The translations under genes were made by a program, and so were the position numbers. A stretch of DNA of 64,000 bases from Plantactinospora soyae. Its GTDB lineage: Bacteria > Actinomycetota > Actinomycetes > Mycobacteriales > Micromonosporaceae. The notes beneath the pieces are model-generated. The model had not been told where the DNA came from, made no database searches, and was given only the letters and a program-made list of their open reading frames with translations. Location of the stretch: contig NZ_JADBEB010000001.1 in NCBI RefSeq assembly GCF_014874095.1, positions 310,001 through 374,000 on the forward strand, given 5' to 3'. Of the stretch, positions 1 through 64,000 are shown piece after piece; positions within the stretch are counted from its first letter, which is position 1, and each line of letters begins with the position of its first letter.

Positions 1-53
1 ACGGCGGCCAGGAGCAGGCCGCTTCCGACGAGGGCAAACAGGCGCGAACGCAT
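1..53 (-). CDS. 5' end of a secreted or lipoprotein gene (cut by window edge)
   Basis: On the minus strand an ATG at 53-51 follows a GGAGG Shine-Dalgarno (about 63-67). It opens a frame reading MRSRLFALVGSGLLLAA before the window ends. Two arginines followed by a hydrophobic stretch are what a signal peptide looks like. Nothing can be said about the mature protein. The gene is divergent from the HD-domain gene, so the roughly 60 bp between them must hold promoters for one or both. Confidence 0.6.
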   Translation of the reverse strand, partial: MRSRLFALVGSGLLLAA

Positions 54-115
54 ACAGGGACCTCCATGGCGAAAGTTTTCCATGTGTCGATTAATCCTGG
101 CAGAAAACTTCAAAC

Positions 116-937
116 ATGGAAAGGGCGCGTCCGGGCGCCACGGAGCCCTCCGGTTGGGGCGATCCGGTATACCTGGACGTCATGGCCTCGCCGACGTACC
201 TGATGACCATGCCGTTGCACGCCGTGACCGAGGTGTACGGCGAAGCCGGCCTCCGGGACCGGTTCGGGCTGGAGACGGCGCGCTTCGATCCGGTGGAGCG
301 GGACCGCCTGGCGGCGGCGCTGGACCTGGCCGGCACGCTGCACCGCGACGACCGCCGGGTACGCGAGCCGTACGTCAACCACCTGCTCCGGGTCGCGATC
401 CGGATCATCTGCTACTACCACGTCACCGACGTGGACGTGATCGTCGCAGCCCTGCTGCACGACGCCGTGGAGGACCATCCGGCGGAACTGGCCGGGCTGC
501 CCGCCGACACCTCCGGCCCGGTCGCCACCCCGGCCGCGCTGGCCGCCGTCGCGCAGCGGTTCAACCCCCGGGTCGCCCGACTCGTCGCGGCGGTGACCAA
601 TCCGGAGTACGACCCCGACCGCGACCGGAACGAGCAGTACCGGGCGCACCTGGCGGAGAGCCTCGACCGGGAGCCGTGGGCCCGGGTGATCAAGGTTTCC
701 GACTTCACCGACAACGGCGTGGGGGTCATCCACACCACCGGCGACAAGGTGCACCGCTCGGCCCGGAAGTACCGGCCCCTGGTGCCGCTCTTCCGCGACC
801 TGGTCAGCCGGCCGGACACGCCGTTGTCGGCCGAGGTGCGGACGCACATCTTCGGTCAACTCGACCTCGCCGAAGAGCGCTTCGCGGCCATTCTCGACGA
901 CCCGCAGGACGTGCCGGCGAGCCGGCCGGTGGGATAG
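116..937 (+). CDS. HD-domain phosphohydrolase (SpoT/MESH1-like)
   Basis: A 273-aa soluble protein with an HD metal-dependent phosphohydrolase domain. The metal ligands are visible as His89 in YVNHLLRVA and the His115-Asp116 pair in LLHDAVED. A later KVSDFTDN stretch matches the second conserved part of the SpoT-type hydrolase fold. In that family the enzyme removes the 3'-pyrophosphate of (p)ppGpp or a related nucleotide. No synthetase, TGS or ACT domain is present, so this would be a small alarmone hydrolase or another nucleotide phosphohydrolase; the substrate is inferred only. The start is uncertain: ATG 116 lacks a clear ribosome-binding site, and ATG 182 (MASPTYLM) would still keep the whole domain. 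Confidence 0.75.
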   Translation: MERARPGATEPSGWGDPVYLDVMASPTYLMTMPLHAVTEVYGEAGLRDRFGLETARFDPVERDRLAAALDLAGTLHRDDRRVREPYVNHLLRVAIRIICYYHVTDVDVIVAALLHDAVEDHPAELAGLPADTSGPVATPAALAAVAQRFNPRVARLVAAVTNPEYDPDRDRNEQYRAHLAESLDREPWARVIKVSDFTDNGVGVIHTTGDKVHRSARKYRPLVPLFRDLVSRPDTPLSAEVRTHIFGQLDLAEERFAAILDDPQDVPASRPVG

Positions 938-1091
938 CCGACCGCCTCCGCGACCAGGTTCCGGCGGGCCGCACGCCCGGCCGTCCGGGAGTTCCACAGG
1001 TGGATGCTGGCCGGCCGCGCCCAACGCCCGACCACCGCCGGGTTTCCGAATCGTTACGGCCTCGTGGCTCTGCGGGTCTGGACGCCTCTCC

Positions 1092-1106
1092 TTGCAAGCG
1101 CTTACA
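1092..1106. promoter_or_regulatory. LacI-family operator upstream of the alpha-glucoside operon
   Basis: TTGCAAGCGCTTACA has the perfect palindromic core AAGCGCTT (1096-1103), the classic centre-CpG operator of LacI-family sugar repressors. It lies 73 bp before the binding-protein ATG (1179). The likely cognate repressor is the LacI gene at 4711-5736 in the same cluster; that pairing is inferred. Confidence 0.75.
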
Positions 1107-1178
1107 TGTGGGAACGCCCACAGTCCGGCACGGGAGCCCCTCAGGGCGACCGGCACGCCGGCTCGAAAGGAGGACGGC

Positions 1179-2522
1179 ATGGCGGTCAAGTCCAGACCAC
1201 GCCAGGCCCTCGTTATCGCCAGCGTGTTGACCCTGGCACTCGGCGCCACCGCCTGTTCCGGCGAGAGCGACAGCGGGCTCGACCCGGACTCTCCGGAGTG
1301 CGCCCCGTACACGAACTACCAGGGTCACGATGGTGAGTCGGTCTCCATCTACGCGTCGATCCGGGACAAGGAGGCGGACCTGCTCCGCGAGTCCTGGAAG
1401 CAGTTCGAGGACTGCACCGGCATCGAGATCGATTACGACGGCAGCGGCGAGTTCGAGGCGCAGCTCCAGGTCCAGGTGGACGGCGGCAACCCGCCCGACC
1501 TGGCCTTCATCCCCCAGCCCGGTCTGCTGGCCCGGTTCGCCCAGGCGAACAAGCTCAAGCCGATGACGCCGGAGCTGAAGACCATCGCCGACGGCAACTA
1601 CCCGGCGGACTGGCTCAAGTACGCCACCGTCGGCGGGCAGCTCTACGGCACCCCGCTCGGCGCCAACGTGAAGTCCTTCGTCTGGTACTCGCCGAAGATG
1701 TTCACCGAGAAGGGCTACCAGGTGCCCACCACCTGGCAGGACCTGATGACGCTCAGCGACAAGATCGCCGCCACCAACCAGAAGCCCTGGTGCGTCGGAA
1801 TCGAGTCGGGTGAGGCCACCGGTTGGCCCGCGACCGACTGGGTCGAGGACCTGATGCTGCGTACGCAGACGCCGGAGGTCTACGACCAGTGGACCACCCA
1901 CGGCATCCCGTTCAACGACCCCCGGGTGGCCCAGGCCTTCGAGCAGGTCGGCTCGGTGCTGAAGAACCCGAAGTACGTCAACGGCGGCTACGGTGACGTG
2001 AAGAGCCTGACCACCACCCCGTTCCAGGAGGGTGGCCTGCCGATCCTGCAGGGCCAGTGCACGCTGCACCGGCAGGCGAACATCTACGGCAACTACCTGC
2101 CGGCCGGCACCAAGGTCGCCCCGGACGGCGACATGTACGCCTTCTACCTGCCGACGATCGACCCGAGCAAGGGCAAGCCGGTGCTGGTTGCCGGCGAGTT
2201 CACCGTGGCGTTCACCGACACGGAGGCGACCAACGCGGTTCGCAGCTACCTCGCCTCCGGTGAGTACGCCAACTCACGGGCCAAGCTCGGCAACTGGATC
2301 ACGCCGAACAACAAGCTGGACGTGAGCACCGTGACTCAGGAGGTCGACAAGCTCTCGATGCAGCTCCTGCTCGACAAGAGCGCGGTCTTCCGGTTCGACG
2401 GCTCCGACCTGATGCCCGCCGCCGTCGGCTCGGGCACCATGTGGAAGGGCATGGTCGACTGGATCAACGGTAAGGACACCAAGAGCACCCTCGACTTCAT
2501 CGAAGGCTCCTGGCCGAAGTAG
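1179..2522 (+). CDS. aglE: ABC transporter substrate-binding lipoprotein (alpha-glucoside type)
   Basis: A 447-aa extracytoplasmic solute-binding protein of the family-1 sugar type. ATG 1179 is chosen because AAAGGAGG (about 1167-1174) sits just before it and because it gives a proper lipoprotein signal: MAVKSRPR, a hydrophobic core, then the lipobox ATAC with the acylated Cys at about residue 26. The mature protein would be tethered outside the membrane and hand an oligosaccharide to the two permeases encoded next. The downstream alpha-glucosidase and the LacI operator suggest alpha-glucosides such as maltose, trehalose or sucrose; the exact sugar cannot be read from sequence. It is separated from the permease gene by a strong hairpin that probably raises the level of this gene's mRNA relative to the permeases. 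Confidence 0.85.
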   Translation: MAVKSRPRQALVIASVLTLALGATACSGESDSGLDPDSPECAPYTNYQGHDGESVSIYASIRDKEADLLRESWKQFEDCTGIEIDYDGSGEFEAQLQVQVDGGNPPDLAFIPQPGLLARFAQANKLKPMTPELKTIADGNYPADWLKYATVGGQLYGTPLGANVKSFVWYSPKMFTEKGYQVPTTWQDLMTLSDKIAATNQKPWCVGIESGEATGWPATDWVEDLMLRTQTPEVYDQWTTHGIPFNDPRVAQAFEQVGSVLKNPKYVNGGYGDVKSLTTTPFQEGGLPILQGQCTLHRQANIYGNYLPAGTKVAPDGDMYAFYLPTIDPSKGKPVLVAGEFTVAFTDTEATNAVRSYLASGEYANSRAKLGNWITPNNKLDVSTVTQEVDKLSMQLLLDKSAVFRFDGSDLMPAAVGSGTMWKGMVDWINGKDTKSTLDFIEGSWPK

Positions 2523-2530
2523 ACACCCCC

Positions 2531-2563
2531 GGCGGTCCGGCCCCATCCAGGGGCCGGACCGCC
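2531..2563 (+). terminator. Intercistronic hairpin between binding protein and permease genes
   Basis: A perfect 14-bp stem, GGCGGTCCGGCCCC (2531-2544) with GGGGCCGGACCGCC (2550-2563), and a 5-nt loop lie 8 nt after the stop codon. There is no T-run, so it is more likely a partial terminator or mRNA stabiliser than a full stop. Such hairpins are common after binding-protein genes, whose product is needed in excess of the permeases. Confidence 0.75.
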
Positions 2564-2593
2564 GGCTTCCGCCCTATCGGCCTGGAGGCGCTG

Positions 2594-3664
2594 ATGGAGT
2601 TCGCCGACGAGGCACCGAAGCTACTGATGCTGCTGTACGGCCTGATCGCGTTCGCGGTCGTGGTCGGCGGCCTGCTGGTGCTGCTGGACGTCGTACCCGC
2701 GTGGTTCGCCCGACGCCGCGAGGCCGCCCTGCTCGCGGCGGCAACGACCGGCGGGGCGGGAACCGCCGCGCCACCGCCGGCGCGTCGCCGCTCGGTGGCC
2801 AACCGCCGGGAGGGTGGTCTCGGGCTGTTCTTCCTGCTGCCCACCCTGCTGCTGCTGGCCGTCGGGCTGATCGTCCCGGCCATCCGGACCTTCCTGCTGT
2901 CCTTCATGGACGGAGGTAGCCGGAACTGGGTCGGGTTCAGCAACTACACCTGGATGTTCAGCCAGGACGAGATCTTCAGCGTGCTGACCAACACCCTCGT
3001 CTGGGTGATCCTGGTCCCGCTGGTGGCCACCGCGATCGGCCTGATCTACGCGGTCCTGGTCGACCGGGCCCGGTTCGAGTCGGTGGCCAAGGCCCTGATC
3101 TTCATGCCGATGGCCATCTCGTTCGTCGGCGCCAGCATCATCTGGAAGTTCGTCTACGCCTACCGGTCCGGCGAGTACGACCAGATCGGCCTGCTCAACC
3201 ACGTCTGGAAGATGCTCGGCGGCGAGCCCCAGCAGTGGCTCTCCAACCCGCCGCTGAACACCCTGCTGCTGATCGTGATCATGATCTGGATCCAGGCCGG
3301 CTTCGCCATGGTGGTGCTCTCGGCGGCGATCAAGGCCATCCCGGGCGACGTCATCGAGGCCGCCCGGCTCGACGGGGTCAACCCCTGGCAGATGTTCTGG
3401 CAGATCACGATGCCGAGCATCCGGCCGGCGCTGATCGTCGTCGTGGTCACCGTCTCGATCGCCACGCTCAAGGTCTTCGACATCGTCCGGACCACGACCA
3501 ACGGCAACTACGACACCGGTGTGATCGCCAACGAGATGTACAACCAGGCCTTCCGGTTCGGCCAGACCGGACAGGGCTCGGCCCTGGCCGTCTTCCTCTT
3601 CGTGCTGGTGATCCCGATCGTGATCTACCAGGTCCACAACCTGCGCAAGCAGCGGGAGGTATGA
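2594..3664 (+). CDS. aglF: ABC sugar transporter permease (MalF/AglF type)
   Basis: A 356-aa inner-membrane permease of the binding-protein-dependent family. An unusual N-terminal membrane helix (about residues 8-35) and a basic/Ala-Pro linker precede the normal six-helix core that begins near residue 75. The EAA loop that docks the ATPase is visible as VIEAARLDGVNPWQMF. GGAGG at about 2583-2587 supports the ATG at 2594. It overlaps the next permease gene by 4 nt (ATGA), so the two are translationally coupled. No ATPase gene is nearby, so the complex probably uses a shared MsiK-like ATPase encoded elsewhere. Confidence 0.9.
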   Translation: MEFADEAPKLLMLLYGLIAFAVVVGGLLVLLDVVPAWFARRREAALLAAATTGGAGTAAPPPARRRSVANRREGGLGLFFLLPTLLLLAVGLIVPAIRTFLLSFMDGGSRNWVGFSNYTWMFSQDEIFSVLTNTLVWVILVPLVATAIGLIYAVLVDRARFESVAKALIFMPMAISFVGASIIWKFVYAYRSGEYDQIGLLNHVWKMLGGEPQQWLSNPPLNTLLLIVIMIWIQAGFAMVVLSAAIKAIPGDVIEAARLDGVNPWQMFWQITMPSIRPALIVVVVTVSIATLKVFDIVRTTTNGNYDTGVIANEMYNQAFRFGQTGQGSALAVFLFVLVIPIVIYQVHNLRKQREV

Positions 3665-4635
3665 AGATGACCACCACGACCCCGCCCGCGCTGGCCAGTC
3701 CGCCCGTCAAGCCGACCGGACCGGAGACCCGGGCCGCCCGGGTACGTCGACGCCTGAACAACCCCGTCGCGACCGGCATCTCGATCGTCATCGCGGTGAT
3801 CTGGACGATCCCCACCTTCGGCCTCTTCGTCTCCTCGTTCCGGCCCGAGGACGAGATCAAGACCACCGGCTGGTGGACGGCGTTCACCGACCCGCAGTTC
3901 ACCCTCCAGAACTACCAGGAGGTGCTGTTCGGCCGGTCCGCGTCCTCGGGGCAGCTCGCCGGCTACTTCATCAACTCGATGGTGATCACCATCCCGTCGG
4001 TGCTGTTCCCGCTGGCCTTCGCCGCGCTCGCCGCGTACGCGCTGTCGTGGATCAACTTCCGGGGCCGGGACTGGGTCTACATCGGAATCTTCGCGTTGCA
4101 GATCGTGCCGCTGCAGATGGCCCTGGTGCCACTGCTCAGCTTCTTCTCCGAGGGGGCGAGCGTGGCCGGTATCCCGCTCACCCCGGCCTGGAACCTGGAG
4201 GACGAGGGGAAGTTCGTCCAGGTCTGGTTCGCGCACACCTGCTTCGCCCTACCGTGCGCCGTCTTCCTGCTGCACAACTTCATCTCGCAGCTTCCGAAGG
4301 ACCTGATGGAGGCGGCCCGGGTCGACGGGGCCACCCACCCGAAGATCTTCCGCTCCATCGTGCTGCCGCTGATCGTGCCGGCGCTGGCCGCGTTCGGCAT
4401 CTTCCAGTTCCTCTGGGTCTGGAACGACCTGCTGGTGGCGCTGATCTTCGCCGGTGGCGGCAGCGAGACGGCCCCGCTGACCGTACGGCTCGCCGAGCTG
4501 GCCGGTACCCGGGCCAACGAGTGGCAGCGGCTGACCTCCGGCGCGTTCATCTCGATCGTCGTACCGCTGATCGTGTTCCTCTCCCTGCAGCGTTACTTCG
4601 TGCGTGGCCTGCTGGCCGGCGGCGTCAAGGGCTGA
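3661..4635 (+). CDS. aglG: ABC sugar transporter permease (MalG/AglG type)
   Basis: A 324-aa permease, second half of the translocation channel. ATG 3661 overlaps the preceding stop as ATGA, with GGGAGG just upstream (about 3653-3658). After a basic N-terminal tail the first membrane helix (ISIVIAVIWTIPTFGLFVSS) begins near residue 40. The EAA loop is LMEAARVDGATHPKIF. The protein ends in the typical RGLLAGGVKG of MalG-type permeases. It would form a heterodimer with the preceding gene product. Confidence 0.9.
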   Translation: MKMTTTTPPALASPPVKPTGPETRAARVRRRLNNPVATGISIVIAVIWTIPTFGLFVSSFRPEDEIKTTGWWTAFTDPQFTLQNYQEVLFGRSASSGQLAGYFINSMVITIPSVLFPLAFAALAAYALSWINFRGRDWVYIGIFALQIVPLQMALVPLLSFFSEGASVAGIPLTPAWNLEDEGKFVQVWFAHTCFALPCAVFLLHNFISQLPKDLMEAARVDGATHPKIFRSIVLPLIVPALAAFGIFQFLWVWNDLLVALIFAGGGSETAPLTVRLAELAGTRANEWQRLTSGAFISIVVPLIVFLSLQRYFVRGLLAGGVKG

Positions 4636-4710
4636 CCGGACCCCGGCACCAGCCCCGCCCCGGCGCCCGGCACCCACGGCCGGTGGGTACGCCCGGAACA
4701 GGATGGCACC

Positions 4711-5736
4711 GTGACCAGAATCGAGGACGTCGCCCGGCTGGCGGGGGTCTCCACCGCCACCGTCTCCCGGGCGCTGCGGGGGCTGCCGACGGTGTCCGAG
4801 GCGACCCGGACCCGGGTGCTGCTCGCCGCCGAGCAACTCGACTACAGCGCCTCCCCGAGCGCGTCCCGGCTGGCCGGCGGCAAGACCGGCACGGTCGCGG
4901 TGATCGTTCCCCGGATCACGCCCTGGTTCGTCGGCGCCGTGGTCGAGGCCGCCGAGGAGGTGCTGCACCGCGCCGGGTACGAGCTGCTGCTCTACAACAT
5001 CGGCGGCCGGGAGCACGCCCGGCAGCGCCTGCTGCACCGGGCCAACCTGCCCAAGCGGGTCGACGCGGTGATGCTGGTCGCCACGCCGATGGGCCCCGAC
5101 GACCTGGCGACGATCGCCAGCCTGGCGCTGCCGGGCGTCACCGTCGGCTCGGGCACGGTGGTGCCGGGCTGGCCGAGCGTCCGGATCGACGACCAGGCGG
5201 CCGGGCGGACCGCCACCGAACACCTGCTGGGCCTCGGCCACCGCCGGATCGCCTGCGTCTGGGGCGATCCCGCCGACGAGTACGCGCATCCCGCCCACCT
5301 GGAGCGGCGGCGCGGCTACCAGGAGGCGCTGAACGCCCTCGGGGTAGTGCCCGAACCCCGGCTCAGCGTGGCGAACAGGCCGGACGCCGAGGGCGGGCGC
5401 CGGGCGACCGAGGAACTGCTCTCCCGGGGCGACCCGCCGACCGCGATCTTCGCCAGTTGCGACGAGATGGCCATGGGGGCGGTGAACGCCCTTCGGACCG
5501 CCGGCGTACGGGTGCCGCAGGAGATCAGCGTGGTCGGCATCGACAACCACGACCTGGCCGGCGCGTTCGGGCTGAGCACCGTGGCCCAGCCCGCCGCCGA
5601 GCAGGGCCAGCTCGCCGCCGGTACGTTGCTGGGTCCACTGGCCGGCCGGTCCCGGACCGACGGCGAGCCGACCCCGGTGATTCTGCCCACCTGGCTCGTC
5701 GCGCGTGACTCGACCGGTCCGCCTCGGGAAGACTGA
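4711..5736 (+). CDS. aglR: LacI-family transcriptional regulator
   Basis: A 341-aa repressor. The N-terminal helix-turn-helix (residues 4-22, IEDVARLAGVSTATVSRAL) is followed by a hinge helix (SASRLAGG) and a periplasmic-binding-protein-like effector domain to the C-terminus. The start is a GTG. It sits 75 bp after the permease genes and just before the alpha-glucosidase gene, so it most likely controls this cluster through the operator at 1092-1106 and is relieved by the imported sugar or its product. Its own gene appears to be part of the operon, giving autoregulation. The gene symbol is by analogy with actinomycete agl clusters. Confidence 0.88.
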   Translation: MTRIEDVARLAGVSTATVSRALRGLPTVSEATRTRVLLAAEQLDYSASPSASRLAGGKTGTVAVIVPRITPWFVGAVVEAAEEVLHRAGYELLLYNIGGREHARQRLLHRANLPKRVDAVMLVATPMGPDDLATIASLALPGVTVGSGTVVPGWPSVRIDDQAAGRTATEHLLGLGHRRIACVWGDPADEYAHPAHLERRRGYQEALNALGVVPEPRLSVANRPDAEGGRRATEELLSRGDPPTAIFASCDEMAMGAVNALRTAGVRVPQEISVVGIDNHDLAGAFGLSTVAQPAAEQGQLAAGTLLGPLAGRSRTDGEPTPVILPTWLVARDSTGPPRED

Positions 5737-5788
5737 AGGTCAACCGGTCCGCGCACGACGGGAGAGCACCCTGAACACGCCCGACACG

Positions 5789-7510
5789 ATGTCCGAGTCC
5801 GCCCTGCCCGCCGCCACCTCCACCGGCACCGAACCGGACGTCGCCCACCAGGCCGACCCGCCGGACCCCTGGTGGCGGCACGCGGTCATCTACCAGATCT
5901 ATCCCCGCTCGTTCGCCGACTCCGACGGCGACGGCATCGGCGACCTGCCCGGGATCATCGCCCGGCTGGACCATCTGGTCGAACTCGGGGTCGACGCGGT
6001 CTGGCTGTCCCCGTTCTATCCGTCGCCACAGGCGGACGCGGGCTACGACGTGGCCGACTACCGCGACGTGGACCCGATCTTCGGCCGGCTGGCGGACGCC
6101 GACCAACTCCTGGCGGCGGCCCGCTCGCGCGGACTGCGGGTCATCGTGGACCTGGTGCCCAACCACACCTCGTCGGCCCATCCGTGGTTCGGCGCCGCGC
6201 TGGCCGCCGGTCCCGGTGGCCAGGCGCGGGCCCGCTACGTCTTCCGGGACGGCCGTGGCCCGGCCGGCGTCGAACCGCCGAACGACTGGCAGAGCGTCTT
6301 CGGCGGGCCGGCCTGGACCCGGGTGACCGAACCGGACGGCCGGCCGGGGCAGTGGTACCTGCACCTGTTCGACACCGGCCAGCCGGACCTCAACTGGGAC
6401 CACCCGGAGGTACGCGCCGAGTTCGTCGACATCCTGCGGTACTGGCTCGACCGGGGCGTGGACGGCTTCCGGGTCGACGTCGCGCACGGCCTGATCAAGC
6501 AGGCCGACCTGGCCGACTGGAAGCCGCAGATCGAGCCCGTCTCCGGCCCCGGTACCGAGGGCCCCCGCCCACCGATGTGGGACCAGGACGGCGTACACGA
6601 GATCTACCGGGACTGGCGACGGGTGCTGGACTCCTATCCGGGCGAACGCATCCTGGTCGCCGAGGCGTGGGTGCAGCCCGCCGAGCGGCTGGCCGCGTAC
6701 GTCCGCCCGGACGAGATGCACCAGGCGTTCAACTTCGAGTACCTGGAGGCGTCCTGGAGCGCCCCGGCCCAGTACGCGGTGATCACCCGTTCGTTGGCCG
6801 CCTCGGCGGCGGTCGGCGCCCCCACCACCTGGGTGCTCTCCAACCACGACGTGCTGCGGCACGCGACCCGGCTGGCGCTGCCGATCGGTACTCCCCGGCC
6901 CCGTGGCATCGGCGTCGACGATCCGCAGCCGGACCCGGTACTGGGGCTGCGCCGGGCCCGTGCCGCCACCCTGCTGATGCTCTCGCTGCCCGGATCCGCC
7001 TATCTCTACCAGGGCGAGGAGCTGGGCCTGCCGGAGCACACCACGCTGCCCGACGAGGCCCGCCAGGACCCGACTTGGGAACGCGGCGGCCACACCGAGC
7101 GGGGCCGCGACGGCTGCCGGGTGCCGATCCCGTGGGAGGCGGACGCGCCGTCGTACGGCTTCGGGCCGACTGACGCCAGCTGGCTGCCGCAACCGACCCT
7201 CTGGGCCGAGTACGCCCTGGACCGGCAGCGCGGGGTGGCCGGCTCGACGTACGAGGTGTACCGGACCAGCCTGCGGCTGCGCCGCGAGCTGCGACTCGGC
7301 ACCGGCAGCGTGTACTGGCTGGAGAGCCCGGACGGGGTGCTCTACTTCCGCAACGGCGAGCTGCGGGTGCTGACCAACTTCGGTGCCGAGCCGGTCGAAC
7401 TGCCCGACGGTGCCGAGCTGGTGCACGCCAGCGGGCCGCTCGACGGCGCCGGCCGGGTACCCACCGACGCCACCGTCTGGCTGCGGATCGACGAGCCCGG
7501 GGCGGGCTGA
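5789..7510 (+). CDS. aglA: GH13 alpha-glucosidase
   Basis: A 573-aa intracellular alpha-amylase-superfamily enzyme of the oligo-1,6-glucosidase/alpha-glucosidase branch. The (beta/alpha)8 core starts with WWRHAVIYQIYPRSF. The triad is visible: nucleophile Asp230 in GFRVDVAHG, acid/base Glu292 in ILVAEAW and Asp354 in LSNHDV (numbered from ATG 5789). It would hydrolyse the alpha-glucosides brought in by the neighbouring ABC importer. The start is not certain: GGGAGAG at 5760-5766 lies 4 nt before an in-frame CTG (5771) but 22 nt before the ATG chosen here, so a CTG start adding six residues is possible. The gene follows the LacI gene closely and is probably co-transcribed. Confidence 0.88.
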   Translation: MSESALPAATSTGTEPDVAHQADPPDPWWRHAVIYQIYPRSFADSDGDGIGDLPGIIARLDHLVELGVDAVWLSPFYPSPQADAGYDVADYRDVDPIFGRLADADQLLAAARSRGLRVIVDLVPNHTSSAHPWFGAALAAGPGGQARARYVFRDGRGPAGVEPPNDWQSVFGGPAWTRVTEPDGRPGQWYLHLFDTGQPDLNWDHPEVRAEFVDILRYWLDRGVDGFRVDVAHGLIKQADLADWKPQIEPVSGPGTEGPRPPMWDQDGVHEIYRDWRRVLDSYPGERILVAEAWVQPAERLAAYVRPDEMHQAFNFEYLEASWSAPAQYAVITRSLAASAAVGAPTTWVLSNHDVLRHATRLALPIGTPRPRGIGVDDPQPDPVLGLRRARAATLLMLSLPGSAYLYQGEELGLPEHTTLPDEARQDPTWERGGHTERGRDGCRVPIPWEADAPSYGFGPTDASWLPQPTLWAEYALDRQRGVAGSTYEVYRTSLRLRRELRLGTGSVYWLESPDGVLYFRNGELRVLTNFGAEPVELPDGAELVHASGPLDGAGRVPTDATVWLRIDEPGAG

Positions 7511-7522
7511 ACGGCACGCTTC

Positions 7523-7551
7523 CCGGCACCGGGATGGTGGACCGGTGCCGG
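7523..7551. terminator. Hairpin between alpha-glucosidase and convergent MFS gene
   Basis: A 10-bp perfect stem, CCGGCACCGG (7523-7532) with CCGGTGCCGG (7542-7551), and a 9-nt loop lie 12 nt after the glucosidase stop codon. The convergent MFS gene ends at 7629, so the hairpin may serve transcripts from both sides. Confidence 0.6.
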
Positions 7552-7628
7552 CCGCGGCACGGCGCCGGACCCGGTGCCGGCCGCGGCGCTCTGGCTACGC
7601 TCGCAGAACCGGCGGCGGGACGTAGGGC

Positions 7629-9107
7629 TCAGCCTCGATGGTCGCCCCGCTCCGGGGCCACCTCGGCGACCCGCTCGTCCATCACCTCGCCGGCCCGCTC
7701 GGTGAGCAGCTCGTGCACCTCGCGGATGTCGCGGGGCGCGGTACGCGAGGCGAGCCAGTACATGATGCCGGTGGGGATGAAGAAGAGCTGGAACGCGGCC
7801 AGCCCGACGGCGAAGTTCATCGGCGGCGGGAACGCCGACCGCAGCGCCTGGGCGGCCACCCCGATCAGCCCGTTGCCGGCCGCCCGACCCACCCCGTTGA
7901 CCAGGTTGCCGAGGCTGTAGACGGTGCCCCGGTGCTCCGGCGGGTTGACGTCGGCGATCAGCGCGAACCAGTTCGGCGAGTTCGCCGAGGTCAGGCCGAG
8001 CGCCAGCAACGCGGCGAGCAGGCCGAACCCGACCGTGGGCTCGGAGAACACGCTGCCGAACACGGCTCCGGCCACCGCGCTCGCGCCGGCACCGTCCGGC
8101 ACGTCGATCCGGATCGGCACGAAGAACAGCACCGCGTAGAACGGCACCGCGGCGAGGATGCCGATCGCCGCGACCATGGCCCGACCCCGGGGCGTACGTC
8201 GTTGTGCCGCGTCGCCGATCAGCCCGCCGACGATGGAGAGCACCCCGCCGAGTTGGAACAGCACGGCGAAGATGCTGCCCACCATGATGGCGGTGGCCGA
8301 CGAGTACCCCTGGTCCTCGGCGCGCTCCCGGAACAGCGCCGGCAGCCAGACCAGCGACCCGAACGCCACCTGGGCGGTGAGTCCCTGCAGGATGAGCCAG
8401 CGGTTGGTCCGGCGGTCGAGGATGGTCGGCAGGTCGGCCCGGCTGATCCGGTAGTCGTAGTCCCCGCCGACCGCGAGGGCGCCCCTCAACTCGGTTTCGC
8501 TCTGGCCCCGCCGGATGTCGTAGGTCAGCAGGTACGCCAGCGTCGCGACCAGGCCGACGGCGCTGAGCAGCAGGAACGGCCGGCGCCAGTCGTGGGCGCC
8601 GATTACCCCGCCGACCAGGGTGCCGGCGAGCGTGCCGATGCCCTGGGACAGTCCCCAGAAGCTCAGCACCACACCCCGGCGGCGTGGCGTGACCAGGTCG
8701 GTGACCACCGAGAAGCCGACCGAGCCCACCGCGCCCAGCCCGATCGCGGCCAGCACCTGCGCGCCGAAGAATGCCAGGTACGTCGGGGCGAAGGCGCTGC
8801 CGGCGGTACCGGCGGCCCAGAGCAGCGTGCCGATCATGAGCAGCGGCTTGCGGTTGGTGCGGTCCCCGAAGTACGCCCAGCCGACCGAGGCGACCGCGCT
8901 GACCAGGAAACTCGTCGCGGTGACCGCGCCGATCGCCCCTCGGCCGACGTCGAGGGCCGGCGCGATGGAGTCGTAGAGCGGCGGCACCAGCCCGATCGCC
9001 ACGTTGTCGAGCGAGGCGAGCACGACGAAGACCGTGACGCTGTAGAACCGGTGGACCGGTCCCCCGCCCCGGACGGCTCGCGGACCACCGATCGTCATTC
9101 CCGGCAC
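7629..9107 (-). CDS. MFS transporter (Spinster-like)
   Basis: A 492-aa major facilitator with about 12 membrane helices. The motif-A-like loop between helices 2 and 3 is visible as GDRTNRKPLL. The central cytoplasmic loop after helix 6 carries the acidic/basic stretch RRGQSETEL. The overall layout resembles Spinster-type carriers, whose substrates range from lipids to small drugs; the substrate here cannot be assigned. The start is taken as GTG 9107; ATG 9098 three codons on is equally possible, since neither has a convincing ribosome-binding site. The gene stands alone, convergent with the alpha-glucosidase gene. Confidence 0.85.
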   Translation of the reverse strand: MPGMTIGGPRAVRGGGPVHRFYSVTVFVVLASLDNVAIGLVPPLYDSIAPALDVGRGAIGAVTATSFLVSAVASVGWAYFGDRTNRKPLLMIGTLLWAAGTAGSAFAPTYLAFFGAQVLAAIGLGAVGSVGFSVVTDLVTPRRRGVVLSFWGLSQGIGTLAGTLVGGVIGAHDWRRPFLLLSAVGLVATLAYLLTYDIRRGQSETELRGALAVGGDYDYRISRADLPTILDRRTNRWLILQGLTAQVAFGSLVWLPALFRERAEDQGYSSATAIMVGSIFAVLFQLGGVLSIVGGLIGDAAQRRTPRGRAMVAAIGILAAVPFYAVLFFVPIRIDVPDGAGASAVAGAVFGSVFSEPTVGFGLLAALLALGLTSANSPNWFALIADVNPPEHRGTVYSLGNLVNGVGRAAGNGLIGVAAQALRSAFPPPMNFAVGLAAFQLFFIPTGIMYWLASRTAPRDIREVHELLTERAGEVMDERVAEVAPERGDHRG

Positions 9108-9256
9108 TCAACCAGGATCAGGTAACGGTGCGATGACGGCGCGTCCGGGGTGGCGTACCCGGATATGCCTGACATTCCGCGCGGCCGCTGGCCGCTGCCT
9201 CGGTAGACCGGACCGGGTGTGGCGGGCTGGTGGACCCGGCCCGCCGCACCGCCGGG

Positions 9257-10132
9257 TCAGCCGGGTTGCCGGATGCTCTCGACGATTCGGGCGAAGCCGT
9301 CGGTTCCGTGCCCGGCGTCGATCTGGCGCCGGATGAGCCGCTGGACCATGTCGACCACCTCGGTGCTGATCCCCTGGTCGGAACTGGCCGCCACGATGTC
9401 GCCGAGATCGGAGAACTCCAGGCTCTGCTGCCCGGCAACCGTGTAGTCGCCGCCGTCGACGACCGTGGCGATCTCCTGGAAGGCGCCGGTCATCGCGGTC
9501 AGCCACGGCGCGGCCATCGCGGCGAACTCACCGGCCGTCATGCCCGCCGGCGCGACCATGGCGGCGCCGTGGACGAACCCGGCGAACATGACGTACATCC
9601 CGGCGAGCAGGGCCAGGTCGTAGAGCGAGGCCAGCCCGGCGTCCGTACCGTGGTAGCTGCTCGCTCCCCACTGGTCGAACAGCGGCTTGTACTGCTCGAA
9701 TGCGACCGCCGAGCCGCTGTAGAGGATCGACGATCCGGGCTGGCCGATCATCGCCGGGACGGCCATGATCCCGCCGTCCAGGTACTCCACCCCGGCGTCG
9801 GCGGCCCAGGCGGCCAACTCGCGCGCCTGCGCCGGTGACGTCGTGGTCAGGTTGACCAGGACTCGGCCGGTCAACTCGGCGGCGAGCGGGTCGAGCACCT
9901 CGTGCACCGACGCGTGGTCCAACAGGCAGGCGATGACCAGCCGGCTGGCCCGTACCGCCTCACCCGCCGTGTCGACGGAGACCGCGCCCTGGCCGACGAG
10001 ATCGCCCGCCTTCCCCGCCGAGCGGTTCCAGACCGTTGTCGGATGTCCGGCCTTGAGCAGGGCCGCCGCGAGCGCGCTACCCATCGCACCCAGGCCGAGA
10101 ACACTCACCTCAACATCGTCGTACGTCGTCAT
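9257..10132 (-). CDS. NADPH-dependent imine reductase-like oxidoreductase
   Basis: A 291-aa enzyme of the beta-hydroxyacid dehydrogenase/imine reductase superfamily. The N-terminal Rossmann fold has the dinucleotide motif GLGAMGSALA (about residues 13-22) and an N-R-S after the second strand, which favours NADPH. The C-terminal part carries AGLASLYDLALL, where bacterial imine reductases place the active-site Asp, and YLDGGIMAVPAMIG in the linker. These fit imine reductases better than the hydroxyisobutyrate dehydrogenases, which have a conserved catalytic Lys here. GAGGGGAG precedes the ATG. It is divergent from an HxlR regulator, which probably controls it. The natural substrate is unknown. 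Confidence 0.82.
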   Translation of the reverse strand: MTTYDDVEVSVLGLGAMGSALAAALLKAGHPTTVWNRSAGKAGDLVGQGAVSVDTAGEAVRASRLVIACLLDHASVHEVLDPLAAELTGRVLVNLTTTSPAQARELAAWAADAGVEYLDGGIMAVPAMIGQPGSSILYSGSAVAFEQYKPLFDQWGASSYHGTDAGLASLYDLALLAGMYVMFAGFVHGAAMVAPAGMTAGEFAAMAAPWLTAMTGAFQEIATVVDGGDYTVAGQQSLEFSDLGDIVAASSDQGISTEVVDMVQRLIRRQIDAGHGTDGFARIVESIRQPG

Positions 10133-10196
10133 GTCGCTGGCTCCCCTCGTGATTGTGCTTCGGTGCGATCCTTCCCGGGTACGGATAAAGTTGACC

Positions 10197-10237
10197 AGTA
10201 CCGACTATTTAGTGCGGTACTTACCTTTCTGTAAGTA
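10197..10237. promoter_or_regulatory. Two inverted repeats in the IRED/HxlR divergent promoter
   Basis: TACTTAC (10218-10224) and GTAAGTA (10231-10237) form a perfect 7-bp inverted repeat with a 6-nt spacer, ending 15 bp before the hxlR-type ATG. A second pair, AGTACC (10197-10202) and GGTACT (10216-10221), overlaps it. Short AT-richer inverted repeats of this sort are typical HxlR operators; binding is inferred from position. Confidence 0.6.
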
Positions 10238-10252
10238 GGCCCTGGAGGGCAG

Positions 10253-10657
10253 ATGGCAACGACAGCGCGGCGCGGCCCCTACTTCTGCGGAATCGACGCG
10301 GCCATGGACGTCGTCGCCGGGAAGTGGAAGTCGCTGATCCTCTGGGAGTTGGACCACTGGGGCACCCGTCGGTTCGCCGAGTTGCGGCGCGGCCTGCCCG
10401 GCGTCAGCGAGAAGATGCTGATCCAGCACCTGCGGGAGATGGAAGAGGACGGGCTCGTCCATCGTGAGGTGTACCGCGAGGTGCCGCCGAAGGTGGAGTA
10501 CTCGCTGACCGAGCACGGCGTCTCGCTCAATGCCGCGCTGGCCTCGCTGGGCAACTGGGGGACCGAGCGCATCCGGCGGATCGGCGCCGAGAAGGTCTCG
10601 GTCGACGTGGCCGGGACGGCTCCCCGGGAACCGGTCGGCGCGACACCCGCTAGCTAG
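10253..10657 (+). CDS. HxlR-family transcriptional regulator
   Basis: A 134-aa winged-helix regulator. Family hallmarks are visible: a Cys near the N-terminus (Cys12 in YFCGIDAAMDVVAGKWK), the recognition region RFAELRRGLPGVSEKMLIQHLREMEEDGLV and the wing VEYSLTEHG. HxlR proteins sense reactive electrophiles or oxidants through that Cys. GGAGGG precedes the ATG. It is divergent from the imine-reductase gene and likely represses or activates it through the inverted repeats between them. Confidence 0.88.
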   Translation: MATTARRGPYFCGIDAAMDVVAGKWKSLILWELDHWGTRRFAELRRGLPGVSEKMLIQHLREMEEDGLVHREVYREVPPKVEYSLTEHGVSLNAALASLGNWGTERIRRIGAEKVSVDVAGTAPREPVGATPAS

Positions 10658-10665
10658 AAGTCTAG
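10654..10665. promoter_or_regulatory. Palindrome upstream of the PadR gene
   Basis: CTAGAAGTCTAG is an inverted repeat (CTAGA/TCTAG, 2-nt spacer) that overlaps the HxlR stop codon and lies 24 bp before the PadR ATG. It is followed by AT-richer sequence. It is a candidate autoregulatory operator for the PadR protein; function is inferred. Confidence 0.4.
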
Positions 10666-10688
10666 TTAGGGCTTGGTAGAGTACGACC

Positions 10689-11021
10689 ATGCCTGCCCCC
10701 CGGATGACACTGCCGACCCAGGCGGTGCTGCGTACCCTGCTGGCGCACCCGTCGCACGAGTTCTACGGGCTGGAGCTCTGCGCCGCCGCCGGACTCGCCA
10801 GTGGGACCATCCATCCCATCCTGGCGAGACTGGAGACCCTCGGCTGGCTGGCGTCCCGGTGGGAGGAGCTGGATCCGCACGAGGCCGGCCGCCCCCGTCG
10901 CCGGTACTACTCGCTCACCTCCGACGGAGCCGTCCAGGCCAACCGGGCACTGGCCCAGGCCGACGCGCGCGTCGCCAAACTCGGGTTCCTCCGGCCAGGG
11001 CTGGCCGGAGGACAGCCGTGA
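10689..11021 (+). CDS. PadR-family transcriptional regulator
   Basis: A 110-aa winged-helix protein: TQAVLRTLLAHPSHEFYGLEL, then the recognition helix ASGTIHPILARLETLGWL and the wing GRPRRRYYSLTSDG. It lacks the longer C-terminal dimerisation helix of classic PadR and fits the short subfamily-2 type. It overlaps the next gene (GTGA) and is probably autoregulatory, controlling the two small genes that follow. Confidence 0.88.
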   Translation: MPAPRMTLPTQAVLRTLLAHPSHEFYGLELCAAAGLASGTIHPILARLETLGWLASRWEELDPHEAGRPRRRYYSLTSDGAVQANRALAQADARVAKLGFLRPGLAGGQP

Positions 11022-11659
11022 CCGCGCGGGAGCACCGCCCGGCGGGGTCGATCGAGATCGCGCTCGGCACCGCCCTGCGGGACGCCGACACCGCCGACGA
11101 CGTCGTACTCCGGGTGCTGTCCGGCCTCCGCGCGGCCGGTGACCGGCGATTCACCCCGACGACGTCCCGGACATCGCTCGACCCGCCGCTGCCGCGACGT
11201 TTCCCGGGGCGCAACCCGGGCTCACACAGCAGTTGGGCGGCGCAGCCGCTTGTCCCGGCGGTCCGCGAGGCGTCGTCCATCGCCCAGAACACCAGCAGCT
11301 ACCTGCGGGGATGGCACCTCGGCAACGAGGCGGTCCGGGCCGCCCGGCCAGCTGCGGTGATGGCGGTGGCCGCCCCGACCCAGCCCGCCGCCCCAGCCCG
11401 GTCCGCTCCCCCGGTCTCGCCCAGCGGGATGCTCCGGCTGCTCGCCGAACGGCGCCGCGCCACCGCCCTCCGGCTGGTCGAGGTCGTCGTGCAGATTCTC
11501 CCCGCCCGGGAACGCCCCCGCTACCACGAGGAGTTCCGGGCCGAGTTGAGCCGGCTGGACGGCCTGCGCCAGCTCGGTTACGCCGCCCGGCTGGTGCTGT
11601 CGATGTTCGCCCTGCGTCGTGCGCTCCGGCAGCCGGCGGACACCGTCGATTCGGAGTAG
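11018..11659 (+). CDS. Hypothetical protein in PadR operon
   Basis: A 213-aa protein starting at a GTG that overlaps the padR stop codon (GTGA), so translation is coupled. The first half is Arg/Ser/Pro-rich and low in predicted structure. The C-terminal half (about residue 130 on) is helical: RRRATALRLVEVVVQILPARERPRYHEEFRAELSRL. A motif of this kind (ERxRYxEEFxAEL) recurs in actinomycete proteins encoded beside PadR regulators. No catalytic motif or clear membrane helix is seen. Role unknown; perhaps a partner of the small membrane protein that follows. Confidence 0.65.
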   Translation: MTAREHRPAGSIEIALGTALRDADTADDVVLRVLSGLRAAGDRRFTPTTSRTSLDPPLPRRFPGRNPGSHSSWAAQPLVPAVREASSIAQNTSSYLRGWHLGNEAVRAARPAAVMAVAAPTQPAAPARSAPPVSPSGMLRLLAERRRATALRLVEVVVQILPARERPRYHEEFRAELSRLDGLRQLGYAARLVLSMFALRRALRQPADTVDSE

Positions 11660-11662
11660 GGG

Positions 11663-11944
11663 ATGCCGCTGCGCAGGGCGGGTACGGCCGCGGTGGGCGG
11701 AGGGCTGCTCACCGGCCTGGCGATGCTCGACTGGCCGGCGCTGGTGACACTCCTCGCGGTCAGCGCCATGGCCATGGCCGCCACCTGCTGGGTGGTGGCC
11801 GACCAGGACCGCCCGAAACGGCTCGCGCTGCTGATCCGCACCTGGCGTGGACATCCGCCCCGGCCGCTGACCGCCCGGTCGACACCGAGGTCGACCGCCG
11901 TCGTACCGGCCAGGAAGCCCGGCCGAACGGCGGACGGCCGATAG
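11663..11944 (+). CDS. Small membrane protein
   Basis: A 93-aa protein with two predicted membrane helices (about residues 10-24 and 27-45) and a basic, Arg/Thr/Pro-rich cytoplasmic tail. It starts 3 bp after the preceding stop, so it belongs to the PadR operon. Not recognised. Confidence 0.6.
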   Translation: MPLRRAGTAAVGGGLLTGLAMLDWPALVTLLAVSAMAMAATCWVVADQDRPKRLALLIRTWRGHPPRPLTARSTPRSTAVVPARKPGRTADGR

Positions 11945-11973
11945 CGCCCCGGTCCACGCCGTACCTTGGTCGG

Positions 11974-12219
11974 CTACAGCGGCGGCTGCACGTCGCGTCG
12001 CTCCTCGACCCGGCGGTACGTTGTCGGCTCGGTGGTCGTGGTCGTCACCGCACGGCGACGGTTGCCCCAGATCACGGTGGTCATGATCAGGCCGAGCACA
12101 CCGGCCCCCATCAGGATCCATCCGACCACGTCCAGGTCCAGGCCAGCGACGGTGGCGTTCAGCGCGAAGGTGAGGATCGCGCCGAGGGCGATCAGGAAGA
12201 TGCTGGTACCGATACCCAT
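11974..12219 (-). CDS. DUF6458-family small membrane protein
   Basis: An 81-aa protein beginning MGIGTSIFLIALGAILTFAL, followed by a second helix (VVGWILMGAGVLGLIMTTVI) and a tail WGNRRR plus Thr/Glu-rich residues. This is the typical DUF6458 pattern seen in many actinobacteria; function unknown. The start at 12219 is supported by AGGAGG 7 nt upstream; the longer upstream frame has no such signal. Convergent with the PadR operon. Confidence 0.85.
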   Translation of the reverse strand: MGIGTSIFLIALGAILTFALNATVAGLDLDVVGWILMGAGVLGLIMTTVIWGNRRRAVTTTTTEPTTYRRVEERRDVQPPL

Positions 12220-12351
12220 GACAGGCCTCCTAACAGGGGTGTTGGCTGTCAGGGTGCTGCTACCCAGACGCCGGTCCGGCCAATCCACACCCGTACGCGG
12301 AGCGACCGAATTCGGGCCTGGCTGCGCAGTCGTCCCCACCGGTAGGAGCGG

Positions 12352-12385
12352 CGGCTCCGGACCCGTCAGAACGGGCCCGGAGCCG
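12352..12385. terminator. Hairpin downstream of the amidase gene
   Basis: CGGCTCCGG-A-CCCGT (12352-12366) pairs with ACGGG-C-CCGGAGCCG (12371-12385) around a CAGA loop, with one mismatch in a 15-bp stem. It lies 41 bp past the amidase stop codon (minus strand) and is its likely terminator. Confidence 0.6.
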
Positions 12386-12426
12386 TCGTACCATGCCGTC
12401 GGCGCGCTACTGCGCCTCGAACGGCG

Positions 12427-14049
12427 TCATGGCGCGCAACTCGGGTCGCGGTCTCCGAAGTCGGCACACCGGAACAGCGACGGGTTCACCTGCGACGGCG
12501 GGCGCCACCTGCGCGACGCCTGCTCGTAGTCGTACGCCAGGGCGAGCAGTTGGGCCTCGGTGTAGGCGGTACCCAGGAAGGACATCCCGACCGGTCGGCC
12601 GTTCGCCGGGTCGTACCCGATCGGCACCGCGACCGACGGATACTGGGCGCGGGCGCCGATCCCGGCGGATCCGCTGCCGACGAAGACGATCGCGTCCAGG
12701 TTCTCGGCGGTCAGCGCCGAGTCGATCCGCTCCCGCGACCCGGCGATGCCGGTGTCCCGGTTCGTCTCGTACTCCGCCTTCGCCGCCGGGTCGGTCAGGT
12801 CGACCTCGTTCGAGGCGACGAGCTGGGTCTGGCCGAACTTGATCGTGCCCTCGTCGACGTGCGCGAGGTTGTAGCGGACCACGTCGTCGAGGGTGTCCAT
12901 CGGCGCGTTGCGCGGCAGCCGGGCCAGGTACGCGTTCAGGTCCCGCTTGAACTCGTACGTCAGGATGCTCGGCGGCAGGCCGCCGGTGTTCACGGTGACC
13001 GGTACGACGGTGGCGCCCCGGGCCCGCAGCACGTCCAGCGCCTCGGTGAACAGCACCCCCTGGTTGCCGGTCGGGGTGCTGGCCACACCGATCCGCTTGC
13101 CCCGCAACGCGGTGTCGGAGAGCAGCTTGGTGTAGTCGGTGCCGACCACACCCGAGCTGGTACCGGTGACCGGGTCCTCCGGGTCGATCCCGGTCAGCGC
13201 GGTGAGCAGCGCGGCGGCGTCGTATACGGTCCGGGTCATCGGGCCAGCGGTGTCCTGGCTGGCCGCGATCGGCACCACCCCGGTCCGGCTGACCAGCCCG
13301 ACCGTCGGCTTCACCCCGACCAGGGAATTCGCCGCCGAGGGACTGAGGATCGAGCCGGACGTCTCGGTGCCGATGGTGACCGTGGCGAGCGCCGCCGCGG
13401 CGGCCGATCCGGAACCGGAACTGGACCCGCTCGGCGTCTGGCTGACGTCGTACGGGTTGAGCACCTGGCCGCCGAGTCCGCTGTAGCCGGACGGCATTCC
13501 GTTGGTGGTGAAGTTGGCGAACTCGGTCAGGTTGGTCTTGCCGAGGATGATCGCGCCGGCCGCCTTCAGCCGGGTGACCAGGAAGGCGTCCTTCGCCGGG
13601 TACGAGTTCTCCAGCGCCAGCGCGCCGGCGGTGGTCGGCAGGCCCTTGAGGTCGATGTTGTCCTTGATCAGCACCGGGATGCCGTGCATCGGCCCTCGGG
13701 GGCGGCCCCTACGGCGGTCCTGGTCGGCCTGCTTGGCCTGCGCGACGACGTCCCGGGTGACCACCCGGACGGCGTTCAGCCCCGGCCCGTTGGTGTTCAG
13801 CGTCCGGATCCGCTCCAGGTACGCCTCGACGAGTTCCTCGGAGGTGATCCGGCGGGCGGTCAGCGCCTCCCGGATCTGAGGAATGCCTGCGCGCTCCAGA
13901 TCGAGCGGGAACGAACGGTCCCGTCCGGTCGCCTCGGAGGGGGCACCGAGGGTGGTGGTGACGAGTGCGGCGATGCTGACCAGGACGGTGGTGAGTACGA
14001 CGATCCGGGACGCGAAACGCGGCCGGGGTGGCACAACGGAATGATGCAC
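12427..14049 (-). CDS. Secreted amidase-signature family hydrolase
   Basis: A 540-aa amidase-signature enzyme with a Ser-cisSer-Lys triad. Lys129 lies in VLIKDNIDLKG. The Ser cluster at 209-211 (SGSSSGSGS) supplies the cis-Ser, and Ser233 in GTETSGSILSPS is the expected nucleophile. The N-terminus (RFASRIVVLTTVLVSIAALVTTTLG) is a signal peptide or membrane anchor, so the enzyme acts outside the cytoplasm, unlike GatA. The start is a GTG. Family members cleave aryl-, fatty- or peptide amides; the substrate here is unknown. Confidence 0.85.
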   Translation of the reverse strand: MHHSVVPPRPRFASRIVVLTTVLVSIAALVTTTLGAPSEATGRDRSFPLDLERAGIPQIREALTARRITSEELVEAYLERIRTLNTNGPGLNAVRVVTRDVVAQAKQADQDRRRGRPRGPMHGIPVLIKDNIDLKGLPTTAGALALENSYPAKDAFLVTRLKAAGAIILGKTNLTEFANFTTNGMPSGYSGLGGQVLNPYDVSQTPSGSSSGSGSAAAAALATVTIGTETSGSILSPSAANSLVGVKPTVGLVSRTGVVPIAASQDTAGPMTRTVYDAAALLTALTGIDPEDPVTGTSSGVVGTDYTKLLSDTALRGKRIGVASTPTGNQGVLFTEALDVLRARGATVVPVTVNTGGLPPSILTYEFKRDLNAYLARLPRNAPMDTLDDVVRYNLAHVDEGTIKFGQTQLVASNEVDLTDPAAKAEYETNRDTGIAGSRERIDSALTAENLDAIVFVGSGSAGIGARAQYPSVAVPIGYDPANGRPVGMSFLGTAYTEAQLLALAYDYEQASRRWRPPSQVNPSLFRCADFGDRDPSCAP

Positions 14050-14248
14050 CTGTACGCCCTTCCAGAAGGCCGCGTCCGGACGCGGGGACGCCCGGACACG
14101 GAGGGGGATCTCGGAAGCACACGGCTCGGGTGTTGAGATTACGATACGAATCGATTCCAGCCCGGTAAAACGATCTTCGTGGCGACGTGTCGTCCCGTCG
14201 GGTTCGCGTTCCGATCACCGGGCTCCGGCCGCCAGCCCGATCAAGAAC

Positions 14249-14533
14249 TCAGGCGGTGTGCGCCACCCACTGCTCGGCGGACGTGTCGTAGCGGGCCAGT
14301 GTGTCCGGCCGGACGGCCTCGAACGGCACCCACTCCTCGTCCTGCTCCGGAGTCCAGTCCTCGACCCACTGGGCGGAGATCGGGCTGAACCGCCATCCCA
14401 TCAGCACCCGCTCGTCCGTGACGTCCAGGACCCGGCCGAGGAACGTCCGACCGTCCACGAAGGTGAACCTGACCTCGTCATCGTCGTCCATGCAGTGCAC
14501 CAGGAACGCGCGCAGCTCAAGCGGGGCGGACAC
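14249..14533 (-). CDS. Small hypothetical protein
   Basis: A 94-aa acidic protein with a GTG start and GGGG upstream. The sequence FTFVDGRTFLGRVLDVTDERVLMGWRF suggests a small beta-barrel (SH3- or Sm-like) core, followed by a Trp/Glu-rich segment (WVEDWTPEQDEEWVPFEAV). No family assigned. Codon bias is that of a real gene. Confidence 0.55.
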   Translation of the reverse strand: MSAPLELRAFLVHCMDDDDEVRFTFVDGRTFLGRVLDVTDERVLMGWRFSPISAQWVEDWTPEQDEEWVPFEAVRPDTLARYDTSAEQWVAHTA

Positions 14534-14632
14534 CGCCCCAGGCTATGCGACCGTTCCGTTCTGCATCCGGCAGCGGGACGGCTCGGGACAAGGTCCGGCG
14601 CGGTGACTCTCGGCCGTTGTCAACGGGCCGGC

Positions 14633-16141
14633 TCAGCGGTTGAGGGTCCGGGTCAGCCCGGCGACGACCGCCGTGGTCAGCACCCAGCCGACGACCACCA
14701 GCAGCGCGGCGACGTACTCCGTCAGACCCGACGGTTTCCAGGCGTTGTCGTGGCCCAGGTTGACGATCGGGAGGAGTAGGTCGAGGGCCTGGAGCGCCGC
14801 ATTCCGGGCCGGCGCCTCCGCCGGATTCCGGGGTACGGAGGGTTGCAGGAGGAAGCTGACCGTCCCGAGTGCCCAGAATGCGACCAGCCAGATGCCGGCC
14901 AGCCAGGCGCGGTAGCCGTACCCGACGAGCCCGTCCACCAGGTAGCCCAGCAGGCGTCCCGGGATGCGGAGCGTCGCGCGCCGCCGACGCTGTCGTTCCA
15001 GCAGCACCCGGCGAGCCTCCACGTCCTGCCCACCCCGACGGTACTGCTCGGCGAGTTGCTCGTACGGCTGCGGCGTGTACCCCTCGGGGCTGCGGCGCAA
15101 CCAGTCCAGCCGTTGCCGGACGCTGACCGGTGCCGGCGGGGACGGCTGGTGCGGATCGGCCGGGCTTCGGGCGATCAGCAGCCGGTAGGTGCAGCCGACC
15201 AGTTCGAGTTCGGACGGCCAGGTCTGCGGATTGTCGAAGATCGTATCCGCCTGCAAGCCGGAGAGGCGAACTCTCCCGATCGGCGTGGTGGCGAAGGTCA
15301 GCCACAGGCTGCCGACCCGTGCCCCGCCGAGATGCAGGGCGTACGACTTCGTCCCGTGGAGTTCGGCATTGTTGAAGTTGAGTTGGCTGCCGATCTGCGC
15401 GTGGATGAGCAGCACTCCACCGTCGGCCACGAACCCGAACCGCGCGGTCAGGTTGCCGGCCACCGTCAACCGGTCGCCGCTCAACGCCGCCCCGCCGGTG
15501 TGCCGCAGCCTGGCTCCGTCGAGGTCCACACTGCCGCCGACCGTCGTACCGCCGAGCCAGACCTGCCCCTCGGTGGTGAACCCCCGTCGGGCGTGCAGGT
15601 TCCCGATCACCGTCATCCGAGCCGCGGCCAGGGCCGTACCCGGTTCCAGCGTCGTACTGGTGGGTTCGCTGGTTGCCTCGACCGGGTTGACGACGTGGGA
15701 GCCGTCCAGGGTGACCGTGCCGCCGACCCGGGCGTCGCACAGGTCGACCGGCCTGGCGACCTTACATCTGACGAGAGCCAGGTCGCCCCGGAGTTCCAGC
15801 AACCGGGCGCGCAGACCGGGCAGGGTGCAGTCGGTGAGCAGCAGGTTGACCACCCGCGCCTCGGTCAGATCCGGTACGTCGCTGAAGGTGGACGAACTGA
15901 TCTCCACCGGAACGGTGACCTCGACGTGCCGCAGGTCGAGCCGGCCGACGATCTCGGCGGACCGTAACCGCAGTGCGGCGCGCGGAGCCGTACCCCGGTC
16001 AGCCGGGCCGGCAAGCAGTTCCGCCAGCACCGACGCGCGGACCGGATGCGACGTACCGCTCAGGTCGACTTCGGCGCCTCGGTGGAATGCCGCCTGTACG
16101 TGCCGTTCGGCGGCGTTCCACCGGGAAGAGGTTTTCCACAC
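14633..16141 (-). CDS. Membrane-anchored beta-helix/pentapeptide-like protein
   Basis: A 502-aa protein in three parts. Residues about 25-330 are a run of short beta-strand-like repeats (RLDLRHVEV, GTVTLDGSHV, GSVDLDGARL, GNLTARFGF, QLNFNNAEL), as in right-handed beta-helix or pentapeptide-like proteins. Residues 340-420 are a basic helical region (YEQLAEQYRRGGQDVEARRVLLERQRRRR). Two membrane helices follow (about 425-448 and 473-497). Similar proteins are often labelled membrane-associated oxidoreductases, but no cofactor motif is visible, so I do not use that name. The start is a GTG. Function unknown. Confidence 0.65.
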   Translation of the reverse strand: MWKTSSRWNAAERHVQAAFHRGAEVDLSGTSHPVRASVLAELLAGPADRGTAPRAALRLRSAEIVGRLDLRHVEVTVPVEISSSTFSDVPDLTEARVVNLLLTDCTLPGLRARLLELRGDLALVRCKVARPVDLCDARVGGTVTLDGSHVVNPVEATSEPTSTTLEPGTALAAARMTVIGNLHARRGFTTEGQVWLGGTTVGGSVDLDGARLRHTGGAALSGDRLTVAGNLTARFGFVADGGVLLIHAQIGSQLNFNNAELHGTKSYALHLGGARVGSLWLTFATTPIGRVRLSGLQADTIFDNPQTWPSELELVGCTYRLLIARSPADPHQPSPPAPVSVRQRLDWLRRSPEGYTPQPYEQLAEQYRRGGQDVEARRVLLERQRRRRATLRIPGRLLGYLVDGLVGYGYRAWLAGIWLVAFWALGTVSFLLQPSVPRNPAEAPARNAALQALDLLLPIVNLGHDNAWKPSGLTEYVAALLVVVGWVLTTAVVAGLTRTLNR

Positions 16142-16513
16142 GACAGCGAGGATCGCAGAGGATCACCACTCGTGGGTAACGTGCCGCTTCCGCGACCGGC
16201 TGTGCAGCCTGGGCGCTCCTCGTCGCCGCAACGACCTGGTGGGCCCACTCTCGTGGCAGGCGTGCTGCCGGCAACATCTACGGCACGGCCATCACCGAGG
16301 ACTTGCGCCGCCGGTTGATCCGGCGGTACCCGGTGCGACCCGTGTGTGGGTCGTAGCGGACACCCCTGGGCACCGAACGAACACCCACAAACCACATCCA
16401 CCCATCGCCGTCCGACCGTCCGGTCACGGCTGATGTCGCCTGCCCGACATACGGCAGATACACCCCGGCGCGATCACCCACGATGACCGAGCCAACACCC
16501 CCAGGGAGCAAAC
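16142..16513. other. Intergenic region, no supported gene
   Basis: These 372 bp separate the divergent beta-helix and OB-like genes and must contain both promoters. A small inverted repeat, CGACCC (16336-16341) with GGGTCG (16348-16353), is present. Open frames here are short and lack codon bias. It marks the start of the accessory-looking stretch. Confidence 0.5.
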
Positions 16514-17191
16514 GTGACCTATCAGCCGCCATCGAGCGACCCGACCCACCCGGTGCCGTACACCCCTGGCCCCGAGGTCGAGCAGCCGATCAGCTCGTCC
16601 GGTGCACACGCGCCGCCGGTCCCAAAGACGCGGGGCCTGCTGACGTGGCTCGCCGGAGGGGCCGCCGCAGTCGTCATCCTCAGCATCGGGATCGGAATCG
16701 GCGCCAACCTCGACAACGGCCAGACCGTCCAGCCCGGCGCAGCAGCGGCCAGCACGCCGACGGCGAAGCCCGCCACGCCTGCCCCGACGGCGACCACCGC
16801 CGCACCAACCCCGACGAAGACGACCGCCGCTCCGAAGCCGACCAAGGTGACCTACCGCCCGCTGTCCGAACGGCAGTGGAAGCTCGTGGCGAAGAACCCC
16901 GACAACTACATCGGGAAGACGTACATCGTGTACGGGGTCGTGAGCCAGTTCGACGCCGCGACCGGAACGAACGCGTTCCTCGCCAACGTCGCCGGCAAGA
17001 ACCTGGCCGAGGACTACGAGTACGACACAAACACGATGCTCAGCGGCGACGCGGGCAAGCTGACGAACCTGGTCGAGGACGACGAGTTCCGGGCCACGGT
17101 GAGGGTCATCGGGTCGCACAGCTACGACACGCAGATCGGCGGGAACACGACAGTCCCCTTGCTGGCTATCGCCTCGATCAAGATCCTGTGA
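16514..17191 (+). CDS. Membrane-anchored protein with C-terminal OB-like domain
   Basis: A 225-aa protein: a Pro-rich cytoplasmic N-terminus (about 1-42), one membrane helix (43-65), a Thr/Ala/Pro/Lys spacer (70-115) and a folded extracellular domain (116-225) beginning RPLSERQWKLVAKNPDNYIG. The pattern of a Trp, KNPDxYIG, VYGVVSQFD and a final beta-rich part is shared by many actinomycete surface proteins and looks like a small OB/beta-barrel. The start is a GTG with GGGAGC upstream. Ligand and role unknown. Confidence 0.75.
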   Translation: MTYQPPSSDPTHPVPYTPGPEVEQPISSSGAHAPPVPKTRGLLTWLAGGAAAVVILSIGIGIGANLDNGQTVQPGAAAASTPTAKPATPAPTATTAAPTPTKTTAAPKPTKVTYRPLSERQWKLVAKNPDNYIGKTYIVYGVVSQFDAATGTNAFLANVAGKNLAEDYEYDTNTMLSGDAGKLTNLVEDDEFRATVRVIGSHSYDTQIGGNTTVPLLAIASIKIL

Positions 17192-17431
17192 GCGGCCAAC
17201 GCACATCGAGGTCGCCGTGTCGACGATCAACGAGTTTCGCAAGCAGGTCGTGAGACGCCAGAAGGAACAGGGCCATGGCTGACCAGATCGCCCTTGTCCA
17301 CCACCCGGTGGTGAGTATCCGGTTAGCGAGTTCATCCGCGCAGACCAAGGTGCTGCCCGCCGTTGCCGCTCACTGGCGTCAGCACCTGGTTGTCGGTCCG
17401 ACCGTGGACGCCATAACCGCCCTGGCCCCCG
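17192..17431. other. Degenerate sequence, no supported gene
   Basis: Between the OB-like gene and the hydrolase fragment, frames are short and codon bias is lost. A frame beginning at 17275 (MADQIALVHHP) runs 94 codons but shows no recognisable domain and ends in out-of-frame hydrolase sequence, so I do not call it. Confidence 0.4.
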
Positions 17432-17660
17432 GCGTAGACCGGCTTCCAGGTCAAGTCACGACGAGCGGCATTGCACCGGCTTGCCAAAGCAGCGCCAGAC
17501 ACACGACCCGTGATCGTCGCCAAGTCGCTCGGCACGCATGCCGCTGGCCTGGCGGCTGAGCGACATCTACCGGCCATCTGGCTGACGACGCTTCTGTACG
17601 ACGCCGAGATCACCGATGGGATCACCCGCAACCCCGCGCCGGGAGTTCTTGTCCCAACTC
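17432..17660 (+). pseudogene. Fragment of an alpha/beta-hydrolase gene
   Basis: One plus frame reads PVIVAKSLGTHAAGLAAERH followed by LPAIWLTTLLYDAEITDGIT and NPAPGVLV. This is the nucleophile-elbow region (a Lys-Ser-Leu-Gly elbow, Ser as nucleophile) and the next strand of a small intracellular alpha/beta hydrolase. The N-terminal half is missing behind a stop codon, and the C-terminal half with its Asp and His is replaced by unrelated sequence. It cannot encode an active enzyme. Confidence 0.6.
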
Positions 17661-17717
17661 GCCTGATCGCCCGATGTGTCAGGCCGATGAGATCATTGAA
17701 TCCACAGGCCAAAAGGG

Positions 17718-17752
17718 CGATCCACCGCCGCGCACTCTGCGGCGGTGGATCG
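17718..17752 (-). terminator. Rho-independent terminator of the SH3-like gene
   Basis: CGATCCACCGCCGC (17718-17731) pairs perfectly with GCGGCGGTGGATCG (17739-17752), a 14-bp stem with a 7-nt loop. Read on the minus strand it is followed by CCCTTTT and lies 8 bp after the stop of the secreted SH3-like gene, so it ends that transcript. Confidence 0.75.
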
Positions 17753-17759
17753 TTCGTGA

Positions 17760-18113
17760 TCAGCCGCAGGGTCTGGCCAGATTCCCGTCGAGGTAGCCCT
17801 CGTAGATCCAGCCCCAGTTGGTGAGGGTCCACCAGTTGCCCGTCGACAGGTTCATCCAGCTGCACGTCTTGTAGATCGTGGTGCCGTAGGGGACGTAGTC
17901 GGTGACGCGACACGCGGCGGCCGGGCCATTGTGTACCGCTGCCCGGGGGGACTTGAGCACCCGTGCGGGAACCTCGACGTTTGAGCTTCCACGGACGCTC
18001 GGACACGTCGCCGCCACGGCCGCCGAGGCGGCTGGGGCCTGCACGGTCCATGCACCGATCACGATGAGCAGCGCGGTGAGGACCGCCGCCGCCCGGTTCA
18101 ACGCCCGTCTCAT
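17760..18113 (-). CDS. Secreted SH3-like small protein
   Basis: A 117-aa protein with a clear signal peptide (MRRALNRAAAVLTALLIVIG, cleavage near ASA-AV). The mature part is about 85 residues with four Cys (CPSVRG, ACRVTD, KTCSW, RPCG), probably two disulfides. The order SNVEVPARVLKSP, YVPYGTTIY and WWTLTNWGWIYEGYL matches bacterial SH3-like wall-associated domains. ATG 18113 is chosen because GGGAGG lies 5 nt upstream; the frame continues 13 codons further but lacks a signal there. A free-standing domain of this type may bind cell wall or regulate a hydrolase. Confidence 0.75.
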   Translation of the reverse strand: MRRALNRAAAVLTALLIVIGAWTVQAPAASAAVAATCPSVRGSSNVEVPARVLKSPRAAVHNGPAAACRVTDYVPYGTTIYKTCSWMNLSTGNWWTLTNWGWIYEGYLDGNLARPCG

Positions 18114-18270
18114 GGTGCCTCCCAAGATTGGTTCGAATGATGTGTCCACCATGGGCGACCATGATTGAAGGATCGTTGAGAGAATCTGGAATCGACGCCG
18201 GGACTCGTTGTGCTTGACCCGATTCGACGGACAGAGCCGGAAAGTTGATCACGCTACCTTGCTGATCGGT

Positions 18271-18550
18271 CTACCGGTGTATGCCTTCGACCGCGAACCC
18301 GACGTTGTCCGGGACGCCGGCGGCGGCCAGACGTTCCAGGCGGTCGCACCAGGATGTCTCGGGTAGGTAGAGCCGGCGGTCGATCATCGCCCGCCCCGCA
18401 GGTGGAACGTAGGCCAAAAACACCCCGACCAGCAGGTCTTACGTTCCACACCCGACGGCAGCCCTTCCACGAACTGCCCGGCCGTCCGACGGGGCTCCAC
18501 CCGTATGGACCGGTCAGCGACACGCGTCACCGCCTCGTCCAGGATGACCC
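18271..18550 (-). mobile_element. IS701-family transposase relic (internal deletion, frameshift)
   Basis: Two pieces of an IS701-type DDE transposase are recognisable. Reading 18550 to 18435, ILDEAVTRVADRSIRVEPRR and LPSGVERKT match the transposase N-terminus (normally followed by NGWQLAE). Reading 18435 to 18271 in another frame, LLVGVFLAYVPPAGRAMIDR, RLYLPETSWCDRLERLAAAG and VPDNVGFAVE match a segment well inside the family's protein, ending in TAG. Between them the central catalytic part is deleted with a frame change at about 18435. Both terminal repeats appear lost. It is a dead element that marks past insertion here. Confidence 0.75.
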
Positions 18551-18651
18551 GTCACCCGGCGGGGTCTACGCTGTGGCACGCGGCCACCGCAGGATCTTCG
18601 GTTGTCCTCACAAACCATCGATGATCAACGCGGTGGTCGTCTCCATACCCG

Positions 18652-18692
18652 CGCCACACCCAACGCCGAAGCCAAGTGAGGTTGGAGTACTA
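18652..18692. repeat. 41-bp direct repeat, copy A
   Basis: This copy is identical to 18952-18992 except at 18658, 18680 and 18690 (38 of 41). Its right end is the stop codon of the HhH gene. It contains the imperfect inverted repeat CCAAC...GTTGG. See copy B. Confidence 0.85.
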
Positions 18693-18893
18693 ACCCAGAC
18701 TCAGGTTGTGCTCTTCGAGCGCGCTCTGGATGATTTCGAGCGCTTTCGGGCCCATGCCGTGCAGCTTGGCCAGCTCAGCACGCGGCACCCCGGCTAGCTC
18801 ACGCAGAGCCGTGTACCCAGCGTTGTTCAAGGTCCGCGTCGCTGGCGCACCGATCTTCGGCAGGGTGCCGAGGGAGGAATCCACGCTCCTCAT
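18690..18893 (-). CDS. Small helix-hairpin-helix domain protein
   Basis: A 67-aa protein made almost entirely of a tandem HhH / RNA-polymerase-alpha-CTD-like module: LPKIGAPATRTLNNAGYTAL, then LAGVPRAELAKLHGMGPKAL and IIQSAL. The IGAPAT and HGMGPKA hairpins are typical of non-specific DNA-backbone binding. The start ATG has no clear ribosome-binding site. It lies between two copies of the 41-bp repeat and could be an intact small gene or a domain cut from a larger one. Confidence 0.6.
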   Translation of the reverse strand: MRSVDSSLGTLPKIGAPATRTLNNAGYTALRELAGVPRAELAKLHGMGPKALEIIQSALEEHNLSLG

Positions 18894-18951
18894 AATGTCC
18901 GGTCCGGGCCATCACTGCACCGTCATCCCGTGGCGTGTCGCGATCTGCCGC

Positions 18952-18992
18952 CGCCACGCCCAACGCCGAAGCCAAGTGACGTTGGAGTATTA
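18952..18992. repeat. 41-bp direct repeat, copy B
   Basis: The second copy lies exactly 300 bp from copy A and again ends on a stop codon, here that of the CxxC protein gene. Within it CCAACG (18960-18965) and CGTTGG (18980-18985) form a perfect 6-bp inverted repeat with a 14-nt loop; in copy A one base pair of this stem is changed. No T-run follows, so a simple terminator is unlikely. Confidence 0.85.
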
Positions 18993-19232
18993 GGCGGGGT
19001 CCGTGCCGCGTTTCCAGTCGGATGCCAGCCGCTCGTACGCCACCCGGCCGGCGAAGCAGTAGCCGGTGTGGTCCGGTGGGTTCCCACACGACCGGCAGCG
19101 CTGGTTGACCACCTGATGACGGAGCAGAACCGATCGCATCTCGGCTCGCTCGACCTCGTCCGGGATCGGCGCGGCTCCGGGGTCACGCAGCGGAAAGACG
19201 TCGGGAACCTGTTCGTGGTCACCTGGGAACAT
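18990..19232 (-). CDS. Small protein with zinc-knuckle-like Cys motif
   Basis: An 80-aa protein. The start at 19232 is well supported by AAGGAG 7 nt upstream. The N-terminal half is charged (IPDEVERAEMRSVLLRHQVV). It is followed by CRSCGNPPDHTGYC, a Cys-x2-Cys...His...Cys set that could bind zinc, and then FAGRVAYERLASDW. No named family is recognised. It lies downstream of the XRE regulator on the same strand with a 275-bp gap. Confidence 0.6.
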   Translation of the reverse strand: MFPGDHEQVPDVFPLRDPGAAPIPDEVERAEMRSVLLRHQVVNQRCRSCGNPPDHTGYCFAGRVAYERLASDWKRGTDPA

Positions 19233-19507
19233 CTCGCTCCTTCGTCGTGGCGATCCTGCCCAGCCGGCGTCCGGCACCGACACGATGGCGCCACTCGGGC
19301 CGTCGGTACGTGGCGCCCCGGACCTCCGGTCGCGGAGCGCCACTCTCCACCTGAACCGCCCGGCTCATCGCCCTGGTCAGGGCAATCGCAGACGGGCGGC
19401 CGGATACGGCGCGCGGCCAGCCGTTGCCGATGGAGGTCGTGATGCCGCATCCGGTTGGTCACCGAACGTAGATGCGACGGAGAAGAGGAAAGGTAGGGTT
19501 CGTACCC

Positions 19508-20716
19508 CTACGGCGCCAGACCCACTTTCAGGGCCAGATCATGAGCAGGGCGGCGCTGCGCGGCGGGGCTACCCAGCAACTCCAACACCATCGACCGCGC
19601 GTACCCGTTGTACCGGATCGTTTCCGGCGCCGTCTCGTACGCCAGATCGAGCGTGCCCATGGTCGCCTGCCGGTCATTGCGCAGATGATGCCCACGGGCC
19701 ACCTCGATCAGATGGCGGGCCCGGCGCGGCCTGGAGGGAATGGCGCGGGCGTCCGTCCGGTCCGCCTGTCGGAGCGCGTGGCCGCCCTTGCGTAGCTCGA
19801 CTTCCACCGTCACCGCGTGCGGCCCCATGATGACCGCACTGAAGCTGGACCAGCGCTGGTAGAAGTCCTCGGGGAGCCGCTTCGCCACCCCACCAGCGAT
19901 ATCCAGGTGGTGCCACGCCTTTCCCGCCTCGCCTGCACGGGCGGCGGTGTGCGACGCCTCCACCTGCAACGCTCCCCATGATGCCAACAGGTCGTCCGAG
20001 GCGTCGGGAAGCTTGGGTTCGATCGCCCGCATCGCATCCAGGGTGACGGCCATGGCGGTGTCCCAGTCACCGGACTCGCGATGGGCGGCCGCCGCGAACC
20101 ATGTCGCGCAGGCCAGGGCCAGCGGATCACCGGACTCCTGCGCGGCGAGCATCGCCCGGTCCACGGTCCGCAAGACCAGCTCGCCAGACGGCTGGTAGGC
20201 CAGGAACATCTGCGTCAATCCGAGCGCCTCGGTCAGGAGGGCGTACGCCTGCTGGCGATCGGTACTGACGCGGGCCGCGTGCTGGGCGTCGTGGATCAGC
20301 CCTGGCAGCAGCGCACCGATCACGGTCCGATGGTCCGGGGCGGCGTGCCGGGCGCGCCACGCGTTGTCCAGTCGGGCCCGGATGTGCGACAGCGGCTGCG
20401 GCTCGGTGTCCAGGCCAATCGGCCACCGGTTCAGCGCCTCCCGCACCGCTGGGAGGTACGCGTGTCCCGGCCCGACGGACACCGAGACCGGCTCGTCGGA
20501 CCCGGTCAGCGTCGCCAGGTCGACACGTAGCGCCTTCGCGATCTGGCTGAGCATCTGGAGTCGCGGTGGCAGGAGTCGATTATTCTCGACAGCCTTGACC
20601 CACTCAGCCGACCGGCCAACGAGTCCTCCGAGGATCGCTCGCGTCTTCCCGGTCCGCTCGCGGTGCAACCGGATCCGTTGGCCGGCGGTGAGCGTCGGCA
20701 GGTTCTTTCCGTCCAT
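19508..20716 (-). CDS. XRE-family regulator with TPR-like C-terminal domain
   Basis: A 402-aa protein. The N-terminal HTH_3 domain is visible at residues about 10-68 (AGQRIRLHRERTGKTRAILG, then SAEWVKAVENN and LQMLSQIAKALRVDLATL). The remaining 320 residues are helical repeats rich in Ala and Leu, like the TPR effector domain of RRNPP/Rgg-like and actinomycete XRE regulators that sense peptides or partner proteins. ATG 20716 has GGGAG 7 nt upstream. The DNA around it is part of the accessory region. Its target may be the palindrome at 20947-20962 upstream. Confidence 0.8.
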   Translation of the reverse strand: MDGKNLPTLTAGQRIRLHRERTGKTRAILGGLVGRSAEWVKAVENNRLLPPRLQMLSQIAKALRVDLATLTGSDEPVSVSVGPGHAYLPAVREALNRWPIGLDTEPQPLSHIRARLDNAWRARHAAPDHRTVIGALLPGLIHDAQHAARVSTDRQQAYALLTEALGLTQMFLAYQPSGELVLRTVDRAMLAAQESGDPLALACATWFAAAAHRESGDWDTAMAVTLDAMRAIEPKLPDASDDLLASWGALQVEASHTAARAGEAGKAWHHLDIAGGVAKRLPEDFYQRWSSFSAVIMGPHAVTVEVELRKGGHALRQADRTDARAIPSRPRRARHLIEVARGHHLRNDRQATMGTLDLAYETAPETIRYNGYARSMVLELLGSPAAQRRPAHDLALKVGLAP

Positions 20717-20891
20717 CAACCGCTCCCAGGTAGCTGGGCGGCGGCCAGACTCGCACGCGTCCGAGCTGCCACTTCGGACCGTACACGGGAGGAGTCCACT
20801 CAGTCACCGGACCTGCCAGGGGACGGTCTCGTCGGCTCGGATTACGGGCCTTGCCCGAGACGCCAGCGGGCCTACACCTCCGAGACTCTCT

Positions 20892-20906
20892 CTAGTGCGT
20901 TGGCCA
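20892..20906. repeat. Left 15-bp inverted repeat around the SUKH-like gene
   Basis: CTAGTGCGTTGGCCA is the exact reverse complement of 21882-21896. The two copies bracket about 1 kb holding the SUKH-like gene and the palindrome. Confidence 0.75.
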
Positions 20907-20946
20907 TTAACGTTCGGGGTGTTTGAACCGGTTCGCCGGGTCGAGG

Positions 20947-20962
20947 GTCGATAGCTATCGAC
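20947..20962. promoter_or_regulatory. Perfect 16-bp palindrome GTCGATAGCTATCGAC
   Basis: A complete 16-bp self-complementary sequence in the 337-bp gap upstream of the XRE regulator gene, 231 bp from its start codon. Length and symmetry suggest a dimeric repressor site; the XRE protein is the nearest candidate. The rest of the gap shows no gene. Confidence 0.6.
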
Positions 20963-21025
20963 ATCTACCTGAGTCTGGGAGGGTGGCGGTGGCGGTGCGG
21001 GTACGGGCACGGCAACTGTCCGATG

Positions 21026-21045
21026 CCAGCAACCTATGTGGCCAA
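21026..21045. repeat. 20-bp direct repeat, copy 1
   Basis: CCAGCAACCTATGTGGCCAA, identical to 21869-21888. It lies 8 bp past the stop codon of the SUKH-like gene (minus strand). Confidence 0.85.
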
Positions 21046-21053
21046 GGCAGCAG

Positions 21054-21710
21054 CTACCGGATGTTCCCCCAGTCTGAGGGCCATTGATCCGCTGGACGCT
21101 TGCGGTAGAAGTCCAGATAGTTCTCCAGTTCGCCGGTGAGCCCGTTCTGGCCGTCATCCAGGAGGTCGGCGATTCGGTCCTCGACCCAGCACCGGTACGC
21201 GAACTGCTCGAACGTCGGCGCACACCAGGAAACCTCGTCAGCTTCCAGATGGTTGTCGTCGAACTCCAGGCCGTAGGCATGCACCACGAACGTCTGGTCC
21301 GGCCGCAGGTACAGGTACCACGTGACGCAGTCCTGCTGGTCCCTCAGGAACCGCAGGAGCCAGGCATCGCGTTCCCATGGACTCGGGAGGAGCGGTTTCG
21401 ACGCCAACGACAGGTCGCCCCAGCAACTGGACGAGTTTATGAGGAGATGTCGGAGCGGTTGGTGGGTGTGGAAGGTGACGAAGTCCTGCGGGAGGGCCAG
21501 GCCGACAGCGGCGAGGGCCTGGCCGAGCTCCGTGACCAGCGCTTCCCCGTTCGGATCTGAATGCCTTGGTTCGTCGAGCCAGTCAAACTGTCCCGTGAAT
21601 CGCGCCGGGTCCAGCGGAGGCACGGTGGAATACTCGCGCCGAACAAGGTCAAAACCACACCACACGGCGGGGAAGGTCAGCGGGAGCGGCTCGCCATCAA
21701 CCGCGTTCAT
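21054..21710 (-). CDS. SUKH/SMI1-KNR4-like hypothetical protein
   Basis: A 218-aa protein. The middle part has alternating Leu/aromatic blocks (DFVTFHTHQPLRHLLINSSS, DCVTWYLYLRP, FVVHAYGLEFDD). The ending CAPTFEQFAYRCWVEDRIAD is reminiscent of the SMI1/KNR4 (SUKH) fold found in contact-dependent toxin immunity proteins and in many orphan actinomycete genes. No toxin gene is next to it, so an immunity role is not claimed. It stands between exact 20-bp direct repeats and 15-bp inverted repeats, which suggests it arrived as a unit. Confidence 0.55.
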   Translation of the reverse strand: MNAVDGEPLPLTFPAVWCGFDLVRREYSTVPPLDPARFTGQFDWLDEPRHSDPNGEALVTELGQALAAVGLALPQDFVTFHTHQPLRHLLINSSSCWGDLSLASKPLLPSPWERDAWLLRFLRDQQDCVTWYLYLRPDQTFVVHAYGLEFDDNHLEADEVSWCAPTFEQFAYRCWVEDRIADLLDDGQNGLTGELENYLDFYRKRPADQWPSDWGNIR

Positions 21711-21868
21711 TGCTAGAACCTAGACCACCGCACCTGAGGACGTGGTCCCGGCCGGTCGTCGGAGCCACGTCCCTGGGTCATGTCGCCGTCAGGCCGTCTC
21801 CTCGCAGGGACCGGAGCAGGTGAAGTACTCCGGCCGCACCAACGTCACCGAGGCAGCCTGAGCCAACA

Positions 21869-21888
21869 CCAGCAACCTATGTGGCCAA
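21869..21888. repeat. 20-bp direct repeat, copy 2
   Basis: Second copy of CCAGCAACCTATGTGGCCAA, 843 bp from the first, about 160 bp upstream of the SUKH-like start. It overlaps the right inverted repeat by 7 nt. Confidence 0.85.
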
Positions 21889-21896
21889 CGCACTAG
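21882..21896. repeat. Right 15-bp inverted repeat around the SUKH-like gene
   Basis: TGGCCAACGCACTAG, exact reverse complement of 20892-20906. Confidence 0.75.
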
Positions 21897-22018
21897 GAAG
21901 CTGGCATATTTCGCAGACACGTACTGACCGTTGACCCGGGCAAACATTGGACGGCGGGTTCGGCAACGACGACCAGCGTAGGCGTTCCGACGTCCACCGT
22001 CTCTTGCTTGACGGGCCC

Positions 22019-22267
22019 ATGGAGGTATTGCCCTCGGGGCAGCTGTGGTGGGAATGTCCGGACGTGCCGAGACGACCACTCCGGATCATGGGAGCAGCGG
22101 AGATCGCTGAGTATCTCGGTGTGTCCCGTCAATGGGTCGAGGTGCTGAGCAAGCGGCGTGACTTCCCGGAACCCGCAGTGGTTCTGAAGGCCGGACGGAT
22201 CTGGCGGACCGAGGACGTCGAGCGGTGGGCGGTGAGCCGTCGACCGGACAGTCGAGAAGAGGGCTAG
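22019..22267 (+). CDS. AlpA/MerR-like helix-turn-helix protein
   Basis: A protein of up to 82 aa whose last 59 residues are a winged helix of the excisionase/AlpA kind: MGAAEIAEYLGVSRQWVEVL, then KRRDFPEPAVVLKAGRIWRT and EDVERWAVS. Such proteins read short motifs and often act as excisionases or small repressors in mobile regions. The start is uncertain: ATG 22019 is used, ATG 22088 gives the bare domain, and neither has a good ribosome-binding site. It closes the accessory stretch. Confidence 0.6.
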   Translation: MEVLPSGQLWWECPDVPRRPLRIMGAAEIAEYLGVSRQWVEVLSKRRDFPEPAVVLKAGRIWRTEDVERWAVSRRPDSREEG

Positions 22268-22318
22268 CCAGCCAAGCTCTCCACTCACACACTCCTCTTG
22301 CCGAAGCGTGTTGTACTC

Positions 22319-22966
22319 ATGTCCATGAATCGGCGGCGGGTACAGGCGGGCGCCGCCGCACTCGTACTCGTGCTCGGCCTCTCCGCGTACGCCGGATGGC
22401 GCTGGTGGCACAACCGGCCGCCGTACGGCCCGGAGGTGCTGGCCGCGACCGCGACGCTGGAGTTCGTGAACAACGAGGTCGCCTCGGCCGCCCTCGGGCA
22501 GGAGACCGCGCCGCGCGCCGACACCGGCGATCAACTGGCGTTGGGCCGGGTCACCTGGCAGCCCCCCGCCGAGTTCCAGCGGGACTCGACGCTCTGGATC
22601 GTTCTCCTGGACAAGCGCACCCAGCTCAAGCCCACGGCCTTCGGGGTCTCCTCGCCACGCCAGGACAAGGTGGGGATCGGCTCGCACGGGTACCTGCAAA
22701 AGGCGGCCGACCGCCATCCCTGGTTGCGCGGCGTCGCCGGCCACGAGGTCCACGGCGGGTGGCAGAGCGGTGGAAGCTCTCTGTTCGTGGCAGCGGCCGA
22801 CGCAACGCCACTGACGTTCGTCGCCCTCTTTCCCGCCAACGAACAACCGCACCAGCCCGAGCTGCCATTCGCCGCAGCCCCGATAGCGATCTCGGACCTA
22901 CTGGTCGCCCTGATCAGCATGGGACCCGACGGCCAGTTCTACTGGGCGCACCGACTCCTGGGCTGA
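22319..22966 (+). CDS. Single-pass membrane protein, unknown
   Basis: A 215-aa protein with a short basic N-terminus (MSMNRRR), one membrane helix (about residues 9-25, AGAAALVLVLGLSAYAGW) and an external domain of about 185 residues with no Cys and no known motif. Blocks such as QRDSTLWIVLLDKRTQLKPT and HEVHGGWQSGGSSLFVAAAD suggest a mixed alpha/beta fold. ATG 22325 two codons on is an alternative start. Convergent with the TPR-like gene. Not recognised. Confidence 0.6.
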   Translation: MSMNRRRVQAGAAALVLVLGLSAYAGWRWWHNRPPYGPEVLAATATLEFVNNEVASAALGQETAPRADTGDQLALGRVTWQPPAEFQRDSTLWIVLLDKRTQLKPTAFGVSSPRQDKVGIGSHGYLQKAADRHPWLRGVAGHEVHGGWQSGGSSLFVAAADATPLTFVALFPANEQPHQPELPFAAAPIAISDLLVALISMGPDGQFYWAHRLLG

Positions 22967-22997
22967 GAGATCCGACCGGCAGTCGGCCGCCGCTGCG

Positions 22998-24062
22998 TCA
23001 CTCGGAATTGCGGATGGTCGGCCACTCCGTCGGGATGAAGTCGTCGGGCGCGTTCAGGACGCTGATCATCCGCTGCCGGATGCTCTCGTGCATCACCGGT
23101 CCCCAGGGAAACTTCGTCGGGTACTGCACGATGTTGGCGAAGACGTTCGCCGGTCCGTCGTTCTGCTCCAGGTACTGGATCGCGGCCTGGGTGCAGACGT
23201 AGTCGGCGTAGGCCAGCGCCTGGTGGGCGGTGGTCATCAACGCCTCGGTGCCGGGCTGGTGCCGGAGGTACGGCTCGAACCACGGCAGGTCGACACCGGG
23301 CATCGGGGTCGGCTGGAACTGTAGGTCGTTGGAGAGCGCGATGGGCAGCGGATCGTCCTTGATGCCGTTGGCCTGGGCGAGCATCTGCGCGCCGGCCAGG
23401 ACGCCGCCGGGCTCGGCCAGGTCGAGCAACCGCTGCCGGCCGATGACCACATGCTGATTTTTTTGCATGTACCTGTCGAGGCCCAGCGGATCGTCCGGAA
23501 AGTCGAACGCGATCTCGGCCAACGCCTCGACCCGATCCGTACGGCCACGGTTGTTGTAGTAGGTGATCATCCAGCTCATCGCCTTCGGGGCGTACTGCGG
23601 GTCGCTGGTGGCCCTCGCCTGCGCCATGGCGTCGCGAGCCTTGTCGTGGTCGCCCGCTCGCTCGTGGTTCAGGGCGATGTGGAACCAGGCGACCGCGCTG
23701 TAGCCGAGCCGGTACGGCTCCAGCAGAGCGTGCCACAACGGCATCGCCAGCTCGTAGTTTTCCATCCGGGTCCAGTGACCGGCGAGGAGCAGCTTCGCCG
23801 CGGGTGTGTAGATCGGATGGTCGCCGTCGGCGGCGATCCGCAACGCGTCCACGCCGCCTTCGAGCTGGCGGTGCGTGTACGGCACCGCCTTGGCCAGGGC
23901 GAGGAGAAATGCCGCCTCAATCCGGTATGGAGCCCCGGGAGCAGCCTCCGTGAGCCCTTGAAGCTGGAGGACGGCCGGCTTCGGCTCTCCAGTCAGCAAC
24001 AACTCGAACGCGTCTCGGCACACCGCCGCGCGCCGGAGACGTTCGGCATCGGTCTCGTCCAT
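22998..24062 (-). CDS. TPR-like helical-repeat protein, unknown
   Basis: A 354-aa cytoplasmic protein. Residues about 40-200 show TPR-like helix pairs (AAFLLALAKAVPYTHRQLEG, AVAWFHIALNHERAGDHDKA, SWMITYYNNRGRTDRVEALA). The C-terminal third has Trp/Phe/Pro-rich blocks (PWFEPYLRHQPGTEALM, DFIPTEWPTIRNSE). GAGGAGG precedes the ATG. No enzyme motif. A scaffold or adaptor role is plausible but unsupported. Confidence 0.65.
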   Translation of the reverse strand: MDETDAERLRRAAVCRDAFELLLTGEPKPAVLQLQGLTEAAPGAPYRIEAAFLLALAKAVPYTHRQLEGGVDALRIAADGDHPIYTPAAKLLLAGHWTRMENYELAMPLWHALLEPYRLGYSAVAWFHIALNHERAGDHDKARDAMAQARATSDPQYAPKAMSWMITYYNNRGRTDRVEALAEIAFDFPDDPLGLDRYMQKNQHVVIGRQRLLDLAEPGGVLAGAQMLAQANGIKDDPLPIALSNDLQFQPTPMPGVDLPWFEPYLRHQPGTEALMTTAHQALAYADYVCTQAAIQYLEQNDGPANVFANIVQYPTKFPWGPVMHESIRQRMISVLNAPDDFIPTEWPTIRNSE

Positions 24063-24294
24063 GGGGTACCTCCTCGGCAGTCAGAGCAGCCGTAAGGAAG
24101 CTACACCGTGCCGCGACCCGATTACCTAACGTATCTCCATGGTCTTTCACCAAGGGCGCCACGACATCGCAAAACTCGCCACATTCCGGCCCGATTGTGG
24201 CCCTGATTCCACCCGCCGACCAAGGTCATGCATCCACAGGATGACATCTGCGGGACGATGCCCGATCGATGGCACCGCGCCTAGCCTTCAAGCC

Positions 24295-26862
24295 ATGACA
24301 GGTGAAGACAACATAGGGCGCGTCCTCGTGCCGCGGGACGACGTACGCGGAAGACAGCTCATCCGCATCGGCACCGCCACGGTCGCCGCCGTCGTGCTTC
24401 TTGTTGGTCTCGTGCCGGGCGTCGCGCCAGCCGACGACGCGACGACCACGACGACTCGCGGGTACTCGGCGGAGATCCGGCGCGCGTCGTACGGTGTGCC
24501 GCACATTACCGCCGCCAACTTCGCCAGCCTGGGCTTTGGCGTGGGCAACGTGCAGGCCGAGGACAATATCTGCCTGATCGCCGAGCAGGTGGCCACCGTC
24601 GATGCCGTCCGGTCACGGCACTTCGGTGCCGACGAGCCGAACGTGCGAAGTGACCTTTTCTTCCAGAAGGCGACGGAGGACAGGGTCGTCGAACGGATGC
24701 TCGCCGGCACCCCTGACGGGGTGGAGGCACCGTCCCGGCAGGCCCGCGACCTCGTTCGTGGCTTCGCCGCCGGCTACAACAACTACCTCCGCAAGACCGG
24801 AGTGGCGAACCTGACCGACCCGCAGTGTCGGGCGAAGCCGTGGGTCCGACAGATCGGCGCGCTCGACCTCTGGCGGACCATCTGGGCCAACATGATCCGG
24901 TCCGGCTCCCTCGGCGCGCTCGACCTGATCGTCGAGGCGACACCACCGGCAGCGGGCACGGCTCGAAGCGCGGCGCCGAGCACAACGGAGATCGCCGCAG
25001 CGCTGTCGCGGGCGATCCGCCCAGCGGGCGCGGGCGGTGACGGTGGCACCGGCACCGGCACCGGCACCGGCACCGATTCCACGCTGGGCAGCAACGCCTA
25101 CGGGTTGGGTGCCGAGGCGACGACGAGCGGTGCCGGGATGCTACTTGCCAATCCGCACTTCCCGTGGGACGGGCCCGACCGGTTCTACCGGATGCACCTG
25201 AAGATCCCAGGCGTGTACGACGTGGAAGGCGCGGCGCTGATCGGCAACCCGATCGTCCAGATCGGCCACAACGCCACGGTGGGCTGGAGTCATACGGTCT
25301 CCACTGCCGCGCGGTCCGTGTTGCACGAGCTGACGCTCGTACCCGGTGACCCGACGTCGTACCTCTACGACGGCCGTCCCCGGAAGATGACCCGACGCAC
25401 CGTGACGGTCCAGGTGCCGACGCCGGGCGGCGGCACCGAGCCGGTGACCCGGACCATGTACGACACGCTGTTCGGCCCGGTGGTCTCCGTCCCCGACGCC
25501 CTGCCGTGGACGACCACGACGGCGTACGCGATGACCGACGTCAACGCCGACAACAGCCGTGCGGTGGACGGGTGGCTGCAGATGGGCCGGGCCCGGACGG
25601 TACGCGAGCTGAGGAAGGTCCTCGACCGGTACCAGTTCCTACCCTGGGTCAACGTCATCGCCGCCGACGCCAAGGGCGAGGCGTTGTACGGCGACCACTC
25701 GGTCATTCCACGGGTCACCGACGATCTCGCCGCCACCTGCATCCCGGACCGGTTCAAGCAGATGTACGCGTCCAGCGGTGACGCGGTGCTCGACGGATCG
25801 ACCTCGAGGTGCGGGCTGGGCACCGACCCCGACGCCGCCGTGCCCGGGATCCTCGGCCCGGCACACCTGCCGGTGCTGCTCCGCACCGACTATGTCGCGA
25901 ACTCGAACGACAGCTACTGGCTGACCAACCCGGAACAGCCGTTGACCGGTTACCCGCGAATCATCGGCGCCGAGCAGACGCCACGCAGCCTGCGTACCCG
26001 GCTTGGCCTGCTCCAGGTGCAGCAGCGGATCGCCGGTACCGACGGCCTGCCGGGCACCGGGTTCAGCGTCGAGAACCTCTGGCAGGTCCAGTTTGGCAAC
26101 CGGGTCTACGGCGGCGAACTGGTCAGGGACGATCTCGTCGCGCTGTGCACGGCGAAGCCGCGCGCCACGGCGTCGAACGGTGCCACCGTCGACCTCACCG
26201 CCGCCTGCGCGGCGCTGCGCGCCTGGGACCTCCGCGTCGACCTGGACAGCCGGGGCAGCCACCTGTTCATCGAGTTCGCGCGGAGCGGTCCCATCCTGTT
26301 CCAGGACAGGTTCCTGGTGACCGATCCGGTCAACACACCGCGGATCCTCGCCACCGATGATCCGCGGGTGCTGACCAGCCTGGCCAACGCCGTACAGAGG
26401 CTGGAAGGCATCCCACTGGACGCCCCGCTCGGCGCCGTGCAGACCGAACCGCGCGGCACCGAACAGCTTCCGATCCACGGCGGCCCCGGTGGCGCCGGAA
26501 TCTTCAACGCCATCAGCGCCTCGTTCACGCCCGGTGTCGGCTACCCCAAAATCGTGCACGGCTCGTCGTTCGTCATGGCCGTCGAGTTCGGCAGGAACGG
26601 CCCGTCCGGGCGACAGATTCTGACGTACTCCCAGTCGGCAAACCCGAACTCGCCGTACTACGCCGACCAGACCCGGCTCTACTCCCGCAAGGGCTGGGAC
26701 ACCATCAGGTACACCGACGCGCAGGTCGCAGCCGACCCGAATCTGCGCACGTACCGGGTCCGGGAGGGCGAACGCGACTGCGTGAACGGCGGATGGCGGG
26801 CATTCGCGCAGCCAGCGTTCACATCACAGCGGACCTGCGTCGCGTACTTCCGGCGCGCATAG
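24295..26862 (+). CDS. Penicillin acylase-family amidohydrolase (Ntn hydrolase)
   Basis: An 855-aa secreted precursor. A signal peptide (residues about 22-45, GTATVAAVVLLVGLVPGVAP) is followed by an alpha-subunit region, a Gly/Thr-rich spacer and then LG-Ser266-NAYGLG. Ser266 would be the N-terminal nucleophile freed by self-cleavage at the start of the beta subunit. The layout and length match the aculeacin A/cyclic-lipopeptide acylase branch found in Actinoplanes and Streptomyces, which also deacylates penicillin V or acyl-homoserine lactones; the substrate here is inferred only. The spacer contains five tandem GGCACC hexamers (25045-25074). ATG 24295 is chosen because the signal peptide follows it; no good ribosome-binding site is seen. 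Confidence 0.88.
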   Translation: MTGEDNIGRVLVPRDDVRGRQLIRIGTATVAAVVLLVGLVPGVAPADDATTTTTRGYSAEIRRASYGVPHITAANFASLGFGVGNVQAEDNICLIAEQVATVDAVRSRHFGADEPNVRSDLFFQKATEDRVVERMLAGTPDGVEAPSRQARDLVRGFAAGYNNYLRKTGVANLTDPQCRAKPWVRQIGALDLWRTIWANMIRSGSLGALDLIVEATPPAAGTARSAAPSTTEIAAALSRAIRPAGAGGDGGTGTGTGTGTDSTLGSNAYGLGAEATTSGAGMLLANPHFPWDGPDRFYRMHLKIPGVYDVEGAALIGNPIVQIGHNATVGWSHTVSTAARSVLHELTLVPGDPTSYLYDGRPRKMTRRTVTVQVPTPGGGTEPVTRTMYDTLFGPVVSVPDALPWTTTTAYAMTDVNADNSRAVDGWLQMGRARTVRELRKVLDRYQFLPWVNVIAADAKGEALYGDHSVIPRVTDDLAATCIPDRFKQMYASSGDAVLDGSTSRCGLGTDPDAAVPGILGPAHLPVLLRTDYVANSNDSYWLTNPEQPLTGYPRIIGAEQTPRSLRTRLGLLQVQQRIAGTDGLPGTGFSVENLWQVQFGNRVYGGELVRDDLVALCTAKPRATASNGATVDLTAACAALRAWDLRVDLDSRGSHLFIEFARSGPILFQDRFLVTDPVNTPRILATDDPRVLTSLANAVQRLEGIPLDAPLGAVQTEPRGTEQLPIHGGPGGAGIFNAISASFTPGVGYPKIVHGSSFVMAVEFGRNGPSGRQILTYSQSANPNSPYYADQTRLYSRKGWDTIRYTDAQVAADPNLRTYRVREGERDCVNGGWRAFAQPAFTSQRTCVAYFRRA

Positions 26863-26956
26863 TCCGCGAGGACAACCCGCGAGGAGAACAACCGCCTGAC
26901 CGCCCGGCCACGCCACACCCAGCCGGGCGGTCGGGCGGCTCGGCGATCGCTGACCC

Positions 26957-28372
26957 TCAGCCAGTCGGGCGATCGGTGATCAGGTCACGCGCTCCGGCGT
27001 ACTGCTCGCGGATCTGCGGGACGGCCGTGCCGGCGTACTCCTGGGGCTGGCTGGCGGACCACGTGGGTGGCTGCGACCCACTCTGGATGACCCAGGCGGC
27101 CTGCCGGGCGGCCCCGTCCGCGACGTACTCCCCCGGCTCGGGCACCAGCACCGGGCAGCCGAAGACCTCCGGGGCGATCCGGCGTACCGCCTCGGACCGG
27201 GCCCCGCCGCCGACCAGGATGACCCGGTTCGCGGTCGCGCCCTGGGCCAGCAGCGCGTCCAGCCCGTCGGCGAGCGCGCAGAGCATCCCCTCCACCGCCG
27301 CCCGAGCGAAGTGTGCCGGCGTCGAAGTACGCAGCGTCAACCCGTGCACCGCACCCGTCGCCCGCGGACGATTAGGTGTCCGCTCCCCCTCCAGATACGG
27401 GACCATCACCAGTCCACCAGCACCGGCCGGCGCCGACAACGCCAGCTTCGCCAACTCGTCGAGCCCGACACCCAACATCGACGCCGCAGCATCCAACACC
27501 CGAGCCGCATTCAACGTCGCCACCAACGGCAGGAACCGCCCGGTCGCATCCGCGAACCCGGCCACCGCCCCCGAGGAGTCTGCCGCCGGAGCATCCGCAA
27601 CGCTGAACACGGTCCCCGAGGTCCCGATCGAGACGATCACATCGCCCGGCAACGCCCCGACCCCCAACGCCGCAGCAGCGTTGTCGCCGGTTCCCGGGCC
27701 CAACGGTGCCCCGTTCGGCAACTGCCCCGCCCGCTCCGCCGGACCCACCACCGCCGGCACCACCAACGACCGCCCGAACGCCCGCTCCAGAAGATCCGGC
27801 CGGTACTCACCCGTCGCCGGTGACCAGTAGCCGGTCCCGCTCGCGTCCCCCCGGTCGGTACGCAGCGCGTCCAGCCCCGCCGCCCCACCCAGCCGCCAGG
27901 TCAACCAGTCGTGCGGCAGGCACACCGCCGCCACCCGCCCAGCGTTCTCCGGCTCGTTCCGCGCCAACCAGCGCAGCTTCGTCACCGTAAAACTGGCCAC
28001 CGGCACACTGCCGACCGCCTCCGCCCAGGCCTGCCGCCCAACCTCACCGCCCCCAAGCTCCTCGATCAACTCCAGAGCGGCCCCCGCCGACCGGGTGTCA
28101 TTCCACAACAACGCCGGACGGACAACCTGCCCGCCCTCATCCAGACACACCATCCCGTGCTGCTGCCCGCCAACCGAGGCAGCCGCCACGTCGTCCAGCC
28201 CACCGGCCTCGCCGATCGCCGCCTGCAACGCATCCCACCACGCCTGCGGATCGACCTCGGTCCCGTCCGGGTGCCCCGCCCGGCCGCTGCGGACCAGCGT
28301 GCCGGTCTCCGCGTCCCGGATCACCACCTTGCACGACTGGGTCGACGAGTCGACTCCGGCGACGAGCGTCAT
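26957..28372 (-). CDS. xylB: Xylulokinase
   Basis: A 471-aa FGGY-family kinase that phosphorylates D-xylulose to xylulose 5-phosphate. Visible landmarks are the N-terminal phosphate loop [11 protein letters not shown], the substrate loop [11 protein letters not shown] and WNDTRS, and the C-terminal nucleotide loop [14 protein letters not shown]. Asp residues in [11 protein letters not shown] are those expected for catalysis. It lies 183 bp downstream of xylA on the same strand, with two hairpin elements between, and would feed xylose into the pentose-phosphate pathway. Confidence 0.93.
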
Positions 28373-28408
28373 TTCTCCGGTTCTCCTTCTTCCAGCGCAG
28401 CGACGGAA

Positions 28409-28463
28409 GGTTAGGAAGGGGCCCTTCTTCTACAAAAAGCGATAGGAAGGGGCCCTTCCTTAC
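28409..28463. repeat. GGAAGGGGCCC palindromic repeat pair (Micromonospora-type)
   Basis: TTAGGAAGGGGCCCTTC (28411-28427) and TAGGAAGGGGCCCTTCCTTA (28443-28462) are two nearly identical palindromes separated by an A-rich 15-nt spacer (TTCTACAAAAAGCGA). I recall elements of this form as frequent interspersed repeats in Micromonospora genomes. It lies in the xylA-xylB gap and may shape mRNA stability there. Confidence 0.65.
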
Positions 28464-28478
28464 CTCAGCGACCAGGTC

Positions 28479-28550
28479 GGGTTGGGGGCCGGATCGCCCG
28501 CGTCGGGATCAAGCCTGACCGCCCAGAGCGGGTGATCCGGCCCCCAACCC
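28479..28550. terminator. Long hairpin after xylA
   Basis: GGGTTGGGGGCCGGATC (28479-28495) pairs perfectly with its complement at 28534-28550, a 17-bp stem. With one G-T wobble (28496/28533) the stem continues through 28501/28528, giving 23 stacked pairs. It starts 6 bp past the xylA stop. It would stabilise xylA mRNA or reduce read-through into xylB. Confidence 0.75.
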
Positions 28551-28555
28551 CCACC

Positions 28556-29743
28556 TCAGCGAGCGCCGAGCAGATGCTCCAGGGCAAGCTGGTTGAGCCG
28601 AACAAACCCGAACCCACGCCCGGCGACAGCGTCCACGTCCAGGTCCTCGAACGCACTCCGGTCCGCGAGCAGATCGGCGTACGTCTCGCCCTCGCTCAAC
28701 GTCGGCGCGGACAACTCGCCGACCTTGCTGGCGGCCAACGCCTCCTGCACCTCGGGGTCGGCCCGGAACGCCGCCGCCCGCTCCTTCAGCAGCAGGTACG
28801 TCCGCATGTTCGCCGCGGCCGACGCCCACACCCCGGCGTAGTCCTCGGTACGGGACGGCTTGTAGTCGAAGTGCCGGGGCCCGGTGTACGCCGGTCCGCC
28901 CTGCGGTCCACCGTTCTCCAGCAGGTCGACCAGGGCGAACGCGTTCATCACGTCGCCGTGCCCGAAGACCAGGTCCTGGTCGTACTTGATGCCACGCTGA
29001 CCATTGAGGTCGAGGTGGAACAGCTTGCCCGACCAGAGTGCCTGGGCGATCCCGTGCGCGTAGTTGAGCCCGGCCATCTGCTCGTGCCCGACCTCGGGGT
29101 TGAGGCCGACCATCTCCGGGTGCTCCAGCTCGTTGATGAACGCGAGCGCGTGCCCGACCGTCGGCAGCAGGATGTCGCCACGGGGCTCGTTCGGCTTCGG
29201 CTCGATCGCGAACCGAAGCCCGTACCCCCGGTCGAGGACGTACTGGGAGAGCAGGTTGACCGCCTCGCGGTAGCGGTCGAGCGCGGCCCGGATGTCCTTG
29301 GCGACGTCGTACTCGGCGCCTTCCCGGCCGCCCCACATCACGAACGTGCTCGCGCCCAGCTCGGCGGCGAGGTCGATGTTGCGGAGCACCTTGCGCAGCG
29401 CGAACCGGCGTACGTCCCGGTCGTTGCTGGTGAAGCCGCCGTCCTTGAAGACCGGGTGGGTGAAGAGGTTGGTGGTGACCATCGGTACGACGAGACCGGT
29501 CTCGTCCAGCGCCTTGCGGAACCGGGCGATGTGGTGGTCCCGGGCCGTGTTGTCGGAGCCGAACGGGATCAGGTCGTCGTCGTGGAAGGTGATGCCGTAC
29601 GCGCCCAGCTCGGCGAGCCGGTTGACCGCCTCGACCGGGTCGAGGTCGGCCCGGGTCGCCTCGCCGAACGGGTCACGGGCGGTCCAGCCGACGGTCCAGA
29701 GACCGAAGGAGAACTTGTCGGCAGGGGTTGGTTGGGCTGCCAT
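28556..29743 (-). CDS. xylA: Xylose isomerase
   Basis: A 395-aa class I xylose (glucose) isomerase; the Actinoplanes enzyme is 394 aa. It converts D-xylose to D-xylulose with two divalent metals. His54 and Asp57 in TFHDDDL form the ring-opening pair. Further motifs carry the metal ligands and catalytic Lys: [38 protein letters not shown] and [11 protein letters not shown] 29743 follows GGAGG by 5 nt. It is divergent from the ROK regulator and upstream of xylB. Confidence 0.95.
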
Positions 29744-29805
29744 GGTGACCTCCAGGAGACCGACTCGACGTGAAGAACATCCCGGGTTACATGCCGGCAA
29801 CCCGG

Positions 29806-29862
29806 CCGATTTGTTTATCGGTTGAATTATTTGACCACGGTATGGCATTGTCAATACCGTGG
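29806..29862. promoter_or_regulatory. xylA/xylR divergent promoter with ROK operator candidates
   Basis: An AT-rich patch (GATTTGTTTATCGG...GAATTATTT, 29806-29832), striking in this GC-rich genome, fits ROK/XylR operators. Next to it CCACGGTAT (29835-29843) and ATACCGTGG (29854-29862) form a perfect 9-bp inverted repeat with a 10-nt spacer that covers the GTG start of the regulator. The ROK protein probably shuts off both xylAB and itself from here until xylose binds. Confidence 0.65.
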
Positions 29863-31088
29863 CGCAACCCGCGGCGATGCCGGTCGGCGCGGCGAGTGTC
29901 GCCGTCCGGCAGGCCAGTCTGCGCGAGCACAACCTGGCGCTGGTGCTCCGGCACATCGCCACCGCCGCCCGGCCGCCGTCCCGCGCCGACCTGGCTACCA
30001 TCACCGGGCTGACCCGGGCCACCGTCTCCGCGCTGGTCGACGATCTGATCACCGGGCGGCTGCTCAGCGAGGTCGTCCGGACCCCACGGTCCGGCGCCGG
30101 CCGCCCCGCGCTGGGTCTGACCCTGGCCGGTCACGGTCCGGTCGGCCTCGGTCTGGAGATCAACGTCGACTATCTCGCGGCCGTCCTGGTCGACCTTCCC
30201 GGAGCGGTACGGCACCGCGCGGTGCGCCGGATCGACCTTCGACCGGTACCGCCCGCCGAGGCACTCGCACTCGTCGCCGAGCTGATCACCGAGGCGGGCA
30301 CCGAGGCCGACCGGCAGGACCTGGTGCTCGCCGGTACGGCACTCGCGGTGCCCGGACTGGTCAGTGCCACCGGAGTCGTCCGACTCGCCCCGAACCTCGG
30401 CTGGCGGGACGTGGACGTACCGGCCCTGCTCGGTGGGCATCCGATGCTAAGCGGACGCGGACTGAGCGTGGACAACGAGGCGAACCTCGCCGCCCTCGGC
30501 GAACTGCACGCCGGACCGCCCGACTCGGCCAACTTCATCTACATCTCCGGCGAGGTCGGCATCGGCGCCGGGATCGTGCTGCACGGCACCCTGTTCCGGG
30601 GCGCCCGAGGCTGGAGCGGCGAACTCGGCCACGTGCCCGTACATCCGGACGGCCGGCCCTGCCGCTGCGGCGGGCTCGGCTGTCTGGAGCAGTACGCCGG
30701 TCAGGAGGCCATTCTGGCCGGCGCCGGCCTGACCGACGGCCCCACCCCGCTCGCCCGGCTGATCGAGGCCGCCGGCCGCGACGAGCCGACCGCCCGCCGC
30801 GCACTGGTCGAGGCGGCCACCGCGCTCGGGGTCGCCATCGCCGGGGTGATCAACCTGCTGGACGTGGACACCGTGGTCCTCGGCGGCGTCTACGCGCCAC
30901 TCGCCGGTTGGCTGGGCCCGCCGGTCGAGGCCGAGATCCGCCGCCGGGTGCTGACCGCCGCCTGGTCGCCGGTCACCGTACGCCCGGCACTGCTCGGCGG
31001 GGACGGCGCGGCGGTCGGTGCCGCCGGCTCGGTGGTCCGTACGGTGCTGGAGCAGCCCGCCCGCTGGCTGGCCCGCCCACTCCGCTGA
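29859..31088 (+). CDS. xylR: ROK-family transcriptional repressor (XylR type)
   Basis: A 409-aa protein with an N-terminal winged helix (about residues 18-75: [40 protein letters not shown]) and a ROK sugar-binding domain. The ROK zinc motif is visible as [20 protein letters not shown], and the phosphate loop region as [10 protein letters not shown]. The kinase-type catalytic Asp is not expected to matter in repressors. The start is a GTG inside an inverted repeat. Its position divergent from xylA makes it the likely xylose-responsive repressor. Confidence 0.88.
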
Positions 31089-31379
31089 CCCGCCCCACTC
31101 CTGCCGTCCCACTCCTCCCGCCCGGCCCGGCCGTCCGGACGGCTGTTTCGCGCCCCGGGCCAGCCGTAGCGACGCGGCCGAAGCCGGCTCGCTATTGTTG
31201 CCGACGGACAACTATCTCCAATCCGCAACCATCTCTGGGCGACAGGAGTGCCAGCGCCGATGTGCACCGCTCGAGCACACGGAGGACGGGTCGTAGACGA
31301 CGGCCCGGACCGGCGCGCCGACGGCGCCACGGCACGGGCGACGGTTCGGCCACGCCGCCGGCCGGACCGGCCCGGTCGG

Positions 31380-31856
31380 TCAGGCGGTCTTCTCGGTGGT
31401 CTCGACGTTGGCCCGGAAGGCCTGGTCGAATTCGGCGAGCCCGCGCAGCAGCGCCTGTCGTCCGGCCGGAGTCATCCCGGCGAGGGTGGCGGCCAGCCGC
31501 TCCCGGCGGTCAGCCCGGATCTCGTCCAACAGCCGGCCGCCTACCGTGGTGAGATGCAGGGAGATCTCCCGGCGGTCGGCACGACCCGGTTCGCGTTCCA
31601 GGAGCCCGGCGGCGACCAGCCGGTCACAGAGCCGACTCGCCGAGGAGAGCAGCATGCCGAGGATGCCGGCCAGACCCCGGAGGTTGATCCCGTCGAACTG
31701 TTCGACCACCATCAGCGCCCGCAGTTGGGAACTGGACAGCCGTCCGGTCGAACGCTCCCGAGCCGCATCCCAGACCGACAGCAGTGCCGCCGCGGCGGTG
31801 TCCACCGCCGTGGCGAGCGTCGCATCCGGTCCGCCAGGACCGCCGGATTCAGCCAT
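31380..31856 (-). CDS. MarR-family transcriptional regulator
   Basis: A 158-aa winged-helix regulator: SSSQLRALMVVEQFDGINLR, then LAGILGMLLSSASRLCDRLV, the wing EREPGRADRREISLHLT and C-terminal dimer helices. ATG 31856 is chosen because the domain begins soon after; the upstream frame (to 32096) lacks coding character. It is divergent from the PP2C gene, whose GAF/phosphatase pairing with MarR-like regulators is common in actinomycetes. Effector unknown. The 291 bp between its stop and the ROK gene show no gene. Confidence 0.85.
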   Translation of the reverse strand: MAESGGPGGPDATLATAVDTAAAALLSVWDAARERSTGRLSSSQLRALMVVEQFDGINLRGLAGILGMLLSSASRLCDRLVAAGLLEREPGRADRREISLHLTTVGGRLLDEIRADRRERLAATLAGMTPAGRQALLRGLAEFDQAFRANVETTEKTA

Positions 31857-31951
31857 GGTGATCCCGACACTACCGCCGCCGCCCAGACGGCCGCATCGGT
31901 GAGCGGGTGGATCGGGCGACCGGAACGACCGATCCGGGCGGCGGCACGCGG

Positions 31952-33079
31952 ATGACCGACCGGTTGCTCGGGGTACGTCGCTGCCTGGCCGCCGCCCCGG
32001 CGGATCTCCTTCTCGAACGTCTCGGTACGGAGCTGGCCAGGACGTACGGGACGACGGAGACGGAACTTCTCCAGGTGGACTACCGGCTCGCCGCACTGGT
32101 GCCGTTGAGCGGCGCCGAGCCGGTGATCGGTGCCGGCACCCCGGCCTGGCGGTGCTTCGACCACCAGTCGGAGGTGGTCCAGGGCGGCGCCCTGCACGTT
32201 CCGGTCACGATGCGGGGGGATCGGCTCGGCGTACTCCGGCTGGCACCGGTCCCCGACGACCCGGAGCGGCGGGGCGAGCTGGCCGAGGTGGCCACGACGC
32301 TGGCGCACGAGCTGGTGGCGGTACGGCCGGGGACCGACCGGTACGCGGTGGGGGCCCGGACCCGCCGACTGACCCTGGCCGCCGAGATGCAGTGGGAGCT
32401 ACTGCCCGGCCGGAGCCGGATCCGCCCGTCGTTCAGCCTGGCCGGGCAGCTCGAACCGGCGTACGCGGTGCGCGGCGACAGCTTCGACTGGGCGGACGAC
32501 GGCCAGCGGGTGTGGCTGTCGACGGTCAACGGCATGGGCGAGGGCGTGACCGCCTCGATGCTCACCTGCCTCGGCACCAACGCCCTGCGCAACGCCCGGC
32601 GGGCCGGGCTCGAACTGGCCGACCAGGCGTCCCTGGCCGACCAGGCGATCTACTCCTACCACCAGGGCATCCAGCACCTGTCCGCGCTGCTGTTGGAGCT
32701 GGACCTGCAAACCGGAGTGGTGACCGCGGTGGACGCCGGCTCGCCCCGGCTGCTCGTACTCCGGGGCTCCGAGGTCATCGAGCAGCCGCTGGACGACCAG
32801 TTCCCGCTCGGCATGTTCGACGGCACCCTCTACCAGTCCCAGCGGTTCGAGCTGTCGGTCGGCGACCGGCTCTTCGTGGTCAGCGACGGCGTCCCCGAGG
32901 CGGCCTCCCAGACCGCCCGGTACGGCGAGACGGCACTGCACCGGTCCGTCCGCCGGACCAGGTCGATGGCGCCGCTGGAGGCGGTACGGTCGCTGCTGGG
33001 CGACCTGCGGGCGTTCGTCGGCAGCGACCTGGTGGACGACGCGGTGGTCGTGTGCCTGGACTGGACCGGCAGGGTCTGA
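31952..33079 (+). CDS. GAF/PP2C (SpoIIE-type) phosphatase-like protein
   Basis: A 375-aa protein with an N-terminal GAF-like region (about 20-140) and a C-terminal PP2C/SpoIIE domain (about 150-375). The metal-binding motifs are partly kept: GDSFDW replaces the usual GGDWYD, and FVVSDGVPEA and DLVDDAVVVCL keep their Asp residues. The central GDVMGHG motif, however, reads STVNGMGEG, with Asn where a metal-binding Asp should be. Activity may therefore be reduced or need one metal fewer. Such proteins normally dephosphorylate anti-sigma-factor antagonists. The start could also be at 31907. Confidence 0.8.
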   Translation: MTDRLLGVRRCLAAAPADLLLERLGTELARTYGTTETELLQVDYRLAALVPLSGAEPVIGAGTPAWRCFDHQSEVVQGGALHVPVTMRGDRLGVLRLAPVPDDPERRGELAEVATTLAHELVAVRPGTDRYAVGARTRRLTLAAEMQWELLPGRSRIRPSFSLAGQLEPAYAVRGDSFDWADDGQRVWLSTVNGMGEGVTASMLTCLGTNALRNARRAGLELADQASLADQAIYSYHQGIQHLSALLLELDLQTGVVTAVDAGSPRLLVLRGSEVIEQPLDDQFPLGMFDGTLYQSQRFELSVGDRLFVVSDGVPEAASQTARYGETALHRSVRRTRSMAPLEAVRSLLGDLRAFVGSDLVDDAVVVCLDWTGRV

Positions 33080-33110
33080 ACCGCGCGGGGTGGCTACCCG
33101 CCCGCCGACC

Positions 33111-34595
33111 TCAGTACGCGCCCCGGGTGCGGACCACCGCGCCGACCGTCTTCCACAGGATGGTCAGGTCGGCGGCCAGCGACCAGTTCTCCACGTAGTA
33201 GAGATCGAGCCGGATGCCGTCCTCCCAGCTCAGGTCCGATCGGCCGCTGATCTGCCAGAGTCCGGTGATGCCCGGCTTCACCAGCAGTCGGCGGGCGACG
33301 TCGCCGTCGTACCGGGCGACCTCGGAGGGCAGCGGTGGGCGTGGTCCGACCAGGCTCATGTGTCCGAAGAGGACGTTGGCGAGCTGCGGCAACTCGTCGA
33401 GGGACCATTTGCGCAGCACGCGACCGACCCGGGTGACCCGGGGATCCTTACGGATCTTGAACATCAGCCCGTCGGTCTCGTTCTTCGCGGCCAGCTCGGC
33501 GAGGAGCGCGTCGGCGTTGACCACCATGGTCCGGAACTTGTAGACGCCGAACTCCCGACCGCCCCGACCGACCCGGATCTGCCGGAAGATCACCGGCCCT
33601 CTGCTGTTCAGCTTGATGGCCAACGCGATGACGGCCAGCAGCGGCAGCAGCGCTGTCAGCGCCGTGAACGACAGCGCACGGTCCACGAAGCTCTTGATGA
33701 GTTTTCGGGCGCCCCGGAACTCCGGCGCCTCGACGTGGATGAGCGGCAGCCCGGCGACCGGTTGGGTGTGGATCCGTGGGCCGGCGACGTCGGTCAGCGC
33801 CGGGGCCAGCACCAGGTCGATGCCGGTCCCCTCCAACTGCCAGCCGAGTCGGCGCAGCCTGGTGGCGGTCAGCTCGTTGCTGGCGGTCACCGCGACCGTG
33901 TCGGCGTTGATCGCGGCGGCGGCGTCCAGGATCGCCCGGAACGACCCCAGCACCGGTACGTCGCCGAGCCGTTGCGGCACCGGGGCGAGCAGTGCGTCCG
34001 GAATGCACGCCCCCACCACCTGGTACCCGGCGTACGGCTCGCGGCGCAGCGTGTGCACCAGCTCCAGCACGTGTGCGGTGTCGCCGACCGCCAGCACCCG
34101 GCGGGACCAACCGGCACCCCGGGAACGGGACCAGTGCAGTCGCTTGCGGGCCGCGAAGCGGGCGATCACCAGTCCGACCGTGCCGACCGCGAACGAGATG
34201 CCGAGGAAACCACGGGAGACCCCGACGTCGGCGAGGTAGCCGGCGATCGCGACCCCACCGGCGAGCCGGAGACTGGCCGCGCTGACCCGTCGGTACTCGT
34301 CGGCGCCGTAACCGAGCACCCGGTGGTCGTAGCAGCGCAGTGCCTTGAGCGAGGCCAGCCAGGCGAGCACCAGTACCGGGCCGACGATCACGTACGGGAT
34401 GTCGGATCCGCGTGGCTCGTCACCACCGAACCGGGCGAAGTAGCCGCCGATCACCGCCAGCACCAGGATGACCGTGTCGAGGATCAGGATGGTCCGGATG
34501 TAGCCCCGCTGCCGCGCCCGGGACAGGGGCGCGGCCGTCCCCGAGGTGGGTTCCGGAGGCATCGTGGTAGGGCTCAGCAGAGTCGCCGATGTCAC
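33111..34595 (-). CDS. Polyprenyl-phosphate sugar-1-phosphate transferase
   Basis: A 494-aa exopolysaccharide-type polyprenyl glycosylphosphotransferase (WbaP/CpsE family). About four N-terminal membrane helices (35-150), a Rossmann-like middle domain ([16 protein letters not shown]) and a fifth helix (about 310-335) precede the cytoplasmic catalytic domain. The latter shows [40 protein letters not shown] and [10 protein letters not shown]. It starts repeat-unit synthesis by moving a sugar 1-phosphate onto undecaprenyl phosphate. No other glycan genes are adjacent, so the polymer is unknown. Confidence 0.9.
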
Positions 34596-34756
34596 CGGCC
34601 CTCCCTCGCTCCAGGGGGTAACCCGTCAGCCGCTCGATCTGCTGATCAAGCGGTCCGGGGGCACTTCGACATCTTCGCGTACCGGCGAGACTACTGAGCG
34701 CTTCCGACGGATTACCGTCAATTGTTTGCGTCGCCGGTCGTAAACCTGCTCACCTC

Positions 34757-34786
34757 AGACCCCTCCGACGCGGGTCGGAGGGGTCT
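34757..34786 (-). terminator. Terminator of the VWA-protein gene
   Basis: AGACCCCTCCGAC (34757-34769) pairs perfectly with GTCGGAGGGGTCT (34774-34786), a 13-bp stem with a 4-nt loop, 29 bp past the stop codon of the VWA gene. It separates that transcript from the glycosylphosphotransferase gene on the same strand. Confidence 0.75.
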
Positions 34787-34814
34787 CGGCACGGGGACGG
34801 CGGGGCCGTCCCGG

Positions 34815-36584
34815 TCAGCGGGGAGCCGTCGGCCGGAGCGCGATCGCCCGGAGGAAGATGTCGCCGATCTTCGCCGGGTCCTCGGTGACGAAGACGCCGC
34901 CGCCGGTCACCTTGGTGATCGAGTCCAGCTCGGCCTTGTCCACCTCGTTGCCGATACCGATGATCACGACCTGGACCGGGCGCTCGGGATCCTCGATCCG
35001 TTTCAACTCGGCGAGCAGCGCGGCCTGGCTGATGCCGTTGTCGTCGTCGTTCTTGCCGTCGGTCAGCATCAACACCGAGTTGACCCGGCCGGGCTCCCAG
35101 TCCTCCTGCACCGCCTTGTAGCCGGCGAGGGCCGTGTCGAACAGACCGGTGTCGCCGCCGCGCTTCGGCTTGATGGTGGCCAGGCCGTTCTCCAACCTGC
35201 CGCGCGAACTGGACAGTGGCCCGATCGGCACCAGGGAGCGGTAGTCCCGGGTGCCGACCAACTCCGTGGAGAAGACCCAGAGGCCGAGCGCCCAGGAGTC
35301 GTCGAAGAGCGCGAGCCCGCGCTTGGCCGTCTCCAGGGTGACCGTCATCCGGGTGGCGTTGTTGGCGGTCGGCACCTTCGCGTTCATCGAACCGGAGACG
35401 TCGATGATCGCGAGCAACCGGCCGGACTGGGTGGCGACCGACCAACTGGACAGGACCTGCTCGATCGCCGCCGCGTTCTTGATGCCGGCCGCCGTACCTC
35501 CGGGGTTCGGTCCGCTGCTCGGCGTCGGCGTGCTACCCGCCGGGCTCGGCGCGCCGCGCGGGGCCACGAAGCCGTCCCCCCAGGTGCCGTCCGGGCCCCG
35601 CAGTCCCTGCCCGGCCAGCCGGTTGTGGAAACCGGCACTGTCCAGGGCGGTGAACAACTGCTGGGCGGCGGCGACCTTGTCCGGCTCTGTGCCGGGCATC
35701 ACGGCGAACGGGTAGTCGAGCGACAGCGGCGCGGGTTCGAGATAGAGCGCGGCGAGCGGGATCGGCGGCTTCTTCTTGTTGAACTCGATGACGTCCTCTT
35801 CGGAGAGCGCCGCGGCGCCGAGGCTGGACGCCATGGACGCCGGGTCGGTCGCCCGGGGGAACCGGGCGATCAGCTCGTCGCGGACGGCCGCCCGGCCGGT
35901 GGCCAGCGCCCGCAGCGCCGCCGTGGTCGCCTGTGTCGCCTGGGCTCCGGACGACTGCGCGGCGCCGGCCAGCGAGAGCAGTCCGGCCAGGCCCGCCGCG
36001 TCCCGGCTCGGCTCGACGATGCCGGTACGGAGCTGGGTCCCGGTGGTGATGGTCTTGAGCAGATCGGTCCAACCGAGCTGCTTCTGTGGCCAGCCGACGG
36101 TGGCGGCGATCGGCTCCGGCATGGCCACCACGACCGGGCTACGGGCGATCGACGCTCCGTTCTGCGGCTCGAAGGCCGGCGCCTGCTGACGCAGTCGGAG
36201 CAGCCAGCTGGAGGAGTCCGGCAGCCACACGTTGGGCAGCGTCGCGCCGCCACTGGCCTGACCGACCCCGGACAACGACACGCCGTGCTGGCCGGCGATC
36301 GCGGCGGCCACGTCCACCGCCTCGGCCGCGGTGACCTCGACGGCGACGCAGAGACCGTCGACCTCCGCACCGTCGGTCACCAACTGGGCGGCGGTCGCCT
36401 GGACCGCCGGAGCGATCTCGGGTGCCGCGGCGAGCGACAGCTTCAGCTCGCCGGTGCAGTTCGGACCGGCCCACTGCTGGTAGCCGAACCACCCGCCGAC
36501 GGAGACGACAAGGACGAGCGCCATCGCCATAACGATGGCGCCGGTCCCTCGGATACTGCTACGCATGCGATGGCGGCCAGGCAC
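34815..36584 (-). CDS. Substrate-binding/VWA-domain membrane protein
   Basis: A 589-aa protein. One N-terminal membrane helix (about 14-33) anchors an extracellular SBP_bac_11-like (molybdate-binding-type) domain (about 45-340). A Pro/Ser-rich linker (PSPAGSTPTPSSGPNPGG) and a von Willebrand A domain (about 385-585) follow. The VWA metal site (MIDAS) is intact as Asp395-VSGSMNAK, with LTDGKNDDDN as the later acidic loop. This fusion is known as a conserved actinomycete hypothetical, but its ligand is not. The start is GTG 36584; ATG 36566 is an alternative. The 181-bp gap upstream is AT-rich for this genome. Confidence 0.85.
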   Translation of the reverse strand: MPGRHRMRSSIRGTGAIVMAMALVLVVSVGGWFGYQQWAGPNCTGELKLSLAAAPEIAPAVQATAAQLVTDGAEVDGLCVAVEVTAAEAVDVAAAIAGQHGVSLSGVGQASGGATLPNVWLPDSSSWLLRLRQQAPAFEPQNGASIARSPVVVAMPEPIAATVGWPQKQLGWTDLLKTITTGTQLRTGIVEPSRDAAGLAGLLSLAGAAQSSGAQATQATTAALRALATGRAAVRDELIARFPRATDPASMASSLGAAALSEEDVIEFNKKKPPIPLAALYLEPAPLSLDYPFAVMPGTEPDKVAAAQQLFTALDSAGFHNRLAGQGLRGPDGTWGDGFVAPRGAPSPAGSTPTPSSGPNPGGTAAGIKNAAAIEQVLSSWSVATQSGRLLAIIDVSGSMNAKVPTANNATRMTVTLETAKRGLALFDDSWALGLWVFSTELVGTRDYRSLVPIGPLSSSRGRLENGLATIKPKRGGDTGLFDTALAGYKAVQEDWEPGRVNSVLMLTDGKNDDDNGISQAALLAELKRIEDPERPVQVVIIGIGNEVDKAELDSITKVTGGGVFVTEDPAKIGDIFLRAIALRPTAPR

Positions 36585-36765
36585 CTGACCATCTTGCGGG
36601 CTTCTGCGAAGTCGTGCCAGGGGCGAGTGGGGGAATGTTACCTAGCCGGCAGAGTCTTTATGAAGAAACTTTACCGGGGGTGCCCGTTCGACGACTGACT
36701 GTCGAGTAGATCGCCCAGGAAGGCCGGTTCAGCCCATCGAGCGGGTAAAATGATCTTATAGATAT

Positions 36766-37818
36766 TTATGGAAGAATTAAGGGCCTCTCCCCGAGTACGC
36801 ACGTCGGACTGGCCACCTCGACCTGGATGGTCGCCGCCGCCGAGGGCTCTCCGGTCCCCGGGTCGAGCGGGAACACCGCGACCACATCGGCCCGCTCCTC
36901 CGCCACGTAGAGGTGCCCGCCGAGCAACGCCAGATGCCGCGGCCAGTCCCCGACGCCGGAAACCTCCGTCACGTAGCGTGGCAGTTCGCCGTCGAGGGCG
37001 TACGCCGTGACGGTGCCGACCCCCCGGTTACTGAGGTACAGGAAGCGGCCGTCCGGGCCGACGGCGATCTCCGACGGTTGGACGTGCCCGGGTCGTCGAC
37101 TGGCCTCGACCCGCCCCCGCTCGGTCAGCCCGTCGGCGCCGTCCCAGCCGTACGCCGTCACCGAGGCGTCCAGCTCGCCGGCCACGAAGAACCGTCGACC
37201 GTCGGGGTGCCGGGCCAGGTGCCGAGGGCCGGTGGCGGGTTGGGTGCGTACCCGGGCGGTCTGCCGCAACCGCCCCTCGGGATCCCGCTCGTACCGGTAG
37301 ATGGAGTCGGTGCCGAGGTCGACCGCGAGCAGGCCGGCACCGGCCGGATCGGGCGAGACCATGTGCGCGTGCGCCCGCTCCTGCCGGTCCGGTACGACAC
37401 CGTGCCCCTCGTGCGTGACCAGGTCCGTACGCTCCTGCGGCGCCCCCGTCGCGTCCAGCGGATGTACGGCGACGCTACCGCTGCCGTAGTTGGCCACGAA
37501 CAGGAACTCCCCGGCCGGGTCGACGGCGACGTGACAGGGGCTCTCGCCACCGGTGGACCGGACCCCGAGCGCGGTCAGCGCACCATCGGTGTGGATCGTC
37601 CAGGCGCTCACGGTGCCGTCGGCCAACTCGTTGACCGCGTACAGCACGGGCAGCCGGGGATGCCGGGCCAGGAACGACGGCGACGGCGTGCTGGCGACCA
37701 CGCCGAGGACGGTGAGCCCACCGCCCACCGCGTCCCGGCGCGCCGCGACGATGCCGGTCCCGCGCCCTCCGCTCTCCGCCGTGTAGCAGCCGATATGCAC
37801 GATGCCGGTGCCGGACAT
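36766..37818 (-). CDS. Lactonase-family beta-propeller (6-phosphogluconolactonase-like)
   Basis: A 350-aa seven-bladed beta-propeller of the YbhE/Pgl and muconate-lactonizing type. Repeated blade signatures are visible: CHVAVDPAGEFLFVANYGSG, HAHMVSPDPAG, RHLARHPDGRRFFVAGE, EIAVGPDGRFLYLSNRG and RHLALLGGHLYVAEE. Relatives hydrolyse 6-phosphogluconolactone or related sugar lactones. ATG 37818 is used; ATG 37830 is an alternative. It is divergent from the GntR-lutABC cluster and shares its promoter region. The last codons (PLILP, TAA) are AT-rich. Confidence 0.82.
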   Translation of the reverse strand: MSGTGIVHIGCYTAESGGRGTGIVAARRDAVGGGLTVLGVVASTPSPSFLARHPRLPVLYAVNELADGTVSAWTIHTDGALTALGVRSTGGESPCHVAVDPAGEFLFVANYGSGSVAVHPLDATGAPQERTDLVTHEGHGVVPDRQERAHAHMVSPDPAGAGLLAVDLGTDSIYRYERDPEGRLRQTARVRTQPATGPRHLARHPDGRRFFVAGELDASVTAYGWDGADGLTERGRVEASRRPGHVQPSEIAVGPDGRFLYLSNRGVGTVTAYALDGELPRYVTEVSGVGDWPRHLALLGGHLYVAEERADVVAVFPLDPGTGEPSAAATIQVEVASPTCVLGERPLILP

Positions 37819-38019
37819 CCGTCGCCCCATCCCCGGCCCACCCCATGGTCGAGCCGCTCCGCCCACGATCAAACCAGAGCGCGCCGGAGGTTGCCGGCCG
37901 TTGCCGCCGGTCGGTCCGCCCCGTCCCGCGAAGGTGCCGCCCGCGCCGTCCACAACGGCGCCACCCGATCGACGGCCTGACCGGCCCGGCCGTACGGGAT
38001 CTTCCCGCTGCACGGTGTT

Positions 38020-38029
38020 TCCTATAGGA
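38020..38029. promoter_or_regulatory. GntR operator candidate TCCTATAGGA
   Basis: A perfect 10-bp palindrome 10 bp before the GTG of the GntR gene. TCCTATAGGA-like sites are typical for FCD-type GntR regulators in actinomycetes. A repressor here would block the gntR-lutABC promoter. Confidence 0.6.
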
Positions 38030-38038
38030 TCTTCGATC

Positions 38039-38752
38039 GTGAACGGTCTGCTGCGTCCGGCCCGCCGGACGACGCTCGCCGACGACGTCTACGAGTCGGT
38101 ACGGGCGCTGGTGATGGACCACGCCGTGGCGCCGGGCGAACGGATCAACATCGACGCGCTGGCCCGCCGCCTGGAGGTCTCCCCCACCCCGGTCCGCGAG
38201 GCGCTCGCCCGGCTGGAGTCCGACGGCCTGGTCCGGAAACGGCCACTGGCCGGCTACACCGCGGCACCGCTGCTCACCCGGGTCGAGTTCGACGAACTGG
38301 TGGAGATGCGGCTGATCCTCGAAACGGCGGCGGTACGCCGGCTCGCCGAACGGGTCGCGGGACAGCTGGTTGGCGAACGCGGCGGACCGCCCGACGGGCT
38401 GGCCGACGAGTTGACGCAGCTCCGTCGGGAGGCCGAACTGCCCGACCCGGTACCCGGAACCGAGGGCTTCGCCGCGATCGCCGCGTTCACCGCCCAGGAC
38501 GCGCGGTTCCACCACCTGCTCGCCGAGCGGTCCGGCAACCGGATGCTGCATGGGGCGGTGGTCCGGCTCCGGGCCCACCTGCACCTCTTCCGGCTGCACT
38601 TCCCGACCGCCCACCACGGGACCAGCGGCCGAGAACACCTACAGATCGTCGACGCGGTGGCGACCGGGAAGCCGGACGCCGCCGGCGCGGCGATGCGCGG
38701 TCACCTGCTCGCCGCCGCCGACCGGCACCTGCCGTTCTTCGAAAGGTCCTGA
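38039..38752 (+). CDS. GntR-family regulator (FCD subfamily)
   Basis: A 237-aa regulator. The N-terminal winged helix (LADDVYESVRALVMDHAVAPG, RRLEVSPTPVREALARLESD) is followed by an all-helical FCD effector domain in which DARFHHLLAERSGN and EHLQIVDAV carry the Asp and His residues that usually bind a metal and an organic acid. It directly precedes lutA (2-bp gap), so it is most likely the lactate-responsive regulator of the lut genes. The start is GTG 38039; GTG 38015 is possible. Confidence 0.85.
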   Translation: MNGLLRPARRTTLADDVYESVRALVMDHAVAPGERINIDALARRLEVSPTPVREALARLESDGLVRKRPLAGYTAAPLLTRVEFDELVEMRLILETAAVRRLAERVAGQLVGERGGPPDGLADELTQLRREAELPDPVPGTEGFAAIAAFTAQDARFHHLLAERSGNRMLHGAVVRLRAHLHLFRLHFPTAHHGTSGREHLQIVDAVATGKPDAAGAAMRGHLLAAADRHLPFFERS

Positions 38753-38754
38753 CC

Positions 38755-39504
38755 GTGCGCATCGCCCTCTTCGTGACCTGCGTCAACGACCTGGTGTTCC
38801 CCGGCACCGGCCGGGCCGTCGTACGCATCCTGGAACGGCTCGGCCACACCGTCGAGTTTCCGCTCGAACAATCCTGCTGCGGGCAGATGCACGCCAACAG
38901 CGGGTACCGGGCCGAGTCGCTGCCGCTGGTCCGTGGCTTCGTCGACACCTTCACCGGGTACGACGCCGTGGTCGCCCCGTCCGGCTCGTGCGTGGCGATG
39001 GTGCGGGACTCGTACCCCCGGTTGGCCGAGTCCGATCCGGGGCTGGCGGCGGCGGTCACCGACCTCGCGCCCCGGGTCTACGAACTCTCCGAACTGCTGG
39101 TGGACGTGCTCGGGGTGACCGACGTCGGCGCCTCCTTCCCGCACCGGGTCACCTACCACCCGACCTGTCACGGCCTGCGGATGCTGCGGCTCGGCGACCG
39201 GCCACTGCGCCTGCTGCGGGCGGTACGCGGGCTGGACCTGGTCGACCTGCCCGGCGCGCAGGAGTGCTGCGGCTTCGGCGGCACCTTCGCGGTCAAGAAC
39301 GCCGACGTCTCCGCCGCGATGCTCACCGACAAGTGCACCGCCGTCTGCGACACCGGCGCGGCGTACGTGGCGGCGGCGGACAACTCCTGCCTGGCGCACA
39401 TCGGCGGTGGCCTGAGCCGCCGCAACCGGTCGAGCCCGGCACCCGGCGTACGCGCCATCCACTACGCGGAGATCCTCGCCGGTACCGGGCAGGAACGGTC
39501 GTGA
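38755..39504 (+). CDS. lutA: Lactate utilization protein A (Fe-S oxidoreductase)
   Basis: A 249-aa protein with two CCG domains. Cys41-Cys42 in EQSCCGQMHANSGY and Cys171-Cys172 in QECCGFGGTFAVKN are the pairs that bind Fe-S clusters or a heterodisulfide-type site. With LutB and LutC it forms the L-lactate oxidising complex that makes pyruvate. The start is a GTG 2 bp after the GntR gene. Confidence 0.93.
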   Translation: MRIALFVTCVNDLVFPGTGRAVVRILERLGHTVEFPLEQSCCGQMHANSGYRAESLPLVRGFVDTFTGYDAVVAPSGSCVAMVRDSYPRLAESDPGLAAAVTDLAPRVYELSELLVDVLGVTDVGASFPHRVTYHPTCHGLRMLRLGDRPLRLLRAVRGLDLVDLPGAQECCGFGGTFAVKNADVSAAMLTDKCTAVCDTGAAYVAAADNSCLAHIGGGLSRRNRSSPAPGVRAIHYAEILAGTGQERS

Positions 39505-39522
39505 CCGAGCGGAGCGAGGTCA
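39502..39522. repeat. Inverted repeat TGACC...GGTCA at the lutA stop codon
   Basis: TGACC (39502-39506) and GGTCA (39518-39522) flank GAGCGGAGCGA. The lutA stop codon TGA is the first part of the repeat. I recall this GAGCGGAGCGAGG-type sequence as common at gene ends in Micromonosporaceae. It fills the 73-bp lutA-lutB gap. Confidence 0.5.
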
Positions 39523-39577
39523 TCAGCCGGCCCGGTCGACCAGGGCGTGGCCCCGACGAGCGCACCGAGGAGCGGTA

Positions 39578-41050
39578 ATGACCGGTGGTACGGGGAACAT
39601 CGTCGCGCCGCTGCCGTTCCCGACGGCGGCCCGACGCGAGCTGGCCGACGGGCAGCTCCGGGCCAACCTGCGCCGGGCGACCCACACCATCCGGGACAAG
39701 CGGCTCCGGGTGGTCGGCGAGGTACCCGACTGGGAGGCGCTGCGGCGCTCCGGTGCGGCGATCAAGGACGACGTGCTGGCCCGGATGCCGGAACTGCTGG
39801 AACAGTTCGAGGCGGCCGCCATCGCGGCGGGCGCGACGGTGCACTGGGCCCGGGACTCGACCGAGGCGTGCGCGGTGGTCACCGGACTCGTCCAGCAGAC
39901 CGGCAGCACCGAGGTGGTCAAGGTCAAGTCGATGGCCACCCAGGAGATCGGCCTCAACGAGGCACTCGCCGAGGCCGGCATCGCGGCGGTGGAGACCGAC
40001 CTCGCCGAACTGATCGTGCAACTCGCCGACGACACCCCGTCGCACATCCTGGTGCCGGCGATCCACTACAACCGCCGGCAGATCCGGGACATCTTCGCCA
40101 GCCGGATGCCCGGAGTGGACGTCGCCTCGCTCACCGACGAACCGGCCGCACTCGCCGAGGCGGCCCGCCGGCACCTGCGGGCGAAGTTCCTCAGCGCCCG
40201 GGTGGCGATCTCCGGCGCCAACTTCGCGATCGCCGAGACCGGCACCCTCGCGGTCGTCGAGTCCGAGGGCAACGGACGGATGTGCCTCACCCTGCCGGAG
40301 ACACTGATCTCCGTGGTCGGGGTGGAGAAGCTGCTGCCGACCTTCCGCGACCTGGAGGTCTTCCTGCAACTGCTGCCCCGCTCCTCGACCGGTGAGCGGA
40401 TGAACCCGTACACGTCGTTGTGGACCGGGGTGACGCCGGGGGACGGGCCGCAGACCTTACACATCGTGCTGGTGGACAACGGTCGTACCGAGACGCTCGC
40501 CGATCCGGTCGGCCGGCAGGCGCTGCGCTGCATCCGCTGCTCGGCCTGCCTGAACGTGTGCCCGGTCTACGAACGAGTCGGCGGGCACGCGTACGGGTCG
40601 GTCTACCCGGGACCGATCGGCGCGATCCTGTCGCCGCAGATGACCGGCCCGGACGCCGGTGCCAACCGCACCCTGCCGTACGCCTCGACGCTCTGCGGCG
40701 CCTGCTTCGACGCCTGCCCGGTACGGATCGACATCCCGCAGGTCCTGGTCCACCTGCGCCAGCGCGGGGTGGATGCCCGCCGGGGCCGACCGTCGGCGGA
40801 ACGCACCGCGATGCAGGCGATGTCCTGGGTGATGCGGGACCGTCGGCGGTACGCGGCGGCGCTGCGGGCCGCCCGCCGGGGCTCGGCCCCGCTCCGCTGG
40901 GTCACCGGGCGACGGGGACAGGTACGCCGACTGCCGTGGCCGCTGTCGGCCTGGACCGCGAGCCGGGACGCCCCGCTACCGGCCGCCGAGACGTTCCGGG
41001 ACTGGTGGGCCGGCCGGGACCGGAGCACCCACGGAGGAGGACGATCGTGA
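39578..41050 (+). CDS. lutB: Lactate utilization protein B (Fe-S protein)
   Basis: A 490-aa iron-sulfur protein, usual length for LutB. The N-terminal two-thirds is the LUD domain (AISGANFAIAETGTLAVVES). It is followed by two 4Fe-4S cluster motifs: Cys318, Cys321, Cys324 and Cys328 in CIRCSACLNVCP, and Cys373, Cys376 and Cys380 in CGACFDACP. It transfers electrons from lactate oxidation. GAGGAGCGG precedes the ATG. Its stop overlaps the lutC GTG (GTGA). Confidence 0.95.
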   Translation: MTGGTGNIVAPLPFPTAARRELADGQLRANLRRATHTIRDKRLRVVGEVPDWEALRRSGAAIKDDVLARMPELLEQFEAAAIAAGATVHWARDSTEACAVVTGLVQQTGSTEVVKVKSMATQEIGLNEALAEAGIAAVETDLAELIVQLADDTPSHILVPAIHYNRRQIRDIFASRMPGVDVASLTDEPAALAEAARRHLRAKFLSARVAISGANFAIAETGTLAVVESEGNGRMCLTLPETLISVVGVEKLLPTFRDLEVFLQLLPRSSTGERMNPYTSLWTGVTPGDGPQTLHIVLVDNGRTETLADPVGRQALRCIRCSACLNVCPVYERVGGHAYGSVYPGPIGAILSPQMTGPDAGANRTLPYASTLCGACFDACPVRIDIPQVLVHLRQRGVDARRGRPSAERTAMQAMSWVMRDRRRYAAALRAARRGSAPLRWVTGRRGQVRRLPWPLSAWTASRDAPLPAAETFRDWWAGRDRSTHGGGRS

Positions 41051-41733
41051 CCTCTGCCAGCCGTACCGGCGGCGCGGCGGCGGGCCAGGGTTCCGCCCGG
41101 GACGAGGTGCTCGCCCGGATCCGGGCCGCCCGGCCGACCGAGCCGGTACGGGTCCCCCGCGACTACCACACCGCCCCGGCCACCGGTACGCCCGACGCCG
41201 GGCAGGCCGATCGGGACCGGGTGGAACTGCTGATCGACCGCCTGGTCGACTATCGGGCCACGGTACGACGCTGCACGCCGGACGGGGTGACCGAGGCGCT
41301 GGCCGAGCTGCTGGGCGAGGTGCCGACGGTCGTCGTACCGGCAGGGGTTCCGGAGGGTTGGCTGTCGGCGTACCCGGGTGGGATCCGCCGGGACGGTGAC
41401 CCGGACCCGCTGACCGTGGCCGACCTCGACGCGCCGGGGCTAGCCGTGCTCACCGGCTGCGCGGTGGCGATCGCGGAGACCGGAACGCTGATCCTGGACG
41501 GCGGCCCGGACCAGGGGCGCCGGCTGCTGAGCCTGGTCCCCGACCACCACCTCTGCGTGGTACGCACCGACCAGGTGGTCGGCGGGCTGCCGGAGGCACT
41601 CGCCCGGCTCGCCGATCCCACCCGGCCACTCACCCTGGTCTCCGGGCCGTCGGCGACCAGCGACATCGAACTCGACCGGGTGGAGGGCGTGCACGGCCCT
41701 CGGCGGCTGGAGGTGCTGATCGTCGACGGCTGA
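41047..41733 (+). CDS. lutC: Lactate utilization protein C
   Basis: A 228-aa LUD-domain protein. The hallmark strand-loop is GCAVAIAETGTLILDGGPDQ, with VSGPSATSDIELDRVEGVHG near the C-terminus. The start is GTG 41047, overlapping the lutB stop. It completes the lutABC complex that lets the cell grow on L-lactate. Confidence 0.93.
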   Translation: MTSASRTGGAAAGQGSARDEVLARIRAARPTEPVRVPRDYHTAPATGTPDAGQADRDRVELLIDRLVDYRATVRRCTPDGVTEALAELLGEVPTVVVPAGVPEGWLSAYPGGIRRDGDPDPLTVADLDAPGLAVLTGCAVAIAETGTLILDGGPDQGRRLLSLVPDHHLCVVRTDQVVGGLPEALARLADPTRPLTLVSGPSATSDIELDRVEGVHGPRRLEVLIVDG

Positions 41734-41774
41734 CCCCCCGACGAATGCCGGCGGGGCCGCCCGTCAGCCGCCCG

Positions 41775-42377
41775 TCAGCCGGCCGTCACCCGCTCGCCGC
41801 GCCGCTGCGCGACATGCTCGACGAGGGCGACCAGCACCACCTTGCCGGACTGCCGCTCCCGGGCGTCGAAGAGTACGACGGGCACCTCCGGGTCCAGGTC
41901 GAGCGCGGTACGCACCGCGTCGATGCCGAATCGTTTGGCGCCGTCGAAGCAGTTGACCGCGACCACGAACGGGATTCCCCGGCGTTCGAAGTAGTCCACC
42001 GACGGGAAGCAGTCGGCGAGCCGGCGGGTGTCGGCGAGCACCACCGCACCGAGCGCGCCGAACGCCAACTCGTCCCAGAGGAACCAGAAGCGGTCCTGCC
42101 CGGGGGTGCCGAACAGGTAGACCTGGAGATCCTCGTTGATGGTGATCCGGCCGAAGTCCATCGCGACCGTGGTGGTCTGCTTGCCCTCCACGCCGTACAG
42201 GTCGTCGTAGCCGACTCCGGCGTCGGTCAGCACCTCCTCGGTCTGCAGGGGACGGATCTCGCTGACCGAACCGACCAGGGTCGTCTTGCCGACCCCGAAC
42301 CCACCGGCGATCAGGATCTTCAGCGCGATCGGAATCCGCCGTCTCGCCGTCTCCTGGTCAGAGCGCCCGGAGTCCAT
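41775..42377 (-). CDS. Conservon small GTPase (CvnD type)
   Basis: A 200-aa ATP/GTP-binding protein of the MglA/Roc-like family. The P-loop is GGFGVGKTTLVG (residues 25-36). The switch-2 region is FGTPGQDRFWFLWDEL, and the base-recognition motif is NCFD instead of NKxD, as is usual in this family. ATG 42377 overlaps the end of the DUF742 gene by 20 bp. It is the last gene of the four-gene conservon and probably acts as a membrane-signalling switch fed by the kinase and Roadblock proteins. Confidence 0.9.
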   Translation of the reverse strand: MDSGRSDQETARRRIPIALKILIAGGFGVGKTTLVGSVSEIRPLQTEEVLTDAGVGYDDLYGVEGKQTTTVAMDFGRITINEDLQVYLFGTPGQDRFWFLWDELAFGALGAVVLADTRRLADCFPSVDYFERRGIPFVVAVNCFDGAKRFGIDAVRTALDLDPEVPVVLFDARERQSGKVVLVALVEHVAQRRGERVTAG

Positions 42378-42747
42378 TGACCACCGCCTTGAGAATGTCG
42401 TCGTCTGGGAACTGGCGCGACGCGGGCGGCTCGTACATCGAGATCCGGTCGCTGGCGAGCAGGTCGCCGAGCAGCACGCGTACCACGCCCACCGGCAGGT
42501 TGAGGTCCGCGGCCAGGTCAGCCACGGAGATCGGCTGCTGTGCCATCGAGATGATCGCCTGATGCTCCGGCTGTGGCGGCGACTGCTCGCCGCCATTGCC
42601 GGGTGGGCCGGCCACCACGAAGGCCATCAGGTCGAATCCACCCGCCACCGGCTGGACCCGACCTCCGGTCATCGTGTACGGACGAACCACCGGCCCGGCA
42701 TCGTCGTCCAGCCAGTCGTGGTGGGGCCCCGGCGCCTCACTCCGCAT
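42358..42747 (-). CDS. DUF742 protein (conservon CvnC type)
   Basis: A 129-aa protein typical of DUF742: VVRPYTMTGGRV near the N-terminus and a winged-helix-like half with PISVADLAADLNLPVGVVRV and LLGDLLASDRISMYEP. It overlaps both neighbours (11 bp with the Roadblock gene, 20 bp with the GTPase gene). Its role is probably to couple the Roadblock protein and the GTPase. Confidence 0.92.
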   Translation of the reverse strand: MRSEAPGPHHDWLDDDAGPVVRPYTMTGGRVQPVAGGFDLMAFVVAGPPGNGGEQSPPQPEHQAIISMAQQPISVADLAADLNLPVGVVRVLLGDLLASDRISMYEPPASRQFPDDDILKAVVNGLRAL

Positions 42748-43159
42748 CTGCCGGCGCCCTCGGTGATCGGCTCGCCGCCGTCAGGTTCTGCCCGACCCGG
42801 GTCACCAGCATCGCCATCTCGTACGCGATGACCCCGATGTCGGAGGCGGCACTGGCCAGTACCGCCAGGCAGGCGCCCTGGCCGGCGGCGGTGACGAAGA
42901 GGAAGGCCGACTCCATCTCGATCACGGTCTGTCGGACCGGACCGGCCTCGAAGTGCCGGCTCGCCCCCTTCGCCAGGCTCTGGAAGCCGGCGGCCATCGC
43001 CGCCATGTGCTCCGCGCCCTCCTGGCTCAGGTCCTGTGAGGCGGCCATCAGCAGCCCGTCCGCCGAGAGCAGCACGGCCTGCTGCGCGGACGGTACGCGC
43101 TCCACGAGATCGTCGAGCAGCCAATTGAGATCCGCGCCCGGCCTCGTCGTGTGCACCAC
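42737..43159 (-). CDS. Roadblock/LC7-domain protein (conservon CvnB type)
   Basis: A 140-aa protein with one Roadblock domain: LNWLLDDLVERVPSAQQAVL, then LSADGLLMAASQDLSQEGAE and FLFVTAAGQGACLAVLASAA. It resembles MglB, the GTPase-activating partner of MglA. The start is GTG 43159, immediately after the kinase stop codon. Confidence 0.92.
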   Translation of the reverse strand: MVHTTRPGADLNWLLDDLVERVPSAQQAVLLSADGLLMAASQDLSQEGAEHMAAMAAGFQSLAKGASRHFEAGPVRQTVIEMESAFLFVTAAGQGACLAVLASAASDIGVIAYEMAMLVTRVGQNLTAASRSPRAPADAE

Positions 43160-46114
43160 TCACCCGTCCCCTTCAGAATTTGTGGAACCCGGATCGGTGA
43201 CCCGGGTGGAGGTATCAGAGGTACCGCCGGCCGGCGCGGGCGGGTCGGCATCGCGACGCCCCCGCGCCGTACCCGCCTGGAGCGCCGACATCACGGCCCG
43301 GATCTGCTCCGGTGTGCGCGGCGGCGGCTCGTCCGGCAACTGGTCGACGACCGGGCTCACCCCGTTGCCCGCCGTACCCCCGGCGGTCCGCTCGCGAGCG
43401 GTCCGGTCCCGGCCGGTGCGGTCCGAGGCGGCGCCCGGACCGTTCCGCAACTGCGGCGCGAGGCTGGTCTGCCGGACTCGCCGGGGCAGGCCGTCCTCGC
43501 CCACCGGTGCCGCCGCCGGGCGCACCGGGCCACCCGCCGTAACGACCGGGATGACCACGGTGTCGTCGGTCATCCCCGTCCCGGCGGCACCGCCGTCGGT
43601 GGTCCTGGCACCGCCCGCCGCCGACTGCTCGACACCGCTGCCCAGTGGCTTCCTGACCGGCCTGGCCGACGGTTGCGTGGCGGCGACGCCCTCGGCACCA
43701 CTGCCGGTGACATCGGCCGCCCCGCCCCCGGACGTCTCGACAGGGGACTCCCCCGGTCGAGGTGCACCAGGATCGACGGCACCCGGCCGGGGTGCAGCAG
43801 GATCGACGGCACCCGGCCTGAGTGCGGCAGGATCGGCAGCACCCGGCCGGCGTGCGGCGGGATCGGCGGCGGTGGGCCGTACGGCGCCGGCACCGGCCTT
43901 GGCGCTGGCGGCGACCAGGGCCTCCAGGGCCGCGCCGGCCTTTCGCCGGGGCCCGAGCCCGGATCCCGACCCGGACCCGGACCGCGGCGTCGGCGTTGCC
44001 TGCGAGGCCGAGGTCGGCGCCGCCGAAGTTGGCGCCGCCGAAGTTGGCCGTGCCGGGCCGGCCCCGGACGTCGGACCGGCCGGCGTCGGCACTGTCACCG
44101 GCCCGGGCGCCGCCGGACCGGTCGGCGCCGGATCGGGTCGCCTCGGCTCCGCGCCGGATCCACCCCCGTCCGCCGCCGCGTCGTCCGCCGCCGCGCCGGA
44201 CCGGCCGGTGGGCAGGGCTGGCGTACCGGTGTCGGGCACCACGAGGTCACCGGGAATCCGGACGACCGCGGTCACCCCGCCGTACGGGGAGACCCGCAGT
44301 TCCACCTGGACGCCGTGCCGGGCTCCGAGCAGCGCCACCACGAACAGGCCGAGTCGGGCGCTGTTCGCCGGATCGAAGTCCGGCGGGTCGACCAGCCGGC
44401 GGTTGGCCTGCTCGATGGCCTCGGCGGTCATGCCCAGGCCACGATCCTCGATCTCGATCACGTAGCCGTTCGCCACCTCGTGCCCGGTGATATGTACCCG
44501 GGTGTGTGGCGGCGAGAACGACGTCGCGTTCTCGATCAGCTCGGCCAGCAGGTGGATGACGTCACCGACCGCCCGACCGGCGGTGGCGGCCGGCGGCACG
44601 CTGACCAGGTCGACCCGCGCGTAGTCCTCCACCTCCGAGATCGCACCCCGGATGACGTCCACCATGGACACCGGGTTGCGCCAGCCACGCCCGGGTGCCG
44701 CGCCGGCGAGTACGACCAGGTCCTCGGCGTGCCGCCGCATCCGGGTGGCCATGTGGTCGAGCCGGAAGAGGTCGGCCAGTTCGTCCGGCTGGGCGACCCG
44801 CCGCTCCATCCGGTCCAGCAGCGCGAGTTGGCGGTGCAGCAGGGTCTGGCTGCGCCGGGCGATGTTGAGGAAGACGTCCCGGAGACCACGCCGCAGCGCG
44901 GCCTCGTCGATCGCCGAGGCGATGGCGGTCTGCTGTACCTCGCTGAACGCCTGGCCGACCTGGCCGATCTCGTCCTTGCCGTAGTCGAGCGGCGGCGCCT
45001 CGCGCGCGACGTCCACATCCTCGCCCTTACGCAGGCGCCCGACGACGTCGGGTAGCCGGTCGTTGGCCATCACCAGCGCGTCGGCGCGCAGGCTGGTCAG
45101 CCGCCGGACCAGGGACCGGCCGATCCGCAGCGCGATGACCGCCGAGATCAGTACGGCGGCGAATCCGAGCAGCCCGGCCAGGCCCAGCCGGACCAGGATG
45201 CCGAGCGCGACCGGCCTGCTCCGCTCGGTCAGCCCCTCGGCTCCGGCGAGTTCGAACTCCCGCAGTTCCCGCTGGACCTGTTCGTAGCTGCTCTGCCAGG
45301 CCTGGCCGGTGACCGGCAGGGCGACACTGGTGCCGCCCCGGCCGATCAGGTCGTCCTCCATCCGACGCAGCCGGACGAACGAGTCGCCCTCGGTGAGGCG
45401 CTGGTAATCGGCCCGGTCGGCGTCCGGAAGGTCCGCGATCACCTCGGCGTAGAGGAACCGGTGGGTGCCGATGATCTGCACGATCTGGGCGTGCTCCCCC
45501 GGGCCGAATCGCCCGGCGCTGAAGACTCCGGCGAGCAGCGCGTCGGCCTGGGCGAGAACCTCGCGGGCCCGGCCGAGTTCGGTCAGGCTCCGCGCCTCCC
45601 GGTTCAGGGTGTCGTCGGGCAGCGTGTTCAGCGCGGCGAACGTCCGGAACGCCGCGTCGATGACGCCGCTGTAGAGCCCCAACGCCCCACTGGCATCGAC
45701 CGAGCGTCGGTCGATGAACACCCGCCCGGACGGCAGCGCCTCCACGGCGGTGAGCAGTTGGTCGACCCGGGCGTCGAGCAACTCACTGGTGCTGTCCCGG
45801 AGATCGCCGCTCGACGTACGGCGGCGGAATTCGGCGATCGCCTGGTCGGTACGGGCGCGCTGGTCGGTCAGGGCCGGGGTGCTGTTCCGGTCGGTCAGTT
45901 GGAGCACCGAGAGTCGCCGCTCCTGCTGCAACTCCACGACGAGGGCCTCACCCGGCCGACCGACCTCGTCGAGGAGGGTCCGCGCGGCGAGCAGGCTCGA
46001 CGCGGGCGCCACGGTGAGCGTGGTCGCAAAGATCCAGAGCGCCAGTAGCGCGACGATCGGCACGGCGACCAGCGCGACGATCTTCGAGCGGATCGGCCAG
46101 TTCTGGGTTTCCAT
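43160..46114 (-). CDS. Conservon sensor histidine kinase with NIT domain (CvnA type)
   Basis: A 984-aa membrane kinase. After METQNWPIRSK comes membrane helix 1 (about 12-34), then a nitrate/nitrite-sensing-like external domain (35-310), helix 2 (about 315-338) and a HAMP-like linker. The kinase region has His427 in RRSQTLLHRQLALL, the N box ELIENATSFSPP and the G box EDRGLGM. A low-complexity Ala/Pro/Gly/Thr tail of about 350 residues follows, including near-repeats of PAAPRPGAVDP. ATG 46114 has GAGG 4 nt upstream; the frame could extend to 46150. It heads the conservon operon. Confidence 0.9.
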   Translation of the reverse strand: METQNWPIRSKIVALVAVPIVALLALWIFATTLTVAPASSLLAARTLLDEVGRPGEALVVELQQERRLSVLQLTDRNSTPALTDQRARTDQAIAEFRRRTSSGDLRDSTSELLDARVDQLLTAVEALPSGRVFIDRRSVDASGALGLYSGVIDAAFRTFAALNTLPDDTLNREARSLTELGRAREVLAQADALLAGVFSAGRFGPGEHAQIVQIIGTHRFLYAEVIADLPDADRADYQRLTEGDSFVRLRRMEDDLIGRGGTSVALPVTGQAWQSSYEQVQRELREFELAGAEGLTERSRPVALGILVRLGLAGLLGFAAVLISAVIALRIGRSLVRRLTSLRADALVMANDRLPDVVGRLRKGEDVDVAREAPPLDYGKDEIGQVGQAFSEVQQTAIASAIDEAALRRGLRDVFLNIARRSQTLLHRQLALLDRMERRVAQPDELADLFRLDHMATRMRRHAEDLVVLAGAAPGRGWRNPVSMVDVIRGAISEVEDYARVDLVSVPPAATAGRAVGDVIHLLAELIENATSFSPPHTRVHITGHEVANGYVIEIEDRGLGMTAEAIEQANRRLVDPPDFDPANSARLGLFVVALLGARHGVQVELRVSPYGGVTAVVRIPGDLVVPDTGTPALPTGRSGAAADDAAADGGGSGAEPRRPDPAPTGPAAPGPVTVPTPAGPTSGAGPARPTSAAPTSAAPTSASQATPTPRSGSGSGSGLGPRRKAGAALEALVAASAKAGAGAVRPTAADPAARRPGAADPAALRPGAVDPAAPRPGAVDPGAPRPGESPVETSGGGAADVTGSGAEGVAATQPSARPVRKPLGSGVEQSAAGGARTTDGGAAGTGMTDDTVVIPVVTAGGPVRPAAAPVGEDGLPRRVRQTSLAPQLRNGPGAASDRTGRDRTARERTAGGTAGNGVSPVVDQLPDEPPPRTPEQIRAVMSALQAGTARGRRDADPPAPAGGTSDTSTRVTDPGSTNSEGDG

Positions 46115-46491
46115 CAGACCTCGCCGGAATGGATGCGTCAGGGACGACACCCGAACCGGCCACCCGCGGCTCCGGCCAGGATCCGAGGGTCACGGGCGCG
46201 CGTGCCTTCGGCAGGATACGTAATCGAGGGCGCGCGCACTACTGGACGACGGGTCGTCGAGTAGATCGTATCGGTCAGATAAATTGATAACTGTCTTTCT
46301 TAATTGCGCTCCGACGTCCTTCGACGCGTCTTTCGCCGATCCACAGTGCCGGGTGGGCGCCATGGATCCGGCCACGTCACGAGACCGCATCCGGGTCCGC
46401 GGTGCTGGCAGGGCCTCCTGCGGTTGGCGGGAGCCGGCGGCGGGTGGGACCGGCACCGGCGCCGGTCCCACCGCCCCAAGCCGCCGTCCGG
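46115..46491. other. Conservon promoter region
   Basis: This 377-bp gap separates two minus-strand genes. It holds a hairpin, CTACTGGACGAC (46239-46250) with GTCGTCGAGTAG (46253-46264), one mismatch. Next to it is an AT-rich patch (46264-46310, including GATAAATTGATAACTG) unlike the surroundings, which is the best candidate for the conservon promoter. No gene is seen. Confidence 0.5.
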
Positions 46492-47760
46492 CTACGACAC
46501 CTTCGCGGCCGGTGCCGCCGGTTGCCGGACCGACCGGTCCGGACCCGTACCCGCGACCCGGCGCCACCCGAACGCGAGTACCAGGTACGGAACGGCGAAC
46601 ACGGCGAAGATCACACCGTGTCCGGCGAACACCGAGGCGAGGGCGTAGCCGCCGAACACACCGAGCGTGACGACCTCGCTGCCCAACCCGGCCAGCGAGG
46701 TGACCGTGGCCCGGGTCGACCCGGTGATGCTCTCCTGAAGCCGTACGTCGGCGACCAGGCTCGCCATCTGGAGGGCGCAGAACGCCACCGCGATCAGCAC
46801 GAATCCCCCGGCCCGGCCACTGAGCGCCCCGGCCGCCAGTACGACGGCCGCGAAGGCGATCGTCGCGGCGAACCGGCCGGTCGACAACCGCTGCCCGACC
46901 GGGGTCAGCAGACCGCCGACCATGGTCCCCGCCCAGACCAGCAGCACCAGCAGCGGTACGGCCGACGGCGCGACGACGTCCGCGGCCAGCAGTGGCATGT
47001 ACTCCTCCAGCGCACCCCAGATCGCGGCCATCGCCGGCAGGAACAACAGCGCCCGCCGTACGGAGCCGTCGGTCCTGGCCTCGGCGAGCCCGGCCCGCAG
47101 GATCGACAGGTAGCCCGAGGACTCGGACCCGTCGTCTCCGGTCCCGCCGGCCGGCGCCGCCACAGCCGTCCCGGCCCGGTGTTCCGGTAGCGCCAGGCCC
47201 ACCGCCGCGCAGAGCAGCGAGGCGAGCACACTTGCCACGCCCACCGCCGGATAGCCACCGCTGGCGAACACCGGGGTCGCGACCGCGGTGGCGAGCAGCG
47301 TGCCGAGCAGGCCGAACGTGCTGGCCCGGCCGATGATCCGGCCGTACCGGTCGGCCAGGCCGAGTCGGTCGAGTTCCTCGTACAGCAACGCCTCGGAGGC
47401 ACCGGACTGGAGGGCGCTGCGGGCTCCCCAGAGCACGAACCCGAGCGCGAAGACCCAGTACGAGGGCGCCGCGACCCACAGTCCGAACCCGACGGCGCCG
47501 AGCAGTGGCGCACCGGCGAGCAGCAGCCGTCGGGACACCGCGTCGGCCCAGACGCCGGAGGGCACCTCCAGCAGGAGGCCGGTCACCGACCAGATGACGA
47601 ACAGCGAGGAGATCTCGCCGACGGAGAGCCCGGTGTCGGTGAAGAGCAACGCGTACACCGGGTAGAGCAGGACGAAGTCGTCCAGGAACGCGTACAGGTA
47701 GAAGGTGACGGTCAAGCGCCGCGCGAGGCTCGCCGCCGCGCGTGGTGAGGAATTGAGCAT
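46492..47760 (-). CDS. MFS transporter
   Basis: A 422-aa major facilitator with about 12 membrane helices. The helix 2-3 loop is GVWADAVSRRLLL, a variant of motif A, and the helix 4-5 region is RSALQSGASEALLYEELDRL. A central loop (AAPAGGTGDDGSESS) splits the two halves. This pattern is typical of the uncharacterised YfkF/tetracycline-like actinomycete group. ATG 47760 has GGGAAGG 4 nt upstream; the frame runs to 47790. Substrate unknown. Divergent from the following gene. Confidence 0.85.
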   Translation of the reverse strand: MLNSSPRAAASLARRLTVTFYLYAFLDDFVLLYPVYALLFTDTGLSVGEISSLFVIWSVTGLLLEVPSGVWADAVSRRLLLAGAPLLGAVGFGLWVAAPSYWVFALGFVLWGARSALQSGASEALLYEELDRLGLADRYGRIIGRASTFGLLGTLLATAVATPVFASGGYPAVGVASVLASLLCAAVGLALPEHRAGTAVAAPAGGTGDDGSESSGYLSILRAGLAEARTDGSVRRALLFLPAMAAIWGALEEYMPLLAADVVAPSAVPLLVLLVWAGTMVGGLLTPVGQRLSTGRFAATIAFAAVVLAAGALSGRAGGFVLIAVAFCALQMASLVADVRLQESITGSTRATVTSLAGLGSEVVTLGVFGGYALASVFAGHGVIFAVFAVPYLVLAFGWRRVAGTGPDRSVRQPAAPAAKVS

Positions 47761-48078
47761 GAGGCCTTCCCACGGGGACGATTCGGACATGGGTCGCGAA
47801 GGTCCCGGTGGCCCCCGACAGCGGATGCTGCCGTGGCGGCCTCTGGTCCAGACTTAATGTCGGTGTGTCATACGGCTCAGTTTAGGCGTTCGACCGGCCT
47901 CGCAGGGGCCCACCGAAGCGGTCCCGCGCTCCGCCCCCGTCCCGACTGCACCGATTCCTGATCGTTGCGGCATCTTGCGACGGGTTACCACCGGTTCCCA
48001 CCAACGGACACGAAAGTGCGCCGGATCGGGATTGCTGATCAGGGCTGAACGGGAATAGCAGTTGACGAAGGAGGAGCC
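47761..48078. other. Divergent intergenic region
   Basis: These 318 bp lie between the MFS gene and the 197-aa membrane protein gene. AGGAGG at 48069-48074 serves the plus-strand gene. No gene, repeat or strong palindrome is seen. Confidence 0.45.
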
Positions 48079-48672
48079 ATGTCGCCCATAGAAGTCGTCC
48101 TGATCGTCCTTGTGGTCCTCGCCGTCGCGGCCGCCGTACCCGCCATCTGGGTAGCCAGCCGTCGACGGGCCCTGCAAACCCGGTTCGGCCCGGAGTACGA
48201 CCGGGTGCTCTCCGAGCAGCAGACCCGCTCGGCAGCCGAACGCGAACTGCGGGAGCGCGAACGCCGCCACGCGGAGTTGACCCTGACTCCGCTCTCGGCC
48301 GACTCCCGCAGCCGGTACCAGGCCGCCTGGGAGGAGATCCAGGTCCGCTTCGTCGACTCTCCGGCCGAGGCGGTCGGTGCGGCGGACGAACTGGTCACCC
48401 GGCTGATCGCCGAGCGCGGTTACCCCACCGGGGAGTACAACGACCAACTCGCCCACCTGTCCGTCGAGCACGCCCGCACGCTGACCCACTACCGGGACGC
48501 CCACGAGATCCATCTGCGCAACGAGCGAGGCGAGGCCAGCACCGAGCAGCTTCGCCAGGCCGTCGTGCACTACCGGGAACTCTTCGCCGACCTCCTCGGT
48601 GAGGACCCCGTACGCCAGCAGACCTCGGACGAGCCCCGTCCGGACACCCCGCAGGACGTATCGAGTCGGTGA
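48079..48672 (+). CDS. Single-pass membrane protein with WxExxxRFVDxP domain
   Basis: A 197-aa protein. Residues 4-26 are a membrane helix (IEVVLIVLVVLAVAAAVPAI), followed by basic and then Glu/Arg-rich helix (LRERERRHAELTLTPL). The last 110 residues contain SRYQAAWEEIQVRFVDSP and STEQLRQAVVHYRELFADLL, which recur at the C-terminus of the next gene product. GAAGGAGG precedes the ATG. The pair is typical of actinomycetes, often with a third acidic protein; role unknown, perhaps envelope stress. Confidence 0.75.
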   Translation: MSPIEVVLIVLVVLAVAAAVPAIWVASRRRALQTRFGPEYDRVLSEQQTRSAAERELRERERRHAELTLTPLSADSRSRYQAAWEEIQVRFVDSPAEAVGAADELVTRLIAERGYPTGEYNDQLAHLSVEHARTLTHYRDAHEIHLRNERGEASTEQLRQAVVHYRELFADLLGEDPVRQQTSDEPRPDTPQDVSSR

Positions 48673-48685
48673 GGAGAGACTTGCC

Positions 48686-50035
48686 ATGCGCCAGCAGGAC
48701 CGCCAGATCAACGACGACACCCCCGATGTGATCAAGTCCGAGCCGGTGCCCGTACCCGGGCCGGGTAACGTCGAGTCCCCGCCGCCGGACGACCCCGATT
48801 ACCGACACCGGGCCGGGTACCCGGGCACCGGCGTCGCCGACCACGGTCCGGAGGACGCGCTGGACGAGCGCGGCTCCTACGGCAACGACCTCGCCACCTC
48901 CGGTCCGGGTCCGCAGTCCGACGAACCGGCGACGGACGCGCGTGCCCGCGAGGAGCGACGCGGCGACGACCGGCTACCCGAGGAGCGTGCCGAGGACGAG
49001 GCGTTGGACGACGACGCGCTCGACGACCGCACCCCGGCCGACCGGACGGCGGATCCCGACGGCGACGACGACCGGGGCTCGAGCGACCGGGGAGACCTGG
49101 CCGACGCCAGCCAGGCCGACTCCGGCACCGACCCGCGCGGCGACGCCGACGACCCGGCCGCCGACGGCTCCGATCGGACCGACACCCGGGACCGGCCGGA
49201 CTTCCACGAGCCCGCACCGCTGCCGACCTCCTTCGGCGCTCCGACGGTCGGTGGCGCGGTGGCGGCGGCCGCGATGGCCGGCAGTCACCGCGACGCCCGG
49301 GAGGAGGACACCGTCCGGTCCGGCGACGGTCCGGCCGAGGACCGGATCGACGGCGTCGGCGACGAGCCGAAGCGCGACTACCACGCCACCCGGGGCGGCG
49401 ACGAGGACCGGAGTCTGGGCGCGGCCGACGCGACGGCCAGCGAGCGGACCGGCGGACCGGCCGTGGACCGGGATTCAGGGGACCGGGATCCGGTGGACCG
49501 GAGTTCGATCGACGGCATCGGTTCGGTGGATCCGGTGGCGGTCGGCACGAGCCATCCGGTCAACCCCGACGTCCTCAGCGCGGGCAACCCCGACGCGATC
49601 GCCGGGGCGGGTCGCGGACCGGACGCCGGAGGCACGACGGATACCGGGAGCACGACGGAACCCGGGAGCGTGACGGGGATCGGGAGCGCTACGGACGCGA
49701 GCACCGACGACGACACCGGAAGCACGCCGGACGGCGAGATGCTGCCCGGCGCGGCGCCGGCCGAACCCATCGTCGCCATCCTCGATCCGGACACCGTCCA
49801 GGGCTTCCGTGACCGCTGGCGGGAGGTCCAGCTGCGTTTCGTCGACGACCCGCCCGGCGCCACCGCCGACGCCCACCAACTGGTCGAGGAGTCCGTCGAG
49901 GCGGTCACCGCCGCCCTGACGCGGCAACGCGAGGACCTCGGCGGCTGGCAGCGCGACGGTGCGACCGACACCGAGCAGTTACGCATGGTGGTTCGCCGGC
50001 ACCGGGACTTCCTGGACCGCCTGCTCGGCCATTAG
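48686..50035 (+). CDS. Acidic disordered protein with shared C-terminal domain
   Basis: A 449-aa protein of which residues about 1-360 are very rich in Asp, Gly, Arg, Thr and Pro and must be largely disordered. The C-terminal 80 residues fold as FRDRWREVQLRFVDDPPGAT plus DTEQLRMVVRRHRDFLDRLL, clearly homologous to the preceding gene product, so the two arose by domain sharing. ATG 48686 has GAGGAGAG upstream. The gene starts 13 bp after its neighbour's stop and is in its operon. Confidence 0.75.
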   Translation: MRQQDRQINDDTPDVIKSEPVPVPGPGNVESPPPDDPDYRHRAGYPGTGVADHGPEDALDERGSYGNDLATSGPGPQSDEPATDARAREERRGDDRLPEERAEDEALDDDALDDRTPADRTADPDGDDDRGSSDRGDLADASQADSGTDPRGDADDPAADGSDRTDTRDRPDFHEPAPLPTSFGAPTVGGAVAAAAMAGSHRDAREEDTVRSGDGPAEDRIDGVGDEPKRDYHATRGGDEDRSLGAADATASERTGGPAVDRDSGDRDPVDRSSIDGIGSVDPVAVGTSHPVNPDVLSAGNPDAIAGAGRGPDAGGTTDTGSTTEPGSVTGIGSATDASTDDDTGSTPDGEMLPGAAPAEPIVAILDPDTVQGFRDRWREVQLRFVDDPPGATADAHQLVEESVEAVTAALTRQREDLGGWQRDGATDTEQLRMVVRRHRDFLDRLLGH

Positions 50036-50062
50036 CACTACCAGCGCTCAGAAAACCTTCGA

Positions 50063-50101
50063 CGGCTCCCCGACGCGCCCGCCCCGCGGGTCGGGGAGCC
50101 G
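50063..50101 (+). terminator. Terminator after the acidic-protein operon
   Basis: CGGCTCCCCGAC (50063-50074) pairs perfectly with GTCGGGGAGCCG (50090-50101), a 12-bp stem 27 bp past the stop codon. Confidence 0.65.
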
Positions 50102-50233
50102 CCGCCGTTCCGGCGCTGAGCGGCCGCCACCGCCCCAGGCGTGAAAACTCCTCGCCTCGGGTAGTAGGGCCTCGCCCGGCGGCGGGTCCACCGGGCGCGG
50201 CCCGATCGACGCGTACGGACGAAGGTGGACAGT

Positions 50234-51889
50234 GTGGACGGCGGCCTGCGGCTGAACATGGATGCGCTGGACTACGTGATCCTGGCGCTGTACTTCGTCA
50301 CCGTTCTCGGAGTCGGAATCGCGGCCCGCCGCGCCATCCGGACCAGCGTCGACTTCTTCCTCTCCGGGCGGTCGTTGCCGGCCTGGGTGACCGGACTCGC
50401 CTTCGTCTCGGCCAACCTCGGGGCGTTGGAGATCATCGGCATGGCCGCCAACGGCGCCCAGTACGGCCTGATGACCCTGCACTACTACTGGATCGGCGCC
50501 ATCCCGGCGATGGTCTTCCTCGGCATCGTGATGATGCCCTTCTACTACGGCTCCAAGGTACGCAGCGTGCCGGAGTACCTACGACTGCGCTTCAACCGGC
50601 CCGCCCACCTGCTCAACGCGCTCAGCTTCGCGATCGCCCAGGTGCTGATCGCCGGGGTCAACCTCTACGCGCTCGCACTGATCATGCAGGCCCTGCTCGG
50701 TTGGCCGCTCTGGACGTCCATCGTGGTCGGTGCGCTGATCGTGCTGGCGTACATCACGGTCGGCGGGCTCACCTCGGCGATCTACAACGAGGTGTTGCAG
50801 TTCTTCGTGATCCTCGCCGGCCTGATCCCGATCACCGTCATCGGACTGGCCAAGGTCGGTGGGGTGGACGGGCTCTGGGACGCGGTCCGCGGCTCCGACC
50901 TGGGCGAGGCGGGCCTGCACACCTGGGCCGACACCGGCGGCGCCGACAATCCGCTGGGCGCGAGCTGGATCGGCATCGTCTTCGGCCTCGGTTTCGTCCT
51001 CTCGTTCGGCTACTGGACGACCAACTTCGCCGAGGTCCAGCGGGCGATCTCGGCGAAGAACATGAGCGCCGCGCGCCGTACGCCGATCATCGCCGCGTAC
51101 CCGAAGATGTTCATCCCGCTGGTCACCGTCATCCCCGGCCTGATCGCGGTGGTGACCGTCAAGGGCCTGGGCGCCGAGACCGGCGACCTGACCTACAACA
51201 ACGCGATTCCACTGCTCATGCGGGACCTGCTGCCGACCGGGGTGCTCGGGGTGGCGGTGACCGGCCTGCTGGCGTCCTTCATGGCCGGAATGGCGGCCAA
51301 CGTCAGTGGCTTCAACACCGTCTTCACCTACGACATCTGGCAGGCGTACGTCCGGCGCGACCGGCCGGACGGGTACTACCTGCGGGTCGGTCGGATCGCC
51401 ACCATCGCCGGGGTGGTGGTCGGGATCGGCACGGCGTTCATCGCCGCCAGCTTCAACAACATCATGAACTACATCCAGGTGCTCTTCTCGCTGTTCAACG
51501 CGCCGCTCTTCGCCACCTTCATCATCGGGATGTTCTGGAAGCGGATGACCGCCTGGGCCGGCTTCTGGTCGCTGTTGACCGGCACCGCCGGGGCACTGGC
51601 CACCTACCTGCTGTACGAGGCCGGTGTGCTGCCGTTCGACTCCGACCTGGAGGAGAGCTTCTGGGGCTCCGGGATCGCGTTCGTCCTGGTCGCGATCGTC
51701 GCCGCGATCCTCACCCCGTTCGGCCCAGCCAAGCCGGACGACGAGCTGCGTGGCCTGGTCTACGGGCTGGGCGGCACGGACGCCAAGGGCGACATGCTGG
51801 CCGGCGACGCCCGCTGGTACCGCTCGCCGATCCTGCTCGGCGGGATCGCGGTGGTCCTGGCCGCACTGTTCTACCTGCCGGTGCTGTGA
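50234..51889 (+). CDS. Sodium:solute symporter (SSS family)
   Basis: A 551-aa carrier with about 14 membrane helices. Family landmarks are DYVILALYFVTVLGVGI, DFFLSGRSLPAWVTG (the conserved start of helix 2) and SVPEYLRLRF. The LeuT-type core includes GLTSAIYNEVLQFF and the later SGFNTVFTYDIW. The closest branches carry sugars or inositol. The start is GTG 50234 because GAAGG lies 5 nt upstream; GTG 50225 would add three residues. A 97-aa membrane protein follows after 151 bp. Substrate not assignable. Confidence 0.9.
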   Translation: MDGGLRLNMDALDYVILALYFVTVLGVGIAARRAIRTSVDFFLSGRSLPAWVTGLAFVSANLGALEIIGMAANGAQYGLMTLHYYWIGAIPAMVFLGIVMMPFYYGSKVRSVPEYLRLRFNRPAHLLNALSFAIAQVLIAGVNLYALALIMQALLGWPLWTSIVVGALIVLAYITVGGLTSAIYNEVLQFFVILAGLIPITVIGLAKVGGVDGLWDAVRGSDLGEAGLHTWADTGGADNPLGASWIGIVFGLGFVLSFGYWTTNFAEVQRAISAKNMSAARRTPIIAAYPKMFIPLVTVIPGLIAVVTVKGLGAETGDLTYNNAIPLLMRDLLPTGVLGVAVTGLLASFMAGMAANVSGFNTVFTYDIWQAYVRRDRPDGYYLRVGRIATIAGVVVGIGTAFIAASFNNIMNYIQVLFSLFNAPLFATFIIGMFWKRMTAWAGFWSLLTGTAGALATYLLYEAGVLPFDSDLEESFWGSGIAFVLVAIVAAILTPFGPAKPDDELRGLVYGLGGTDAKGDMLAGDARWYRSPILLGGIAVVLAALFYLPVL

Positions 51890-52040
51890 GGTCCACGGTC
51901 GCGCCGGCCCGCGCGTCGGCGCTCCGGCACAGGCGCTTCCTCGGCGCGGCGCGGAACATCGAGAACGGCGGCTCGCTGACCACACCGACCGTGCCGGCAC
52001 CTCGGATCGCCGACACCGCTAGCGAGAAGGGACGACCCCG

Positions 52041-52334
52041 ATGGAAGAGCAGAACCGCCCCCCGGACGAGGCACCGACGAACGAGACACCGGTGGACGAG
52101 GCCGAGCAGGAGCGGCGGTCGGCCGCCGCGCGGCTGTTCGACATCCGCCGGGTGATCGGAGGGCTCTTCGTCGTGTACGGCGTGATCGTCGGCCTGGTCG
52201 GCATCTTCGACGGTCCGGCGGCGATCGAGAAGGCCCAGGGAATCAGGATCAACCTCTGGGCCGGTCTGGCCATGCTCGCCCTCGGCCTCGGTTTCCTGAC
52301 CTGGCAGTGGCTGCGCCCGGTCGACCGCGACTGA
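52041..52334 (+). CDS. Small two-helix membrane protein
   Basis: A 97-aa protein with an acidic N-terminal tail (about 1-35) and two membrane helices (about 38-58 and 68-90), with RRVIGGLFVVYGVIVGLVGI and LWAGLAMLALGLGFLTWQWL. GAGAAGG lies upstream. It is downstream of the symporter on the same strand and may be an accessory subunit. Its last codons belong to the first unit of the tandem repeat that follows. Confidence 0.75.
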   Translation: MEEQNRPPDEAPTNETPVDEAEQERRSAAARLFDIRRVIGGLFVVYGVIVGLVGIFDGPAAIEKAQGIRINLWAGLAMLALGLGFLTWQWLRPVDRD

Positions 52335-52416
52335 GCCACGCGCCCTCGGGCGGTCGATCGCGACTGAGCACGCGCACCCGGGGCGGTCGGTCGCAACTGC
52401 GCCACGGTCACCCGGG
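52318..52416. repeat. Three degenerate 33-bp tandem repeats
   Basis: Units at 52318-52350, 52351-52383 and 52384-52416 share the pattern CGGTCGAYCGCGACTGAGC...CGCGCMCCCGGG. The first overlaps the stop codon of the small membrane protein (VDRD-stop), so the array seems to have grown by duplicating a gene end. Confidence 0.7.
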
Positions 52417-52559
52417 CGCGCTGGGCGGGAAGCGCGGCTGCTCCGGCCACGGTCCGGTGCGCAGGCATGGCCTCGGTGGTCCGGGGTAGTCGATCCGGAA
52501 GACCGACACCCGCACGGGACCGACAGCCGGATGCCGTACCCGGACAGGAGGGCAGCAAG

Positions 52560-52928
52560 ATGACGGACCGCGATCCGTTACCGAATCGGCCGCTTGAGGA
52601 GAGTCCCGAGGTGGCCGCGGCCGTCGACGACGACACGGCCGTACCCCAGTTGGCCTCCGATGGCGGCCGGAGCGCCGAGAGCCCGGACTTCATCGACGCC
52701 GAGGACGTCACCGGCGAGTACCCGGCGACCGACGACCTCCTCGGCGATCCGTACGGCGCCGGCGCCGGCAGCGCGGGCGACACCCGTACCGGGGCGGAGC
52801 AGCCGTGGGAACCGGCCGACCTCGCGATGGCACAGGGGCGGGACCCGACACCGGAGAACCTCGAACGGGCCCGCGAGGAACTGGACCGCGACGGTACGCC
52901 CGCCACGGTGGAGAAGACCGTGCCCTGA
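52560..52928 (+). CDS. Small acidic hypothetical protein
   Basis: A 122-aa Asp/Glu/Pro-rich protein, mostly disordered, ending in LERAREELDRDGTPATVEKT. ATG 52560 has GGAGGG 7 nt upstream. Amino-acid make-up resembles the acidic protein encoded at 48686. No domain recognised. Confidence 0.6.
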   Translation: MTDRDPLPNRPLEESPEVAAAVDDDTAVPQLASDGGRSAESPDFIDAEDVTGEYPATDDLLGDPYGAGAGSAGDTRTGAEQPWEPADLAMAQGRDPTPENLERAREELDRDGTPATVEKTVP

Positions 52929-53119
52929 TCGCCGCCCCCGGGGCTCGGGTACTCAGTGGGGCTCGGGTACGCACCCGAGGCGTGCGCGGGGACCGTCCGA
53001 ACCCGACACACCGGTTCCGTTCCCCGGAGCGAAGGACGACCGACGGTCCCCAGTCGACGCATGTGCGCGCCGGCCGGGGACCGCTGGTGGTGTAGCCGTG
53101 GTGGTGCGGGTTCAGCCGA

Positions 53120-54877
53120 TCAGAGCGCCGGGTAGGCGTTCTGCATGAGCTGGGTGAGCTGGGCGGGGAACCAGGCACCGGAGATCGGAGCACCGGACAA
53201 CGCGCCACTCATGTTGTTGTTGTTACGCGGGTTGCCGCCGTAGGTCGGGTCACACATCCGGTCGAAGCCCTTGCCCTCTTCGTTCTCGATGAGGGTGCTG
53301 GAGCCGTCCGACTCGCCCGGAGGCTTGATCCAGACGTACGCGTCGATTCCGGTGGCGGGCGCCGCACGGGGCCGCTCGCCAAGACCGGCACCGCTCTGGT
53401 TGCACCAGTTGCCGAGGTGGATCCGGCGGTCGATGCGGGAGCCGTTCACCTGCTGGTTGACGTCACCCGAGGTGACCGCACCGGTCGGCCGGGCCGAGCC
53501 GCCCCAACCGTTCCGGGAGGTGTCGATCAGCATGCCGATGTTGGAGTCGAAGCCCTGCCCGACCAGCTCCGTACGGAGTGCCTGGGCGAATCGCTGCTCG
53601 TCCACGTACCGGTTGTAGTCGATCCAGGTCGACAGCCGGTTCGCCTCGGTCACGTTGAGGTAGGGCTCCAAGGTGGCCGAGTAGTTGGCGGTGTTGGCGA
53701 TGAAGCCGTGCACGTTGGCCTGGGTGCTGCCCTCGGCCCGGGAGGCCTCGGCGAAGATCTGCGCCGACGCCCGGAAGTTGTCGTCCCACCCGATCCAGCC
53801 GTGGTGGCCGGCGTCGATGTAGTTGTAGACGTTCGGGATCGCACCGAGCTTCGACAGGGCGTAACCGACACCCTTGACGTAGTTGCCGTTGGCCTTCATC
53901 GTGTCGCAGTTCGCGGTCGCCGTCTCACGCGGGGCGACGTTGGTCACCAGGTTCGGCAGCGAGTCGATCTCGATGATGGTGATGATCCGCAGGCTGCTGT
54001 ACGCGGCGTCGTCCAGGATCGCGGCGATCGGGTCGATGTACGCCGTCTTGTACCTGGGGAGCTCGGTCGCCTGGAGTTCACCGTTGGAGGCCAGCGCGGC
54101 ACAGTCCCGGCCGGGCAGGTTGTAGATGACGAACTGGATGTAGCCGGCACCCTGCGCGAGAGCCTCGTCCAGGTGGTCCCGAACGCCCATCGGGCCGTTC
54201 GAGCTGCTGTCCGGGTCGCCCTCGATCGCGGCGATCCGGTCGATCCAGACACCGGTCGGGTTGTTGGAGATCCGGTTGCCGCCGGAGACGCTCTCCGCCT
54301 TGGCCTTCCACTCCGGGTTCACGTAACCCCGGGAACCCTGGTACGGGTTGTTGACCCGGGCGCTGGGGCCGGGTCCACCGGTCGGCGGCGTGGTCGGTCC
54401 CGTGGTCGGTCCCGTCGTCGGCCCGGTGGTCGGCGGCGTGGTCGGTGCGGTCCCGTTGCAGTTGACCCCGTTGATGCTGAAGGAGGTCGGCGCCGGGTTG
54501 CTGCCACTCCACGAGCCGTTGAAGCCGATGCCGGTGGAGGCGCCGGTGGCGAGGTTGCCGTTGTACGACAGGTTCGTCGCGGTCACCTGGCTGCCGGACT
54601 GGGTCCAGTTGGCCGACCAGCCCTGGGTCACCCGCTGGCCGCTGTTCGGGAAGGTGAAGCGGAGGGTCCAGCCGTTGATCGCGTCACCGACGTTCCGGAT
54701 GGTGATGTTGGCGCTGAAGCCACCCTGCCACTGGTTGCTGCCGTACGTGACGCTACACCCGGGGGCGGCGTACGCCGATGTCGCTGGGAGGGTGACCAGG
54801 CCGGCGGCCACGAGGGTGCTCGCGCCGGCCAACGCCACGACCTTCTGCCGAGCGGACATTCTAGTCCGTAAATTCAT
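53120..54877 (-). CDS. Secreted cellulase: CBM2 + GH6 (exoglucanase type)
   Basis: A 585-aa enzyme. A signal peptide (about 1-38, ending TSAYA-AP) is followed by a CBM2 cellulose-binding domain (about 39-140, with surface Trp residues in YGSNQWQGGFSANI and WSANWTQSG), then a Pro/Thr/Gly linker (PTTPPTTGPTTG). The GH6 barrel fills residues about 165-585. The proton-donor Asp305 in IEIDSLPN and the conserved Asp258 in LPGRDCAAL are present. The loops around DAGHHGWIGWDDN and WIKPPGESDG fit a tunnel-forming cellobiohydrolase. AAGGAG lies 9 nt before the ATG. It would release cellobiose from cellulose. Confidence 0.93.
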   Translation of the reverse strand: MNLRTRMSARQKVVALAGASTLVAAGLVTLPATSAYAAPGCSVTYGSNQWQGGFSANITIRNVGDAINGWTLRFTFPNSGQRVTQGWSANWTQSGSQVTATNLSYNGNLATGASTGIGFNGSWSGSNPAPTSFSINGVNCNGTAPTTPPTTGPTTGPTTGPTTPPTGGPGPSARVNNPYQGSRGYVNPEWKAKAESVSGGNRISNNPTGVWIDRIAAIEGDPDSSSNGPMGVRDHLDEALAQGAGYIQFVIYNLPGRDCAALASNGELQATELPRYKTAYIDPIAAILDDAAYSSLRIITIIEIDSLPNLVTNVAPRETATANCDTMKANGNYVKGVGYALSKLGAIPNVYNYIDAGHHGWIGWDDNFRASAQIFAEASRAEGSTQANVHGFIANTANYSATLEPYLNVTEANRLSTWIDYNRYVDEQRFAQALRTELVGQGFDSNIGMLIDTSRNGWGGSARPTGAVTSGDVNQQVNGSRIDRRIHLGNWCNQSGAGLGERPRAAPATGIDAYVWIKPPGESDGSSTLIENEEGKGFDRMCDPTYGGNPRNNNNMSGALSGAPISGAWFPAQLTQLMQNAYPAL

Positions 54878-55125
54878 GCCAGTGATCTCCTTGGGCCAGC
54901 CGGTCACGATGGGCGGAACCGGCGCGGCGACCGTGCGGACGTGTCGCTTGGTGGGTACGTCCGTCGACGCCTTGGGGGACTGCGGTATTGCCCGACCCGG
55001 ACGGGCGGAAGCGGTGGTGGTGCCGGCCCCAGGTGGCGGCCGTATTGACGCCGTCCGGAAAACCGGATGCCCTCGACGTCTGCTGCGCGGTGTGGCTCCC
55101 CCAGCACAGTGGATGAATTCTTGCA

Positions 55126-55139
55126 TGGGAGCGCTTCCA
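55126..55139. promoter_or_regulatory. CebR/CelR-like operator TGGGAGCGCTTCCA
   Basis: It differs by one base from TGGGAGCGCTCCCA, the 14-bp palindrome bound by the LacI-family cellobiose repressors CebR (Streptomyces) and CelR (Thermobifida). It lies about 250 bp upstream of the GH6 cellulase start, so the gene is probably induced by cellobiose. No cebR-like gene other than the LacI gene at 4711 is in the window. Confidence 0.75.
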
Positions 55140-55645
55140 CCACAACACCCCCGCACTGATGGATGACGATACCTGGCGCCGCCGCGCGCCGGTCGACCAC
55201 TCGGCCCGTACCTGATCGGCACCGCGTGCACCGGACACGTCCGTACTGGTGGGAACGGGGATTCGCTACCGCCACCCCGGCGGCGGCCACCGGACCGGCG
55301 ATCACCCTCCGGCCGCGCGGCACCGGGCAACGCCGCCCGACGCCGGTCACCGACGCGGGCGTGTGCACTGTGGACATTCCCGTCGAACGACGGGGCCGGT
55401 TGTCCAGGGACGAACCGGACGAGCGGTGCCGACCCGCCGAGTTCCACACCTTCGCGGAGAAACTGCGGCCGAGCACCCGGAACCGGCAAGCACCCCCAGA
55501 AAGAGGGATCCCGTACGGGGAGCGCCCGCCAGCGCATTGAGTGCGGTAGGGCCGGTACCCGCCAGGTTCCCAGTTACCACGTACGCCCACCATCTCGGCC
55601 CGTTCGGGGAAAAGCCGAAAGAATCCGATGAAACCTCACAAATTC

Positions 55646-55666
55646 GCTAATCTCGGTCGTGGCTCG
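55646..55666 (+). promoter_or_regulatory. Conserved promoter block, module 1
   Basis: GCTAATCTCGGTCGTGGCTCG matches 57967-57987 at 17 of 21 bases. Both blocks lie 30-45 bp before the ribosome-binding site of a paralogous surface-protein gene. TAATCT (here) and TAGCGT (there) could be -10 elements. Role inferred from conservation and position. Confidence 0.5.
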
Positions 55667-55698
55667 TCTTTCCCGGCGAGCCGCGACAAGAGGGAAGG

Positions 55699-56895
55699 AT
55701 GACGAAAGTCATGTCCAAGAAGTTCCTCGGCAAGGTGATCGCTGGAGCCGCTCTGGGCGGCGCGTCCCTACTGGTCTGGGCCCCCTCGACCGCCCTCGCG
55801 GACGGCGGGTACCACCCGGACGGATACCAGAAGCACGACTCGGGTCGTGTCTTCGCGAAGCCAGAAGTGGCGAAGCCAGGGCAGGAGGTCAAATTCATCG
55901 AGGTCTGCTCCGAGCCACAGCAGCACGCGTGGTTGTGGTCCAAGGTCACCGGCAAGGTGGATCTGGCACCCAAGGATCACAAGGAAGGCTACGAAGCCGA
56001 CAAGAAGGCCGAAGAGAGCAAGGGCGGCTGGGACGACGGCGGCAAGAAGCCCGAGGAGAGCCCGGAGCACGCCGCGAAGCCCGGCGACCCCGGGAGCCAC
56101 GAGAGCAGCGGCGAAGAGTACAAGAAAGAGCGCGAGTACCAGGAGTTCCTGAAGTACAAGGAGCAACAGGAGTACCTCGAGTACCGCCGCTACAAGGAGA
56201 AGTCGGCCCCGGCCGAGAACGGGGCGCCGCGGACCGAGGGTGCTCCGTCAGCCGAGGAAGGGGCACCGGCCGCGCCCGGCCCGTCCGCGGGCGCGGTTCC
56301 GGCTCCGCCGTCGCCGTCCGCGAACGGCCAGCTTCCCCAGCCCGCCGACGGTTACCAGCCGCCGGCCGGAGGGCCGGCACCCGGCGGTGTCGGCGGCAGC
56401 ATGGCGGACGACGGCAAGGCATACGAAGAGGGCAAGCAGGGTTGGGACGACGGCAAGAAGGCCGAAGAGGGCAAGGACGGCTGGACCGACAAGAAGGCCG
56501 AAGAAGGCAAGCAGGGCTGGGACGACAGCAAGAAGGCCGAAGAGAGCAAGCCCGGCTGGGACGAGAAGAAGGCCGAAGAGCACAAGCAGGGCTGGGACGA
56601 CAAGAAGGCCGAAGAAGGCAAGGACGGCTGGACCGACGAGAAGGCCGGCTACGAGTACTGGGCCGGTGTCACCATCCCGTGGGACGCCAAGCCGGGGACG
56701 TACGAGCTGAAGGGCTCCTGCGGCGAGGGCGAACTGATCATCACGCCCAAGGGCTGGGTCGACGGCGGTGACGGCGGAGCCACCTCCGGCAACAGCGACA
56801 ACCTCGCGGTGGCCGGCGTGGGCATGCTCGGCATGGCCGCACTCGGCGGGCTGGTACTGATGCGTCAGCGCCGTACCGATGAATCGCACGCCTGA
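55699..56895 (+). CDS. Surface protein with split beta-domain and Lys/Glu/Trp repeats (module 1)
   Basis: A 398-aa secreted, C-terminally anchored protein. A signal peptide (about 1-35) precedes the first half of a beta-sandwich-like domain (KPGQEVKFIEVCSEPQQHAW, then GKVDLAP), a long insertion, the second half (EYWAGVTIPWDAKPGTYELK, GSCGEGELIITPKGW), and a final membrane helix with RQRR tail. One Cys in each half could form a disulfide. The insertion includes a Tyr/Lys/Glu helix, a Pro/Ala stretch and six tandem 12-residue units of the form KKAEEGKxGWxD (about 56419-56646), plus one isolated unit near 55988. No LPxTG motif is visible. It overlaps a sortase gene by 17 bp. Confidence 0.75.
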   Translation: MTKVMSKKFLGKVIAGAALGGASLLVWAPSTALADGGYHPDGYQKHDSGRVFAKPEVAKPGQEVKFIEVCSEPQQHAWLWSKVTGKVDLAPKDHKEGYEADKKAEESKGGWDDGGKKPEESPEHAAKPGDPGSHESSGEEYKKEREYQEFLKYKEQQEYLEYRRYKEKSAPAENGAPRTEGAPSAEEGAPAAPGPSAGAVPAPPSPSANGQLPQPADGYQPPAGGPAPGGVGGSMADDGKAYEEGKQGWDDGKKAEEGKDGWTDKKAEEGKQGWDDSKKAEESKPGWDEKKAEEHKQGWDDKKAEEGKDGWTDEKAGYEYWAGVTIPWDAKPGTYELKGSCGEGELIITPKGWVDGGDGGATSGNSDNLAVAGVGMLGMAALGGLVLMRQRRTDESHA

Positions 56896-57655
56896 CTCGG
56901 CGGTGGGCGGGGCCGGCGGCCGTCACGGGGGACCGTGGCGCGCCGCCGGCATCAGCCTGGTCGCCCTGCTGGCGCTGGTCGGCGCCGGCCTGATCGGCGC
57001 CGCCCTGAACGCCCCGGAACCGACGGCCCCGCCGCAGCCCAGCGCCGCCGCCGCACCGCAGGGCTCCGACGACGAACCCACCACCACCGACGCACCGCCG
57101 AGCGGATCGGCCTCCTCGTCAACGCCTCCGCCGCCCGGTTGGGAACTTCCCGACGTCGCCGCGGCGACACCCGGGCCGGCACCGACCACGACGTCGCTGG
57201 ACCGGTCCGAACCGACCAGAATCGCCATTCCGAAGATCAGCGTCGGTGCGACGATCATGCCCCTCGGCATCACGACCGAGGGCATGGTGCAGGTGCCCCC
57301 ACTGGCGAAGGCGCAACTCGCCGGGTGGTACCAACTCGGTCCGACGCCCGGGGAGGTCGGCAACGCCGTGATCGTCGGCCACGTCGACTCGAAGGAGATC
57401 GGCCCGGCGGTCTTCTTCCGGCTGGGTGCCCTGCTTCCCGGCGACACGATCGAGGTGACCCGCAAGGACGGCAGGATCGCCACCTTCGTCGTCGAGGGCG
57501 TGAAGTCGTACCCGAAGACCGCGTTCCCGACGGACCTCGTCTACGGCCCGACCGACGTACCGGGGCTCCGGCTGATCACCTGCGGCGGCGACTTCGACGA
57601 GCGGATCGGCTCCTATCCCGACAACATCGTCGCCTTCGCCAGGCTTGCCACCTGA
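56879..57655 (+). CDS. Class F-like sortase (module 1)
   Basis: A 258-aa membrane-bound transpeptidase. One N-terminal helix (about 22-43), a Pro/Ser/Thr-rich spacer (48-105) and a sortase barrel (110-258). His168 in VIVGHVDS and Cys235 in LITCGGDFDERIGSY are the catalytic pair; the Arg that should complete the triad cannot be fixed by eye. The start overlaps the surface-protein gene by 17 bp, so the two are translationally coupled and the surface protein is the likely substrate or partner. Confidence 0.85.
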   Translation: MNRTPDSAVGGAGGRHGGPWRAAGISLVALLALVGAGLIGAALNAPEPTAPPQPSAAAAPQGSDDEPTTTDAPPSGSASSSTPPPPGWELPDVAAATPGPAPTTTSLDRSEPTRIAIPKISVGATIMPLGITTEGMVQVPPLAKAQLAGWYQLGPTPGEVGNAVIVGHVDSKEIGPAVFFRLGALLPGDTIEVTRKDGRIATFVVEGVKSYPKTAFPTDLVYGPTDVPGLRLITCGGDFDERIGSYPDNIVAFARLAT

Positions 57656-57678
57656 GCAGGCGTGGCACGGCCCGGTCC

Positions 57679-57710
57679 CGGGGGGACGGCGAGTCTTCGC
57701 CGTCCCCCCG
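57679..57710 (+). terminator. Terminator after sortase 1
   Basis: CGGGGGGACGGCGA (57679-57692) pairs perfectly with TCGCCGTCCCCCCG (57697-57710), a 14-bp stem with a GTCT loop, 23 bp past the stop codon. It ends the first module's transcript. Confidence 0.75.
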
Positions 57711-57966
57711 GTACGTCCGCTCCGACCGTCCCCGTCCGCCGCAGACGTGCCTGGGACACGGGTCCGGGCAATGGGCCCGGACGTCGCCGACGGGGTCTGA
57801 CCGCTCGTCCGGGCACCGACCCGTCCCGGGGCGCCCGAAGGGTGTGTACGGCGTCGACCCGCCCCGGGAAGACGGCAAGGGTCCGGCATCGGCGATAGCC
57901 GTTCTATCACCTCAATACGAACTTTCAGAAGAAATACTCGTAATCGCGACATGGTCTACCAAACTA

Positions 57967-57987
57967 GCTAGCGTCGGTCGTAGCTCG
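57967..57987 (+). promoter_or_regulatory. Conserved promoter block, module 2
   Basis: GCTAGCGTCGGTCGTAGCTCG, the counterpart of 55646-55666. Downstream both continue with GGCGA and end in GGGAAGGA as ribosome-binding site, so the whole leader was duplicated with the genes. Confidence 0.5.
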
Positions 57988-58030
57988 ACTGGCCGTCGGG
58001 CGAACCAACGGGGAAGGAGTACCTCGAGTT

Positions 58031-58789
58031 ATGAGTAGCAACTTGCTGGGAAAGGTGTTGGCCGGCGCCGGGCTCGGCGCCGCCTCCTTATTGATCTGTG
58101 CGCCCGGAACCGCCCTGGCCGACGACTACCGGCCGGGACACGAGGACAACAAGGGCCACATCTACACCGAGCCGAAGGGGGTGAAGCCGGGACACAAGTT
58201 CAAGATCTTCCTCAAGTGCGAGCACCCGGTGGAGCGGCCCTGGGTCTCGTCGAGGATCACTGGCAAGATCTGGCTCAAGCCCGTGAAGGAACATGACGAG
58301 CGGGAGGGACGCCCACAGGCGCCGGATGACAACGGCTCCGAGGATCCCGGCCAGCCCTCGCAGCCGCCGCAGACCGGGCAGCCGTCGTTGCCGCCGGACG
58401 GCGAGCAGCCCGGGCAGCCGGAAGACGGCCAGCCCATGCTGCCGGAGGACGGCCTGCCGCAGGACGGGGCCGACGAGCAGACCGAGGACGGGGCCGGCGG
58501 GCAGCCGCAGGGCGGCGAGGGTGGCCAGGCGGCCGCGTACGGCGACGAACACGAGTACTGGGCCTGGGCCAAGGTCGGCTCGAAGACCAAGCCCGGCCAC
58601 TACGAGGCCAAGGGATCGTGTGGCCACGGCACGATCGTGGTCCTGCCCAGGGGCTGGGTCCCCGGTGGTGACGGCGGCGCCAGCACCGACACCAGCCGTA
58701 CCGTCGCCGGTGCGGGCATGCTGGGAGCGGCCGCGATCGGTGGCTTCCTGATGATTCGCCGACGTCGTACCGATGGCTCAGTCGCCTGA
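58031..58789 (+). CDS. Surface protein with split beta-domain (module 2)
   Basis: A 252-aa paralogue of the 55699 protein. Same plan: signal peptide (MSSNLLGKVLAGAGLGAASL...ALAD), first half-domain (KPGHKFKIFLKCEHPVERPW, then GKIWLKP), insertion, second half-domain (EYWAWAKVGSKTKPGHYEAK, GSCGHGTIVVLPRGW), then GDGGAST, a membrane helix and RRRR. The insertion is different: about 90 residues rich in Pro, Gln, Gly and Asp (PGQPSQPPQTGQPS) with no Lys/Trp repeats. Each half again has one Cys. No LPxTG. It overlaps the second sortase gene by 17 bp. Confidence 0.75.
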   Translation: MSSNLLGKVLAGAGLGAASLLICAPGTALADDYRPGHEDNKGHIYTEPKGVKPGHKFKIFLKCEHPVERPWVSSRITGKIWLKPVKEHDEREGRPQAPDDNGSEDPGQPSQPPQTGQPSLPPDGEQPGQPEDGQPMLPEDGLPQDGADEQTEDGAGGQPQGGEGGQAAAYGDEHEYWAWAKVGSKTKPGHYEAKGSCGHGTIVVLPRGWVPGGDGGASTDTSRTVAGAGMLGAAAIGGFLMIRRRRTDGSVA

Positions 58790-59543
58790 CGTGCCGACCA
58801 GGAGCGCCAGCGGCCGGCACGGGAAACCGTGGCGTGCCGCTGGCGGCGTCCTGGTCGCACTGCTCGCCCTCAGCGGAGCCGCCCTCGTCGGCACCGGCCT
58901 CAATCCGGCACCGGCACAGCCGCCGCAGCCCGCCGACGTCGAGCCCGAGGTGTACCCGGAGCCGGACTGGGCGGCCGAGCCGGCACCGCAGTGGGAGTCC
59001 GCGTCGCCGACCCCGTCGACAACCGCCGCTCCGACCGGTACGCCGCCGAGCGCCCGGGCGTCGACCACACCCGCGCCGGTGGGGATGCCGCGATCGGAAC
59101 CGACGAAGATCACGATTCCGAGGATCAAGGTGGACGCGAAGATCATGTCGGTGGGGCTGAACGGCGACGGCACCGTGCAGGTGCCCTCGCTCAAGCAGGC
59201 TCGGCTCGCCGGCTGGTACAAGGTCGGTGCGAGCCCCGGCGAGATCGGCAACGCGGTCATCGTCGGACACGTCGACTCGGCCGCGATCGGACCGGCGGTC
59301 TTCTTCAAGCTCGGCGCGCTCACCCGGGGCGACGAGGTACGGGTGACCCGGAAGGACGGCAAGGTCGCCCGGTTCCGGGTCGACACCGTGAAGTCGTACC
59401 CGAAGACGTCGTTCCCGTCCGAGGTGGTCTACGGCACCGCGGACACCGCCAAGCTCCAGGTGGTGACCTGCGGTGGAAGGTTCGACAAGAAGGAAGGCAG
59501 CTACACCAACAACATCGTGGTGTCGGCGAGCCGGATCCCGTGA
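58773..59543 (+). CDS. Class F-like sortase (module 2)
   Basis: A 256-aa paralogue of the 56879 sortase: N-terminal helix (about 24-43), Pro/Thr/Glu-rich spacer and sortase barrel from about residue 108. His166 in VIVGHVDS and Cys233 in VVTCGGRFDKKEGSY are kept. As in sortase 1, the position nine residues after Cys is Gly, so the catalytic Arg is not obvious. It is coupled to its surface protein by the same 17-bp overlap as in module 1. Confidence 0.85.
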   Translation: MAQSPDVPTRSASGRHGKPWRAAGGVLVALLALSGAALVGTGLNPAPAQPPQPADVEPEVYPEPDWAAEPAPQWESASPTPSTTAAPTGTPPSARASTTPAPVGMPRSEPTKITIPRIKVDAKIMSVGLNGDGTVQVPSLKQARLAGWYKVGASPGEIGNAVIVGHVDSAAIGPAVFFKLGALTRGDEVRVTRKDGKVARFRVDTVKSYPKTSFPSEVVYGTADTAKLQVVTCGGRFDKKEGSYTNNIVVSASRIP

Positions 59544-59596
59544 CCGGTGGAGCCCGGCCAGCCCGACGAGATCGGGCCGGCCAGGGCTCCACCGGT
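59543..59596. terminator. Bidirectional terminator between sortase 2 and gdh
   Basis: ACCGGTGGAGCC (59543-59554) pairs perfectly with GGCTCCACCGGT (59585-59596). Inside, GGCC-rich sequence adds further pairing (CCCGA with TCGGG). It fills the 58 bp between two convergent genes and can stop both. Confidence 0.75.
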
Positions 59597-59601
59597 ACGT
59601 C

Positions 59602-62600
59602 TCAGCTGGCCGCCGACGTACGCACCAGGGTGCGGATCTGTCGCAGCAGTACGGAGAGCGCCGCCAGGTCGGCCCGGGACTCGTCGAACTCCCCCATCGC
59701 CTTACGGGTCCGGGTGATCGAGATGGAGTTGGACCGCTCCCACTCCTCGACCCGCTGGTCCGGCGCCAGATCGGTCGAGGTCCCGCTGAGCACCTCGGCG
59801 GTGAGCGCGGCCAGGGCGGCGTAGAGGTCGTACCGCAACGCCATCCGGGCGAGCGTCTGCCAGCGGTCCTCCCTCGGCAGCAGCGAGATCTTCGACAGCA
59901 GCGAGTCGACCCGGAACCGGTCGGAGAGTACGAAGTAGACCGCCGCGACCTCGCTGACGTCCCGACCGGTCGTGGTCGCCGTCTCGACGATGTCGAGCAA
60001 CCCGAAGCTGTACATCAACCGGGTCGCCTGCTCGGCCAGCTCCCGGGGCAGCCCCCGGCCGATCGACGCCTCGACGTGCGCCTCCAGCGCCCGCCGCTCG
60101 CTGCCGTAGAACAGGTTGCCCAGCTCGGGCAGGAGTCGGGACACCCCGTCGCGCAGCCGGGCGGTCTCGGCCGGCACGTCGATCGGGGAGCGACGGTTGG
60201 TCACCAACCACCGGACCGCGCGGTCCAGCAGCCGGCGGGTGTCCAGGTAGATCGCGGTCTGCACCTCGGTCGGCACCCGGTTGTCCAGCGCCTCGATCTC
60301 GGCCCAGACCTCGCGCAGCCCGAACACCTCGCGGACCACCACGTACGCCCGGATCACGTCCGCCGGGGTCGCGCCGCTCTCCTCCACCACCCGGTAGATG
60401 AACGAGATGCCGCCCCGGTTCACCGCCTCGTTGACCAGCATCGTGGTGACGATGTCCCGGTGCAGGCGGTGCTCCGACATCCGGTCGGCGTACCGCTCGC
60501 GCAGCGGGGTCGGGAAGTAGCCGGCCAGCACCTCGAAGGTCCAGCCCTCGTCGGGCAGGCCGTCGGCCAGGATCTCCCGCTCCAGCACGATCTTGACGTA
60601 CGCGAGCAGCACCGCGAACTCCGGCGCGGTCAGCCCCGACTCGGTCCGGGTCGCCAGTTCCTCGTCCGGCGGCAGCGCCTCCAACTCCCGGTTGAGGTGA
60701 CCGGCCCGCTCGAAGTCGCAGATCATCCGCCGGTGCACCGGCAACAGGGACGCCGCCTGGGCCATCGCGTTGCCGATCGCCCGCGCCTGGTCGTAGTTGT
60801 CCCGGAGCACCAGGTGGGTGACCTCGTCGGTCATCTCCGCCAGCAGGGCGTCCCGGTCCGGAACGGACAACTCGCCGTCGGCCACCGCCGCACCGAGCAG
60901 GATCTTGATGTTGACCTCGTGGTCCGAGGTGTCCACCCCGGCCGCGTTGTCGATGAAGTCGGTGAAGATCCGGCCGCCCGCGAGGGCGTACTCGATCCGG
61001 CCGACCTGGGTGAAGCCCAGGTTGCCGCCCTCGCCGACGACCTTGCAGCGCAGGTCCTTGCCGTCCACCCGGATGGCGTCGTTGGACTTGTCGCCGACCT
61101 CGGAGTTGGCCTCCGACGACGCCTTGACGTAGGTGCCGATCCCACCGTTCCAGAACAGGTCGACCGGAGCGCTCAGGATCGCCTTCATCAACTCCTGTGG
61201 GGACATCGACTCGGCATCCGCGTCGAGGTCGAGCGCCGCGCGGACCTGCGGGCTGATCGGGATCGACTTCGCGGTACGCGGGTAGATCCCGCCGCCCTCC
61301 GAAATCAGCTCGGCGTTGTAGTCCGCCCACGAGGATCGCGGCTGGTCGAACAGCCGCCGCCGCTCCACGAAGGAGGACGCGGCATCGGGAGTCGGGTCCA
61401 GGATGATGTGCCGGTGGTCGAAGGCGGCCACCAGCCGGATGTGCTCGGAGAGCAGCATCCCGTTGCCGAACACGTCGCCGGACATGTCGCCGACCCCGGC
61501 CACGGTGAAGTCCTGGGTCTGGGTGTCGATCCCCATGTCCCGGAAGTGCCGCTTCACCGACTCCCAGGCGCCCCGGGCGGTGATGCCCATCTTCTTGTGG
61601 TCGTAGCCCGCGGAGCCACCGGAGGCGAACGCGTCGGCCAGCCAGAAGCCCTGGGACACCGAGATCTCGTTGGCGATGTCGGAGAAGCTGGCGGTGCCCT
61701 TGTCGGCCGCCACCACCAGGTACGGGTCGTCGGCGTCGTGCCGGACCACGTCGTGCGGCGGCACGATCTGCCCGCCGACCAGGTTGTCGGTCACGTCCAG
61801 CAGGGCCGAGATGAAGCCCTTGTAGCACTCCACCGCCTCGTCCCGGTCCCCCGGCTTCTGCTTGAGCACGAAGCCGCCCTTGGCGCCCACCGGCACGATC
61901 ACCGCGTTCTTCACCATCTGCGCCTTGACCAGGCCCAGCACCTCGGTACGGAAGTCCTCCCGCCGGTCGGACCAGCGGATGCCGCCCCGGGCCACCGGCC
62001 CGAACCGCAGGTGTACGCCCTCGAAGCGCGGCGAGTAGACGAAGATCTCGTACTTCGGCCGGGGCGCCGGCAGGTCCGGGATCGCCTGCGGGTCCAGCTT
62101 GAACGCGACGTACGACTTCGGCCGCCCGTCCATCCGGCGCTGGTAGAAGCTGGTCCGCAGGGTGGCCTGGATCAGCGTCAGGTACGACCGCAGGATCCGG
62201 TCCTGGTCGAGGCTGCTCACCTCGTCAAGCTGCTGCCCGATGCTGGTCACCAGCTCCTTGCTGCGCAGCACGCGCTCCTCGGCGCTGCGCCCCGGCGACG
62301 GCGAGAACCGCACCTCGAAGAGTTCCACCAGCGAGGCGGCGATCTCGGGATAGGCGATGAAGGTGGACTCCATGTAGTCCTGCGAGAAGACCGTGCCGGC
62401 CTGGCGCAGATACTTCGCGTACGCCCGCAGCACCACCACCTGCCGCCAGGTGAGCCCGCCGCGCAGTACCAGTTCGTTGAAGCCGTCGACCTCGGCCTCG
62501 CCGCGCCAGGTGGCGGAGAAGGCGTTCTCCACGTGCGGGCGGACCTCGGCCAGGTCCCGGGCGCCGTCCGGCAGCTCCAGACCGAAGTCGTAGAGGTAGA

Positions 62601-64000
62601 TCCGCCCGTCGATCCGGTCCACCTCGTACGGGTGCTCGTCAACGACCCGTACGCCGAGGGAGTGCAGCACCGGCAGTACGGCGGAGAGCACCATCGGCTC
62701 GCCGTACCGGTAGACCTTGAACCGGACGTCCTCGACGGTGGTGGCCGGTGCGGCGGCGCCCGGACGGACCGCCTGCTGCTTGCGGAACATGTGCATTTCG
62801 AGCTGGCCCGGCTCTTCGAGCAGTTCGAGCTTGGCGAGGTCCTTCATCGCCTCGTACGGGGTGTGCCCGTCCTTGTAGCCCTCCGGGAACGCGTCTGCGT
62901 ACCGGCTGAAGAGCCGCTTGGCCTGCTCGTCGCCGAGCTTGCGCTCCAGCACCAGCCGGTAGTCGTCGTCCCACAGCCGGGTGGCGTCGGCGAGTTCCTC
63001 GGCGAGCAGGTCCGCGTCGATCTCGCTCGGCGGGTTGGCCGGGTCGGTCCGGACGATGAAGTGCACCCGGGCGAGCATCGACTCGGTGACCCGGGTGGTG
63101 TAGTCGACCCCGATCCCGTTCAGTTCGCGGAGCAGGATCTCCTGCATGCGGAGCCGGTTCTGGGTGGTGAACCGGTCCCGGGGCAGGTAGATCAGGCAGG
63201 AAATGAACCGGCCGTACCCGTCGCGGCGCAGGAAGACCCGCAGCTGGCGGCGGCCCGCCATCCGGAGCACCCCGACGACCGCGTGGTAGAGGTCGTCGGT
63301 CTTGATCTGGAACAGCTCGTCCCGGGGGTACGTCTCCAGGATCTGCAACAGGTCCTTGCCGGAGTGGCTGCGCGGGCTCAGCCCGGAGCGGTCCAGCACC
63401 TCGGCGACCTTCCGCCGGACCACCGGCAGCTCGCGGACGCTGGTCCGGTACGCCGCCGTGGCGAGCAGGCCGAGAAAGCGGCGCTCGCCCACCACCTCAC
63501 CGTCGGAGTTGAAGAGCTTCAAGCCGATGTAGTCCAGGTACGCCGACCGGTGCACGGTGGCCCGGGAGTTCGCCTTGGTGATGATGAGCAGGCGCTTCTC
63601 CGTCACCTTCTGGTGCGCCTCCGGCGTCATCGAGGAGAGCGCCCTCGGCATCGTCGAGTCCTGCCGCAGAATGCCCAGCCCGGTGCCGAGGACCGCCTCC
63701 AGCGCCTTCTCACCGGGGCTGTCTTCGGTCGCGGGGCTCGCAAGCTCACTCCTCGCGCTCCCGCCATCAGCATCGACCAGGCGGTACTCGCGGTAGCCGA
63801 GGAAGGTGAAGTGCTCGTGCGCGAGCCAGCGCAGCAGTTCCACCGAGTCCGTGATGTCCTTCTCCGGCACCGGTGGGCGATTGTCCGAGGTCCGGTCGGC
63901 GGCCAACTCGTCGGCGAGCGCGAGGGCCCGTTGCCGCATTTTCGGCCAGTCTTCCACCGCCTCGCGTACGTCGGTGAGCACCCGCTGCAACTCGGCCCGC
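59602..64000 (-). CDS. gdhB: NAD-specific glutamate dehydrogenase, large type (5' end beyond window)
   Basis: At least 1466 codons of the 180-kDa class of NAD-dependent glutamate dehydrogenase (about 1,650 aa in full). It deaminates glutamate to 2-oxoglutarate and feeds amino-acid carbon into the TCA cycle. Visible parts are the N-terminal regulatory region (ELLRWLAHEHFTFLGYREYR, LIYLPRDRFTT), the catalytic core (VARGGIRWSDRREDFRTEVL, MVKNAVIVPVGAKGGFV with catalytic Lys) and the NAD domain (VVGEGGNLGFTQVGRIEYAL). A long helical C-terminal domain ends TSAAS. The frame is open to the window edge; the start codon lies outside. Confidence 0.93.
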   Translation of the reverse strand, partial: RAELQRVLTDVREAVEDWPKMRQRALALADELAADRTSDNRPPVPEKDITDSVELLRWLAHEHFTFLGYREYRLVDADGGSARSELASPATEDSPGEKALEAVLGTGLGILRQDSTMPRALSSMTPEAHQKVTEKRLLIITKANSRATVHRSAYLDYIGLKLFNSDGEVVGERRFLGLLATAAYRTSVRELPVVRRKVAEVLDRSGLSPRSHSGKDLLQILETYPRDELFQIKTDDLYHAVVGVLRMAGRRQLRVFLRRDGYGRFISCLIYLPRDRFTTQNRLRMQEILLRELNGIGVDYTTRVTESMLARVHFIVRTDPANPPSEIDADLLAEELADATRLWDDDYRLVLERKLGDEQAKRLFSRYADAFPEGYKDGHTPYEAMKDLAKLELLEEPGQLEMHMFRKQQAVRPGAAAPATTVEDVRFKVYRYGEPMVLSAVLPVLHSLGVRVVDEHPYEVDRIDGRIYLYDFGLELPDGARDLAEVRPHVENAFSATWRGEAEVDGFNELVLRGGLTWRQVVVLRAYAKYLRQAGTVFSQDYMESTFIAYPEIAASLVELFEVRFSPSPGRSAEERVLRSKELVTSIGQQLDEVSSLDQDRILRSYLTLIQATLRTSFYQRRMDGRPKSYVAFKLDPQAIPDLPAPRPKYEIFVYSPRFEGVHLRFGPVARGGIRWSDRREDFRTEVLGLVKAQMVKNAVIVPVGAKGGFVLKQKPGDRDEAVECYKGFISALLDVTDNLVGGQIVPPHDVVRHDADDPYLVVAADKGTASFSDIANEISVSQGFWLADAFASGGSAGYDHKKMGITARGAWESVKRHFRDMGIDTQTQDFTVAGVGDMSGDVFGNGMLLSEHIRLVAAFDHRHIILDPTPDAASSFVERRRLFDQPRSSWADYNAELISEGGGIYPRTAKSIPISPQVRAALDLDADAESMSPQELMKAILSAPVDLFWNGGIGTYVKASSEANSEVGDKSNDAIRVDGKDLRCKVVGEGGNLGFTQVGRIEYALAGGRIFTDFIDNAAGVDTSDHEVNIKILLGAAVADGELSVPDRDALLAEMTDEVTHLVLRDNYDQARAIGNAMAQAASLLPVHRRMICDFERAGHLNRELEALPPDEELATRTESGLTAPEFAVLLAYVKIVLEREILADGLPDEGWTFEVLAGYFPTPLRERYADRMSEHRLHRDIVTTMLVNEAVNRGGISFIYRVVEESGATPADVIRAYVVVREVFGLREVWAEIEALDNRVPTEVQTAIYLDTRRLLDRAVRWLVTNRRSPIDVPAETARLRDGVSRLLPELGNLFYGSERRALEAHVEASIGRGLPRELAEQATRLMYSFGLLDIVETATTTGRDVSEVAAVYFVLSDRFRVDSLLSKISLLPREDRWQTLARMALRYDLYAALAALTAEVLSGTSTDLAPDQRVEEWERSNSISITRTRKAMGEFDESRADLAALSVLLRQIRTLVRTSAAS

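Follow-up and report, generated by a model that had tools for sequence, protein, structure and literature searches.

The role of class F sortases has been called unknown (PMC13251363; PMC6998099). In Actinoplanes missouriensis, the sortase genes srtF1 and srtF4 are reported to adjoin genes for secreted proteins (AMIS_11010 and AMIS_36440, respectively) which, like those described here, have a C-terminal helix, basic residues and no known pentapeptide; the account proposes the two as possible substrates and then sets them aside, and reports no visible phenotype after deletion of the four class F sortase genes together (PMC13251363). As for the signals that sortases recognize, P4, P3 and P1' are said to vary among sortase classes, P1 not being named in the statement concerned (PMC8361268).

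We analyzed a stretch of 64,000 nucleotides from Plantactinospora soyae (hereafter, the window), in which two pairs of genes, each encoding a secreted protein and a class F sortase, lie in tandem (Table 1). This arrangement, proposed for positions 55699-59543 in an earlier note made from the sequence alone, was confirmed by the open reading frames and by the NCBIfam class F profile (NF033748), against which srt1 and srt2 scored 200.6 and 198.3 bits, respectively (curated cut-off 166). The note had also described an identical 17-bp overlap in both pairs, which held for length (17 nt in each) and not for sequence, as 5 of the 17 bases differ. The two modules are related to each other, as claimed: pairwise alignment gave 52% identity between srt1 and srt2, and the surface proteins share 39% identity over 119 N-terminal columns and 54% over 81 C-terminal columns. 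A short stretch ahead of each surface-protein gene is a possible regulatory element.

Table 1. Features of the tandem sortase modules (positions in the window).
Feature	Position	Strand	Basis
surf1, putative secreted surface protein, 398 aa	55699..56895	+	ORF from sequence
srt1, class F sortase, 258 aa	56879..57655	+	ORF; NCBIfam match; fold model
surf2, putative secreted surface protein, 252 aa	58031..58789	+	ORF from sequence
srt2, class F sortase, 256 aa	58773..59543	+	ORF; NCBIfam match
surf1/srt1 overlap, 17 nt	56879..56895	+	ORF ends
surf2/srt2 overlap, 17 nt	58773..58789	+	ORF ends
surf1 repeats of 36 bp (6.1 copies), which code for the Lys/Glu/Trp/Asp-rich portion of the insert	56424..56647	+	
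surf1 putative sorting tag WVDGGDGG, P4 to P4'	56755..56778	+	alignment
surf2 putative sorting tag WVPGGDGG, P4 to P4'	58655..58678	+	alignment
surf1 C-terminal hydrophobic stretch, then basic tail RQRR	56803..56862	+	hydropathy rule
surf2 C-terminal hydrophobic stretch, then RRRR	58700..58756	+	hydropathy rule
Stretch upstream of surf1, TAATCTCGGTCGTGGCTCG; similar in both copies and in relatives	55647..55668	+	
Counterpart of the TAATCTCGGTCGTGGCTCG stretch, ahead of surf2	57966..57989	+	

The reading that we favor, and consider rather likely, is that each pair works as a display module complete in itself, whose sortase reads xVxGGDGG and fixes its partner to the cell wall. The earlier note had seen neither LPxTG nor an obvious variant of it before the final helix. 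LPxTG is indeed absent from surf1 and surf2, and neither protein matched Pfam at E <= 1, the LPxTG Gram-positive anchor included; a variant did emerge, both from alignment and from a subthreshold match to the NCBIfam model GVDTG_CTERM (NF058571). At the LPxTG position, the partners of Micromonosporaceae class F sortases carry a tag of the form x-[P/V]-x-[T/A/G]-G-x-G-G, in most cases with Thr (e.g., GPATGGGG or GVDTGAGG). The window tags, WVDGGDGG and WVPGGDGG (tag-spanning stretches KGWVDGGDGGATS and RGWVPGGDGGAST), have Gly at P1, where Thr is expected. When aligned with the partners of other class F sortases, WVDGG and WVPGG fell in the register of GPATG and GVDTG, and a MAFFT alignment of 23 sequences, with no motif preselected, placed WVPGGDGG in register with GPATGGGG. 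A further MAFFT alignment, again with no motif preselected, revealed an invariant P-x-G-x-V-x-x-G-x-x-G before the last helix of 32 sequences. Their consensus, x-V-x-G-G-D-G-G, is the conserved stretch that the earlier note had proposed to look for by such an alignment, and includes the GDGG region it had named as a possible signal: Val, P1' Gly and P4' Gly occur in 32/32, P1 Gly in 31/32 and P3' Gly in 29/32. Among 77 pairs from named genomes, a set fetched with a profile of the same sortase group and overlapping in part, under other names, with the genomes used first, P1 was Gly in 72, Ala in 5 and Thr in none, and P3 was Val in 75.

As to GVDTG_CTERM, the two whole proteins scored 23.3 and 23.4 bits, below the cut-off of 29, which the last 65 residues of surf1 alone nearly reached (28.6 bits); the model matched 31 of the 32 C-terminal regions of this group at E <= 0.01. 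Across 246 genomes of the phylum it had 26 matches over the cut-off, 24 of them within about 1.1 kb of a listed class F match. The motif being a variant of a known sorting domain, the suggestion that it is of a wholly unknown kind is not supported.

The identity of P1 follows the sortase tree: its label changed 11 times, compared with a mean of 48.8 for shuffled labels, and none of 200 shuffles was as low. Before the tree, six motif readings were corrected by hand (five APAGGGGS rows and L079, to Ala), shifting the T/G/A counts from 79/37/17 to 78/32/23. Both srt1 and srt2 belong to a 40-member group (support: SH-aLRT 89 only), in which the P1 of the partner is Gly in 31, Ala in 9 and Thr in none. 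Single-residue covariation between sortase and tag tied no sortase residue to the tag; with 4 independent pairs on well supported branches and 8 on the best tree, there were too few independent events for this analysis to have power. We tentatively propose, at somewhat less than even confidence, that Micromonosporaceae harbor a sortase lineage that does without Thr at P1 (using Gly, sometimes Ala) and without the catalytic Arg (having Asn), cuts xVxGGDGG between its first two glycines, and has one overlapping-gene partner for each enzyme.

It is less likely, though worth weighing, that the pairs are real enzymes and substrates whose Gly-rich patch is read and cut elsewhere, for instance behind the second glycine or within the Ser/Thr stretch, the Thr-to-Gly register being an alignment match only. 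GGDGG offers several similar bonds, and the glycines at P3' and P4' are conserved too; however, the conserved Val fits one fixed register, as does the T/A alternation at a single place in the tags of the sister sortases L131 and L128 (GVPTGGGS and GVPAGGGA).

The catalytic residues of the sortases are His168 and Cys235 in srt1 and His166 and Cys233 in srt2, with Asn249 and Asn247, respectively, at the usual Arg position. Among 133 sortases, His and Cys did not vary, and Asn was likewise invariant, enzymes with Thr-type partners included; Asn for Arg has been reported in actinobacterial class F sortases (PMC6998099). The class E enzyme of the window's genome (238.2 bits) has Arg where class F has Asn, an equivalence assigned by eye that rests on the following strand, MAFFT having placed a gap at the position itself. 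The Arg is reported to be essential in class A enzymes (PMC13257024; PMC9520033), and with Asn in its place sortase activity is therefore not to be taken for granted. An improbable scenario is that activity was lost (Asn for Arg, Gly for Thr) and that each pair forms a membrane complex, with the sortase fold as chaperone or partner; yet His and Cys are invariant in the very sortases that all carry Asn, and class F enzymes with Thr-type partners have this Asn as well. The model of srt1 has a sortase fold, with 118 PDB matches at E <= 0.001; its sequence alone found none in the PDB at E <= 0.01. PDB 5uus is cited as a class F structure (PMC9520033), and since the class F profile matched it only at E 0.019, it lies far from this sortase group. 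A hydrophobic stretch, a possible N-terminal membrane anchor, is visible near residues 22-42 of the class F sortase, where model confidence is low.

By eye, each surface protein begins with a hydrophobic segment that ends in ALA, with D next, and has near its C-terminus a second hydrophobic stretch leading into RQRR (surf1) or RRRR (surf2). In surf1, a beta domain is split by a long, disordered-looking insert; the surf2 model was of high confidence for strands within 42-81 and 174-204, and not for about 90-170. Many top rows of the surf2 fold comparison were Ig-like, which is a lead only, because no PDB match reached E <= 0.001 (best 0.067). Could the sortases instead link one surface protein to the next, or to some other protein, through lysines of the insert, in the style of pilin sortases? 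One small sortase for one repetitive, lysine-containing protein would suit such a role, as would the composition of the surf1 insert (16% Lys+Arg). We nevertheless regard it as quite unlikely, given that basic residues are scarce in surf2-type inserts (Lys+Arg make up 1-6% in the 7 Plantactinospora copies), that a second pilin-like gene is absent from the pair, and that srt1 has no hydrophobic stretch after its catalytic domain.

The display-module reading rests, too, on how constantly sortase and partner occur together. We identified partners by a rule that asked for the right position, a C-terminal helix with a basic tail, and a loose motif; a profile search was rejected in its favor, its E-value and end filters having dropped many true pairs, the window's included. 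An upstream partner with C-terminal helix and motif was found for 133 of 141 distinct class F sortases, a count that does not prove the motif, since the loose motif belongs to the rule; the evidence for the motif is, instead, the motif-free MAFFT alignments and a control of 195 genes. Under the same rule, 134 of the 137 Micromonosporaceae class F sortases whose upstream stretch was complete had a partner, compared with 12 of the 195 control genes (the 12 excluding genes whose neighbor is a sortase's partner), indicating that the pairing is not due to chance. Of the control positives, 11 look by eye like false frames, and the remaining protein carries a canonical LPVTG. By the rules, no partner was present at two named loci, L182 and L203, although both have room for one upstream.

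Homologues lying mostly without neighboring sortases had been named in the earlier note as an outcome that would tell against dedicated pairing; in 121 genomes, all 35 of the 35 homologues of the C-terminal region at E < 1e-15 adjoin a class F sortase. Together with the agreement between P1 and the sortase tree, this makes the pairs look like the dedicated enzyme-substrate pairs that had been suggested. Of the further places matched by the C-terminal profile, 20 were inspected; a class F sortase lies within the stretch at 9 of them and is absent from the other 11. The latter comprise four multicopper oxidases with Thr-type tags (L249, L250, L252, L253), four proteins with canonical LPITG or LPTTG (L256, L260, L261, L263), L262 with GATPSGDGG, L265 with the Gly-type tag APMGGDGG, and L267, a weak match in the window's own genome with no clear motif. 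Away from sortases, then, Thr-type tags are seen and one Gly-type tag, that of L265, whose sortase may lie past the end of the contig, about 0.2 kb further on. It is hardly credible that a rhomboid-type protease cleaves the Gly-Gly tag, as it does the tag of GlyGly-CTERM proteins, the sortase having another task: the likeness to these proteins as described (Gly-rich motif, helix, basic tail) is superficial, the 7 NCBIfam families listed as matching the 32 C-terminal regions (E <= 0.01) do not include GlyGly-CTERM, and adjacency to a class F sortase is near-constant.

The tandem was found in all 7 Plantactinospora genomes searched. A tag-plus-helix profile gave 14 strong matches, 2 in each of these genomes and all within the tandem (next best match, E 0.008), and srt1 and srt2 each form a clade of 7, one per genome; a joint clade of the two is not in the best tree, yet is not rejected (p-AU 0.239). 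In this genus, tags and sortases of the group correspond one to one. In most relatives only one pair is present, flanked by a GH6/CBM2 cellulase gene and an NAD-glutamate dehydrogenase gene. That duplication itself gave rise to the dedicated pairing, as had been proposed, is not supported, because single pairs with the same overlap occupy the same place in Micromonospora and relatives. More broadly, class F sortases are common in Micromonosporaceae, and one other family of the class has several copies per genome.

Taken together, these results are consistent with the following course of display. After export, the surface protein would be retained in the membrane through its C-terminal helix and basic tail, and would there meet the class F sortase encoded by the overlapping gene. 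The sortase would read x-V-x-G-G-D-G-G as the positional counterpart of LPxTG, accepting at P1 Gly, or Ala in some relatives, as opposed to the Thr of other signals. Its Cys would then attack the P1 carbonyl, cleaving between the two glycines and leaving the helix behind, and an amino group in the cell wall, probably on a peptidoglycan precursor, would accept the protein in covalent linkage. As cargo, a small beta domain carrying a pair of conserved cysteines would be displayed, projecting a fast-changing, disordered-looking loop. What is a single pair in most relatives is a tandem in the Plantactinospora genomes searched, where the copies have diverged.

For most class F sortases, the rule for partners, taken with the tag x-[P/V]-x-[T/A/G]-G-x-G-G, supplies a testable substrate, perhaps also in Actinoplanes, where deleting four had no visible effect. 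If the proposal is true, a sortase taking Gly at P1 would be a useful ligation enzyme with a signal unlike LPxTG. Our literature search found no biochemical evidence for this enzyme type.

Among known systems, the Cutibacterium acnes sortase shares the class name, but is reported to use LPXTG (PMC13257024). The LAXTG signal of the Streptomyces coelicolor class E sortase, likewise actinobacterial and non-canonical, is described as departing from LPXTG at P3 and, unlike the window tags, keeps Thr at P1 (PMC5148588). The Actinoplanes pairs are likened to ours by description only, the account as it concerns them naming no motif (PMC13251363). GVDTG_CTERM resembles the window proteins in its motif, helix and basic tail at the same C-terminal place, and differs in that the Thr at its fourth position (from the model's name) is Gly in both. 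Given the Actinoplanes arrangement and this model, as far as they are described, the window system is a variation on an established type. Known already are the arrangement of class F sortase and secreted protein (PMC13251363) and the related tag model; new is the association of a tag lacking threonine with a sortase lineage in which Asn, moreover, replaces the usual Arg.

On a chromosome of 9.7 Mb, four plus-strand genes stand in the order surf1, srt1, surf2 and srt2 (each surface-protein gene, surf, followed by a sortase gene, srt), flanked by cellulase and dehydrogenase genes. The earlier note had described two overlapping gene pairs whose surface proteins lack LPxTG; its gene coordinates, overlaps and the absence of LPxTG agree with the sequence as read here, and NCBIfam places both sortases in class F. 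A stretch close to TAATCTCGGTCGTGGCTCG precedes both surface-protein genes, is present in aligned relatives too, and could belong to a promoter or bind a regulator.

Features of the tandem locus and its surroundings (positions in the window)
Feature	Position	Strand	Remark
GH6/CBM2 cellulase gene	53120-54871	-	Pfam
Candidate promoter/regulator stretch close to TAATCTCGGTCGTGGCTCG	55647-55668	+	~30-65 bases before surf1 start
surf1	55699-56895	+	
srt1	56879-57655	+	
Candidate promoter/regulator stretch close to TAATCTCGGTCGTGGCTCG	57966-57989	+	~30-65 bases before surf2 start
surf2	58031-58789	+	
srt2	58773-59543	+	
NAD-glutamate dehydrogenase gene	59602-63990	-	Pfam

Pfam PF04203 counts seven sortases in this genome; one scores as class E (238.2 bits against a cut-off of 160) and six are class F enzymes over cut-off, all six having an upstream gene whose product bears a C-terminal helix and, before it, a tag (a putative sorting motif, P4 to P4', with P1 in place of the LPxTG Thr). 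When 121 genomes of the family were searched with the NCBIfam class F model, NF033748, 119 matched at E <= 0.001 and 106 over cut-off. From the window genome's loci, the loci among the NF033748 matches listed and 100 further stretches, we assembled 141 distinct class F sortases of at least 150 residues, a sample drawn from the best matches listed and thus leaning to high-scoring enzymes; in it, 133 have a same-strand upstream partner with a C-terminal helix, a basic tail and a loose motif, and for five of the eight partnerless enzymes the sequence stretch begins at the gene or shortly before it. Applied to the redundant set, the same rule found such a neighbour at 134 of 137 class F sortases with a full upstream stretch, versus 12 of 195 other genes.

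The motif common to partners is x-[P/V]-x-[T/A/G]-G-x-[G/A]-G, commonly read as GPATGGGG, GPATGFGG, GPHTGGGG or APSTGGGG (GVDTGAGG occurs too), and the window tags are WVDGGDGG and WVPGGDGG. Two motif-blind MAFFT alignments were concordant on the register: that of 32 C-terminal regions from the window-like partners held the P, G, V, G and G of P-x-G-x-V-x-x-G-x-x-G invariant, and that of 23 full-length partners, Thr-type ones included, set WVPGGDGG over GPATGGGG. Among the 32 window-like partners, P3 is Val and P1' is Gly throughout; at P1 there are 31 Gly and a single Ala. Cleavage of the tag and attachment of the protein are, for the window pairs, proposals made from sequence.

On a tree of 133 sortase domains, the P1 label changes 11 times, against a shuffled mean of 48.8. 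Both window enzymes belong to a moderately supported group of 40 (SH-aLRT 89), whose partners carry Gly (31) or Ala (9) at P1 and Thr in no case. Outside this group, P1 changes from Thr to Ala between near relatives (e.g., loci L128 and L131), so class F enzymes in general may tolerate variation at this site. With a profile of the group of 40 we found the named set, the best 80 of 583 loci among the matches listed (Micromonospora, Salinispora, Asanoa, Verrucosispora, Plantactinospora and one bacterium named to family level), where a rule permitting Thr gave 77 partners with Gly (72), Ala (5) or Thr (0) at P1; because the profile was built from that same group, these counts represent conservation within it and no independent sample, and some genomes are in both this and the first set. 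For five sortases of the named set the rule gave no partner; three of these five sit where a contig ends.

The tandem itself is present in all seven Plantactinospora genomes searched, contigs of Plantactinospora alkalitolerans and P. mayteni carry the same one, and srt1 and srt2 each form a clade with one member per genome. Among the best 80 of 583 named loci, two pairs are present at the two Plantactinospora loci alone; since the dehydrogenase gene is found at 73 of the 80 and the cellulase gene at 57 (some loci being truncated), the single Micromonospora pairs mostly occupy the same place.

The earlier note had proposed two dedicated enzyme-substrate pairs. A profile of the C-terminal region gave 35 matches at E < 1e-15 in 121 genomes, every one adjoining a class F sortase, and a profile of tag and helix gave 14 strong matches, two in each of seven Plantactinospora genomes and all within the tandem, the next match being at E 0.008. 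The genes overlap by 17 nt in 43 of the 77 named pairs (best 80 of 583 loci) and by 14 nt in 14, taking the first possible codon as the start. Thr-type tags (GAHTGDGG or APGTGDGG), followed by a helix and a basic tail, also occur on four multicopper oxidases (Pfam PF07731; loci L249, L250, L252 and L253) with no class F sortase in the 10 kb of DNA covered at each; these are possibly substrates served in trans. A Gly-type tag at locus L265 has no sortase on the available DNA, the contig ending ~0.2 kb beyond. At L254:4448-6094 and L264:2-1021, a tag protein (GSVPGGAGG or GGVPGGAGG) adjoins a divergent class F sortase whose active site reads TCSG, and Pfam assigns the L254 protein to DUF4331 (PF14224, E 2e-155); the two loci are a second Gly-type case, on different cargo.

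The AlphaFold2 model of surf2 (mean pLDDT 64) has seven high-confidence strands in two runs (42-81 and 174-204) with a low-confidence stretch between them, tag and helix being of low confidence as well. Two cysteines, one per run, are invariant in 23 partners; of 27 partners measured, 26 have an insert of 75-374 residues, and its composition varies, with Lys/Glu/Trp/Asp repeats in surf1 and Pro/Gly/Asp/Glu in surf2. The cargo looks like a stiff base bearing a fast-changing loop. In the partner at L053:1389-2336, the insert is 25% His, in repeats (KKFHHHDKKWDD), and is possibly metal-binding.

Beyond the family, 146 of 246 genomes of the phylum had a class F match at E <= 0.001 and 33 had one over cut-off, and a looser rule gave a candidate partner for 44 of 49 class F sortases at the loci sampled, the window's own included. 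Three of the 44 (L303, L311 and L312) resemble false frames; at L303 and L311, a GVDTG_CTERM match (the NCBIfam sorting-domain model) lies upstream of the sortase on the opposite strand. In some genomes of another family of the class (L303, L311, G302:C4:600784 and G143:C1:7856772), the tag protein is thus encoded upstream of its class F sortase but on the other strand. Phylum tags include SVKTGVGG, GVHTGGGG, GVATGAGG, GVETGGGS, GVHAGEGG and similar; P1 was Thr or Ala, with no Gly seen in phylum loci besides the window's own. GVDTG_CTERM gave 26 over-cut-off matches in the 246 genomes, 24 of them within ~1.1 kb of a listed class F match; those on contigs G282:C3 and G228:C113 had none nearby among the matches listed.

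As for the enzymes, srt1 is predicted to adopt a sortase fold, and all 133 class F sortases share the catalytic His and Cys, along with an Asn before the last strand in place of the Arg of the class E enzyme. This replacement in actinobacterial class F was described earlier in PMC6998099, which cites a 2019 paper. None of the papers retrieved for GVDTG concerned sortases by title, NCBIfam nonetheless holding a GVDTG model, and no Gly-at-P1 sorting signal was found in the literature searched, which covers few subscription journals and passages of papers. In Actinoplanes (mBio 2026, PMC13251363), two proteins beside class F sortases and without a known pentapeptide were named as possible substrates, and a quadruple class F sortase deletion had no phenotype. 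The sortase-partner arrangement is real, conserved and general, and part of it was already known; the Thr-less tag of the window pairs' lineage is the new part.
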